A stretch of DNA of 39,183 bases from positions 1 to 39,183 of the forward strand of contig MVRA01000182.1 in assembly GCA_002067315.1 (NCBI GenBank), written 5' to 3'. The notes under the pieces are model-generated. The model was not told the DNA's origin. It ran no database searches and saw only the letters and a list, made by a program, of their open reading frames with translations. Positions 1 through 39,183 of the stretch are shown here, one piece after another (positions within the stretch are counted from its first letter, which is position 1; each line of letters starts with the position of its first letter). The translations under genes and the position numbers were made by a program. This DNA comes from Methanocella sp. PtaU1.Bin125 (lineage in GTDB: Archaea > Halobacteriota > Methanocellia > Methanocellales > Methanocellaceae).

Positions 1-21
1 AAAACCAAATTTTTTAGAGCT

Positions 22-42
22 GGATTATTATATTAATAATCC
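22..42. repeat. Short perfect inverted repeat near left edge
   Basis: GGATTATTA and its exact reverse complement TAATAATCC are separated by three bases. It could be a terminator of a gene outside the window or an operator; nothing decides between these. Confidence 0.4.
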
Positions 43-227
43 AATCTTTAAGGATTGACAGTATATTTATCGTAATCGGACACCACTGGCATTGTCATCT
101 ACTAGACGATTACTTATAATTCGTATAGCCAAATTACATTTTCTTAATAAAACCTTTATTACCTAGCAGTTGCTTATAGAAATTACGTACGTAATGTACG
201 TACAAATAAATATGGGAGAGATCACAC

Positions 228-326
228 ATGAGCTACATATCGCAGAGAAACCAGGCATTCCTGTTTGTACTCGAGATTGGTGTTGTACTGTTCATCATTA
301 CCCTCGCTGGAACGGCTTGCTTCTAA
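228..326 (+). CDS. Small single-span membrane peptide (32 aa)
   Basis: This is a 32-codon reading frame starting at ATG 228. A good ribosome site, GGGAGAGATCAC, lies just upstream and resembles the archaeal consensus GGAGGTGATC. The peptide starts MSYISQRNQAFLF and then has a hydrophobic stretch (LFVLEIGVVLFIITLAG) typical of one membrane span, ending TACF. A longer overlapping frame (170-361) has no ribosome site and no recognisable composition, so this shorter frame is preferred. TTATAG at about 173-178 may be the TATA box, and palindromic TACGTA units lie at about 185-203. I recognise no family; a membrane peptide is an inference from composition. Confidence 0.5.
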   Translation: MSYISQRNQAFLFVLEIGVVLFIITLAGTACF

Positions 327-633
327 ACGCGGCCATTCCGGCAATTCATTACTTTGTTTAAATTGATTTTAGCAGTTTTATAATTCTAACTCGATTATTC
401 GATTTCTCACGGCCCATGCTAAGGCGACGAAAATTTATAAAATAGGGCCGGGGCGGGATTTACATTTCAGAAGCTATTGGGGGTATGATTCAGAAATTAA
501 AAGCATGCGCACCCCGGACCACCGTTTCTTATGTAACATTAATGTACATATATATTTTTTGGTAATATTATATACTAATTATTTGAAATAAAGATTAAGT
601 TGGTTAAATTACCGGGTTAGATAATGATGGAAC
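327..633. other. AT-rich intergenic region with a possible promoter
   Basis: No convincing gene. A TATA-like sequence (TTTATAAAA) lies at about 434-442. About 45 bases on, a 26-codon frame begins at ATG 485 (to 565) directly abutting GGGGGT, a spacing too short for a normal ribosome site. I do not call it as a gene. Confidence 0.4.
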
Positions 634-1149
634 TCAATCCCTGTACTGGTCGCGACAGACGACTTCATCCAGGCTCTTGCGGGACCTGCCTGCCGGCGCC
701 TCGGCCGGATATCCCAGCGGCGTCATCGCCACCACCCGCACATGGTCGGGAATCCCCAGGATGTTTTTCACCGCAAACTCGTCGAAAGCGCCAAGCCAGC
801 AGGTCCCGAGGCCCAGTTCCGTCGCCTGCAGCATCATGAACGAGAACGCGATGGAGACGTCGATGATGCCGGCCGACTGTCCGCACATCATCACGTAGTC
901 CGGCGCAATCGCGCAACCGGCGATGATCACGGGCGCCTGGCTGATGAACATCTGCCCTCTGGCTGCCACAGCCAGTCTCTTCTTAGTCTCCGCATCGGTC
1001 ACGACGACGAATTTCCAGTCCTGACGGTTGCCCGCCGACGGCGCGGTCCGGCCGGCATCCAGTACCCGCCGGAGCGTGTCCTCGTCGATCGAACGGTCCT
1101 GATATGACCTCACGCTCTTTCGCTGTCTGATCGCGGTAACGACGTCCAT
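634..1149 (-). CDS. Nitroreductase family protein
   Basis: This 171-residue protein belongs to the FMN-dependent nitroreductase superfamily, which reduces nitro compounds, quinones or flavins with NAD(P)H. The N-terminal RQRKSVRSY (8-16) is the phosphate-binding Arg motif for FMN. APSAGNRQDWKF (about 36-47) is the conserved isoalloxazine-contact segment, and LGLGTCWLGAF near residues 112-122 is the second conserved segment. The length matches the short archaeal members. The start is supported by GGTGAG seven bases upstream. There is no signal peptide, so it is cytoplasmic. The substrate cannot be told. It runs in the same direction as the next gene to its right but is separated by about 55 bp. 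Confidence 0.88.
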   Translation of the reverse strand: MDVVTAIRQRKSVRSYQDRSIDEDTLRRVLDAGRTAPSAGNRQDWKFVVVTDAETKKRLAVAARGQMFISQAPVIIAGCAIAPDYVMMCGQSAGIIDVSIAFSFMMLQATELGLGTCWLGAFDEFAVKNILGIPDHVRVVAMTPLGYPAEAPAGRSRKSLDEVVCRDQYRD

Positions 1150-1204
1150 GTACGCTCACCAGTACATACATGGATGCCCGCAGGCTTATAACCGGCAGGT
1201 AAAA

Positions 1205-1906
1205 TCAGGGCTCGCTCTTCGGCTTTAGTCGCGCTCTTACATGGCTGTATATCTGCGTGATCTCTTCGGCGGTGAGCGCGGGCCGGTTCGTCTCCGGGTC
1301 GACCGGGGCGTTGCGGATCATCTCGTTGAGCAGTTTCCGGTGCATGATCTCGCGCATCCGTGGATTCTTCGCCTGAGCCATGCCGCTGCTGTGTGACGCC
1401 GCCGCTGCCTGCTCGTCGAAGTCTCCGCCGTTCCGCGCGAGGTACATTTCCTTGACCATGGCCAGGATCAGGCTGCCGACCATCCGCTCGAGGTCCGGCA
1501 CGATGATCAGGTCGTCGGGCATGTCGCGGATGAAACAGGACCGGTACTCGTCCGCGGACACTTCGGCCTTTGCGTGGCGGGCGATGTTGATGCCGGGGAA
1601 ATCGAAGGGGTGCATGGCGCAGGTGTCGGGCCGCACCGGGTATATGGCGCACCGGCCGTCCTGGCGGAACCGGCAGCCGCCGCTGACGTCCAGCACGAAC
1701 GTGGCGCCGCCCTTGCCGTCCTCCATCCGGCGGCAGTACCGGTCGAAAAACGCTTTCGGGGATATCCCCAGGTACGCGGCGATGTTGAAGACATCGCTGA
1801 CGTTGATGTTGATCGTCTCGTAGACCGTGCAGCAGGTGCCACACCCCCTGCATTTCAGTTCGGTCCCGCAGACCACCGTCAGGCCTCTGATGCGCAGCGC
1901 GTCCAT
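1205..1906 (-). CDS. YkgJ-family cysteine cluster protein
   Basis: A 233-residue soluble protein with the YkgJ-type (zinc/iron-chelating) cluster: C13, C19, C22, C25 and C26 in the motif CRGCGTCC, followed by C78, C86 and C96 in the second half of the domain (DGRCAIYPVRPDTCAMHPF). This arrangement is known to bind a metal or an Fe-S cluster; the biochemical role of the family is poorly defined. The C-terminal half is helical and charged without a motif I recognise. No ribosome site precedes ATG 1906, but TATAAA sits about 23 bases upstream on this strand, which fits leaderless transcription and supports this start. Confidence 0.8.
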   Translation of the reverse strand: MDALRIRGLTVVCGTELKCRGCGTCCTVYETININVSDVFNIAAYLGISPKAFFDRYCRRMEDGKGGATFVLDVSGGCRFRQDGRCAIYPVRPDTCAMHPFDFPGINIARHAKAEVSADEYRSCFIRDMPDDLIIVPDLERMVGSLILAMVKEMYLARNGGDFDEQAAAASHSSGMAQAKNPRMREIMHRKLLNEMIRNAPVDPETNRPALTAEEITQIYSHVRARLKPKSEP

Positions 1907-2433
1907 GTCAGGTGGGTATTATTCCTTCGTTTATAGATGTTTTGCGTTCGCCCGACCATTCGCGCGCGAGCGAGCTGTCGCTGGCCAATGGGGAACAATA
2001 ATCACAGCTCGTCAGGCCTTGTGAATGCAATGCGACTCCTGTCATGCCCGCCAATTAACATGCGTTCGACTAAACATGCGTTCAGCCCTCCGGCTGCTTC
2101 GACGGTCGCTTCGGCGCGATGTAGCAGGGGCGCTAAGGACTAATTAAAAATGTCATGTCCCGGTAAGTTTGTTAAGTCTTGGCGTTCTTGGCACCCTGGC
2201 GCCCTTGGCGAGCGTGACAGTAGTCGAATAGCGTGAACAATGCTTTTATTCAGTAGCCTTAACATTAAAAAACCATCAATCATACGCCGAGTACTCTGCG
2301 CCCTGCAGCGTGCAATGCATATTCCTCTGCGCCCGCTGCGGCCTTTAACCGCACCCTATGCGTACCGTCACGCATGCCCCGGAAAAAGTCTATGACCGAT
2401 TAGTCTCTAACAGCTATGAAGAGGTCTGTGACG
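1907..2433. other. Intergenic region with low-complexity repeats
   Basis: No gene seen. It holds an alternating GCGCGCGAGCG stretch (1961-1992) that recurs elsewhere in the window, and an imperfect CTTGGCG-type tandem (about 2177-2212). It also holds AT-rich sequence with no clear TATA box directly ahead of the next gene. Confidence 0.5.
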
Positions 2434-2823
2434 ATGAGCGATGAGAGGTACGAGCGCGGCCGGGCGCTGCTGGACCGGATCAACCCCGAGAACGCCGCCC
2501 GGCTGGAGGAGAACCTGCGGGACGTGGCGCCGGACATGGCGGGCTACGTCTTTGCGTTCGCATACGGCGATATCTACAGCCGTCCCGGGCTGGATGTCAG
2601 GTCCCGGGAGCTGGCCACGGTGGCCGCGCTGACGGCGCTGGGCAACGCCCCGCTGCAGCTGAAGTCCCACATCAGCGGCGCGCTGAACGCCGGGTGGAGC
2701 CGGGAGGAGATCGTCGAGGCGATCATGCAGATGGCCGTCTACGCGGGATTCCCCGCGGCCTTGAACGGCCTGTACGCGGCGAAAGACGTCTTCGGAGAGA
2801 TCGACGAAAAAAGGCAGCGCTGA
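2434..2823 (+). CDS. Carboxymuconolactone decarboxylase (CMD) family protein
   Basis: A 129-residue all-helical protein of the CMD/AhpD-like fold. The characteristic segment KSHISGALNAGWSREEIVEAIMQMAVYAGFP... is present at about 77-110, with the His and the Glu-x(n)-YAGFP motif of gamma-carboxymuconolactone decarboxylases. There is no CxxC pair, so it is not an AhpD-type peroxidase partner. In methanogens such proteins are widespread and mostly uncharacterised; a ring-opening catabolic role is unlikely here because no pathway neighbours exist. I start it at ATG 2434 because GAGGT lies eight bases upstream; an in-frame ATG at 2416 has no ribosome site. Confidence 0.85.
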   Translation: MSDERYERGRALLDRINPENAARLEENLRDVAPDMAGYVFAFAYGDIYSRPGLDVRSRELATVAALTALGNAPLQLKSHISGALNAGWSREEIVEAIMQMAVYAGFPAALNGLYAAKDVFGEIDEKRQR

Positions 2824-2832
2824 ACCGACCGG

Positions 2833-3177
2833 CTACCGGAAGGGCGACTGGGCTATCGCGGCCTGGCTAAAGGACTCCTTCATCTCGATCAGGTTGTTCC
2901 GATCGAGCGCTATCCGCCCCCTGGAGCCGCATAACGGGCAGTTCACGTACGCGTTCGCGTCCCCGGCGCCGTTCACGCCGTCGGTCATGTAGGCGAACTC
3001 GTTCGCGCTCACCCGGCTGGCGCTGAGGTCCCCGATATAGAACATCCTGACGACATAGCGGTCGTTATGCACCCTGTTATCGATCACGTGACGGGAGTCC
3101 GGCTTTTCGCTCCCGGCGCTGGCGCACTCGTGCTCGACATAAAACAGCCTGCCCCCGTCCATCCTGTAAGCAGCCAT
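2833..3177 (-). CDS. Hypothetical protein with one CxxC pair
   Basis: A 114-residue protein that I do not recognise. Its start is strongly supported by GGAGGT seven bases upstream. It has no signal peptide or membrane span. A single CPLCG knuckle lies in the C-terminal third, with one further Cys near residue 18, so it is not a complete classical zinc ribbon. It converges on the CMD-family gene with a nine-base gap. Its function is unknown. Confidence 0.65.
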   Translation of the reverse strand: MAAYRMDGGRLFYVEHECASAGSEKPDSRHVIDNRVHNDRYVVRMFYIGDLSASRVSANEFAYMTDGVNGAGDANAYVNCPLCGSRGRIALDRNNLIEMKESFSQAAIAQSPFR

Positions 3178-3430
3178 GGCTAACCTCCGTCATTTGTCCG
3201 TATTCCGCCGGCGTCCCGCCGGCATTTCGCACGAATATGTCTCTATGCCCCGGCATATACATGTGATAAGGTAAAAAGCGGGATTGACGCATGCCTGCCG
3301 GTTTAATGATGCCGCGCAGTGGCAAATATGGCTACGAGCGCGCTCACCGGCGGCAGATTGCCGGTAACGCCTCACCGGCTATAAATAGCAATGAGCGCCA
3401 TAGATATCGTTCATAAAGGGTGCTGACGGG

Positions 3431-3955
3431 ATGAGTCTGAAAATCCGGACGGAACGACTGGAGCTGATCGCCGAGACCGCTGAGCTGGGCAAAGCGGAGG
3501 TCTCCGGCCGCGCTTCGCTGGCCGAAGCGCTCGACGCTGACGTCCCGGAGGACTGGCCGCCAGAGAATGTGCGCGATGTTGTGGAACTTTTCGCCACTAA
3601 GCTGCATCGTGAGCCTGAGCTGGCCGGATGGCTGAACTGGTACTGGCTGCACGTGGAGCCTGCGACGGGCCGGCGGACGCTGATAGGCAGCGGCGGATTT
3701 ACTTCACCCCCGGTCGACGGCGTGGTCGCCATCGGGTACTCGGTGTTGCCCCGGCACCAGAGGAAAGGATATGCGACTGAAGCGGTGCATGCGCTGACCG
3801 CATGGGCATTCTCGCACCAGGAAGTGAAAAGGATTATCGCCGAGACGTTGCCCGATAACGCGCCGTCGATCCGGGTGCTGGCCCGGAACGGCTTCCGGCG
3901 GGTGCCTGGGGCTTCCGAGCCGGGCCACGCCCGGTTCGCGCTGGACTCTGCCTGA
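3431..3955 (+). CDS. GNAT family N-acetyltransferase (RimJ/RimL type)
   Basis: A 174-residue GNAT protein that transfers an acetyl group from acetyl-CoA to an amine. N-terminal LKIRTERLELI is the typical RimJ/L-like first strand, IGYSVLPRHQRKGYATEA (101-117) carries the pyrophosphate-binding Q/RxxGxA loop (QRKGYA, 110-115), and DNAPSIRVLARNGF is the conserved C-terminal 'N-x-S-x-R-x-L-x-K/R-x-G-F' signature. The family acetylates protein N termini, antibiotics or small amines; the substrate here is unknown. It appears monocistronic. Confidence 0.85.
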   Translation: MSLKIRTERLELIAETAELGKAEVSGRASLAEALDADVPEDWPPENVRDVVELFATKLHREPELAGWLNWYWLHVEPATGRRTLIGSGGFTSPPVDGVVAIGYSVLPRHQRKGYATEAVHALTAWAFSHQEVKRIIAETLPDNAPSIRVLARNGFRRVPGASEPGHARFALDSA

Positions 3956-4214
3956 TCCTGCCAGGCTCGCGCCTGCATCTCCCGCATTTGCAATGGCGAA
4001 GAGAAGTTATTCTATTAGCATGGCACACGGGTGGTATCACTCATTATTTCTGCATATCAGCTGTCCCAAGCCTTATGCACTATACAAAAAGTATTAATAC
4101 AATAAATATTTACTATAGGTAAATCATTCAGGTCAGACCGGCCTGGCACTTCGACTACCCGCCCGGCAGGCACATCCTCGCAGAACGATCAACGAAGAAA
4201 GGTCAGATTATAAC

Positions 4215-5273
4215 ATGGACACGATAACCAGGACAATTGCAAGCACGAACCAGAAAGCCATCGAGACACAGGCACCCCTGGCAGCCTTACCCTCCGACGG
4301 CGAGCTGCTCGACGCATACTCGAGGGCCGTGGTCGGCGCCGTGGAAAAGGTCAGCCCCGCGGTGGTCAAGATCGACGTGAAAAAGCACATGGCCCGGCCG
4401 ACGATGTTCGGCCGGGGCCCCGTGAGGGAAATGCCGGGCAGCGGCTCCGGCTTCATCTTCACCCCGGATGGCCTGATCCTGACGAACAGCCACGTCGTGC
4501 ACGACGCGTCGGAGATCAACGTGGCGCTGTCCGACGGCCGCCACTTCCCCGCCAAGATCATCGGCGACGACCCGGACACCGACCTCGCCGTCATCCGCGT
4601 CGACGCGCAGGACCTCGCGGCGGCGAAGCTGGGAGAGTCGCAGTCGCTCAAGGTCGGCCAGATGGTGATCGCGATCGGCAACCCGTACGGTTTCCAGTGT
4701 ACGGTGACGTCGGGCGTGGTCAGCGCGCTGGGCCGTTCGCTCCGCACCAGCACGGGCCGGCTGATCGACGACGTCATCCAGACCGACGCCTCCCTGAACC
4801 CTGGCAACTCCGGGGGCCCGCTGGTTAACTCGCGTGGTGAAGTGATCGGCGTCAACACCGCCATCATCCTGCCGGCGCAGGGCATCTGCTTCGCTATCCC
4901 GTCCGACATCGCGAAATACGTCGCCTCCTGCCTGATCCGCGACGGCCGCATCCGCCGGGGCCGCATCGGCATGGCAGGCCAGAACGTGGACCTCAAGGAG
5001 GACTACGTCCGGTCGATGAAGCTCTCCTCCGGGCAGGGCGTGCTCGTGGTCAGCATCGAAAAAGGCAGCCCCGCCCAAAAAGCAGGCCTGGAGCCGGGCG
5101 ACGTGATCGTCGGCCTCGAGGGCAGCCCGGTCACGAACATCGACGACCTGCACAAGCTGCTCACGGAGGAGACGATCGGCAAGCCCGTGACGCTCGCCGT
5201 CGTCCGGCGTTACGACCGCGTCCCGCTCAAGGTCGTACCCGAAGAGTCCCGGCCCGCGATCGCCGAGTCGTAA
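4215..5273 (+). CDS. HtrA/DegP-like S1C serine protease with PDZ domain
   Basis: A 352-residue trypsin-like protease of the HtrA family, which degrades or refolds damaged proteins. The catalytic triad is complete: His93 (NSHVVHD), Asp123 (DTDLAVI) and Ser199 (NPGNSGGPL). One PDZ domain occupies about 255-340 (GVLVVSIEKGSPAQKAGLEPGDVIVG). Unlike bacterial DegP there is no signal peptide or N-terminal membrane anchor, since the first 30 residues are polar, so it should act in the cytoplasm. AAAGGTCAG lies about 12 bases upstream of the ATG. It stands alone and is followed by a strong hairpin terminator. Confidence 0.93.
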   Translation: MDTITRTIASTNQKAIETQAPLAALPSDGELLDAYSRAVVGAVEKVSPAVVKIDVKKHMARPTMFGRGPVREMPGSGSGFIFTPDGLILTNSHVVHDASEINVALSDGRHFPAKIIGDDPDTDLAVIRVDAQDLAAAKLGESQSLKVGQMVIAIGNPYGFQCTVTSGVVSALGRSLRTSTGRLIDDVIQTDASLNPGNSGGPLVNSRGEVIGVNTAIILPAQGICFAIPSDIAKYVASCLIRDGRIRRGRIGMAGQNVDLKEDYVRSMKLSSGQGVLVVSIEKGSPAQKAGLEPGDVIVGLEGSPVTNIDDLHKLLTEETIGKPVTLAVVRRYDRVPLKVVPEESRPAIAES

Positions 5274-5300
5274 TTATCCATCCATACACCCAACCCTGCC

Positions 5301-5336
5301 GGCGCCGTCACACCACCGCGGCGCCGACCTTTTTTA
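5301..5336 (+). terminator. Hairpin plus T-run after the HtrA-like gene
   Basis: GGCGCCG (5301-5307) pairs with CGGCGCC (5319-5325) and is followed by a run of six T residues. It fits a terminator for the HtrA-like transcript. Confidence 0.7.
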
Positions 5337-5373
5337 TCCACTACCCTGTAGCGAAACTCAGGGCGCGGTTAAA

Positions 5374-5489
5374 GGCCGCAGAGACCGCAGAGAGCCGCAG
5401 AGACCGCAGTTTCTCTTTTAGATATCGTATAGCGGAAAATTAAAAAAAAGGAACTGCGCTCTCTGCGGCTCTCTGCGGTCTCTGCGGCC
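5374..5489. repeat. Large inverted repeat with 38-bp arms
   Basis: Arm 5374-5411 is the reverse complement of arm 5452-5489 with one mismatch, around a 40-bp AT-rich loop. The arms are themselves built of a repeated GCAGAGACC/GCAGAGAGCC unit. No protein is encoded. It could be a small non-autonomous mobile element or a structured intergenic repeat. The rest of 5274-5668 holds only the HtrA terminator and AT-rich sequence before the next gene. Confidence 0.75.
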
Positions 5490-5668
5490 GTTTACTGTTC
5501 CTTGCCTTTGTAGTCGCTTGCCAAAAACAGTTCGTCCATAGTGTACCATTATCCGGTAAGCACAGGATGCCATATTCTATACAATTCACTTAAATTTCCG
5601 GAAAATATTACCCGGGACGATTTGATAATGTACCCCGATATCTATGTGTTTTCCGGGGGAATCCACGA

Positions 5669-6781
5669 ATGGCAAGCAAGGTCTACCTGGCCCGCCTGAG
5701 GATCGGCAAGGCCCGGGTCAACACGGTGACGAAGATAAGGAAACTGTTCGACGTGGCAGGATTCGGCCACATCGTCAGCGCGGGCGAGCTGCTGCCCGTG
5801 AAGGTGCATTTCGGCGAGCGGGGGAACGACACCTACGTGCGGCCGGTATATGTGAGACAGGTGATCGACAAGATCATCGAGAAAGGCGGCAAGCCGTTCC
5901 TGACGGATACGAATACGCTCTATTCGGGCAGCCGGCATAACTCGGTCGACCACCTGATCTCTGCTATCGAGCACGGGTTTGACTACTCCGTGGTCCGGGC
6001 CCCGCTCATCATCGCCGACGGGCTGGTCAGCGACAACTTCCGGGAAGTCCCGATTAGCGGCAAGCACTTCGACAGGGTGAAGATCGCCAGCGACATCCTC
6101 ACCCCGCCGGGCATGATCGTGCTCTCACACGTCAAGGGGCACGGTATGGCCGGGTTTGGCGGGGCGATCAAGAACCTGGCCATGGGCTGCGCGCCGGCGA
6201 GCGGAAAAATGGACCAGCACCGGGGCCTCAGGCCGACCGTCGAAGAGGGCTCATGCGCCGGCTGCGGCAAGTGCGCGGCAGTGTGCCCCCGGGAGGCCAT
6301 CCACATGGACGAGGAGCAGGGAGCCGTGGTGAGCGCTGAGGCTTGCATCGGCTGCGGGGAGTGCATGACGGTCTGCCCCGTCGGCTCGATCAGCTTCGAC
6401 TGGGAGAGGGACATCGTGCCGTTCATGGAGATGATGACCGAGTACGCGCTCGGCGCCGTCTCCGGAAAAGAGGGAAAGGTCGGCTACATGAACTTCCTTA
6501 TCCAGATCACCCCCGAATGCGACTGCGTCCCCTGGAGCGACGCCCCGATCGTGCCGGACATCGGCATCCTGGCCTCGACCGACCCCGTGGCCATCGACCA
6601 GGCCAGCTTCGACCTGGTCAGCCAGCAGATCGGGCTGAAGGGGAGCCGGCTGAAGGGCGAGTTCGAGCCCGGGCAGGACAAGTTCAGGGGCACCTGGCCG
6701 GACACGCAGGGGATCGTGCAGGTGAAGTACGGCGAAGAAATCGGCCTCGGCTCCAGCCAGTACACGTTGAAAGAGATATGA
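5669..6781 (+). CDS. DUF362 domain protein with two [4Fe-4S] ferredoxin motifs
   Basis: A 370-residue protein. Residues 1-185 and 240-370 form the DUF362 domain, common in methanogens and anaerobes and of uncertain function. A ferredoxin insert carries two complete [4Fe-4S] motifs: C196, C199, C202, C206 and C226, C229, C232, C236, each ending CP. Conserved DUF362 pieces include VKVHFGERGN, the GHGMAGFGGAIKNLAMGC loop and ASTDPVAIDQASFDLV. It is soluble and probably takes part in electron transfer, but no partner is visible. A GGGGGA stretch precedes the ATG. It converges on the next, minus-strand gene. Confidence 0.88.
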   Translation: MASKVYLARLRIGKARVNTVTKIRKLFDVAGFGHIVSAGELLPVKVHFGERGNDTYVRPVYVRQVIDKIIEKGGKPFLTDTNTLYSGSRHNSVDHLISAIEHGFDYSVVRAPLIIADGLVSDNFREVPISGKHFDRVKIASDILTPPGMIVLSHVKGHGMAGFGGAIKNLAMGCAPASGKMDQHRGLRPTVEEGSCAGCGKCAAVCPREAIHMDEEQGAVVSAEACIGCGECMTVCPVGSISFDWERDIVPFMEMMTEYALGAVSGKEGKVGYMNFLIQITPECDCVPWSDAPIVPDIGILASTDPVAIDQASFDLVSQQIGLKGSRLKGEFEPGQDKFRGTWPDTQGIVQVKYGEEIGLGSSQYTLKEI

Positions 6782-6804
6782 GCGATCTGCGAGCGCACGT
6801 CCGC

Positions 6805-7900
6805 CTACAAAGCCCACATTCTCGGGTTCAGCCAGCTGCCGGCCTTCGTCATGTTGGCCGAGTCCGACATGACCTTGTACTGGTCCGCCAGCCGGATCAC
6901 GTTCCACGGGTTGATGTAGCCGGGATAAGCCGTGCGGTTCATGTAGGTGCTGTCGATACCGCTGCGACCGATGACGTTGGTGGTGAAGCGGTCCCACCCG
7001 GAGATGTTCGCTACCTGGTCCCGCGTGGCTTTCCGGGGATTATAGTCCGGGTCCATCGGACCGGTGAGCGGCCTGTTGGCCTGGCGGTTCATCGGCTTGG
7101 TCAGCAGTGTGGCCGATTCCGGCAGGACCGCGTAGGGGGGCACGGGCGAGGGCATCGGCGTCGGCCGGGGCGTGCCGGTAATGTTCGTCGCATTACCGGC
7201 CGGTACAGGCGTAGCCCGCGGGGCTGGTGCGGGAGTGACGGCCAGGATGTTGACCCGGCCCGGGACGCCGACCTCCGTCGAAGCCATCTGGCGCTTAAGC
7301 ACCGTATCCGGCGCGATCGTTTCATTAGCGGTCGCATTGCCCGTTTTACCTGTGATCGAATCGCGTGAGGCAGTCATGTTCGTCGCCTGGCCAGTCGTTT
7401 GATTCCCGGCCAGCAGCCCGCCAGCTTCCGGGGCCACGTTTAGCTTCGTCATGGCGGGAAACAGGAGCCCGGCGAACAGAGGCGGCCGGCCCGATGCGAG
7501 GGGATCGCCGATCGTCGTATGCAAAAACCCGGTGGCTGTCGGGTTTTCGAACTTCAGGAAGCTGAACGTCGCCGTGTAAAAGCCGGTATCTGCGGCAGCG
7601 AGGGCTCCCGCGTTGGTCTGCGCCAGACTGATGCCGACGCCGCTGCCGCTGCCGAAGGCGAACGCCTCCGTATCGGTACCCGCGGCGGCCTGGCTGTGAA
7701 AGAGCCGCTGGACCGGCGCGGACGAATAAAACTGGTTCTGGAGGAGCACGTTACCGGCCTGTAGCTCGAACTGCGCTTCCCGGTATCCCATTACTAGAGG
7801 CGGACTTACCGCTATGCCGATGGCAATCAATAGTACGAATAGTGCAAGAGGCCGATTTAGTCCCGTTCCTGATACCCCTCAAACCCTGAATGTTACCCAT
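6805..7900 (-). pseudogene. Secreted, sequon-rich surface protein with probable 1-nt frameshift
   Basis: The main open frame (up to 7830) begins inside a hydrophobic segment, and no ATG, GTG or good ribosome site precedes it in that frame. An ATG at 7900 lies 36 bases after the start of a TATAAA box and encodes MGNIQGLRGIRNGT. That segment would run into RPLALFVLLIAIGIAVSP (a convincing signal peptide) if one base were removed from GGACTAAATCGG near 7855. I therefore read one gene with a frameshift, or a sequence error. The mature part (about 330 aa) is rich in Asn-x-Ser/Thr sequons, with a Pro/Thr-rich linker around the middle. It fits an exported glycoprotein of unknown function. Confidence 0.6.
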
Positions 7901-8083
7901 AGCTGGAAAGGGCACAGGCGTCATTAAATTTTTATATCAGTTTTACCAGAGAAAAGGGAAAAGAAGCAAAATTATGCTGGATAATGCCGACGCCGGATAA
8001 TCATTCGCAGCCAGCACAGGTACTATCCTGATAGGGGCCGGCCGGGGCTGACACTGTGACCGGACCGGAGTCCGCCGCTCCTG

Positions 8084-8446
8084 TCATGTCGCCACTACCC
8101 GGTCCGGGGCTACGGCGTTTCCTTCCAGCGCATACATGATGCCGTCGTTCTCGATATACTTGATCCGGCCCGCGACCGGATCGGCACCCGGGTTATCTTG
8201 CAGGCAGCGCAGCCGGTCCACGGCCGCCTGCGGCAGGCGGGCCGCGATACCGTCGATGATGGTGTAGGTGTACTTGATGACCCCGCCCAGGCCCTCGATA
8301 TATTTCACGTCTTCCTGCGTCACCGGGCTCTGGAAGACGATGATCACGTTCGCGGCCGGCCCCGCGGCAACGGCGGGCGCCGGGCATGCGGCGGACAGGG
8401 AGATGATGAACGTGCATACGAGCACTATTGCGGTGATCTTTTTCAT
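8084..8446 (-). CDS. Secreted standalone inhibitor-I9 (subtilisin propeptide-like) protein
   Basis: A 120-residue protein. Residues 1-28 form a signal peptide (MKKITAIVLVCTFIISLSAA...AVAA). The rest resembles the I9 propeptide fold of subtilisin-like proteases: NVIIVFQSPVTQEDVKYIE, then GGVIKYTYTIIDGIAARLP and a final KYIENDGIMYAL segment. In proteases this domain acts as an intramolecular chaperone and inhibitor; as a free protein it may inhibit a secreted subtilase. No protease gene is adjacent. I start at ATG 8446 because GGAGGATA lies seven bases upstream; an earlier in-frame start at 8512 would bury the signal peptide. Confidence 0.75.
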   Translation of the reverse strand: MKKITAIVLVCTFIISLSAACPAPAVAAGPAANVIIVFQSPVTQEDVKYIEGLGGVIKYTYTIIDGIAARLPQAAVDRLRCLQDNPGADPVAGRIKYIENDGIMYALEGNAVAPDRVVAT

Positions 8447-8616
8447 GACGTATCCTCCGGCACCGGATGAGATGCCGATCGATAGATGATCTCCTGCCGG
8501 GATATCAGGCATTCTGAAAAATAAAGCAAAATAACGCCATAATAGACAAAGTTAAGCGTGATAGCGGTTTATATAAAAATCAGACGGCGGGTGATGGCCC
8601 GATGAAAAAGAAAAGG

Positions 8617-9672
8617 TCACGGGTGAGGCGGATACGTGCTGCCAGGCCTGTACCTCGTCATGTAAAAGGTACCGTCCCCGCCGGAGACGCCTGCATAGTA
8701 TCGATAGTCGTGATAATAGGCGGTCTGCACGCCCGGAGTCAGCCATTCGCAGACATATCCCGATCGAAGCAGGTCCATGCAGCGATTGTACTGGTCGTAC
8801 ACGTGGAACGCCGAGACGGTACGCCATTGCCGGACGAGCCCCGGCCGGGGCTCGCCGTCCCGGTAATACTTTTCCAGCGCGACGTCCGCGCCGTCCATCG
8901 TCTGGGCCGCCGGTAACGTAAACTGGAAAGTGTACGACCTCATGGCGGTAAGATCATTTACGCAGAACTCCAGCCGGCTGTAGCTGGTGCCCCGGGGGTT
9001 GACTGTACGGATGTAGATATAAAAATTGTGGCTCGCCGGACACGTGATCGTCTTCATCCACGGATAGCTGCGGGCGCTGATGTATATGCTGAAGTCCACG
9101 TACCGGGCGTCGCTCCAGTTACGGCCGATGATGATGTCGTTCTCCGGCTGGTACCCGTTCACGGGCCTGCCCCACAGGTGAAGTGCGATGATCTCGTCCG
9201 GCTGGAGGTTAATGAGCGACTTCGAGCTGACGCGTGCATACACGCTCGAAGCCAGGACGGACGGCGTCCGGGAGCTTACGCCACCGGCCCCGATATAGGT
9301 CGCAGCATAACGATCGCTAAAACCTGAGCTGTAGGGTAGCGTCTCGCCCCCGGTAATCGACAGGGTACTGACGCTGTCCGGCGCAGCCGACCATTGCCCC
9401 GGGCGGCCGGACGGCAGCGGATGCGCGTAACCCGCCGGGGGATGGCCGGGGAAAACATGCCCGATGCCGGGCGCTATGCCCGGGACCGTAAACCTGTCGG
9501 CTTTGCCCGACAGGTAATTGTCGATGGCGGTCCCGGCGAGGACGCCATAATTTTCTACGACTGACGACAGGCGGTCATCAATTGTAACATCTGCCTGTGC
9601 CCTGGCGACGATAAAAAAACAGGCGCTAAGCAATAGCACAGTGATAATCCCGGTCGGTACTATCCTTTTCAA
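8617..9672 (-). CDS. Secreted protein of unknown function
   Basis: An exported protein of about 351 residues with an N-terminal signal segment (GIITVLLLSACFFIVARAQA). I prefer the TTG at 9672 because GGGGTGAT lies directly upstream; an in-frame GTG at 9702 has no ribosome site. The mature protein is rich in Tyr, Ser and Arg and has a beta-rich look. It has Cys residues near TITCPASHNFYIYIRTV, LEFCVNDL and CMDLLRSGYVCEW that could form disulfides. I recognise no family. It belongs to the run of exported proteins transcribed leftward between 6.8 and 12.2 kb. Confidence 0.7.
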   Translation of the reverse strand: MKRIVPTGIITVLLLSACFFIVARAQADVTIDDRLSSVVENYGVLAGTAIDNYLSGKADRFTVPGIAPGIGHVFPGHPPAGYAHPLPSGRPGQWSAAPDSVSTLSITGGETLPYSSGFSDRYAATYIGAGGVSSRTPSVLASSVYARVSSKSLINLQPDEIIALHLWGRPVNGYQPENDIIIGRNWSDARYVDFSIYISARSYPWMKTITCPASHNFYIYIRTVNPRGTSYSRLEFCVNDLTAMRSYTFQFTLPAAQTMDGADVALEKYYRDGEPRPGLVRQWRTVSAFHVYDQYNRCMDLLRSGYVCEWLTPGVQTAYYHDYRYYAGVSGGDGTFYMTRYRPGSTYPPHP

Positions 9673-10449
9673 GACATCACCCCGCGTGAGTATACGGGGC
9701 ACAGGGAGAACTGGCGGTATTATTCCCTGTGTCCCCGGGCACGATTCCCGGCCGGATCCAACCCCCGGAGATGGCCGGTTTCTATGCCATATTTATGCGT
9801 ATGGCTGGTAAACATACGCCCGAATAAATAAACGCTTAATTAGTATAAAAATGTTATCATAATGCTACAAATATATTCAAAAACGTGAAAATAATACCAA
9901 TATAAAAAATAAAATGGATTAATCTATTTTCTTACGCTGGAAGGAATCATCGTTATGACGCCGCATGCGATTCGGTCGCCACTGTTACCGGCCGGATCGG
10001 TCATCTGGTCGTCCGGGCCTGTGTGTATCACGATGGCGCTGCCATCGCTATCGAACAACGTCGTGGGCCCGGGCGAGAGGGTGATCAGGTCCGTGGTCGT
10101 ATTCAGGTATCCCCGGCCGTTCTCGTCGACCTGCAGGTCCGGCAGATCGCCGGCATGGGGCCCTTCCAGGTTCTTGAGGCCGTGCTTTTTGCCCAGCGGG
10201 TTATAGTGGCCCCCTGCCGCGACAAACGTCGGGCTGCAGTTGCCTTTTTCGTGTATGTGGATGCCGTGCGGGCCGGGCGTCAGGCCGCTGGCCAGGACCT
10301 CGACGCGGACCAGGCCATTACCGTCTTCAGTGAATCGCGCCGTCCCGATCTCATTGCCATTGACATCTTTCAGGATGGCCGAGGCGTCGTGCGTTATGCC
10401 CTCGTGAGCGCAGGCATTGTCCGACAGCAGGAAAAACGCTAACAGTACC

Positions 10450-10454
10450 AGTAT
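10450..10454. repeat. Target-site duplication (left copy)
   Basis: AGTAT here is repeated directly at 12188-12192 on the other side of the IS, as expected for duplication of a 5-bp target inside sodC. Confidence 0.85.
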
Positions 10455-12187
10455 CCCACATTTCGCAGGTAAATTTGAGGTTCTGGATTAATAGGTCTTG
10501 AAATTGGTGTCTGGTTGAAGAGTAATGGCCTGTGCTGCTTGCTTCTTGTTTTTATTCTTGTCTGTTCGTGTTATCGTGTAATGAAAAACGTTAGCGGCAA
10601 GATGCTTGATCATCTGGGATTGGTAGCGGGTTGTTTTGATGAGCTTGGCATAGTGGGCGTTATCGATGACAGGCTTCCTAAGAAAATGGGGTTGGGTCAT
10701 GGTGTTCTTGTGAAGGCTATGATATTGAATGGTTTAGGGTATCCGGACCGGCCGCTATACATGACCTCTGAATTTTTCAGTAAAGTGCCGTGTGAACGGT
10801 TGTTGGGATCTGGGGTGTTGCCCGATTATCTTAATGATGATGCTCTGGGAAGGTGTCTTGACGCTATCTACAAGTATGGGCCGACCGAGCTGTTCAGTAA
10901 TATTGTCTTTGAGATGATGCGTTTGCAGGGATGGCATACTCATTTGTTACATGTGGATACTACTAGTTTCAGCTTGTATGGCGAATACCCGGAGGAGGGA
11001 GAGGCGGATATCAAGATCAGTTTAGGACTTCCGAAGGATGGGCGGTGGGATTTGAAACGGTTCGTTCTTGGCCTTGTTTGTAACCGTTTGGGCGTCCCGT
11101 TATTCATGAAATCGTTCTCGGGTAATGAGAGCGATCGTAATAGTCTGTTAGAAATGATCAACGAGTTGAAGACCGGTCTTGCCAGCACCGATAAGACGTA
11201 TTACGTGGCGGATAGTGCGTTGTATACTGATAGTAATCTGCAGGGTATCGGGCAGAGTACGTTCTGGATCAGCAGAGTGCCGCAAACTGTGGGGGAGGCG
11301 GACCAGCTTCTTGATGCTTGTGTGGAGATGACCCAGTGTAGGGATGCCCGTTATTCGTATTACGAGACGGTTTCTAATTACGGTGGCATATCTCAGAAAT
11401 GGGTGTTAGTCCATTCGAAGGAGATGGAATATGTTGCCATGAGGACTTTTGAGAAAGGCCTTGCCGAAAATATTGAAAAGACAGGGAAAAGTTTGTGGCA
11501 TCTGTCTAATCAGGAGTTCTTCTGCCGAGAGGATGCCGTTAAAGCCGCGTTGAAATGGGCGAAGAAGCACCCGTTGGCAGAGTTCGTATCATTAGATACG
11601 ACCACTGTTAAAAAGAAACGGGGTCGTGGCAGACCGAAAAACGATGAAAAACTGGAAGCAGTTTACCATGTAGACGCTGTCATGAAAGTGAATGAGAAAG
11701 AAGTGGAGCGGAGAAGGGGGCGGCTGGGCAGATTTATCCTTGCCACTAATGACCTGGAGCTGGACGCGGAGTCTCTTCTCAATTATTACAAAGAACAGGG
11801 CGTCGTAGAACGCGGATTCAGATTCCTGAAAGACGATACGTTCAGAGTCAGTAACGTTTACCTGAAAAAACCGCATAGAATACAGGCCCTGGCAATGATC
11901 ATGGTGCTCTGTCTCATGATTTACAGCTTGCTTGAGTGGAAATTACGTCAGAAATTGAAAGAAACTGGTAAGACGGTGAGAAGTCAGATCAGAAAACAGG
12001 TTCAAAATCCCAGTATGAAATGGGTATTCTTCCTTTTCTACGGAGTAGCTGAAATACTGATACAACGAGGCGATATCCTGTATAAAGAACTGCTTAACAT
12101 GACTGACGAACTCCAGTCTTTATTAGGGCTGCTGGGAACCGATTATGAAAAATATTACAACTGAAAAGACTACGTGCGAAATGTGGG
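10455..12187 (+). mobile_element. Complete IS1634-type insertion sequence (1733 bp)
   Basis: The left end 10455-10471 and the reverse complement of the right end 12171-12187 match at 16 of 17 positions (CCCACATTTCGCA, one mismatch, then GTA). The ends are flanked by the direct repeat AGTAT. One transposase gene fills the interior. Intact ends, an open transposase frame and an exactly restorable target suggest a recent, possibly still active insertion. Confidence 0.93.
10515..12164 (+). CDS. IS1634-family DDE transposase
   Basis: Up to 549 residues. The N-terminal region (LDHLGLVAGCFDELG..., DDRLPKKMGLGHGVLVKAMILNGLG) is the DUF4277-like domain of IS1634 transposases. The catalytic DDE core follows: first Asp in LLHVDTTSFSLYG, second in YYVADSALYT, and Glu in EQGVVERGFRFLKDD, where E-x6-K is the IS4-superfamily signature. 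The start is uncertain: TTG at 10515 gives an odd hydrophobic extension, and ATG 10581 (MKNVSGKMLDHLG) gives a more typical N terminus. Neither has a good ribosome site. Codon use is less GC-rich than in the neighbours, as expected for a mobile gene. Confidence 0.92.
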   Translation: MKSNGLCCLLLVFILVCSCYRVMKNVSGKMLDHLGLVAGCFDELGIVGVIDDRLPKKMGLGHGVLVKAMILNGLGYPDRPLYMTSEFFSKVPCERLLGSGVLPDYLNDDALGRCLDAIYKYGPTELFSNIVFEMMRLQGWHTHLLHVDTTSFSLYGEYPEEGEADIKISLGLPKDGRWDLKRFVLGLVCNRLGVPLFMKSFSGNESDRNSLLEMINELKTGLASTDKTYYVADSALYTDSNLQGIGQSTFWISRVPQTVGEADQLLDACVEMTQCRDARYSYYETVSNYGGISQKWVLVHSKEMEYVAMRTFEKGLAENIEKTGKSLWHLSNQEFFCREDAVKAALKWAKKHPLAEFVSLDTTTVKKKRGRGRPKNDEKLEAVYHVDAVMKVNEKEVERRRGRLGRFILATNDLELDAESLLNYYKEQGVVERGFRFLKDDTFRVSNVYLKKPHRIQALAMIMVLCLMIYSLLEWKLRQKLKETGKTVRSQIRKQVQNPSMKWVFFLFYGVAEILIQRGDILYKELLNMTDELQSLLGLLGTDYEKYYN

Positions 12188-12192
12188 AGTAT
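12188..12192. repeat. Target-site duplication (right copy)
   Basis: Second copy of AGTAT, adjoining the right IS end and continuing into the 5' end of sodC on the minus strand. Confidence 0.85.
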
Positions 12193-12207
12193 TAATGCTA
12201 TTTTCAT

Positions 12208-12603
12208 TTTATACCCCTACAAGACTGAGTCATATCTTCAGTTGAAGAAAGTATGCTGCGGACTCCCCTGGAAAATAAAAAACGTAGCTGCAAATCGGAG
12301 CAGTCACGCGTGCGCGCGCGAGCGGCTGATGGCCAGTGACGTGATGCCCGGCCTGAATTTTCTACTGATACCCCGATTTAACGTTCAGTTCAACGTTGTG
12401 GCCATAACGCTATAAAACGATGAGCGATAAGCATTCTATTGCCTGTGGACGAACTCAGTGAACCCAATACTTCCGTATAATGCTTCCGCAGGCAGCCCGG
12501 CCGTTGCCATTCAAGTACCCAGGACGGCCGGCGCTTACATGGATTTATCTGTAACAATCGGGCCACTGTGACAGTACTGAGGAAGAGAGCTCGAAAATAT
12601 TTA
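12208..12603. other. Intergenic region: sodC promoter side and spacer
   Basis: Contains the sodC leader on the minus strand (GTAGGGGTATAAA directly before ATG 12207), a small TCTTCA-GT-TGAAGA palindrome near 12234-12247 and a GCGCGCGCGAGCG stretch at 12306-12340. Otherwise I see no gene. Confidence 0.5.
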
Positions 12604-12688
12604 TGCGGGGGACGAGATTTGAACTCGCGAACGCCTACGCGACAGGACCCTCAATCCTGCTCCTTTGACCTGTCTGGGAAACCCCCGC
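12604..12688 (-). tRNA. tRNA-Leu (anticodon GAG)
   Basis: Read on the minus strand, GCGGGGG (12688-12682) pairs with CCCCCGC (12611-12605), followed by discriminator A. The anticodon stem CAGGA/TCCTG encloses loop TTGAGGG, giving anticodon GAG. A long variable arm (CGCG...CGCG) marks a class II tRNA, and the T arm is GCGAG-TTCAAAT-CTCGT. No intron is seen and CCA is not encoded. Confidence 0.93.
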
Positions 12689-12707
12689 AAAGAGGTTATA
12701 AAAACAC

Positions 12708-12728
12708 AAAACCGGCGATGGCGGTTTT
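12708..12728. repeat. Short hairpin upstream of the tRNA
   Basis: AAAACCG and CGGTTTT form a perfect 7-bp stem around seven bases. It lies between the small secreted gene and the tRNA, and could end the former's transcript. Confidence 0.45.
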
Positions 12729-12856
12729 GCAGAACTTAGAAAGGCACTGTTGAAATATAAAACTTTCCCTTCCGGTTACGGTGGCGCGTAGCAGCCACGG
12801 GAACCGGCCCAGCCCCGCCCAACCGGAGAATAAAATCAACGGAGCCGCGACCGCGA

Positions 12857-13087
12857 TCAGGACCGCAGCCCGAAGTAGTCGTTGTGGTGATAGCAGAACA
12901 CGTCGTACAGCGTGCCGCCGGTGTTATCCTCGTTGTGCAGCAGGATTCCGGACAGTACCCCGCTGGCCGCCTGGCGGCCGCTGTCGTACGACTCGGCGCT
13001 GACGGTGCCGTTCATGATCAGCGAAAGGCTGAGCAACACGCAGATCGTGGCTATGACATAAAAAAGGCTCATTTTTCCTTCGGCCAT
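12857..13087 (-). CDS. Small secreted or membrane-anchored protein (76 aa)
   Basis: A 76-residue protein with a short charged start and one hydrophobic segment (MSLFYVIATICVLLSLSLIM) that looks like a signal peptide or anchor. A polar tail of about 48 residues contains an Asn-x-Thr site, SGILLHNEDNTGG and a C-terminal YHHNDYF patch. On this strand TTTATA lies 28 bases upstream of ATG 13087, which fits leaderless transcription; GGGGAT is also present. No family is recognised. Confidence 0.6.
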   Translation of the reverse strand: MAEGKMSLFYVIATICVLLSLSLIMNGTVSAESYDSGRQAASGVLSGILLHNEDNTGGTLYDVFCYHHNDYFGLRS

Positions 13088-13397
13088 CTGTTCAATCCCC
13101 TGTTAATGGTATAAAACTCAAAACGGCCTGTTATTTTAAATCTTTTCTGGATATTCCGCTTAATATTCACCCATAATAGCTATAAATCGAAAATATTACC
13201 ATAGTTCTCTATAATATTGAAAAATATCGCGATAACTGCGATTATACGGTTAATTCGCGTTTGATAACCGTTTGGTTAGTATCGCATCACTGGTTTGATC
13301 ATGAAAGGGACTGCCCTGCCACCGGGCCATATGCGCACGCGCGAGCGCCCGGCCGGCCGGTTACGATTAGCCTGACCCGTGATACAGGGTACATGGC
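13088..13397. other. AT-rich intergenic region
   Basis: Holds the TATA box of the small secreted gene at its left edge. To the right are AT-rich sequence without a clear gene and a CGCACGCGCGAGCGC stretch near 13331-13349. Nothing else is recognised. Confidence 0.4.
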
Positions 13398-14777
13398 TTA
13401 ATCTTTATTTTCCGGTATCACGACAGGATAGCCCCGGGCTTTCCAGGCCGTGATGCCGCCCAGCACGTTGTAGACGTTCGTGAAGCCGGCGTTCTTCAGG
13501 ATGCTGGCCCCGATGCTACCCCGGTGGCCGACGTTGCAGGTCACCGCGATCGGCGCGTCTTTCGGGGCGTCGGGCAGGTTGTCCTTCAACGTGCCAAGGA
13601 AACGCATACCGGCGCCGGGCATGATGCCTTTCTGCCACTCGTGGGGTTCACGCACGTCGATCAGGCGAATGTTCTCCACGTCCCTCATCACTTTCAGCGC
13701 GTCGACCGAGATGGCGCCGACGTGGTCGACGGGCATGCCGAGATTCTGCCAGGCCTCGAAGCCGCCGCAGAGGTATCCTTCGACCCGGTCGTAGCCGATG
13801 CGGGCGAGGTAGCGGGCGACGGTCGCGACATCCCCGGGCTGTCCGGTCACGAGGTAGATCGGCCTGTCGGCCTCGAGCAGCCAGCCGGGAATAACCGTAT
13901 TGCCGCGGGCCCATATGTTCAACGAGCCAGGGATATGGCCGCCTGCGAAGGCCGTTGGCATACGCGTATCGATGAGATAGTGTTCCCTCTCGAGCAGGGC
14001 CTCGGCCAGCTCCGGTGGCTGCAGGGGCTTCGGGCCTGCGGGCGCGGGCGGAGTGCCCGTCGAGTTAAACTGTTCCATCCGGCGGAAATATGGAGGGTAC
14101 AAGTGCTGTTCCGCTGCCTTGTTCCGGACGAACGTGTCGCGGTCATACGACAGCCACGGGTTCGCCCGCAGCTCGTAGCCGATGGTCGTCTCGTCCCGGT
14201 CGCTGATGCCGGCGCCGCAGACCGAGCCGGCGCCGTGAGCGGGGCAGAGGATGGCCTGGTCGCCCAGCGGCAGCAGCTTCTCGTGGATGGCCCGGTACAG
14301 CATCCCGGCACATTCGGCCTTTCTGCCCTCGCCGTAAAAGTCGATGCGACCGCAGCTCCCGGCGAAGAGCGTGTCGCCGCTGAAAGCCATGAGAGCGACG
14401 TCGGGATGCCCCGACTCATACAGCGCAAAAGACAGGCCGTCCATCGTGTGCCCGGGTGTTTCGAGCGCACGGAGCATCATCCCGCCAAACTCGAGGGTAT
14501 CCCCATCGTTCAGCCGCGCATCGCCATAAAGAACCTCGTCGTTCCTGCCACGGCAGATCAACGCGCCGGTTTGCGCCTTCAGGGCCGTCGAGCCCAGCAC
14601 GAAGTCCTCGTGGCGATGGGTCTCGAGGATATATTTGATTGCCAGACAGCGTTCACGGGCGGCGTTTACGTAACGGTCGATGTCGCGACCGGGATCGATG
14701 ACGACGGCTTCGCCCCCGGAACCGATCAGGTAAGAGGTGGCCGAGAGGCCTTCGGCGGTGAACTTAAGGAAGAACAT
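13398..14777 (-). CDS. Persulfide dioxygenase-like MBL hydrolase fused to two rhodanese domains
   Basis: A 459-residue cytoplasmic fusion. Residues 1-235 are a metallo-beta-lactamase fold of the ETHE1/persulfide-dioxygenase type, with THRHEDF (H54, H56, D58), H110, D135 and H181 as metal ligands. Residues 255-350 are a rhodanese-like domain whose active-site position (LVTGQPGDVA) lacks Cys. Residues 357-455 are a second rhodanese domain with the active Cys414 (CNVGHRG). Known relatives such as CstB oxidise persulfide and move sulfane sulfur to thiosulfate. I start at ATG 14777 because a TATA element lies 28 bases upstream (leaderless); ATG 14786 is an alternative. A much earlier start (14894) would add an unrelated tail. 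Confidence 0.88.
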   Translation of the reverse strand: MFFLKFTAEGLSATSYLIGSGGEAVVIDPGRDIDRYVNAARERCLAIKYILETHRHEDFVLGSTALKAQTGALICRGRNDEVLYGDARLNDGDTLEFGGMMLRALETPGHTMDGLSFALYESGHPDVALMAFSGDTLFAGSCGRIDFYGEGRKAECAGMLYRAIHEKLLPLGDQAILCPAHGAGSVCGAGISDRDETTIGYELRANPWLSYDRDTFVRNKAAEQHLYPPYFRRMEQFNSTGTPPAPAGPKPLQPPELAEALLEREHYLIDTRMPTAFAGGHIPGSLNIWARGNTVIPGWLLEADRPIYLVTGQPGDVATVARYLARIGYDRVEGYLCGGFEAWQNLGMPVDHVGAISVDALKVMRDVENIRLIDVREPHEWQKGIMPGAGMRFLGTLKDNLPDAPKDAPIAVTCNVGHRGSIGASILKNAGFTNVYNVLGGITAWKARGYPVVIPENKD

Positions 14778-15042
14778 GGCGATCATATAATATTGGCCAT
14801 ATAAAGATAAATAACATGCGGTATGCCGTTTTATACTCAGGTTCGGGCCATTTCGGACATCGGACTTTAGTACAGGGCACAGGAGACACCGCAAAAACCG
14901 TCACCATTATCGCGTCAGACAGGATAGTGTATAAAAGCATCCCCAACGGCCGCATGTGGCGCTGGCGCATTTTTTATCGGGCGTTTTCGGCGGTTATTGA
15001 TAGTACAACAGCGAAGGCGTCAAAAGGTTTTTAACATCAAAA

Positions 15043-15070
15043 GTAATAAGAATATTAATTATAGTATTAC
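15043..15070 (+). promoter_or_regulatory. NikR-like operator upstream of nikR
   Basis: Perfect half-sites GTAATA and TATTAC are separated by exactly 16 bp (extendable to AGTAATA/TATTACT). This is the same geometry as the E. coli NikR operator (GTATGA-N16-TCATAC). It follows a TATA-like TTTTTAAC (about 15027-15034) and precedes the nikR start by 20 bases, which fits autorepression. Confidence 0.8.
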
Positions 15071-15090
15071 TATTGACACGGAGACACAGC

Positions 15091-15513
15091 ATGGAACAGG
15101 AATTAATGCGCATCGGGGTGTCCCTGCCGGACAACCTCCTCGGCCGCTTCGACCAGATCATAGAGAAGCGCGGCTACTCCTCCCGGTCGGAGGGCATCAG
15201 GGACGCCATCCGCAACTACATCATGCACTACGAGTGGTACAACGAGGTGGAGGGCGCCCGCATCGGCATCATCACCATGATCTACGACCACGACCAGCGG
15301 GGGCTGGTCAACAACCTGACGGACATCCAGCACGAGTTCATGGACATGATCAAGTCCTCGGTCCACGTGCACCTCGACCATGACAACTGTCTCGAGATCA
15401 TCATGCTCCAGGGCGAGGGCCAGAGGGTCAAGGAAGTCGCCGAGAAGATGATGGCCCTGAAGGGCGTGAAGCACGTCAAGCTGACCACGATATCGCCGAA
15501 CGCGGAGCTATAG
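15091..15513 (+). CDS. nikR: Nickel-responsive transcriptional regulator NikR
   Basis: A 140-residue regulator with an N-terminal ribbon-helix-helix DNA-binding domain ([18 protein letters not shown], then [17 protein letters not shown]). The C-terminal ACT-like nickel-binding domain has His81, His92, His94 and Cys100 ([12 protein letters not shown]), the high-affinity square-planar Ni site. In other organisms Ni-NikR represses nickel uptake genes. GGAG upstream supports ATG 15091; a TTG six codons earlier is unlikely. It heads an operon with the cbiQ and cbiO genes and carries a perfect NikR-type palindrome in its own promoter. Confidence 0.96.
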
Positions 15514-15521
15514 GTCATAGG

Positions 15522-16463
15522 ATGACAATCCCGGCATGGATGAGCAAGGTCGATTCTGCGCCTTGCGAGTACCGCGTGGCGCGGGGCGGCCGGAAGAATT
15601 TCGTAAGGAAATCTATCGACGGCGTCGTCCGGTTTTTCGGGGAGTCGATGGCCTCGGAGAGCTATGCGAATCGGCCGGGGCTGCTCCAGGGCCTGGACCC
15701 CCGCATCAAGCTGGTATCCATCCTGGCAATCGTGATATCTGTCAGCCTGACCCGTGATATTAAAGTACTCGCGGTCGTTTATGCTTTGGTTTTGCTGTTT
15801 GCCCTGCTCAGCCGGATCGGGCCATTGTTCTTCATCAAGCGGGTCTGGCTCTTCATACCGCTCTTTACGGGGGTGATCGCATTTCCGATCATATTTAATA
15901 TCTTTACCCCCGGGGACAGCCTCGTCGTTCTGGCCGCCCCCGGACCGGGCGTCCGCCTGGGGCCGCTGGCGCTACCCGATACCATCAGCATCACCGGTCA
16001 GGGAGTCATGACTGCATCGGTATTCACGTTACGGGTGGCGACCAGCGTATCGGCAGTCGTCCTGTTATTCCTGACGACCCGGCAGGACATGCTCTTCAAG
16101 TCCTTCAGGGCGATTGGCATGCCGAAGGTCTATGTGCTGGTAATGGACATGTGTTACCGATATATCTTCATTTTCATGGAAGTGATACGGGACCTGTACA
16201 CGGCAAAAAAGAGCCGCACGATCAGGAACCAGTCGCTGGCCGACGACTGGAAGTGGGTCGGCAGCAGGATCGGGTATACGCTGGTCAAGACGCTGGACAT
16301 GAGCGAAAAGGTCCACCGGGCCATGATGTCTCGCGGGTTCACGGGGGACGTGAAGCTCATGAATGACTTCCAGGCCAGGAAGCGCGACTACGTGGCCTTA
16401 TCCGCCACGCTCGCGTTCAGCCTGGCCCTCGTGCTGATATCGCAAAATATTATTAAGGTATAG
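15522..16463 (+). CDS. cbiQ: Energy-coupling (T) component of ECF nickel/cobalt transporter, CbiQ
   Basis: A 313-residue membrane protein. After an unusually long polar N terminus (about 60 residues), hydrophobic spans run from about residue 64 to the end. The conserved T-component coupling region is present as MSRGF in KTLDMSEKVHRAMMSRGF, plus the DPRIKL motif near residue 59. It would link the substrate-binding CbiM to the ATPase CbiO in the membrane. It lies eight bases downstream of nikR and nine upstream of cbiO, so it is co-transcribed. Confidence 0.93.
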   Translation: MTIPAWMSKVDSAPCEYRVARGGRKNFVRKSIDGVVRFFGESMASESYANRPGLLQGLDPRIKLVSILAIVISVSLTRDIKVLAVVYALVLLFALLSRIGPLFFIKRVWLFIPLFTGVIAFPIIFNIFTPGDSLVVLAAPGPGVRLGPLALPDTISITGQGVMTASVFTLRVATSVSAVVLLFLTTRQDMLFKSFRAIGMPKVYVLVMDMCYRYIFIFMEVIRDLYTAKKSRTIRNQSLADDWKWVGSRIGYTLVKTLDMSEKVHRAMMSRGFTGDVKLMNDFQARKRDYVALSATLAFSLALVLISQNIIKV

Positions 16464-16471
16464 GTGTTGCT

Positions 16472-17323
16472 TTGGAAACAATATTCGACTTGAGGAATGT
16501 TTCGTATACGTATCTCGGCAAATTCGAGGCGCTTCGCGAGATCGACCTGAAGATCGGCCGCGGGGAGCAGGTTGCGATCATGGGCGCCAACGGCAGCGGA
16601 AAATCTACACTGCTGTCCATCCTGAATGCCCTGATCTACCCGACCTCCGGCGAGTTCTACGCGTTCGGCAACCTGGTGACCGAGGATGCCTTCGATACGC
16701 TGCAGGCGGGCGAGTTCAACCGGTATTTCCGCCGGAAGACCGGCTTCGTCTTCCAGAACCCCGACGTCCAGATGTTCTCTTCCACGGTCTACGACGAGAT
16801 CGCCTTCGGGCCGCTGCAGCTCGACCTGCCCGGGGAGGAAGTGAAGCGGCGCGTGGACGACGTCATCAAGATGATCGGCATCGAAAAGCTCCGCGACCGC
16901 GCCCCGCACACGCTGAGCGGCGGGGAGAAAAAAAAGGTCTGCATCGCTTCGGTTTTGGCCAGCAGCCCCGACGTGCTGCTCCTCGACGAGCCCACCGCCG
17001 GCCTGGACCCGCGGACGCAGCTGTGGCTGATCGAGCTGCTGCACGAGCTGGGTCATGCGGGCAAGACCATCGTGACGGCAACCCACGACCTCGATGCGGT
17101 CGAGCACATCAGCGAGCGGGCGATCGTCATGGGCGAAGACCACCGTATCAGGGTCGATACGCGGAGTTCCGTCGTGGTTAATGACCTGGACCTGCTGCTG
17201 TCCACTAACCTCATCCATAAGCACATGCATCGCCACGGCGCGATCACCCATCACCATATCCATTCCCATGAGGGCGAACACCAGCACGGGCATAACGGGC
17301 CCGAGGGGGAAAGGATGCCGTGA
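16472..17323 (+). CDS. cbiO: ECF nickel/cobalt transporter ATPase CbiO with His-rich tail
   Basis: A 283-residue ABC ATPase with Walker A GANGSGKST (38-46), Q-loop FVFQNPDVQ, signature LSGGEKKK (about 147-154), Walker B VLLLDEP and H-loop TATHD. It energises uptake of Ni2+ or Co2+ through CbiM/CbiQ. The C-terminal 45 residues are a His-rich tail (HKHMHRHGAITHHHIHSH and beyond) that probably binds metal in the cytoplasm. The start is TTG with AGGTG upstream. The gene overlaps the following HD-domain gene by TGATG. Confidence 0.94.
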   Translation: METIFDLRNVSYTYLGKFEALREIDLKIGRGEQVAIMGANGSGKSTLLSILNALIYPTSGEFYAFGNLVTEDAFDTLQAGEFNRYFRRKTGFVFQNPDVQMFSSTVYDEIAFGPLQLDLPGEEVKRRVDDVIKMIGIEKLRDRAPHTLSGGEKKKVCIASVLASSPDVLLLDEPTAGLDPRTQLWLIELLHELGHAGKTIVTATHDLDAVEHISERAIVMGEDHRIRVDTRSSVVVNDLDLLLSTNLIHKHMHRHGAITHHHIHSHEGEHQHGHNGPEGERMP

Positions 17324-17928
17324 TGTTTGACCGCCTCAGGCAGCAGATGGCGTTCGTCGCCGAGATCGACCGGCTGAAACAGGTATGCCGGCAGACCTAC
17401 GTCAACGACGGTTCCCGGCACGATAACAGTGCGGAACACTCCTGGCACTTTGCCGTAATCGCGCTCGTGCTCGCGGAATATGCCCCGGCCGGCGTGGACG
17501 TCGGCAGGGTCGTAAAAATGGCCCTGATACATGACCTGGTTGAAATTGACGCCGGGGATACCTTCATCTATGACGCTGCCGCCAGCGGGGACAAGATCGC
17601 CCGGGAGCGCCGGGCCGCCGGGAGGATTTTCGGCCTGCTGCCGGAAGATCAGGCAACCGAACTGCGCGCATTATGGGAAGAGTTCGAGGCAAGGCTGACA
17701 CCAGACGCGAAGTTCGCTGCCGCGCTCGACCGGGTCGAACCGATCATGCACAACTATCATACCAGGGGCGGCGCGTGGAAAGAGCATGGTGTTAAGGCAA
17801 GCGGCGTCATCGGGGTGAACAGCCGGATTGGCGCATCTTCGGAAGAATTGTGGCAGTATATCCGCGGCATCATCGAAGAGTGCATCGCGAAGGGGTACCT
17901 GGAAGATGACCGCCAGACATCGACCTGA
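17323..17928 (+). CDS. HD-domain phosphohydrolase (HDDC2/YfbR type)
   Basis: A 201-residue HD-domain protein. The metal ligands are visible as the early His in DNSAEHSWHFA, the HD pair in MALIHDLVEIDAGDT, and a late Asp in AAALDRVEPIMHNY. This order matches the HDDC2/5'-deoxynucleotidase family, which dephosphorylates (deoxy)nucleoside monophosphates. The start codon overlaps the cbiO stop (TGATG), so it is part of the nikR-cbiQO operon even though it has no obvious role in nickel transport. Divalent metal dependence is known for the family. Confidence 0.85.
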   Translation: MFDRLRQQMAFVAEIDRLKQVCRQTYVNDGSRHDNSAEHSWHFAVIALVLAEYAPAGVDVGRVVKMALIHDLVEIDAGDTFIYDAAASGDKIARERRAAGRIFGLLPEDQATELRALWEEFEARLTPDAKFAAALDRVEPIMHNYHTRGGAWKEHGVKASGVIGVNSRIGASSEELWQYIRGIIEECIAKGYLEDDRQTST

Positions 17929-18244
17929 TCTGCGATTGGCGGATCGTTGGTTACACGATTATAAAAAAATATAACAATAGATGATAAAAATTGATAAGTT
18001 TTATTAAAACCGCATAACGATCGTATACAATAGACGACGATACATAGCCCGCGATCCGGGAACACTATAATAAATTATAATAGTTACGACGGTTGCCGAT
18101 TTTTATTAACGCCCGGAATCGTTTAGAGATCGTGACAGGTCATCGTATTGTACTGTAGGACGAAGATAAATTTTATATATTTAAAAAGTGTTACGAATAG
18201 AAAATAATTTATAACTAAATTAGTAATTAGTAATTGGTGATATT
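17929..18244. other. AT-rich intergenic region with the cbiM promoter
   Basis: No gene seen. The right part holds TTTATATAT (18172-18180), the NikR-like box (18188-18215) and the cbiM ribosome site GGTGAT. The left part is AT-rich and unremarkable. Confidence 0.6.
18188..18215 (+). promoter_or_regulatory. NikR-like operator upstream of cbiM
   Basis: Half-sites GTGTTA and TATAAC are separated by 16 bp, starting eight bases after the TATA box TTTATATAT. This is the same spacing and placement as at nikR, with weaker symmetry. Confidence 0.6.
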
Positions 18245-18967
18245 TTGCATATACCAGAAGGCTATCTTGGCCCGTATACATATATTGCATTATTTTTAGT
18301 TATGTTGCCCATATGGGCGTATGCCGGATATAAACTGAACAGAGAGCTAAAATCCAAGCAGGTCCCGTTGCTGGCGCTGGCGGCGGCGTTCTCGTTCGTG
18401 ATCATGATGTTTAACGCGCCCATACCCGGCGGGAGCACCGGGCACGCGGTCGGCGCTGCCATCATCGCCATCGTCCTCGGCCCGTGGGCCGCGGTCGTCT
18501 CGATCTCGGTCGCGCTGATCATCCAGGCGTTCGTCTTCGGCGACGGCGGCATCACCGCCATCGGGGCGAACTGCTTCAACATGGCGGTCGTGATGCCTTT
18601 CGTTGCCTACATATTATATAAGGTCATCAGCGGCAAGTCGCCGATCGGCTCGGTCCGGAGGCTCGCGGCCGTGGCAATCGCCGCGTACGTATCGCTGTCG
18701 GTCGCCGCGGGGTTCACCGGCTTCGAGTTCGGCCTGCAGCCTTACCTGCACACCGATGCCAACGGCAATCCGATGTACATGCCCTACGGCTTCGAGGTGG
18801 CGGTCCCGGCGATGCTCATCGAGCACGTGTTCGGTTTCAGCATCCTGGAAGCGATCATATCCATGCTGATCTTCGCGTACCTGCAGCGGACGGATCAATC
18901 GCTGCTGATGGGCACGTCAGGACTGAAAGTAAATAAGGAGCCCCAGAAAGCGGCGCCGGCGGTGTGA
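18245..18967 (+). CDS. cbiM: ECF transporter substrate-binding component CbiM
   Basis: A 240-residue membrane protein beginning MHIPEGYLGP. The Met1-His2 N terminus and the HIPEG motif form the known Ni2+/Co2+ site of CbiM/NikM. About six to seven membrane spans follow, with the conserved PIPGGSTGHAVG loop containing a further ligand His. It begins with TTG, which must be decoded as Met, and GGTGAT lies directly upstream. It forms an operon with the CbiN-like gene nine bases downstream and is separated from cbiQO by its own promoter. Confidence 0.94.
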   Translation: MHIPEGYLGPYTYIALFLVMLPIWAYAGYKLNRELKSKQVPLLALAAAFSFVIMMFNAPIPGGSTGHAVGAAIIAIVLGPWAAVVSISVALIIQAFVFGDGGITAIGANCFNMAVVMPFVAYILYKVISGKSPIGSVRRLAAVAIAAYVSLSVAAGFTGFEFGLQPYLHTDANGNPMYMPYGFEVAVPAMLIEHVFGFSILEAIISMLIFAYLQRTDQSLLMGTSGLKVNKEPQKAAPAV

Positions 18968-18976
18968 GGTGTGACG

Positions 18977-19297
18977 ATGGATAAGAAATTAAGAAACCTG
19001 TTGATCGGTCTGGCAGCTCTGATCATATTGGTACCTCTCGGGCTGCTGGCAGAGGGAGAGACGTATGGCGAGTGGGCGAACGACTGGCTCCAGGAGGAGC
19101 TGGGATACGTGCCGCAGGGCCTGGAACAGATGTCCAGCCTGTGGAGCGCCCCGATGCCTGACTATAGTCTGCCACTGCTCGGGGACACCTTCTCGGGGAT
19201 GTCCGTGGGGTATATCCTCTCCGCGATCGTCGGCGTGGCGCTCTGCGGCGGTATCCTGTATTTCGGCGGCAGGGTACTGGTCAAGAATAAAGATTGA
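18977..19297 (+). CDS. cbiN: CbiN/NikN-like (PDGLE-type) small component
   Basis: A 106-residue protein with two membrane spans (LLIGLAALIILVPLGLLA and about 84-100). The extracytoplasmic segment between them has GYVPQGLEQM and PMPDYSLPLLG, matching the PDGLE-domain partner of CbiM. CbiN/NikN helps load metal onto CbiM. AGGTG five bases upstream supports ATG 18977; a GTG six bases earlier is possible. It is followed directly by a strong terminator. Whether the transporter carries Ni or Co is not decided by the sequence, but NikR and the boxes favour Ni. Confidence 0.85.
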   Translation: MDKKLRNLLIGLAALIILVPLGLLAEGETYGEWANDWLQEELGYVPQGLEQMSSLWSAPMPDYSLPLLGDTFSGMSVGYILSAIVGVALCGGILYFGGRVLVKNKD

Positions 19298-19306
19298 TCT
19301 TATAGT

Positions 19307-19339
19307 GCGGGGAATTCCATCCCCGCTTCGCGTTTTTTA
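19307..19339 (+). terminator. Hairpin terminator after cbiN
   Basis: GCGGGG (19307-19312) pairs with CCCCGC (19321-19326) and is followed by TTTTTT at 19333-19338. Confidence 0.8.
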
Positions 19340-19443
19340 TCGTCATTTTAAAAAGGTTTTAATCGGGGCATTTTCCCGCGGGTAACAATAACATGCCGGG
19401 AACCGCGGCAGGCCCGGCCTCGTCCCGCGTGCGCGCGCGACCG

Positions 19444-19523
19444 CGACGGAGGTCGCCCGTGTCACGACGGAGGTCGCCCGTGTCACGACGGAGGTCGCCC
19501 GTGTCACGACGGAGGTCGCCCGT
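19444..19523. repeat. Tandem repeat, 21-bp unit, nearly four copies
   Basis: The unit CGACGGAGGTCGCCCGTGTC plus one A is repeated perfectly three times, followed by a 17-base fourth copy. There are no spacers, so it is not a CRISPR array. It lies immediately downstream of the 3' end of the minus-strand structured RNA and next to an alternating GCGCGCGCG tract. Confidence 0.9.
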
Positions 19524-19529
19524 ATAATA

Positions 19530-19641
19530 CACAGGTTGTGTCGCGCAGGACTTTATGAGGTGGTATATGAATAAGTAGTTGTTCAGGAGGAGGTTTTCGA
19601 CTTGCCCCTGCGCGACCCACCTGGCGCTTGTGTTACAATTT
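19530..19641 (-). ncRNA. Candidate nickel-controlled structured small RNA, copy 1
   Basis: On the minus strand, TATATC (19668-19663) precedes a NikR-like box, and the predicted start lies near 19641. The RNA would contain AGGTGG (19563-19558 pairs with 19622-19617) and a perfect 10-bp helix, GTCGCGCAGG with CCTGCGCGAC (19616-19607 with 19549-19540). The two helices interleave as in a pseudoknot. The loop carries AACCTCCTCCTGA (about 19596-19584), containing the anti-Shine-Dalgarno core ACCTCCT. All of these parts recur in copy 2 at 31369-31486. Both ends are estimates. The strand is inferred from the promoter; the plus strand has a small alternative frame. Confidence 0.6.
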
Positions 19642-19657
19642 TTTAATTATGTATTAC
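19630..19657 (-). promoter_or_regulatory. NikR-like operator of small RNA copy 1
   Basis: On the minus strand, GTAATA and TAACAC are separated by exactly 16 bp, starting five bases after TATATC. The layout TATA, box, RNA is the same as at copy 2. Confidence 0.65.
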
Positions 19658-19794
19658 TTGTTGATATATTTTTCTATTATTGTAGCAAAAATAGACGTTT
19701 CGTTCATTTATCAATTTAAAGTCAAGACAAAAGAATTCTCTTAATGAGCTTGATTCATGGTTGTCCGAAAAAGCCCCGCCAGAGCCCGATTTTT

Positions 19795-20325
19795 TTACAG
19801 GGAACTGCCAGATCCAGGCCGGATTTTCGAGGCGAAGATCCGCGCCGGATGATCTTCCGGCAGGGAATCGATCCTGAAGGCCGTGCCCCGTTCGCGCATC
19901 AGTTCCATTTTGGCTGCCACGGCTTCCCAGTACATTTGATATTCATCGTCGTCGAGCAGGTCGGCCGCCGGGCGGAAGATCAGGAGCAGCGCGGGTTCCG
20001 CGAACGGCACCTCGAACCCCTTGCTCAGCCCGGGCTTGAACCAGGTGACCGAGCCGGGGCCGATGATTTCGCGCTCCCCGCCCGCGCAGATCACCCACCG
20101 GCCGCGTACGGTCAAGACGACGCTTTCCCAGGGGTGCGCGTGCTCGTACATGTACAGCCCCGCGGGCAGCTCGAGGTACTGCACGCTGCAGCCCTCGCCC
20201 CGGAGCACCCGGCCTACCCGCCCTTCCGGCGTGACGACGCCGCCAGACGGATCGATGGCCCGGATAACCGCGTAGCCGTCTGCCACCGCGGTCACCCCTG
20301 AAGCCGGCTCGTCATCACGTCCCAT
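19795..20325 (-). CDS. Cupin-fold protein, metal-binding type
   Basis: A 176-residue protein with a single cupin barrel at about 45-120. Motif 1 is YEHAHPWESVVLTVRG, with a His-x-His pair and Glu as likely metal ligands; motif 2 is IIGPGSVTWFKPGLSKGFEVP. A Met/Glu-rich helical tail follows (YQMYWEAVAAKMELMRERG). Its start overlaps the end of the upstream methyltransferase gene by 34 bases, so they are translated together. A paralogue lies at 31744-32187 in the same context. The activity is unknown: it could bind a metal or small ligand or act as an oxygenase or isomerase. A T-run on this strand near 19772-19768 may end the transcript. Confidence 0.82.
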   Translation of the reverse strand: MGRDDEPASGVTAVADGYAVIRAIDPSGGVVTPEGRVGRVLRGEGCSVQYLELPAGLYMYEHAHPWESVVLTVRGRWVICAGGEREIIGPGSVTWFKPGLSKGFEVPFAEPALLLIFRPAADLLDDDEYQMYWEAVAAKMELMRERGTAFRIDSLPEDHPARIFASKIRPGSGSSL

Positions 20326-21158
20326 GAGAGGAGCGCCATGAGCGATACCCCGCGCATGGTCAGGCCGTCTGCGGCCCGGTCCAGCTTGCGCCCCAGGTAC
20401 TTCCGTAGCGCGACCTCCTGTTCCGGGGTGGTGATGCTGTACATGGGCCGGTAATGCGTGATCGCCTCGTCGAGGCTGCCGAACCGCTCCTCGTGCTCGT
20501 CCCGGTAGACGCGGACGTCCGGGCAGATGCCCATCTGGTACAGGACGTTGAAGAGCACGTCCGCCTTGGGCCCTGAGACATACGGCTTCCCGTGGAGGAT
20601 CGGCCAGGCGTCGCGGTAGTTCTGCTCCCAGGCGGTCACGCCGGCGGGCCAGATCAGGTATACCTTGCCCATGCAGGCCCGGTCCATCTTCTCCAGCGCC
20701 GCCCGGATGTCGGGCATACCGAGAGACAGCGACGCCAGCACGACGTCGTAAGGGCCGTCGAGCCCGGACAGCGGGACATCTTCCCAGCGTTTGGTGATGA
20801 TCGCCACGTTGCCGAGGCCCCCGGCCTTCACGTTTTCGGCGAGCACGTCCGCCATCCCCGGCGAGGGCTCGACGGCCGTCACCCGGCAGCCCATCCGGGC
20901 GAGCGGGATGGCGTGCGTACCCGGGCCCGCGCCGATGTCCAGCACTTTCATGGCCGGCGACACCTGGAGCAGGCCAAGCGTGGCCATCGCCCTGGCCCGC
21001 CCGTTGCTACTCACGTGGCTATCATAACGCTCTGCAGCCTTCCGGTCCCGCCAGAGCGCCGCGCACTCCGTACCTCCCTTGAGCCGCTGGTTGTCGGTCA
21101 TCCGGGCTTTCCATACTGCAGCCCAGTCGACTGCATCACTGGTTCTGTCCATCGTCAT
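20292..21158 (-). CDS. Class I SAM-dependent methyltransferase
   Basis: About 288 residues with a Rossmann methyltransferase core: motif I VLDIGAGPGTHAIPLA (about 72-87), motif II acidic VTAVEPSPGM, then a YDVVLASLSLGMPDIRAALEKM motif 4-5 region. The N-terminal helical part (WKARMTDNQRLKGG...ERYDSH) and C-terminal half are like those of the methyltransferase at 24726. The substrate is unknown. I place the start at ATG 21158 because GAGGT lies eight bases upstream; ATG 21164 is too close to it. It is transcribed from a NikR-like box and is translationally coupled to the cupin. Confidence 0.85.
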   Translation of the reverse strand: MTMDRTSDAVDWAAVWKARMTDNQRLKGGTECAALWRDRKAAERYDSHVSSNGRARAMATLGLLQVSPAMKVLDIGAGPGTHAIPLARMGCRVTAVEPSPGMADVLAENVKAGGLGNVAIITKRWEDVPLSGLDGPYDVVLASLSLGMPDIRAALEKMDRACMGKVYLIWPAGVTAWEQNYRDAWPILHGKPYVSGPKADVLFNVLYQMGICPDVRVYRDEHEERFGSLDEAITHYRPMYSITTPEQEVALRKYLGRKLDRAADGLTMRGVSLMALLSWDVMTSRLQG

Positions 21159-21187
21159 ACCCATATACCTCGATTATCCTTCTTATC

Positions 21188-21215
21188 GTAATACGAAATT
21201 TATTTATTGTAGCAT
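21188..21215 (-). promoter_or_regulatory. NikR-like operator of the methyltransferase-cupin operon
   Basis: On the minus strand, ATGCTA and TATTAC are separated by 16 bp, following an AT-rich TATA region (AAATTATTAATAA, about 21233-21221). The distal half-site matches the nikR box exactly; the proximal one is degenerate. Confidence 0.5.
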
Positions 21216-21239
21216 TAGTTATTAATAATTTATTAATTG

Positions 21240-21267
21240 GGAATACCTATTAATAAGAAACTGTTAT
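21240..21267 (+). promoter_or_regulatory. Degenerate NikR-like operator of the first NikA-type gene
   Basis: GGAATA and TGTTAT are separated by 16 bp, after TTTATTAA. It also forms a GGGAATA/TATTCCC inverted repeat with 19-bp spacing. It lies 17 bases before the ATG at 21284. Confidence 0.45.
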
Positions 21268-21283
21268 TCCCGGGGAGATTGTA

Positions 21284-22900
21284 ATGAAGAAGCTTGCATC
21301 AATGATTTTGATCCTGATCATCCTGGCCGGCGTAACGCTGGCGGGCTGCACGTCCACCGGCGGCAACGCCGCTCCCGAGCCGACCGCAAAGCCGGCTTCT
21401 GGCGTGGCCCGGCTCGTCATCGGTACTACGAACGCGGTCACGGACCTGAACGTCAACGACTACTACCTGGGCATCTTCAAGGCGAGGACGTCCCACCAGG
21501 GGCTCATCGCGCTGAACCCCGACGGGAGCTACGCCCCGTGCCTCGCCGAAAGCTGGGAGAGCCCGGACGCGAGCACGTTCGTCTTCCACCTCCAGAGGAA
21601 TGCGACGTGGCACGACGGCCTGCCCGTAACCGCGAAGGACATCAAGTTCAACCTCGAGTACTTCCCGCAGAAGATCGCAGAGTACAAGCAGCACTGGGGG
21701 CTTATTTCCTCGGTGGAGACGCCCGACGACTACACGGTGATCATCCACCTGAAATCGCCTAATTCCAACTTCCTGGTCAACCTGCTCGTCATGCGGGCGG
21801 TCCCGGAGCATATCTACCGTGATATCGCCGATCCGGCAAAGTTCAACGACGTCGCGGCCATGATCGGCTGCGGGCCTTACAAGTTCGAAAAGTTCGACAA
21901 GCAGGCGGGCACCCTCACGTTCACGGCCTACGACGGCTACTGGGGCGGAACGCCTTCGGTCAAATCCGTCGAGTTCCGGATCTTCAAGAACCAGGACACG
22001 ATGATCATGGCCCTCAAAAAGGGCGAGATCGACACGACGTACATGTACTCGAACGGCATCAGCTACTACTACGTGCCGGGCTTGCTGGACAACCCCGATG
22101 TCGGGTTCATGATGATACCGTTCACCGGCGTATCGGGCGCGCTGTTCTTCAACGCCAACAAGACCCCGTACGATAACGCGACCTTCCGGAAAGCGGTAAG
22201 CTACGCGCTCGACTACGAGGAGCTGAAGAACCTGTTCACCGCGGGCTACGGCAGCACGCCGAACGCCGGCTTCCTGCCGAACGGCACGTACAACTTCAAG
22301 GACACGCCGCAGATGGCCAGAAACCTCAACAAGTCGAAGGAGCTGCTGGACACGATCGGCTTCAAGGATGTCGACGGCGACGGGCTCCGGGAGACGCCGG
22401 ACGGGAAGAAGTTCCAGCCGGAGATCTTCGCCCGGACCGACATCGCGGACTACCCGCGGCTGGCCGAAATGATCAAGAAGTACCTGAAAGACGTGGGCCT
22501 CGACTCGAAGATCAGGCTCGCGGACATGGCGACGACCACGACCACGCTCAATACGGCCAAGACCCACGAGCTGGCCCTGTCGCGCACGACGCCGTGGGGC
22601 ATGATGACCTGGGCGGGCTACGGCAGCTGCTACTTTGACCCGCGGAACATCGGCTACACGATGACGAAGGACCCGAAGTACCTCGCGCTCGTGGACCGGA
22701 TGTTCAACGCCACGGACGAGGCCACGCAACGGCAGATCGCCTTCGAGATGCAGGACTACTACGCGAGCGAGATGCCCGCGGTGGCGCTGTACTGGAGCGA
22801 CCTCATCCAGCCGTACAACAAGAAGTACGCGGGCTGGGTGAACGACCCTATGTACGGGATCATGTCGTACGGGACGTTCTACGGCTTGCACGAAGTATGA
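21284..22900 (+). CDS. NikA/DppA-type substrate-binding lipoprotein 1
   Basis: A 538-residue extracytoplasmic solute-binding protein of the SBP_bac_5 family. Residues 1-21 form a lipoprotein signal ending in the lipobox LAGC, so the protein is anchored outside the membrane. The family hallmark TWHDGLPVTAKDIKFNLEY (about 106-124) is present, as are NKSKELLDTIGFKDVDGDG and an ALYWSDLIQPYNK tail. Members bind oligopeptides, or nickel or nickel-ligand complexes in the NikA subgroup. The NikR-like box and neighbouring nik genes favour nickel. GGGGAGAT precedes the ATG. It has its own terminator. Confidence 0.9.
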   Translation: MKKLASMILILIILAGVTLAGCTSTGGNAAPEPTAKPASGVARLVIGTTNAVTDLNVNDYYLGIFKARTSHQGLIALNPDGSYAPCLAESWESPDASTFVFHLQRNATWHDGLPVTAKDIKFNLEYFPQKIAEYKQHWGLISSVETPDDYTVIIHLKSPNSNFLVNLLVMRAVPEHIYRDIADPAKFNDVAAMIGCGPYKFEKFDKQAGTLTFTAYDGYWGGTPSVKSVEFRIFKNQDTMIMALKKGEIDTTYMYSNGISYYYVPGLLDNPDVGFMMIPFTGVSGALFFNANKTPYDNATFRKAVSYALDYEELKNLFTAGYGSTPNAGFLPNGTYNFKDTPQMARNLNKSKELLDTIGFKDVDGDGLRETPDGKKFQPEIFARTDIADYPRLAEMIKKYLKDVGLDSKIRLADMATTTTTLNTAKTHELALSRTTPWGMMTWAGYGSCYFDPRNIGYTMTKDPKYLALVDRMFNATDEATQRQIAFEMQDYYASEMPAVALYWSDLIQPYNKKYAGWVNDPMYGIMSYGTFYGLHEV

Positions 22901-22903
22901 ACT

Positions 22904-22935
22904 GGGCCCCTCTCGGGGCCCCTTTCTATTTATTA
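22904..22935 (+). terminator. Hairpin terminator after first NikA-type gene
   Basis: GGGCCCC (22904-22910) pairs with GGGGCCC (22915-22921) around TCTC and is followed by a T-rich stretch. Confidence 0.75.
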
Positions 22936-22963
22936 TGAATATTATTAAAATTATACGTAATTA

Positions 22964-22991
22964 GTAACACAATATTGTTAAATAGTAAGAT
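22964..22991 (+). promoter_or_regulatory. NikR-like operator of the second NikA-type gene
   Basis: GTAACA and TAAGAT are separated by 16 bp, just after the TATA-like AAAATTATAC (22947-22956). Confidence 0.55.
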
Positions 22992-23068
22992 ATCGTAAAG
23001 AAAGTGGTTATTGGTATACCAGTAGATGAACAATGCCAGTTCATCATGCCATTATTAAAGGTGTGTTT

Positions 23069-24679
23069 ATGAGAAATATAACAAAATTATTGATAGTTAC
23101 TATTTTGGTTGTATGTCTCTTGCTATCAGGGTGCACGCAACCTTCGGTCGGGCCGTCGCCGGCCCCGGCAGATAAAAATCGCATCGAGAAGCTGGTCATC
23201 GGTACGACCAACAAGGTCGAAGACCCGAATATCAACGACTACTATTTCGGGACGTTCACGCGACAGATGAGCCACAATGCGCTGGTGGCCATCGCGGCGA
23301 GCGGGGACATCGTGCCCGAGCTGGCTACGTCGTGGGATACCACGGACCTGAAGACGTGGATATTCCACCTGACCGGCAACGCCACCTGGCATGACGGCGT
23401 TCCGCTCACGGCGCAGGACGTCAAGTTCACCATGGACTACCGGAAGAAGACCGACCCGAACTGGAAAGCGGTGTTCGGCGGCCTTGTCTCTGTCGAGGCT
23501 CCCGACAACCGGACGGTAGTGATGACGCTGAACAGGCCGGACTTCAACTTCCTTACGAACCTCGCCGTGAGCCGGATATTCCCCGAGCATATCTATAAGA
23601 ACGTCGAGGACCCGAAGAAATTCAACACCCAGGACGCCTGGATAGGCAGCGGCCCCTACGTACTCAAGAGCCACGATAAGGCCACCGGACTGCTCCACTT
23701 CGAGATCAACGACAAATACTGGGGCCCGAAACCCGCAATCGACCAGATCGACGTCCGCTACTTTAGCAATACAGATACGATGATGCTCGCGTTCCAGAAG
23801 GGCGAGATCGACGCACCCTACGCCTATGCGACGGGCTTCAGCCCCTTCTACGTGCCCAGGCTGCTTAACGACGAGGACGCCGGCATCATGATCCAGAATA
23901 ACCTCGGCATCACCAACGTGCTCTGGTTCAACGAAAACAAGTCATATATGAGCGACAGGGCCTTCCGCCAGGCAGTCAGCTACGCGATCAACTACGAGGA
24001 GATGAAGAACATCTTCACGGCCGGCTATGGCTCTATTCCCTCTGCGGGCTGGGTACCGAATGGCACCCTGTACTACAAGGACACGCGAGCGCTCGCCTAC
24101 GACGTGAACAAGTCGAAGGAGCTGCTGGACGCGGCCGGGTTCAAGGACACGAACGGCGACGGGTTCCGCGAAACTCCGGACGGCAGGAAGTTCCAGCCGG
24201 TGCTCTCGACGCGCAGCGACATGGCGGACAACGTCCGGGCCGTGGAGATGCTGAAGAAGTACCTGAACGCCGTGGGCATCGACGTACAGCTCAAGATCGT
24301 GGACCGCACGTCGTTCAGCAACCTCATGGACGTGGACCACACCCACGAGATGGCGCTGACCCGGACGACGTACTGGGGCATGCAGATGGGTGCGGGCTAC
24401 GGGTCCGGCTACATCGACAAGCAGGTCTACGGCTGGTCGATGGTCAACGACTCGAAGTTCCGGTCCATCGTGGACACGCTCAAGTCGACCATCGACAAGG
24501 ACCAGCGCAAGACGCTGGCCGGCCAGCTGCAGGACTACTATGCCGACGAGATGCCGGCGATCGCCGTGTACAACATGGATATCATCCAGCCTTACAACAA
24601 GAACTACGCGGGCTGGGTGTACAACCCGTACAACGGCATCCTGGGCTACGAAACCCTGTTTGGCCTGCATAAGGCCTAA
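23069..24679 (+). CDS. NikA/DppA-type substrate-binding lipoprotein 2
   Basis: A 536-residue paralogue of the preceding lipoprotein, with the same family core (NATWHDGVPLTAQDVKFTMDY; NKSKELLDAAGFKDTNGDG; VYNMDIIQPYNKNYAGW). Its signal peptide ends in the lipobox LSGC. I start at ATG 23069 (MRNITKLLIVT) with GGTG upstream; an in-frame earlier ATG at 23033 would place a polar extension before the signal. Having two binding proteins with separate promoters, both with NikR-like boxes, suggests two ligands for one transporter. It ends in its own terminator. Confidence 0.9.
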   Translation: MRNITKLLIVTILVVCLLLSGCTQPSVGPSPAPADKNRIEKLVIGTTNKVEDPNINDYYFGTFTRQMSHNALVAIAASGDIVPELATSWDTTDLKTWIFHLTGNATWHDGVPLTAQDVKFTMDYRKKTDPNWKAVFGGLVSVEAPDNRTVVMTLNRPDFNFLTNLAVSRIFPEHIYKNVEDPKKFNTQDAWIGSGPYVLKSHDKATGLLHFEINDKYWGPKPAIDQIDVRYFSNTDTMMLAFQKGEIDAPYAYATGFSPFYVPRLLNDEDAGIMIQNNLGITNVLWFNENKSYMSDRAFRQAVSYAINYEEMKNIFTAGYGSIPSAGWVPNGTLYYKDTRALAYDVNKSKELLDAAGFKDTNGDGFRETPDGRKFQPVLSTRSDMADNVRAVEMLKKYLNAVGIDVQLKIVDRTSFSNLMDVDHTHEMALTRTTYWGMQMGAGYGSGYIDKQVYGWSMVNDSKFRSIVDTLKSTIDKDQRKTLAGQLQDYYADEMPAIAVYNMDIIQPYNKNYAGWVYNPYNGILGYETLFGLHKA

Positions 24680-24687
24680 ACGCCCCC

Positions 24688-24708
24688 CCCCCCATCGGGG
24701 GGTTTTTA
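24688..24708 (+). terminator. Hairpin terminator after second NikA-type gene
   Basis: CCCCCC pairs with GGGGGG (24697-24702) around three bases and is followed by TTTTT. The left arm is part of an 11-base C run (24683-24693), a place where sequencing errors are likely. Confidence 0.75.
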
Positions 24709-24725
24709 TTATCGCGGGAGGATGC

Positions 24726-25571
24726 ATGGAGAAAACATACTGGGAAAATGCGTGGGATGAAGCGAAGCTGGCTTCGCCCACGCGGACCCGGCCCGGGAAC
24801 GAGGCGTGCTGGGGCGGCTTCTGGGACGGCCTCGCGGAGCAGTACCTCCGCGAGATCCTCGCGGGGGAGCCATTCTACCGGGGTATCCGGGACTACCTCG
24901 TAGAGCGGGAAGTCTTACGGCCCGGCGACCGCGTGCTGGACGTGGGCTGCGGCCCCGGGACCTACGCCCTCCCGTTCGCGGAGAAAGCAAGCTCCGTCGA
25001 CGCGCTCGACCCTTCGGGGCCGATGCTGGCGGCGCTGGCGGGGGAAGCGGCACGGCGGGGCCTGGCGAACCTGAAAACGATGCAGGCACGCTGGGAGGAC
25101 TTCGCGACGCCCGACCGGTACGACCTGGTATTCTCTTCCATGTCGCCCGCGGTCTCGGACACCCCGACGCTCCTGAAGATGGAGGCGCTTTCCTGCCGGA
25201 GCTGCTGCCTGATCACCTACGGCGATGCCCCGGAAGCCCCGGAAAGGAAGGCGCTGTGGCCGCAGCTGGTCGGCGACTATCGCCCCTCGAACATGTACAT
25301 GTACACGTACCCTTATAACGTGCTGCGCGAGAGGGGCCGGGAGCCGGGCCTCCGCATGTTCGACCAGGAGGAGCGTCATCTGGTACCCGTGGAGCAGATG
25401 GTAAAGCGGTTCACGGACTACTTCGCGATTTTTACCACGCTGGACGCAGGGAAGATCGGCAGGATACGTGAGTACTTCGAGGCCCGGGCCCCGGGCGGGC
25501 TGTACGAGGAAAAGGGGCATACGCGGCTGGCGGTCATCAGCTGGGACAGGCCAGAGGAGCCCCCGCGATGA
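24726..25571 (+). CDS. Class I SAM-dependent methyltransferase
   Basis: A 281-residue methyltransferase. After an aromatic N-terminal helix region (KTYWENAWDEAKLA...CWGGFWDGLAEQY) comes motif I VLDVGCGPGTYALPFA (about 74-89), acidic VDALDPSGPM and motif 4 YDLVFSSMSPAVSDTP. The C-terminal half contains a Tyr/Met-rich stretch (SNMYMYTYPYNVL). It resembles the methyltransferase at 20292 in layout. GGGAGG lies just upstream of the ATG. Its stop overlaps the NikB start (ATGA), so the methyltransferase and permease are translationally coupled, which is unusual for a plain nickel importer. The substrate is unknown. Confidence 0.86.
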   Translation: MEKTYWENAWDEAKLASPTRTRPGNEACWGGFWDGLAEQYLREILAGEPFYRGIRDYLVEREVLRPGDRVLDVGCGPGTYALPFAEKASSVDALDPSGPMLAALAGEAARRGLANLKTMQARWEDFATPDRYDLVFSSMSPAVSDTPTLLKMEALSCRSCCLITYGDAPEAPERKALWPQLVGDYRPSNMYMYTYPYNVLRERGREPGLRMFDQEERHLVPVEQMVKRFTDYFAIFTTLDAGKIGRIREYFEARAPGGLYEEKGHTRLAVISWDRPEEPPR

Positions 25572-26569
25572 GGCTGCGCGACGGCCGGTCCCGGCATCTC
25601 GCCGGCAAGGCGCTGCGGTACGGCATCACGCTGGTGATCATCCTGACGATCAACTTCGCCATACCCCGCATGATGCCCGGCGACCCGATGATCAACCTGC
25701 TCGGCGAGGACGCGGCCCGGGCCGATAAGCAGCTGCTGGACGAGATGCGGGCGCAGTATGGCCTCGATAGGCCGATCCACGAGCAGTACATGGAATACAT
25801 GCTGGGCGCCACGCACCTGGACTTCGGCTACTCGATCCACAAGAACCTGAAGGTGGCCGATCTCATCTACGACCGGCTCTTCTGGACCCTGGTGCTCATT
25901 TTCCCGTCCGTCGTCATCGGAGGACTGATGGCGCTCGCAATGGGAGCGGTTGCCGGGTTCCGGCAGGGAAGCAGGATCGATCGGCTTCTCACCGGAACAT
26001 CTGTCTTCATTTACACATGGCCATCGTTCCTGTTCGCGATGATCGTCGTGACCGTATTCAGTTTCCACCTGGGATGGTTTCCCCTGGGCAACGTCTCGTC
26101 TGGCAGAACTGAAGGCGTGGCGTATATCCTCGACGTGGGCTGGCACCTGTTCCTGCCCGTCGCCATCCTGGCGCTCTTCGAGACGGCGTACATCCTCCTG
26201 GTCGTCCGTAACTCGATCACACAGCTCATGGGCGAGTACTTCGTCTTCGTGGCGAAGAGCAAGGGCCTGGCCGACCGGGCGATCGAGCTCCGCCACGTCC
26301 TGCGGAACGCGCTGCCCCAGTTCATCAGCATCATGGCGCTGAACTTCGGCTTCATGGTCTCCGGCGCGCTGATCATCGAGATCGTGTTCTCGCTCAACGG
26401 TATGGGGACGCTGATCTACGATGCGGTCCTGTCGCGGGACTATCCGGTCTTGCAAGGGGCGTTCGTCTACCTGACGATCTTCGTGCTGGCGGCGAACTTC
26501 CTGGCCGATGTCCTGTACGGGATCGCTGACCCGAGGATAAGAGACGCCAATAGCCGCGAAAGTGCCTGA
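25568..26569 (+). CDS. nikB: Nickel/oligopeptide ABC transporter permease, NikB type
   Basis: A 333-residue permease of the DppB/NikB family with about six membrane spans and the conserved N-terminal RMMPGDP motif. The EAA coupling loop KSKGLADRAIELRHVLRNALP (about 225-247) contacts the ATPase. It would pair with the NikC-type protein at 26867. It overlaps the preceding methyltransferase by four bases. NikB rather than DppB is inferred from the setting. Confidence 0.88.
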   Translation: MRLRDGRSRHLAGKALRYGITLVIILTINFAIPRMMPGDPMINLLGEDAARADKQLLDEMRAQYGLDRPIHEQYMEYMLGATHLDFGYSIHKNLKVADLIYDRLFWTLVLIFPSVVIGGLMALAMGAVAGFRQGSRIDRLLTGTSVFIYTWPSFLFAMIVVTVFSFHLGWFPLGNVSSGRTEGVAYILDVGWHLFLPVAILALFETAYILLVVRNSITQLMGEYFVFVAKSKGLADRAIELRHVLRNALPQFISIMALNFGFMVSGALIIEIVFSLNGMGTLIYDAVLSRDYPVLQGAFVYLTIFVLAANFLADVLYGIADPRIRDANSRESA

Positions 26570-26866
26570 ATTACCGGTATTGCCGGGCGAACGCTCTGGC
26601 CGGGCGGCCTTCCGGCAGCGCATCCGTGGTGAACGGCGTGCATTCGCTCTGCTGCCGTTGCAGCCGTTCCTCGAGCCCTCGCAAGTTCCTCTACGGCTTC
26701 GCCGGCCCGAGAATCTGCGATGTATGCGACGTTAGAAAGAGTGGGTAACATTAATATTAATATACATATGCAAATGGTGTTACGACAATATTAAATAGTA
26801 ATATTAACTCATAATAAAACGCTCAGGCGGTTTATCGCGTACCGGCAAGACTCGATTGTTAATCGG
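26570..26866. other. Intergenic region inside the nik cluster
   Basis: The left 170 bases are GC-rich without a gene. The right part holds a TATA-like TATACATA (26761-26768) and a NikR-like box, so nikC has its own promoter in addition to any read-through from nikB. Confidence 0.5.
26777..26804 (+). promoter_or_regulatory. NikR-like operator upstream of nikC
   Basis: GTGTTA and TAATAT are separated by 16 bp. The first ten bases (GTGTTACGAC) nearly repeat those of the cbiM box. It lies about nine bases after the TATA-like element. Confidence 0.5.
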
Positions 26867-27751
26867 ATGGAGCACATATCCATGGAACCGTCACTACCCG
26901 GCAACATCTTCAAGCGCATCAACGACACGGGAATTAAAAGCCTGGCCCTCAACCCGCTGCGGACCCTGGGCATTTTCCTGTTGGCAACCCTGGTGCTGGT
27001 AGCCGTCTTTGCACCGTGGCTGGCGCCCCACGACCCGGAGCAGACGGGCATCCCGTACCGGTCGCCGTCGGCGGAGCACCTGCTCGGGACCAACGACCTG
27101 GGCCAGGACGTGTTTTCCGAATTGCTGTACGCCGGCCGGGTCTCGCTGGTCGTCGGCTTCCTCTCCGGCATCATCTCCATCGTGATCGGCGTGGCCGTCG
27201 GAGTCTTCGCCGGCTACTTCCGGGGCTGGGCCGAAGAGCTACTAATGGGCACGACTGACGTGTTCCTGCTCATCCCGGGCCTCCCCCTCATGATTATTTT
27301 GGCTGCCTACCTCAATCCCAGCATGTGGAACATCATCCTGGTGGTCGGGCTCCTCTGGTGGTGCTCGACCGCCCGGCTGGTGCATTCGCGGGTGCTGCAG
27401 GTCAGGGAAATGCAGTTCATCGAGTCGACCCGCGCCCTCGGCTATTCGGACCTGTACATCATATTGAAACATGTCCTCGTCAACACGAAGGACATCATCT
27501 ACGCCAAGTTCTCGCTGGCCGTAGCTTCGGCGATGCTGTCCGAGGCGTCTCTCAGCTTCCTCGGCCTGGGCGACCCCCTGAACATCAGCTGGGGCGAGAT
27601 GATCCACTTCGCCTTCAGCCGGGGCGGCTTCGCCAACGACATGTGGTGGTGGTACCTGCCGCCCGGCCTGATGATCTGCATTACGGTGCTGGCTTTCATC
27701 ATGCTCACCATGGAAGGGAAGAAAGACAGCAAGATACTGGAGATGATCTGA
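26867..27751 (+). CDS. nikC: Nickel/oligopeptide ABC transporter permease, NikC type
   Basis: A 294-residue permease of the DppC/NikC family. It has the N-terminal DppC domain (APHDPEQTGIPYRSPSAEHLLGTNDLGQDVFSELLYAGRVSL), five to six membrane spans and the EAA loop STRALGYSDLYIILKHVLVNT. A second ATG at 26882 has better ribosome-site spacing (GGATGGAG) and may be the true start. It overlaps the following ATPase gene (TGATG). Confidence 0.88.
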   Translation: MEHISMEPSLPGNIFKRINDTGIKSLALNPLRTLGIFLLATLVLVAVFAPWLAPHDPEQTGIPYRSPSAEHLLGTNDLGQDVFSELLYAGRVSLVVGFLSGIISIVIGVAVGVFAGYFRGWAEELLMGTTDVFLLIPGLPLMIILAAYLNPSMWNIILVVGLLWWCSTARLVHSRVLQVREMQFIESTRALGYSDLYIILKHVLVNTKDIIYAKFSLAVASAMLSEASLSFLGLGDPLNISWGEMIHFAFSRGGFANDMWWWYLPPGLMICITVLAFIMLTMEGKKDSKILEMI

Positions 27752-28677
27752 TGAGCCTGCTGAGCATCAAGGGGCTGTCCGTGACCTTCGACACTCTGCA
27801 GGGGCCATTTAAGGCGATCGAAGGCATCGACCTCGAGGTCAGGGAACGCGATACGCTGGCCATCGTGGGCGAGTCCGGCTGCGGGAAATCGGTCCTCGGC
27901 CACGCCACGATGCGGCTGCTGGACGATATCGCGACGGTGAAGGGCAGCGTCAGGTACCGGGACCGGGAGGTCTACGCCATGGCGCGGGAAGAGCTGCTGG
28001 CCATGCGGGGCAAGGCGATCTCGCTGGTGCCCCAGAGCCCGTCGACGTCGTTTAACCCGGTGATAAAGATCGGTAAGCAGATCACCGAGTTGATCGAGAA
28101 AGCCGGCATCGCGCGCGGCAAGGATGCCGAGAGGCGGGCGATCGAATACCTGGGGCGGGTCGGCTTCAAGGACCCGCAAACCATCTTCGACACGTATCCG
28201 CACCGCATGTCCGGCGGCATGTGCGAGCGGGCGCTTATTGCGATGTCGACCTCCACGGAGCCCGACCTGATCATCGCGGACGAGCCGACGAAGGGGCTCG
28301 ACGCGCTTTCCCGCAAGAACATCCTGGACATGCTTCACAAGATGACCGCAGGCTCGACGCTGATCATGATCACGCACGACTTCAACGCGGCCGCGACATG
28401 CGATAAGATCGCCGTGATGTACTCGGGCGAAATTGTCGAGACAGGGCCTACGCGGGTCGTGCTGGAGCATCCGGCCCACTGTTACACCCGCGGCCTCATC
28501 GAAGCGCAGCCGTCGCGGGGCATGAAGCCCATCCCGGGGAGGCATACCATCGGCTCCCACAAGTCAGATGGGTGCCGGTTCCGCCCCCGGTGCGGGAGCG
28601 CGACGGACGAGTGCGGCCGCCACCCGCCCCTCCGGGAGATCGAGGACTATCGCCTGGTGAGGTGCCATCATGCTTGA
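27751..28677 (+). CDS. nikD: Nickel/oligopeptide ABC transporter ATPase, NikD type
   Basis: A 308-residue ATPase with Walker A GESGCGKS, Q-loop LVPQSPSTSFNPV, signature MSGGMCERAL (in place of LSGGQ), Walker B LIIADEPT and H-loop MITHD. The C-terminal oligopeptide/nickel-ABC extension has Cys residues in DGCRFRPRCGSATDECG. It energises the NikBC permease from the cytoplasmic side. It overlaps both its neighbours by a few bases. Confidence 0.9.
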   Translation: MSLLSIKGLSVTFDTLQGPFKAIEGIDLEVRERDTLAIVGESGCGKSVLGHATMRLLDDIATVKGSVRYRDREVYAMAREELLAMRGKAISLVPQSPSTSFNPVIKIGKQITELIEKAGIARGKDAERRAIEYLGRVGFKDPQTIFDTYPHRMSGGMCERALIAMSTSTEPDLIIADEPTKGLDALSRKNILDMLHKMTAGSTLIMITHDFNAAATCDKIAVMYSGEIVETGPTRVVLEHPAHCYTRGLIEAQPSRGMKPIPGRHTIGSHKSDGCRFRPRCGSATDECGRHPPLREIEDYRLVRCHHA

Positions 28678-29422
28678 GCTGATCGGCGTGTCGAAAACCT
28701 TCCACACCGGCTTCATGGGCCGGAACCGAAAGGTGGCCGTGGACGGCGTGTCCCTGCAGCTAAAAGAGGGAGAGATCCTGGGCCTGGTCGGCGAAAGCGG
28801 CTGCGGCAAGTCCACCCTCGGCCGCATGGCGGTCCGGCTGCTGCGGCCTTCAAGCGGGCGCATTGTCCTGGACGGGAAGGACGTGACAGGCCTGCCCGAG
28901 CGGCAGTTCCGGGAGTACCGCCGGCGGATACAGATTATCTTCCAGCACCCGGAAAGCGCCCTGGACCCCCACTTCACGCTCATGGACTCCATCCGGGAGT
29001 CGTTCAACCGGCTCGGCATCCCGAAGAGCGAGCAACAGGCCGTGCTGGAGCGGCTGGCGGACGAGGTGAGCCTGCCGCTGGACATCCTGGACCGGTATCC
29101 TGGCCAGGTGAGCGGCGGCGAGATCCAGCGGGCGGTGCTGACCCGGGTGTTCGCGTTCAAGCCCCGGTATCTCATTCTGGACGAGCCCACGTCGATGCTG
29201 GACGTCTCGGTGCAGGCGCACATCCTGCAGCTGCTGAGGAAGAAGGCGAGGGAAGACCGGGTGGGCATGCTGTTCATTTCCCACGACCTCGAGGTCGTAC
29301 GGGCCATGTGCGACCGGGTGATGGTCATGAAAGAGGGGAGGATCGTCGAAGAAGGCCCTGTAGAGAAGATCATGTCTGCGCCCGATACCCCGTACATGCA
29401 GGTGCTGGTCAGGAACGTATGA
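28670..29422 (+). CDS. nikE: Nickel/oligopeptide ABC transporter ATPase, NikE type
   Basis: A 250-residue ATPase with Walker A GESGCGKST, Q-loop IIFQHPESALDP, signature VSGGEIQRAV, Walker B LILDEPT and H-loop FISHD. It lacks the C-terminal Cys-containing extension seen in NikD, as is usual for NikE. It is the second nucleotide-binding subunit of the transporter. It overlaps nikD by eight bases and the DUF4198-like gene by ATGA. Confidence 0.9.
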   Translation: MLELIGVSKTFHTGFMGRNRKVAVDGVSLQLKEGEILGLVGESGCGKSTLGRMAVRLLRPSSGRIVLDGKDVTGLPERQFREYRRRIQIIFQHPESALDPHFTLMDSIRESFNRLGIPKSEQQAVLERLADEVSLPLDILDRYPGQVSGGEIQRAVLTRVFAFKPRYLILDEPTSMLDVSVQAHILQLLRKKAREDRVGMLFISHDLEVVRAMCDRVMVMKEGRIVEEGPVEKIMSAPDTPYMQVLVRNV

Positions 29423-30129
29423 AGACGACAGAAGACCGGTTACCGGAAGACAATGGCCTGCCGTCGACGCCTTCTACGATTGACGGCCGGACCTTATGGC
29501 TGGAGAAAGGCGAGGTCAACGGCAAGAAGATCGACGTGATACTGCGCAGCGGGCATCACCTGAAAACGGAGGGCACCCCCGATATCCGGCGGATCAGCGC
29601 CGCGATCATTGCGCCGGACGGGGCGAGGTACGGGCCGGCAGTACAACAGTTGAACAATGGTGTCCTGCTGCGTTTCCACAACGTCGGAACCGGCTTTTTC
29701 ACCGTCATGGTCCGTCATGGACCTGCCCCCGATTCCTCAAGAGCTCCTGGAGACAATATATGCTGGACCACGAAAGCGATCGTCGAGGCGGGCAAGAAGG
29801 TACGGTATTTCAGTAAGCTGGCCGGCGACGGTCTGGAGATCGTGCCCCGTGAGCCGTACCTGGAGACCGGCAAGCCGATCAATCTGGCCGTTTTTTTAGA
29901 AGGAAAAAAAGCCGTCGGAGCCCTGTTAACCGCTTATTCGGAAAAGACGGACCGGGAAGACCGCTACGTGATCGGCAGGGATGGCAGGGCCCGGGTAACG
30001 ATAGATGCCGGCGGCCGGTGGCTGTTCACGGCAACATATATAGAACCGATGCCGGGGGTTGCCGACGTGCCAAAGAGGAAGCATCATGAAACGACACTGC
30101 TCATGAACACGATCACCTGGTATCAATGA
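29419..30129 (+). CDS. DUF4198-like protein without signal peptide
   Basis: A 236-residue protein whose second half resembles DUF4198 proteins, which often accompany nickel or cobalt transporters: GDGLEIVPREPYLETGKPINLAVFLEGK, then GRDGRARVTIDAGGRWLFTATYIE. The N-terminal part has GRTLWLEKGEVNGKKIDVILRSGHH, with paired His. DUF4198 proteins are normally exported, but this one starts with a polar, acidic stretch (MKTTEDRLPEDNGLPSTPST) and should be cytoplasmic. Its start overlaps the nikE stop, tying it to nickel import. A role as an intracellular metal acceptor is conceivable but unproven. Confidence 0.65.
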   Translation: MKTTEDRLPEDNGLPSTPSTIDGRTLWLEKGEVNGKKIDVILRSGHHLKTEGTPDIRRISAAIIAPDGARYGPAVQQLNNGVLLRFHNVGTGFFTVMVRHGPAPDSSRAPGDNICWTTKAIVEAGKKVRYFSKLAGDGLEIVPREPYLETGKPINLAVFLEGKKAVGALLTAYSEKTDREDRYVIGRDGRARVTIDAGGRWLFTATYIEPMPGVADVPKRKHHETTLLMNTITWYQ

Positions 30130-30303
30130 TAGTATAATTCAAGAAAGATCCTTGTCCGGCAGGGAACTCAAGGACGTAGTGACTTGCCTGTACCCCTCGT
30201 TAATGTACCAGTCGGCGCAGGGATATCGTCAGGCGGTTACGACAGAATATATACCTTTAAGTATGGATTATTAATATAATATTACCCGGAAAAGGGGATG
30301 CAA

Positions 30304-30597
30304 ATGGACGCCGATACGATTGGGAAAAAAATCGAAGAAAACAAATTTTACCTTAAAAAAATATACCATATCAAAGAAATAGGCTTATTCGGCTCGTTCG
30401 TCAGGGGAGAGCAAACCGAGAGCAGTGACGTAGACCTGCTCGTTGAGTTCGAGAAAGGGCACAGCGATCTTTTTAATTATGTAAGACTGAAATCTTACCT
30501 CGAAGAACTACTTGGACGAAAAGTTGACCTCGTCTCGAAAAATGCCGTTAAATCAAGGTTAAGGAACAGGATTCTTAAAGAGGTCAGATATGTCTAA
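30304..30597 (+). CDS. mntA: MntA-type nucleotidyltransferase antitoxin
   Basis: A 97-residue minimal nucleotidyltransferase with the pol-beta motif GSFVRGEQTESSDVDLLVEF (GSF followed by DxD). In characterised pairs MntA AMPylates a Tyr on the HEPN toxin HepT and so inactivates it. I start at ATG 30304 with GGGGAT upstream; ATG 30298 is an alternative. It overlaps the start of the broken hepT gene. It is intact while its partner is not. Confidence 0.85.
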   Translation: MDADTIGKKIEENKFYLKKIYHIKEIGLFGSFVRGEQTESSDVDLLVEFEKGHSDLFNYVRLKSYLEELLGRKVDLVSKNAVKSRLRNRILKEVRYV

Positions 30598-30888
30598 AAA
30601 GAAAAGGGATTATATCCTTTTGCGGAGGACATATTGGCCTGCATTGATAAGATAGAAAAATATTCCCGGCGCATGTCTTTCGATGAGTTCTGCGCTAATG
30701 ACATGGCCGTGGACGCAGTCATAAGGAACTTCGAAGTGATCGGAGAAGCCGTCAAAAAAATCCTGGAAGAGGTTAAAGGGAAATATGCGGATGTCGAATG
30801 GAAAGAAGCCGCGGGCTTCAGGGACGTTCTTATCCACGACTATTTTTCGATTGACAAAAATATCGTTCGTCGAATTACCTGTGCATAG
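30590..30888 (+). pseudogene. hepT: Broken HepT (HEPN, DUF86) toxin gene
   Basis: ATG 30590, with AGGTCA upstream, encodes MSKKKRDYIL. The frame is then lost at the T-run 30618-30621; one missing base would give DYILFAEDILACIDKIEKY, the normal HepT N terminus. The rest of the HEPN domain follows in the restored frame, including RDVLIHDY, the RxxxxHxY active site with the Tyr that MntA modifies. The C terminus stops early (DKNIVRRITCA) exactly where a repeat shared with 31055-31145 begins, so about 20 normal residues are missing. Ribonuclease activity is probably lost. Confidence 0.82.
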
Positions 30889-30948
30889 CTGCAGTGAATG
30901 CCGTTTCCAAGGCTCAGCGTAGCACTGTAAACTCGGACGGGCGCGACG
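30859..30948. repeat. Dispersed repeat, copy 1 (truncates hepT)
   Basis: This 90-bp stretch aligns with 31055-31145 along its length. Shared blocks include AATATCGT-CGTCGA, ATGCC-TTTCC and AGGCTCAGCGT. It supplies the last codons of the broken hepT. Confidence 0.75.
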
Positions 30949-31010
30949 ACCGCGACGACCGCGACGTTAAAAGAAAGAGAAAAAGTCTATCCATGTAGGG
31001 CTATTTTTTA

Positions 31011-31152
31011 AGAGAAACGTTGCGCCCGTCGCGTTTCGTCGCGGTCGTCGCGAGAATATCGTCCGTCGAGTTGCCTATATACTGCTTCAATGGATGCCAT
31101 TTCCGAGGCTCAGCGTTGTACTGTATACTCGCGACGGGCGCAACGTTTCTCT
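31011..31152. mobile_element. MITE-like element with 23-bp perfect terminal inverted repeats
   Basis: 31011-31033 (AGAGAAACGTTGCGCCCGTC then GCG) is the exact reverse complement of 31130-31152. The 142-bp unit has no coding capacity and contains copy 2 of the dispersed repeat (31055-31145). I could not find a clear target duplication at its edges, so mobility is an inference. Confidence 0.6.
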
Positions 31153-31368
31153 GCGAATTGTTCTAACAGGGATAGTCTATTTCTCTTTGTGTTAACGTCG
31201 CGGGCCCCGGTGCGAGAATGGCCGACGAGCCCGCACCGGGCCCCCGATCGTTCATAGACCTGCAACATGCCGAATAAAGCCGGAAGAGACGCTTCATCGG
31301 GGCGAGATCGAGCGACGGCCAGCCTTTAGTCGGCGGCACCCCGGACAGGCAAATCGAATATCCTCGAA

Positions 31369-31486
31369 ATAAAAAGGCTATGTCGCGCAGGACCTTATTG
31401 AGAGGTGGTTTCATTTAATAAGGGTTTTCAGGAGGAGGTTAACTTGAAATCCCTGCGCGACCCACCTACTGTATGTGTTACGAATA
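31369..31486 (-). ncRNA. Candidate nickel-controlled structured small RNA, copy 2
   Basis: This is the second copy of the element at 19530-19641. On the minus strand AGGTGG (31467-31462) can pair with CCACCT (31408-31403). GTCGCGCAGG (31461-31452) pairs with CCTGCGCGAC (31391-31382), again interleaved. The C-rich loop AACCTCCTCCTGA lies at 31441-31429. The 21-base spacer between that loop and the inner CCACCT has the same length as in copy 1 but a different sequence. A GCCTTTTT tract after the last helix (31377-31370) would serve as terminator. The TATA-like TTATATC (31514-31508) and a NikR-like box lie upstream. The ends are estimates. Confidence 0.6.
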
Positions 31487-31502
31487 ATATATTATATGTT
31501 AC
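31475..31502 (-). promoter_or_regulatory. NikR-like operator of small RNA copy 2
   Basis: On the minus strand, GTAACA and TAACAC are separated by exactly 16 bp. The preceding TATATCAATAAG nearly matches TATATCAACAAG at copy 1. Confidence 0.65.
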
Positions 31503-31562
31503 TTATTGATATAATTTACTATAAACGTAATACATAATGGCAAGAATCCGGGCGCCCTTCGT

Positions 31563-31700
31563 TCAAATCCCCGGGCCGGAGGCCGGTTCGACCGCACCGG
31601 CGAGCCGCGCAAAGCTCAGGTCCGGCGCCGGCTCGTCGAGCGGGACCGCACGGCCGGCCATGGCATCCCCCTCCAGCCAGTGCAGGGAGCCAAGTAGGAC
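31563..31700 (-). pseudogene. Remnant of a third cupin gene
   Basis: A minus-strand frame ending at TGA 31563 reads GSLHWLEGDAMAGRAVPLDE and onward. It matches the motif-2 region of the intact cupin just upstream (GSLHWLDEGAMAGCEVPFDE). The rest of the gene is gone. It shows that the cupin was duplicated in tandem and that one copy has decayed. Confidence 0.75.
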
Positions 31701-31743
31701 GAATTACCCGGGCTGACATGCAAAATGATAAACAGGAGCCAGC

Positions 31744-32187
31744 TCAAACGTTCCGGGCCACGACGCGGACGTTTTTTACGCAGACGGCGGGAGCGGCCGT
31801 CTGTTCGAGGCCCCCTTTTGCGGACCTGATTCGTATGAAATTCACCACCAGTGCCGGCTCGTCGAACGGGACCTCGCAGCCCGCCATGGCGCCCTCGTCC
31901 AGCCAGTGCAGGGAGCCCGGGCTCATCAGGTGCTTCTCACCCCCGACACTCAACACCCAGTGCCCCCGGACTGTGTAGACCATGCACTCCACCGGCTCGG
32001 GGTGCTCCGGGACCGAAATCCCCGCGGGCATCTCCACCGACTGTGCCAACATCGTCTCTCCGAATATAAGAGGACACGCCCATCCCTCGATCGTGTCGAC
32101 GCCGGGGTGTTTCAGGACGTCGTCCGTATCGTGGACGACGCGCACATGGCAGGATTCATTGCCATTACGAGCTGTTATCGGTTCCAT
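31744..32187 (-). CDS. Small cupin protein
   Basis: A 147-residue single-domain cupin. Motif 1 is PAGISVPEHPEPVECMVYTVRGHW, with one His and Glu residues as possible ligands. Motif 2 is MSPGSLHWLDEGAMAGCEVPFDEP. Layout and motif 2 are similar to the cupin at 19795, but it lacks that protein's His-x-His pair and its C-terminal helix. I choose ATG 32187 because GGAGG lies six bases upstream; the GTG one codon earlier is less likely. A NikR-like box lies about 120 bases upstream and small RNA copy 2 lies downstream. The function is unknown. Confidence 0.82.
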   Translation of the reverse strand: MEPITARNGNESCHVRVVHDTDDVLKHPGVDTIEGWACPLIFGETMLAQSVEMPAGISVPEHPEPVECMVYTVRGHWVLSVGGEKHLMSPGSLHWLDEGAMAGCEVPFDEPALVVNFIRIRSAKGGLEQTAAPAVCVKNVRVVARNV

Positions 32188-32304
32188 CACAGGCCTCCGG
32201 TGCGTTATAAAAGGTTAGTAAGAATACGCATGTGCGGTCTCAACTTTGCCTGGGTGATTTTAGGTGTTTTCATGCAAATGTTCCACAAGTACACACAATA
32301 GGTA

Positions 32305-32332
32305 TTCTTACAAGCTATAATAAAAGTATTAC
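32305..32332 (-). promoter_or_regulatory. NikR-like operator of the second cupin gene
   Basis: On the minus strand, GTAATA and TAAGAA are separated by 16 bp, directly after TTTAATATTAA. The proximal half equals that of nikR and the distal half resembles the site at 22964. Confidence 0.5.
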
Positions 32333-32369
32333 TTAATATTAAATATTACTATTATGGTATTATTAGTCC

Positions 32370-33119
32370 TTACTTCACAGCGCTGATGAAGTAGATCGGG
32401 TGGGCGTAGTCGAGCCTGTCCAGCAGGCTCCCCCTCTTTCTGGCCGACGTGCAAAGATCGTCCATCAGCTCGATCCTGACATCCCGAAAGCCGGCCTCCC
32501 GGAGGAAGCGGGAGACCTTTTCAGGCTTCAGGCTGTAGAGTGGCAGGTCCTTCCGGATGGACGCGTATCGCCGCTTTTCCCTGAACGGGTAATGACGCTC
32601 TTTGATCATGCGGATCAGGTCCGAAGTCGCCCGGAGCGCCACGCGGGCCAGCCCCGGATCGAACCAGTCCCCGTCGATGGCCAGCATCGTGCCGCCGGGC
32701 TTCAGCACCCGGCGCCACTCGGCCATCGCCTTTCCCGGATCAGGCAGCGTCCAGAGCAGGAACTTGCTGGAGACCACGTCGAACGTCGCGTCCGGAAAGT
32801 CGAGGCTTTCCGCATCGCCCTGCCGGAAATCGACTGTCAGCGACCTGGCCGCCGCGTTCTTGCGCGCATGCGCCAGCATGACCTCCGAGAGGTCGATCGC
32901 CGTGACGTCGTGGCCCATCTCCGCGAGCAGCAATGCGACGAAACCCGGGCCTGTGCCTACATCCAGCACTTTCAGTTTATGCCTGTCGCCGATCGCAGAT
33001 CCGAGCAAACGTTTCCACGCGTTGCGCTCCGCTTCGGACTCTTCGACGATTCCGTTGCTATAGTATTTGCAGCGGTAGTCCCAGTAGCTTTTTATGACTT
33101 CTTTGGTACCCGCATTCAT
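32370..33119 (-). CDS. Class I SAM-dependent methyltransferase (Methyltransf_11 type)
   Basis: A 249-residue methyltransferase with motif I VLDVGTGPGFVALLLAEMG (about 51-69), acidic VTAIDLSEVM, GDAESLDFPDATFDVV and a post-core LLWTLPDPGKAMAEWRRVL. The last segment and GGTMLAIDGDW are almost the same in the methyltransferase at 34116, so the two are paralogues of one family. The C-terminal third (LKPEKVSRFLREAGFRDV...) probably shapes the substrate pocket. It is the last gene of the leftward nik operon, seven bases from the membrane-protein gene upstream. The substrate is unknown. Confidence 0.87.
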   Translation of the reverse strand: MNAGTKEVIKSYWDYRCKYYSNGIVEESEAERNAWKRLLGSAIGDRHKLKVLDVGTGPGFVALLLAEMGHDVTAIDLSEVMLAHARKNAAARSLTVDFRQGDAESLDFPDATFDVVSSKFLLWTLPDPGKAMAEWRRVLKPGGTMLAIDGDWFDPGLARVALRATSDLIRMIKERHYPFREKRRYASIRKDLPLYSLKPEKVSRFLREAGFRDVRIELMDDLCTSARKRGSLLDRLDYAHPIYFISAVK

Positions 33120-33125
33120 TTGACT

Positions 33126-34088
33126 TCACCTCAACATGATCAGGATAAGAAAAGCAGCCATCATCCCAAGCTGGGTCGACGCAAAGTCGACGAGCGTCAC
33201 CTTCGTCCCGAGCGATTTGCCGAAAAACGCCACGTTGGTCGGCAGCCCGGTCCTGAAGCTGCCGATGCCGCGGTGAATAGACCGGGAAAGGACGAAGATG
33301 AGCAGACAGTCGATCACGGCAAGCCCTTCTTTCGCGGCGATCGTTCCCGTGGAGGAGATCGCGGCGACCTGGCTGACCAGGCTGGCACCGAAGACGATCA
33401 GGCTGGACGCCGGCAATCCGACCCTGTGCAGCACCGGCGTTAAAAAAGACAGAGAGGCGTCCTGGACTCCGAGATCAAGCAGCACTATGATAATGGCCCC
33501 GGTCGGCACCATGACAAGGGATGTCTTGAGAAACTCCTTCATCGTGTTCCTGACGCACAGGAGCAGCCGGGATTTTCCGTCCTGCGAAGCGGCAGGCTGA
33601 TCCGCCGGCACCGGTCCGGAGCCGGTGGCCCCGGTACCAGGGCCGAGGAGAAACCTGCCGATAATAATGCCGGCCAGCCCGATGGCCAGGCAAAGGCCGA
33701 ATTCGATCGAGATCAGGGCGCCGCCGGCCCATAGCCCGAATACGGATAGTGACACCGGCGCGAGGAAGAAGACAATGCTGTTGATGCTCTTCGGCAGGTT
33801 CGCGACCAGGATCATGACGAGAACTTGCCGGTCCTCGACGGCCTTTTCCTTGAAGTGGTCGGCCATCATGCCCATCGCCGACCAGGAGTTGAACAGGAAC
33901 ATCGACAGGGACGAGGCACACAGCGGGGGCAGTTTCGCCGCACGGGTGATGCCGGCCATCGGCAGCCCCAGCAGCCTGAAGTACTTCGAGACTTTGATCA
34001 GGTTGGCAATCAGGAAGCCCAGAAAGATATACGGCAGAGTCAGCTCGAAAAAGCGGAATATTTCCATCGCTGTGCTCGTCAGATCCAT
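33126..34088 (-). CDS. Polytopic membrane protein, Gate/nucleoside-recognition-like
   Basis: A 320-residue membrane protein with about eight hydrophobic spans in two halves joined by a polar linker (GTGATGSGPVPADQPAASQDG). Each half has an amphipathic stretch like the Gate domain of nucleoside-recognition and spore-maturation proteins, for example LPPLCASSLSMFLFNSWSAM and SLVSQVAAISSTGTIA. The family match is from pattern only. It lies between two methyltransferases in the nik operon, so a part in moving a small molecule across the membrane is possible. A ribosome site (GAGGTGAAC) precedes the ATG. Confidence 0.5.
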   Translation of the reverse strand: MDLTSTAMEIFRFFELTLPYIFLGFLIANLIKVSKYFRLLGLPMAGITRAAKLPPLCASSLSMFLFNSWSAMGMMADHFKEKAVEDRQVLVMILVANLPKSINSIVFFLAPVSLSVFGLWAGGALISIEFGLCLAIGLAGIIIGRFLLGPGTGATGSGPVPADQPAASQDGKSRLLLCVRNTMKEFLKTSLVMVPTGAIIIVLLDLGVQDASLSFLTPVLHRVGLPASSLIVFGASLVSQVAAISSTGTIAAKEGLAVIDCLLIFVLSRSIHRGIGSFRTGLPTNVAFFGKSLGTKVTLVDFASTQLGMMAAFLILIMLR

Positions 34089-34115
34089 CGTTCACCTCAA
34101 GGTAAGCGCCAGGGA

Positions 34116-34889
34116 TTATTTTTTACCTGAAATCAGGTAATACATCCGCCCGATCCCGGCCCTGTACCGCCACGGGACGGCGCGGAGCTTGATCCTCCGC
34201 ACCTCCTCCAGGTCGGCGACGACGACGTCCCAGAAGCCCGCGCCTTCGAGGTAGCCCCGGGCAGCGTCAGGGGGCACGCCGTTCAGGTTCGTCAGCGATC
34301 GCGTCAGTTCCTCCGAATAGCGTTTTTCAGTTCTTTTCCCATCGACCATCCGGATGTTCAGAATGCTGGCCATTTTCACGAGCTTGTAGCCGAAGGTGTC
34401 GTCGTGCCACTTCCCGTCGATGACGAGGACCTTCCCGCCGGACTTCAGAATCCGATGCCACTCGTGCAGCGCCGCCTGCGGGTCCGGCAGCGTCCACAGC
34501 AGAAACCGGCAGATCACCACGTCGAACGACCCGTCCGCGAAGCCGGTACGCTCGGCATCGCCGGGCCGGAAGTCGATGGCGAGGCCGGCTTCCCTGGCTT
34601 TGGCCACCGCCTGCGCCATCATCTTTTCCGAGATGTCGATGCCCGTGACTTTGTGGCCCATGCGGGCCATGAGCAGGCTGATCTCGCCGGTGCCGCAGCC
34701 GACGTCCAGCACGTCGAGCTTCCCCGCCGGAAGCGCCCTGGCGATGTGCGATCGCCAGGCATTCCGCTCCTCCGGCGTTCGGATCTGCCCGCCGGCATGG
34801 TCGTAGGTGCCCGAGTGCTGATCCCATATCCCGGCGATCTCCTGTTTCAGAGGCTCGCCCTGCGTAACGTTCAAAGACTGTTCATTCAT
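34116..34889 (-). CDS. Class I SAM-dependent methyltransferase (Methyltransf_11 type)
   Basis: A 257-residue methyltransferase with motif I VLDVGCGTGEISLLMARMG (about 60-78), acidic VTGIDISEKM, GDAERTGFADGSFDVV and LLWTLPDPQAALHEWHRIL followed by VLVIDGKWHDD. It shares the latter motifs with the protein at 32370. GGAGATA upstream supports the ATG, which overlaps the end of the NikE-type gene by eight bases. The substrate is unknown; neither methyltransferase has features of ribosomal RNA or corrinoid methyltransferases. Confidence 0.87.
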   Translation of the reverse strand: MNEQSLNVTQGEPLKQEIAGIWDQHSGTYDHAGGQIRTPEERNAWRSHIARALPAGKLDVLDVGCGTGEISLLMARMGHKVTGIDISEKMMAQAVAKAREAGLAIDFRPGDAERTGFADGSFDVVICRFLLWTLPDPQAALHEWHRILKSGGKVLVIDGKWHDDTFGYKLVKMASILNIRMVDGKRTEKRYSEELTRSLTNLNGVPPDAARGYLEGAGFWDVVVADLEEVRRIKLRAVPWRYRAGIGRMYYLISGKK

Positions 34890-35823
34890 GCGTTATCTCC
34901 GCCTTCGGTAATACTGTCATATGACAGGCAACCGTATGACCGGCACCTATCTCGCGAAAAGCTGGCTCCGTCGTCTCACAAACCGCCCTCGCCAGCGAGC
35001 AGCGTCCGCGGAAGCGGCACCCCTTCGCATCCCCGCTACCATTTTCCTGCTTCACCGACTGCTCCGCCTCTTCCGTCCGCGACAACAGCAGCCGGGTATA
35101 AGGATGCGCCGGCGACTCGAACACCGCACTGACAGGCCCCTGCTCCACGATCTTCCCCCGGTACATGACAGCCACACGGTCGCACATATGCCGGATCACC
35201 GCCAGATCATGCGAGATGAACAACATCGTCATCCCATACTCCCGCTTCAAATCCATGAGCAAATGCAGAATCTGCGCCTGCACGCTCACGTCCAATGACG
35301 CCGTCGGCTCGTCCGCCACGATGAACAGCGGATTGATCGCCAGCACCCGGGCGAGGACCGCCCGCTGGTTCTGGCCGCCGCTCATCTGGTGCGGGTAGCG
35401 GTTATAATGCTCAGGGCTCAGCCCGACCTTTTCGATCAGCCGTAATACTTCGCCCTTCACTTCATTCCGGGCCACCTTCTTCAGCCGGAAAGGCTCGGCG
35501 ATGCTCTGCCCGATCGTCATCCGGGGGTCCAGCGACGAGTCCGGGTCCTGGAAGATCATCTGCATCGACGGCCGGACCCTGTTGAGCGCCCGGCCATTCA
35601 GCGAGCGCAGGTCGATGCCGTTGAACATGATCGTTCCGCCCGTGGGCTCGATCAGGCGGATGACGCACTGGCCAACCGTGGACTTGCCAGACCCGCTCTC
35701 CCCGACCAGGCCGAGCGTCTCGCCCTTAGCTATCGAGAACGACACATCGTCCACCGCGTCGAGGTAGCTTTTAAAGAAGATGCCGGATGAAAACCGCTTT
35801 TTCAGGTTCTTCACCTCAAGCAT
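34882..35823 (-). CDS. Nickel/oligopeptide ABC transporter ATPase, second set (NikE type)
   Basis: A 313-residue ATPase with Walker A GESGSGKST, Q-loop MIFQDPDSSLDP, signature MSGGQNQRAV, Walker B FIVADEPT and H-loop FISHD. It has the C-terminal extension with Cys residues (GCRFRGRCSLARAVCETTEP), which may coordinate a metal or cluster as in other DppD/F-type subunits. It overlaps its neighbours on both sides. It pairs with the ATPase encoded just upstream and the NikBC-type permeases at 38 kb. Confidence 0.9.
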   Translation of the reverse strand: MLEVKNLKKRFSSGIFFKSYLDAVDDVSFSIAKGETLGLVGESGSGKSTVGQCVIRLIEPTGGTIMFNGIDLRSLNGRALNRVRPSMQMIFQDPDSSLDPRMTIGQSIAEPFRLKKVARNEVKGEVLRLIEKVGLSPEHYNRYPHQMSGGQNQRAVLARVLAINPLFIVADEPTASLDVSVQAQILHLLMDLKREYGMTMLFISHDLAVIRHMCDRVAVMYRGKIVEQGPVSAVFESPAHPYTRLLLSRTEEAEQSVKQENGSGDAKGCRFRGRCSLARAVCETTEPAFREIGAGHTVACHMTVLPKAEITHE

Positions 35824-36781
35824 ACAGGAAACACCTCACGCAACGCCCATCGCCGGTATCGATCATCTCAGGGTGCTCAGTCCGGCACCGTCCCGTTGCA
35901 CGATTACAACGCGGATGGAACCGGCAACCCTCCGGCAGATGGATCAGTGAAGGGCTCATCCCCGGGATCGGCTTCAGGCCCCGGTCCGGTAATGACTGGA
36001 AAAAGCCCTGTACATAAGGATGCAACTGCCTCTCGAACATCGCCCCCCTCGGCGCAATCTCGACAAGCTCACCCGCATACATGACCGCGATCCGGTCGCA
36101 GACCTCCTCCGCCACGTCCAGATCGTGGGTGATGATCAGCATAGTCTTCTCGACAGTGACCTCTTTCAGCAGACGAACGATCTTCCGCTTGACAGTGACG
36201 TCCAGCCCCTTCGTGGGCTCATCCGCGATGATCATCACCGGCTCGCTGGCGATGCCCATCGCGATCACGGCTCTTTCTTTCATGCCGCCGCTGAACTGGT
36301 GCGGGTACTCCCCGGCCCGCCGCTCCGGCTCAGGAATCCTGACCCGGCCCAGCAACCCGACAACACGGTCCCACGCTGTCCGCTTCTTCAGGCCCTTGTG
36401 CAACACCAGCACCTCCGAGACCTGCGAGCCTACGGTCAGCACCGGGTTCAGCGAAGCGCCGGGATTTTGCAAGATCATCCCGATCTCCTTCCCCCGCAGC
36501 CTGCGCATTGACTCCCGGTCCAGCGAATACAATGCCTTACCCCGGAACACGATGTTCCCGGTGACCTTCGTCGTATCCTCCAGCAGGCGCATGATCGCGT
36601 GACCGAACACCGTTTTACCGCAGCCCGACTCGCCGATCAGGCCCAGCTTCTCGCCCTCCCGGATACTCAAATCCATTGTATCTATGGCTCTGACGATGCC
36701 ATCATCCGTCGGGAACACGACCTTCAGGCTATAGACTTCTACCAGAGGCCTATTTTCCCCGGGCCTTTCGTCGGTAATCAT
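35816..36781 (-). CDS. Nickel/oligopeptide ABC transporter ATPase, second set (NikD type)
   Basis: A 321-residue ATPase with Walker A GESGCGKTVF, Q-loop MILQNPGASLNP, FSGGMKERAV as signature, Walker B MIIADEPT and H-loop IITHD, plus the C-terminal Cys extension (GCRFHPRCNRATGRC). I start at ATG 36781, which overlaps the MFS stop (ATGA); a longer upstream frame is only a shadow of the MFS gene. The subunit belongs to the second Nik transporter. Confidence 0.9.
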   Translation of the reverse strand: MITDERPGENRPLVEVYSLKVVFPTDDGIVRAIDTMDLSIREGEKLGLIGESGCGKTVFGHAIMRLLEDTTKVTGNIVFRGKALYSLDRESMRRLRGKEIGMILQNPGASLNPVLTVGSQVSEVLVLHKGLKKRTAWDRVVGLLGRVRIPEPERRAGEYPHQFSGGMKERAVIAMGIASEPVMIIADEPTKGLDVTVKRKIVRLLKEVTVEKTMLIITHDLDVAEEVCDRIAVMYAGELVEIAPRGAMFERQLHPYVQGFFQSLPDRGLKPIPGMSPSLIHLPEGCRFHPRCNRATGRCRTEHPEMIDTGDGRCVRCFLYA

Positions 36782-38076
36782 GCTTGTGCCGCCGTTCGTA
36801 TCGTTTGCCTCCTTTCGATATCGTTGAATAAGACGTAGTACAGGACGGCGCTCACGCCGTAGAGGGCACACGTCAGCAGAAAAGGCATCGTATTGTAGCC
36901 CCCGGCCATCAGCAGCCCGCCCGCGTAAGTCCCTAAGCCCACGAACGTGTAGCAGGCCATCCACGTCAGGCTGTTGACCACCGCGTGCTGCTCCTTCGTG
37001 GCGATCTCGAGCTTGAAGCTGTTCAGGATCGGGTTAGCCATGTTCATCAGCAGGTAGCGCATGACGAAACCGACCGTCGCGACGATAACGCTGGACGTAG
37101 CGACGAACAGCAGCAGGAAGGGTATCGAAAATGCCTGGACCAGCGAGGCCGTGCGGACCTTGCCCAGCCGTTCCGTGACTATCGGCACGGCAAAGTAGCC
37201 AAGCATCATGACTACCTGCGAAAGCGTGAAGATCGTCCCGATCTGGCCGGTGCCCGCCCCGAGCACCTCCGAGAAGTACACGTTGAAGTACGGCAGCGCC
37301 ATCCCCCAGCCCGCGCCGTAGACGCAGTAGACCAGCAGCATGTTGCGGATGGCCCTCGACCGGAACACGGAGCCAAACACCTTCAGCTGCCCGGCGAAAC
37401 CGTCCGGCCGGGCCCGGCGCTCCCGGATGAAGAGCAGCGGCACGAAGGCAAAGGCGACCGCAGCGAGTGAGGCGTACAGCGTCAGGCGGAAGGTCATTGT
37501 CTCCGCGGAGCCCGGCAGGACGTGCCCGAGCGCGTCCGGCAGGAAGCCGCCGATCATGTTCCCGCAGAGGACGGCCACTGTATAGATCACTGAGTAGACA
37601 GCGAACAGGTGCATCCGCTCGTATGGGGACGAGTTTTCCACCATGAACGTGGCCCCGACGACCATGTACAGGGACGACGAGACGCCGTACAGGATGCTGA
37701 ACAGGACCAGCATGCTCTCCGAAGTGGTCGTGTACAGGAACGCCAGGGAGCACAGGAGTACAGCCGAGGACAGTAACAGGGTGTTCCTTCGCCCGAGCCG
37801 GTCGCAGATCAGGGCCGATGGTATCGCGAACAGCCCGACCGTCACCGAGGTCAGGGCCAGGATGAGCCCCAGGAAGTCCTCGCCGAAGCCTAGACGCAGG
37901 ATGTAAAGGTTGAAGAGCACGCCGTAGATGCCTGCGTTGAGCGTCGTCAGGAATACGAAGAGCAGGTACAGGCGGGCGTTCGGGCTGAAGCTCTTCAGCT
38001 TCGTTTTGTAATTCACCACGCCAGTTGTGAGCTGATTCCTCAAGCTACGGGTAACTGTACCATCATTTGAATTCAT
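36778..38076 (-). CDS. Major facilitator superfamily transporter
   Basis: A 432-residue MFS protein with about twelve membrane spans. The loop 2-3 motif is present as ALICDRLGRRNTLLL (the DxxGRR-like signature), and a longer central loop (RERRARPDGFAGQLKVFG) separates the two halves. It sits inside an ABC importer operon between the NikC and NikD genes and overlaps nikD by ATGA. An exporter in such a place recalls metallophore operons, in which the ligand is exported by an MFS pump and its metal complex re-imported by an ABC system. The substrate and direction of transport cannot be read from the sequence. Confidence 0.88.
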   Translation of the reverse strand: MNSNDGTVTRSLRNQLTTGVVNYKTKLKSFSPNARLYLLFVFLTTLNAGIYGVLFNLYILRLGFGEDFLGLILALTSVTVGLFAIPSALICDRLGRRNTLLLSSAVLLCSLAFLYTTTSESMLVLFSILYGVSSSLYMVVGATFMVENSSPYERMHLFAVYSVIYTVAVLCGNMIGGFLPDALGHVLPGSAETMTFRLTLYASLAAVAFAFVPLLFIRERRARPDGFAGQLKVFGSVFRSRAIRNMLLVYCVYGAGWGMALPYFNVYFSEVLGAGTGQIGTIFTLSQVVMMLGYFAVPIVTERLGKVRTASLVQAFSIPFLLLFVATSSVIVATVGFVMRYLLMNMANPILNSFKLEIATKEQHAVVNSLTWMACYTFVGLGTYAGGLLMAGGYNTMPFLLTCALYGVSAVLYYVLFNDIERRQTIRTAAQA

Positions 38077-38089
38077 TTTATACTCCAGG

Positions 38090-38917
38090 TTACCTGATCA
38101 CCATTTTCATTCTGGGATCCAGCAGGTCTCTCAAGGAGTCGCCCAGGTAGTTGAATGCCAGCACGACGATCATGATCATCATGCCGGGAAAGATCATGAT
38201 GTACGGGGCGGTGCGGATGAACATCTTGCCGTCATTCAGCATAAAGCCCCACTCGGGCGTGGGCGGCTGGACGCCGAAGCCGAGGAAACTCAGCCCTGCG
38301 GCGGCCAATATGACGTATCCTAACCCAGTCGTTGCCATCACCAGCAGGGGTGAAAGCGTGTTGGGGAGAACGTGGCGGAGGATCACGAACAGGTCCCCCA
38401 TGCCCAGCCCGATAGAAGCCTTGATGAACTCCATGCCGCGCAAATCTATCACAGTGGCCCGGATCAGTCGCGCGTAAGGCGTCCAGTCCACGATGATCAG
38501 GGCTATCACCATGTTGATGAAGCCGGCGCCAAACAGGCCGGCAATCCCCAGAGCCAGGAGAGTACTAGGGAAAGCGAGAAAGCTGTCGACGATCCGCATG
38601 ATCGCCTCGTCGATCAGCCCGCCGAAATAGCCGGATATCAGGCCGATCGCTGTGCCGACGGTCACGGAAGCGGAGACGACGATGATGCCCACGGAAAGCG
38701 AAATCCTTGCCCCGAAAATGATCCGGCTGAGGATGCATCGACCCATCTGGTCGGTACCGAGCGGGTATTCGGCGCAGGGACCGAACAGCCGATCGTCGAG
38801 TTTGCCATTCTCCGGATCGTGGGGAGCCACCTGGCCGGCGAAAATAGCGACTAGGATAATGAAAGCCAGCAGGCCGATGCTGACGGTGATGCCGTACTTT
38901 TTAATTGCTGGAGCCAT
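38090..38917 (-). CDS. Nickel/oligopeptide ABC transporter permease, second set (NikC type)
   Basis: A 275-residue DppC/NikC permease with N-terminal APHDPENGKLDDRLFGPC...YPLGTDQMGRCILSRIIFGARISL, five to six spans and an EAA loop in SIGLGMGDLFVILRHVLPNTLSP. It overlaps the upstream NikB-type gene by 17 bases. It is the second permease half of the second transporter. Confidence 0.9.
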   Translation of the reverse strand: MAPAIKKYGITVSIGLLAFIILVAIFAGQVAPHDPENGKLDDRLFGPCAEYPLGTDQMGRCILSRIIFGARISLSVGIIVVSASVTVGTAIGLISGYFGGLIDEAIMRIVDSFLAFPSTLLALGIAGLFGAGFINMVIALIIVDWTPYARLIRATVIDLRGMEFIKASIGLGMGDLFVILRHVLPNTLSPLLVMATTGLGYVILAAAGLSFLGFGVQPPTPEWGFMLNDGKMFIRTAPYIMIFPGMMIMIVVLAFNYLGDSLRDLLDPRMKMVIR

Positions 38918-39183
38918 AGCGGATCCTCGGGTTTACGAACATGTAGGAGATATCGACAATAAAGTTGATCAGCAGGTAGATCAGCGCCACGAAGATGATG
39001 CAGCCCTGGACCATCGGGTAGTCTTTTGCCAGCACTGAGCTGAGGAATAGGCTGCCGATCCCCGGCCAGCCAAAGATCGACTCGACGATGACAGAGCCGT
39101 TCAGCAGGTAACCGAAGTTCAGGCCGGCGACAGTTAGAACGGGCAGCAGCGAGTTCCTCAGCGCGTGCCGCAAGATGACGACC
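38901..39183 (-). CDS. Nickel/oligopeptide ABC transporter permease, second set (NikB type), partial
   Basis: Only the last 93 or so residues are in the window; the 5' part lies beyond the right edge. The visible part starts in the EAA loop (ILRHALRNSLLPVLTVAG) and continues with GYLLNGSVIVESIFGWPGIG and the final span with the DISYMFVNPRIRYG ending, typical of DppB/NikB permeases. The operon promoter, and perhaps a third binding protein, should lie to the right. Confidence 0.88.
   Translation of the reverse strand, partial: VVILRHALRNSLLPVLTVAGLNFGYLLNGSVIVESIFGWPGIGSLFLSSVLAKDYPMVQGCIIFVALIYLLINFIVDISYMFVNPRIRYGSSN

Follow-up and report, generated by a model that had tools for sequence, protein, structure and literature searches.

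Background

RyhB and other bacterial metal-sparing small RNAs (sRNAs) are under the control of metal-responsive regulators and lower the use of the metal. For nickel, a metal-sparing sRNA is s-SodF (PMC9294342). In Helicobacter pylori, the sRNAs NikS/IsoB (HPnc4160), Nrr1 and Nrr2 are repressed by NikR and nickel, and NikS pairs with mRNA leaders, resulting in a translation block (PMC5385501, PMC8322730). Among archaeal sRNAs, sRNA154 of Methanosarcina mazei carries an anti-ribosome-binding-site (anti-RBS) sequence in loop 2, and sRNA41 masks the RBSs of the nickel-containing ACDS operons (PMC5867862). The NikR signal was delineated by Rodionov et al. (2004) as GTGTTAC-[N13/14]-GTAACAC, with an everted half-site order in one species (PMC545781).

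We found no nickel-responsive sRNA of archaea in the literature; the cases that we found come from H. pylori and Streptomyces. Methanogens have a high need for nickel, which is required by methyl-coenzyme M reductase, hydrogenases and CO dehydrogenase; to our knowledge, little is known of how they ration it.

Results and discussion

NikR-type operators at two predicted RNA genes

The window analyzed here is a stretch of 39,183 nucleotides from Methanocella sp. PtaU1.Bin125 (contig MVRA01000182.1). It contains nikR and nikMNQO. NikR, CbiQ/NikQ and CbiM/NikM exceed the curated NCBIfam cut-offs, and NikO, NikN and a nikABCDE-like transporter were named from the best-matching families, with scores below the cut-offs of those families. 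With nikR present (its more likely start codon is the ATG at 15091) and the nickel transporter genes carrying a common site type, the locus has the sequence features of a NikR regulon. Two further nikR paralogs are encoded elsewhere in this genome (locus L121, G000:C102), at C102:7481-7906 and C102:6758-7177, and are 71% and 54% identical, respectively, to the nikR of the window.

Two elements in the window, c1 and c2, share the same layout on the minus strand, namely, an archaeal BRE/TATA box followed by AGTAAYAY-N14-GTAACAC, upstream of a hairpin (Table 1). Two GTAACAC-type half-sites, 14 bases apart, overlap the promoter in both. The half-site and the spacing agree with the published signal (PMC545781), the half-site order here being direct; across the sites, the order is mostly direct, not inverted. 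Judging from the sequence, the operator would lie past the TATA box but ahead of the predicted start, that is, in a repressing position. The earlier note on this DNA had tied the small RNA to nickel genes, and this tie proved to be stronger than was apparent at that time because the NikR-type operator overlaps the small-RNA promoter.

Table 1. Coordinates of the predicted RNA elements and of the nikR- and nikM-associated features in the window
Feature	Position	Strand	Remarks
c1 BRE/TATA box GAAAAATATATC	19663..19674	-	conserved in 7/7 elements
c1 NikR-type operator AGTAATAC-N14-GTAACAC	19630..19658	-	published half-site and spacing; type as at nikM and nikR
c1 predicted small RNA	19530..19636	-	start inferred from TATA box; end uncertain
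c1 closing stem, 5' arm GTCGCGCAGGG	19606..19616	-	0/60 shuffles reach the stem
c1 first anti-SD-like loop motif AACCTCCTCCTGAA (contains AACCTCCTCCTGA)	19582..19595	-	
c1 second anti-SD-like loop motif ACCACCTC	19557..19564	-	predicted openness; c1/c2 identity
c1 closing stem, 3' arm TCCTGCGCGAC	19540..19550	-	shuffle test
c2 BRE/TATA box GTAAATTATATC	31508..31519	-	
c2 NikR-type operator AGTAACAT-N14-GTAACAC	31475..31503	-	
c2 predicted small RNA, ending in U-rich tract (CCTTTTTATTTC)	31366..31481	-	both ends predicted
c2 closing stem, 5' arm	31451..31461	-	shuffle test
c2 first anti-SD-like loop motif AACCTCCTCCTGAA	31427..31440	-	
c2 second anti-SD-like loop motif ACCACCTC	31402..31409	-	c1/c2 identity
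c2 closing stem, 3' arm	31382..31392	-	shuffle test
nikR, presumed repressor of the RNA genes	15073..15513	+	NCBIfam NF002169 at 230.9 bits (cut-off 111)
NikR-type site before nikR, inverted pair AGTAATA / GTATTACT	15042..15071	+	
NikR-type site before nikM	18188..18216	+	

The c1 and c2 elements are ~75% identical paralogs, with the similarity confined to the promoter and the hairpin, and unlike flanks. Each loop is closed by a perfect predicted stem. For six of the seven elements of the family described below, the closing stem was unmatched by any of 60 dinucleotide shuffles, despite the differing stem sequences, and control stems next to other NikR-type sites were ordinary in the shuffles, with the exception of one stem within the nikR coding region. 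No convincing reading frame was seen by eye inside c1 or c2. In keeping with the earlier reading of c1 as a small RNA, the promoter, closing stem and exposed loop give both elements the appearance of sRNA genes. Rfam covariance models, including those of metal riboswitches, yielded no match at the gathering threshold in the entire window, and only chance-level matches around c1. An H/ACA guide RNA was rejected as a candidate: the stem is followed by GAC-ACA in c1 but by GAC-ATA in c2, the other members differ, and the sole H/ACA match near c1 is at chance level and on the opposite strand.

A switch based on pairing of the 5' AGGTGG with the loop, also suggested in the earlier note, did not withstand comparison with shuffled loops: the complement, CCACCT, exists in both c1 and c2, but the duplex (-9.5 and -10.2 kcal/mol, respectively) is no better than those of the shuffled loops (p 0.25 and 0.16), and the pairing is not kept in c3 or p1. 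More simply, the AGGU can lengthen the closing stem through predicted AGGU/ACCU (c1) and AGGU/GCCU (c2) pairs.

Repeats lie close to both elements. Directly downstream of c1 (19444-19526), there are four tandem 21-nt repeats with the minus-strand unit GGGCGACCTCCGTCG, which could fold into a mini-hairpin (CGAC-CUCC-GUCG) whose loop resembles the anti-SD. Beside c2 (30859-31203), long repeats occur in both direct and inverted orientation, and one inverted repeat is perfect over 23 nt (AGAGAAACGTTGCGCCCGTCGCG); these may belong to a small mobile element.

The loop motif

The window has exactly two copies of the 13-mer AACCTCCTCCTGA, one at 19583-19595 (19584-19596 in the earlier note, off by one) and one at 31428-31440; both are on the minus strand and, as claimed in that note, have the same sequence. 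As a bare 13-mer (up to 2 mismatches), two matches are unremarkable, given that 19 of 100 shuffles reach two; the weight of the finding comes from the context instead, that is, the hairpin, conservation, openness and recurrence. Both copies occupy the equivalent position in one type of hairpin, with the arms GTCGCGCAGGG...TCCTGCGCGAC. The two motifs AACCTCCTCCTGAA and ACCACCTC are the best-kept part of the loop, with 22 of 22 positions identical between c1 and c2 compared to 12 of 38 in the remainder of the loop. These motifs are predicted to be mostly unpaired in c1 and c2 (0.83-0.91), and the c1 loop is without predicted internal structure; in c3, p1 and p3, the loop motif is predicted to be unpaired about half of the time. 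The loop includes ACCTCCT, which matches the core of the archaeal anti-Shine-Dalgarno (anti-SD) sequence at the 3' end of 16S rRNA, in line with the mimicry first pointed out in the earlier note; a search of this assembly for the 3' end of its own 16S rRNA gave no match. A transcript of the plus strand, with GGAGGAGG in the loop, was considered and discarded because the TATA box and the operator mark the C-rich-loop strand in every member.

A family of elements in two genomes

An initial similarity search picked up two more copies of the promoter in this genome, both on contig C61 and close to a CbiQ-type ECF transporter. These promoters head c3 and c4, which have other stems, AGAGTACGTG/CACGTACTCT and GTAATAATATGCAG/CTGCATATTATTAC, and CCTTCCTCC, CCGCCTC and ACCTCCC in their loops. 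In a relative (G003), p1 (stem GCGCAAGATT/AATCTTGCGC, loop CCCTCCTCC) and p2 (stem ATATCGGCGCAAGT/ACTTGCGCCGATAT, loop TTCACCTC) lie together in a locus that has two nikR genes. A sequence-only model built from these six promoters (R1) finds all six training promoters and a seventh, outside the training set, that of p3 (E 1.3e-7), the closing stem of which is interrupted (GTATGAT..GCAGG/CCTGC..ATCATAC). The neighbors in G003 include CbiX, FecCD/periplasmic-binding ABC transporter and ZnuA/ABC-3 genes, and NikR. The earlier note considered that absence of the loop from homologs would speak against it; the seven elements from the two genomes, c1-c4 here and p1-p3 in G003, carry CCTCC, CACCTC or GCCTC-type loops.

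No members were found in G001, which belongs to the same genus, or in G002. DNA similarity searches across 40 relatives gave, outside this genome, only promoter-level or chance matches, and the exact stem pattern was not found in the relatives. When R1 was run over 393 genomes of the phylum, there was one further match in the score range of the family (G049, E 1.3e-7), located directly before a nikM/cbiM gene. Weaker matches in G154 and G241 likewise directly precede nikM-type genes, and most of the other weak matches are unassigned. These three matches lend the link of the operator to nickel support that does not depend on the RNA elements. A NikM-based contig scan led to Methanothrix and bacterial nik loci, of which the archaeal ones contained no strong match to the promoter model.

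Four elements (c1, c2, c3 and p1) stand alone, and three of the seven are located in gene leaders. The p2 element belongs to the leader region of a nikR paralog, between the promoter and the start, and c4 (L032, ~7960-8200, minus strand) and p3 (L120, ~17130-17240, minus strand) are followed by a strong SD and by short Lys/Ala-rich frames, for which the start codon would be CTG. The frame after c4 has a zinc-ribbon-like end, CxxC...CxxC.

Additional NikR-type sites were noticed in these genomes. A NikR-type operator precedes a gene for a ZnuA-like metal-binding protein in L149 (G000:C76:31951), L135 (G002:C8:110385) and L120 (minus strand, ~18500; the copy for which the Pfam ZnuA assignment was tested), which suggests a previously unrecognized NikR-regulated metal ABC transporter. 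In L126 (G002:C8, ~122552), a NikR-type site is followed by a hairpin with no CCTCC in the loop and by a terminator-like GACCCCTGAAGAGGGGTC-TTCGGTTTTC, possibly another nickel-controlled leader.

Anti-SD-like motif enrichment and target search

In 190 kb of related loci, there are 18 long stems after AT-rich DNA, and a CCTCC/ACCTC-type loop is present in 6 of the 6 promoter-linked stems compared to 1 of the 12 others, in a test that was set up after the motif had been noticed in the family and in which c1 and c2, being paralogs, are not fully independent. C-rich anti-SD-like motifs recur in the loops of members with unrelated stem sequences. The loops pair with the consensus SD better than shuffled loops do, modestly for each member (p 0.02-0.31), and the presence of an anti-SD in an accessible loop is strong in c1 and c2, and weaker in p3.

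The genome matches to the shared loop motif were checked for starts, except for five of the weaker ones and a few others, and none that agreed at 12 or more of the 14 bases fell convincingly on an RBS. The sole perfect match outside c1 and c2, C46:21018, was rejected as a target, with no start codon followed by an open frame; it apparently runs antisense to the terminal part of a Gly-rich gene. Among the hydrogenase start sites that were inspected, there was no clear enrichment, a result that is weak either way given that the starts came from a simple script. CO dehydrogenase, approached via the Prismane family, was dropped: this family gave one protein per genome, the one here having the N-terminus of a hybrid-cluster protein.

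Proposed role and alternatives

The reading we favor, with about an even chance of being right, is that these elements are a family of NikR-repressed structured RNAs that would be made at low nickel and whose loops would mask ribosome-binding sites. Put more specifically, and held tentatively at somewhat below even, this would be an sRNA family of Methanocella-like archaea that keeps the promoter and operator, a stem of free sequence and anti-SD loops, and acts as a translation brake during nickel starvation. Nickel-loaded NikR would repress the RNA genes via the operator. When nickel is scarce, NikR would come off this site, located past the TATA box but before the transcription start, and the RNA would be produced alongside the nickel transporters. 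The perfect stem, variable in sequence from member to member, would close a large loop and keep one or two C-rich anti-SD segments single-stranded; by base-pairing with the purine-rich ribosome-binding sites on target mRNAs, these segments would prevent translation. The targets would probably be genes that are dispensable under nickel starvation. What the DNA sequence itself shows is the loop motif, the stems, the type of promoter and operator, the family and its nickel-gene surroundings; transcription, the nickel response, ribosome-site masking and the targets are what we infer from it.

Alternatively, the elements could act mainly in cis, as attenuators or as regulatory leaders on transcripts under NikR control; the stand-alone copies would then be leaders with an early end or without the gene that once followed. 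A cis role is possible for the three members in gene leaders, given the location of p2 ahead of the nikR paralog and of c4 and p3 ahead of an SD and a short Lys-rich frame, and also because the c4 loop is complementary, with a bulge, to the SD downstream of c4 itself. However, c1, c2, c3 and p1 have no same-strand gene behind them, c1 and c2 head toward convergent gene ends, this most similar pair consists of two stand-alone elements, and the window contains no match to a known riboswitch family. Overall, we regard a mainly cis-acting function as unlikely.

It is less probable still that the C-rich loops of a NikR-controlled RNA have a protein as their partner, or titrate free ribosomes, and do not pair with particular mRNAs. 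The motifs are short and alike between members, the target searches gave no long specific target, and the tandem repeats with CUCC mini-hairpins downstream of c1 would fit such a role, but the data point to no protein partner and the anti-SD match of the motifs exceeds that of shuffled loops. Finally, we consider it highly improbable that c1 and c2 are not functional RNAs at all, having arisen by duplication of intergenic sequence or from a mobile repeat now in decay, with loops that are C-rich by chance. Their status as paralogs and the repeats and palindromes near c2 are compatible with this possibility, whereas the likeness of c1 and c2 stops at the promoter and hairpin and excludes the flanks, on which ground a mobile repeat was rejected; moreover, the other members combine a common promoter with unrelated stems, unlike a copied repeat, and the loop motif is enriched in promoter-linked stems.

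Comparison with known systems

If confirmed, the proposed NikR-repressed RNA family would be a type of nickel-starvation RNA that has no reported counterpart in archaea, and it offers a concrete, testable NikR-RNA circuit. It also represents a structured RNA that is recognizable through its promoter and architecture rather than through the stem sequence, and is therefore missed by similarity searches. One close parallel is with NikS and the Nrr RNAs of H. pylori, which are sRNA genes with a NikR site at the promoter, as is predicted here from sequence. Those systems are bacterial, whereas the elements described here have an archaeal promoter, a long closing stem and anti-SD loops. With sRNA154 and sRNA41 of M. 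mazei, they would share the status of intergenic archaeal sRNAs and the anti-RBS action; the M. mazei RNAs respond to nitrogen, not nickel, and are not known to be homologous. Unlike those RNAs, the present elements form an entire family with one type of operator and differing stems. Compared to RyhB and s-SodF, both the regulator and the RNA are different, and the likeness lies in the regulatory logic, in which the archaeal RNAs would have a nickel-sparing role.
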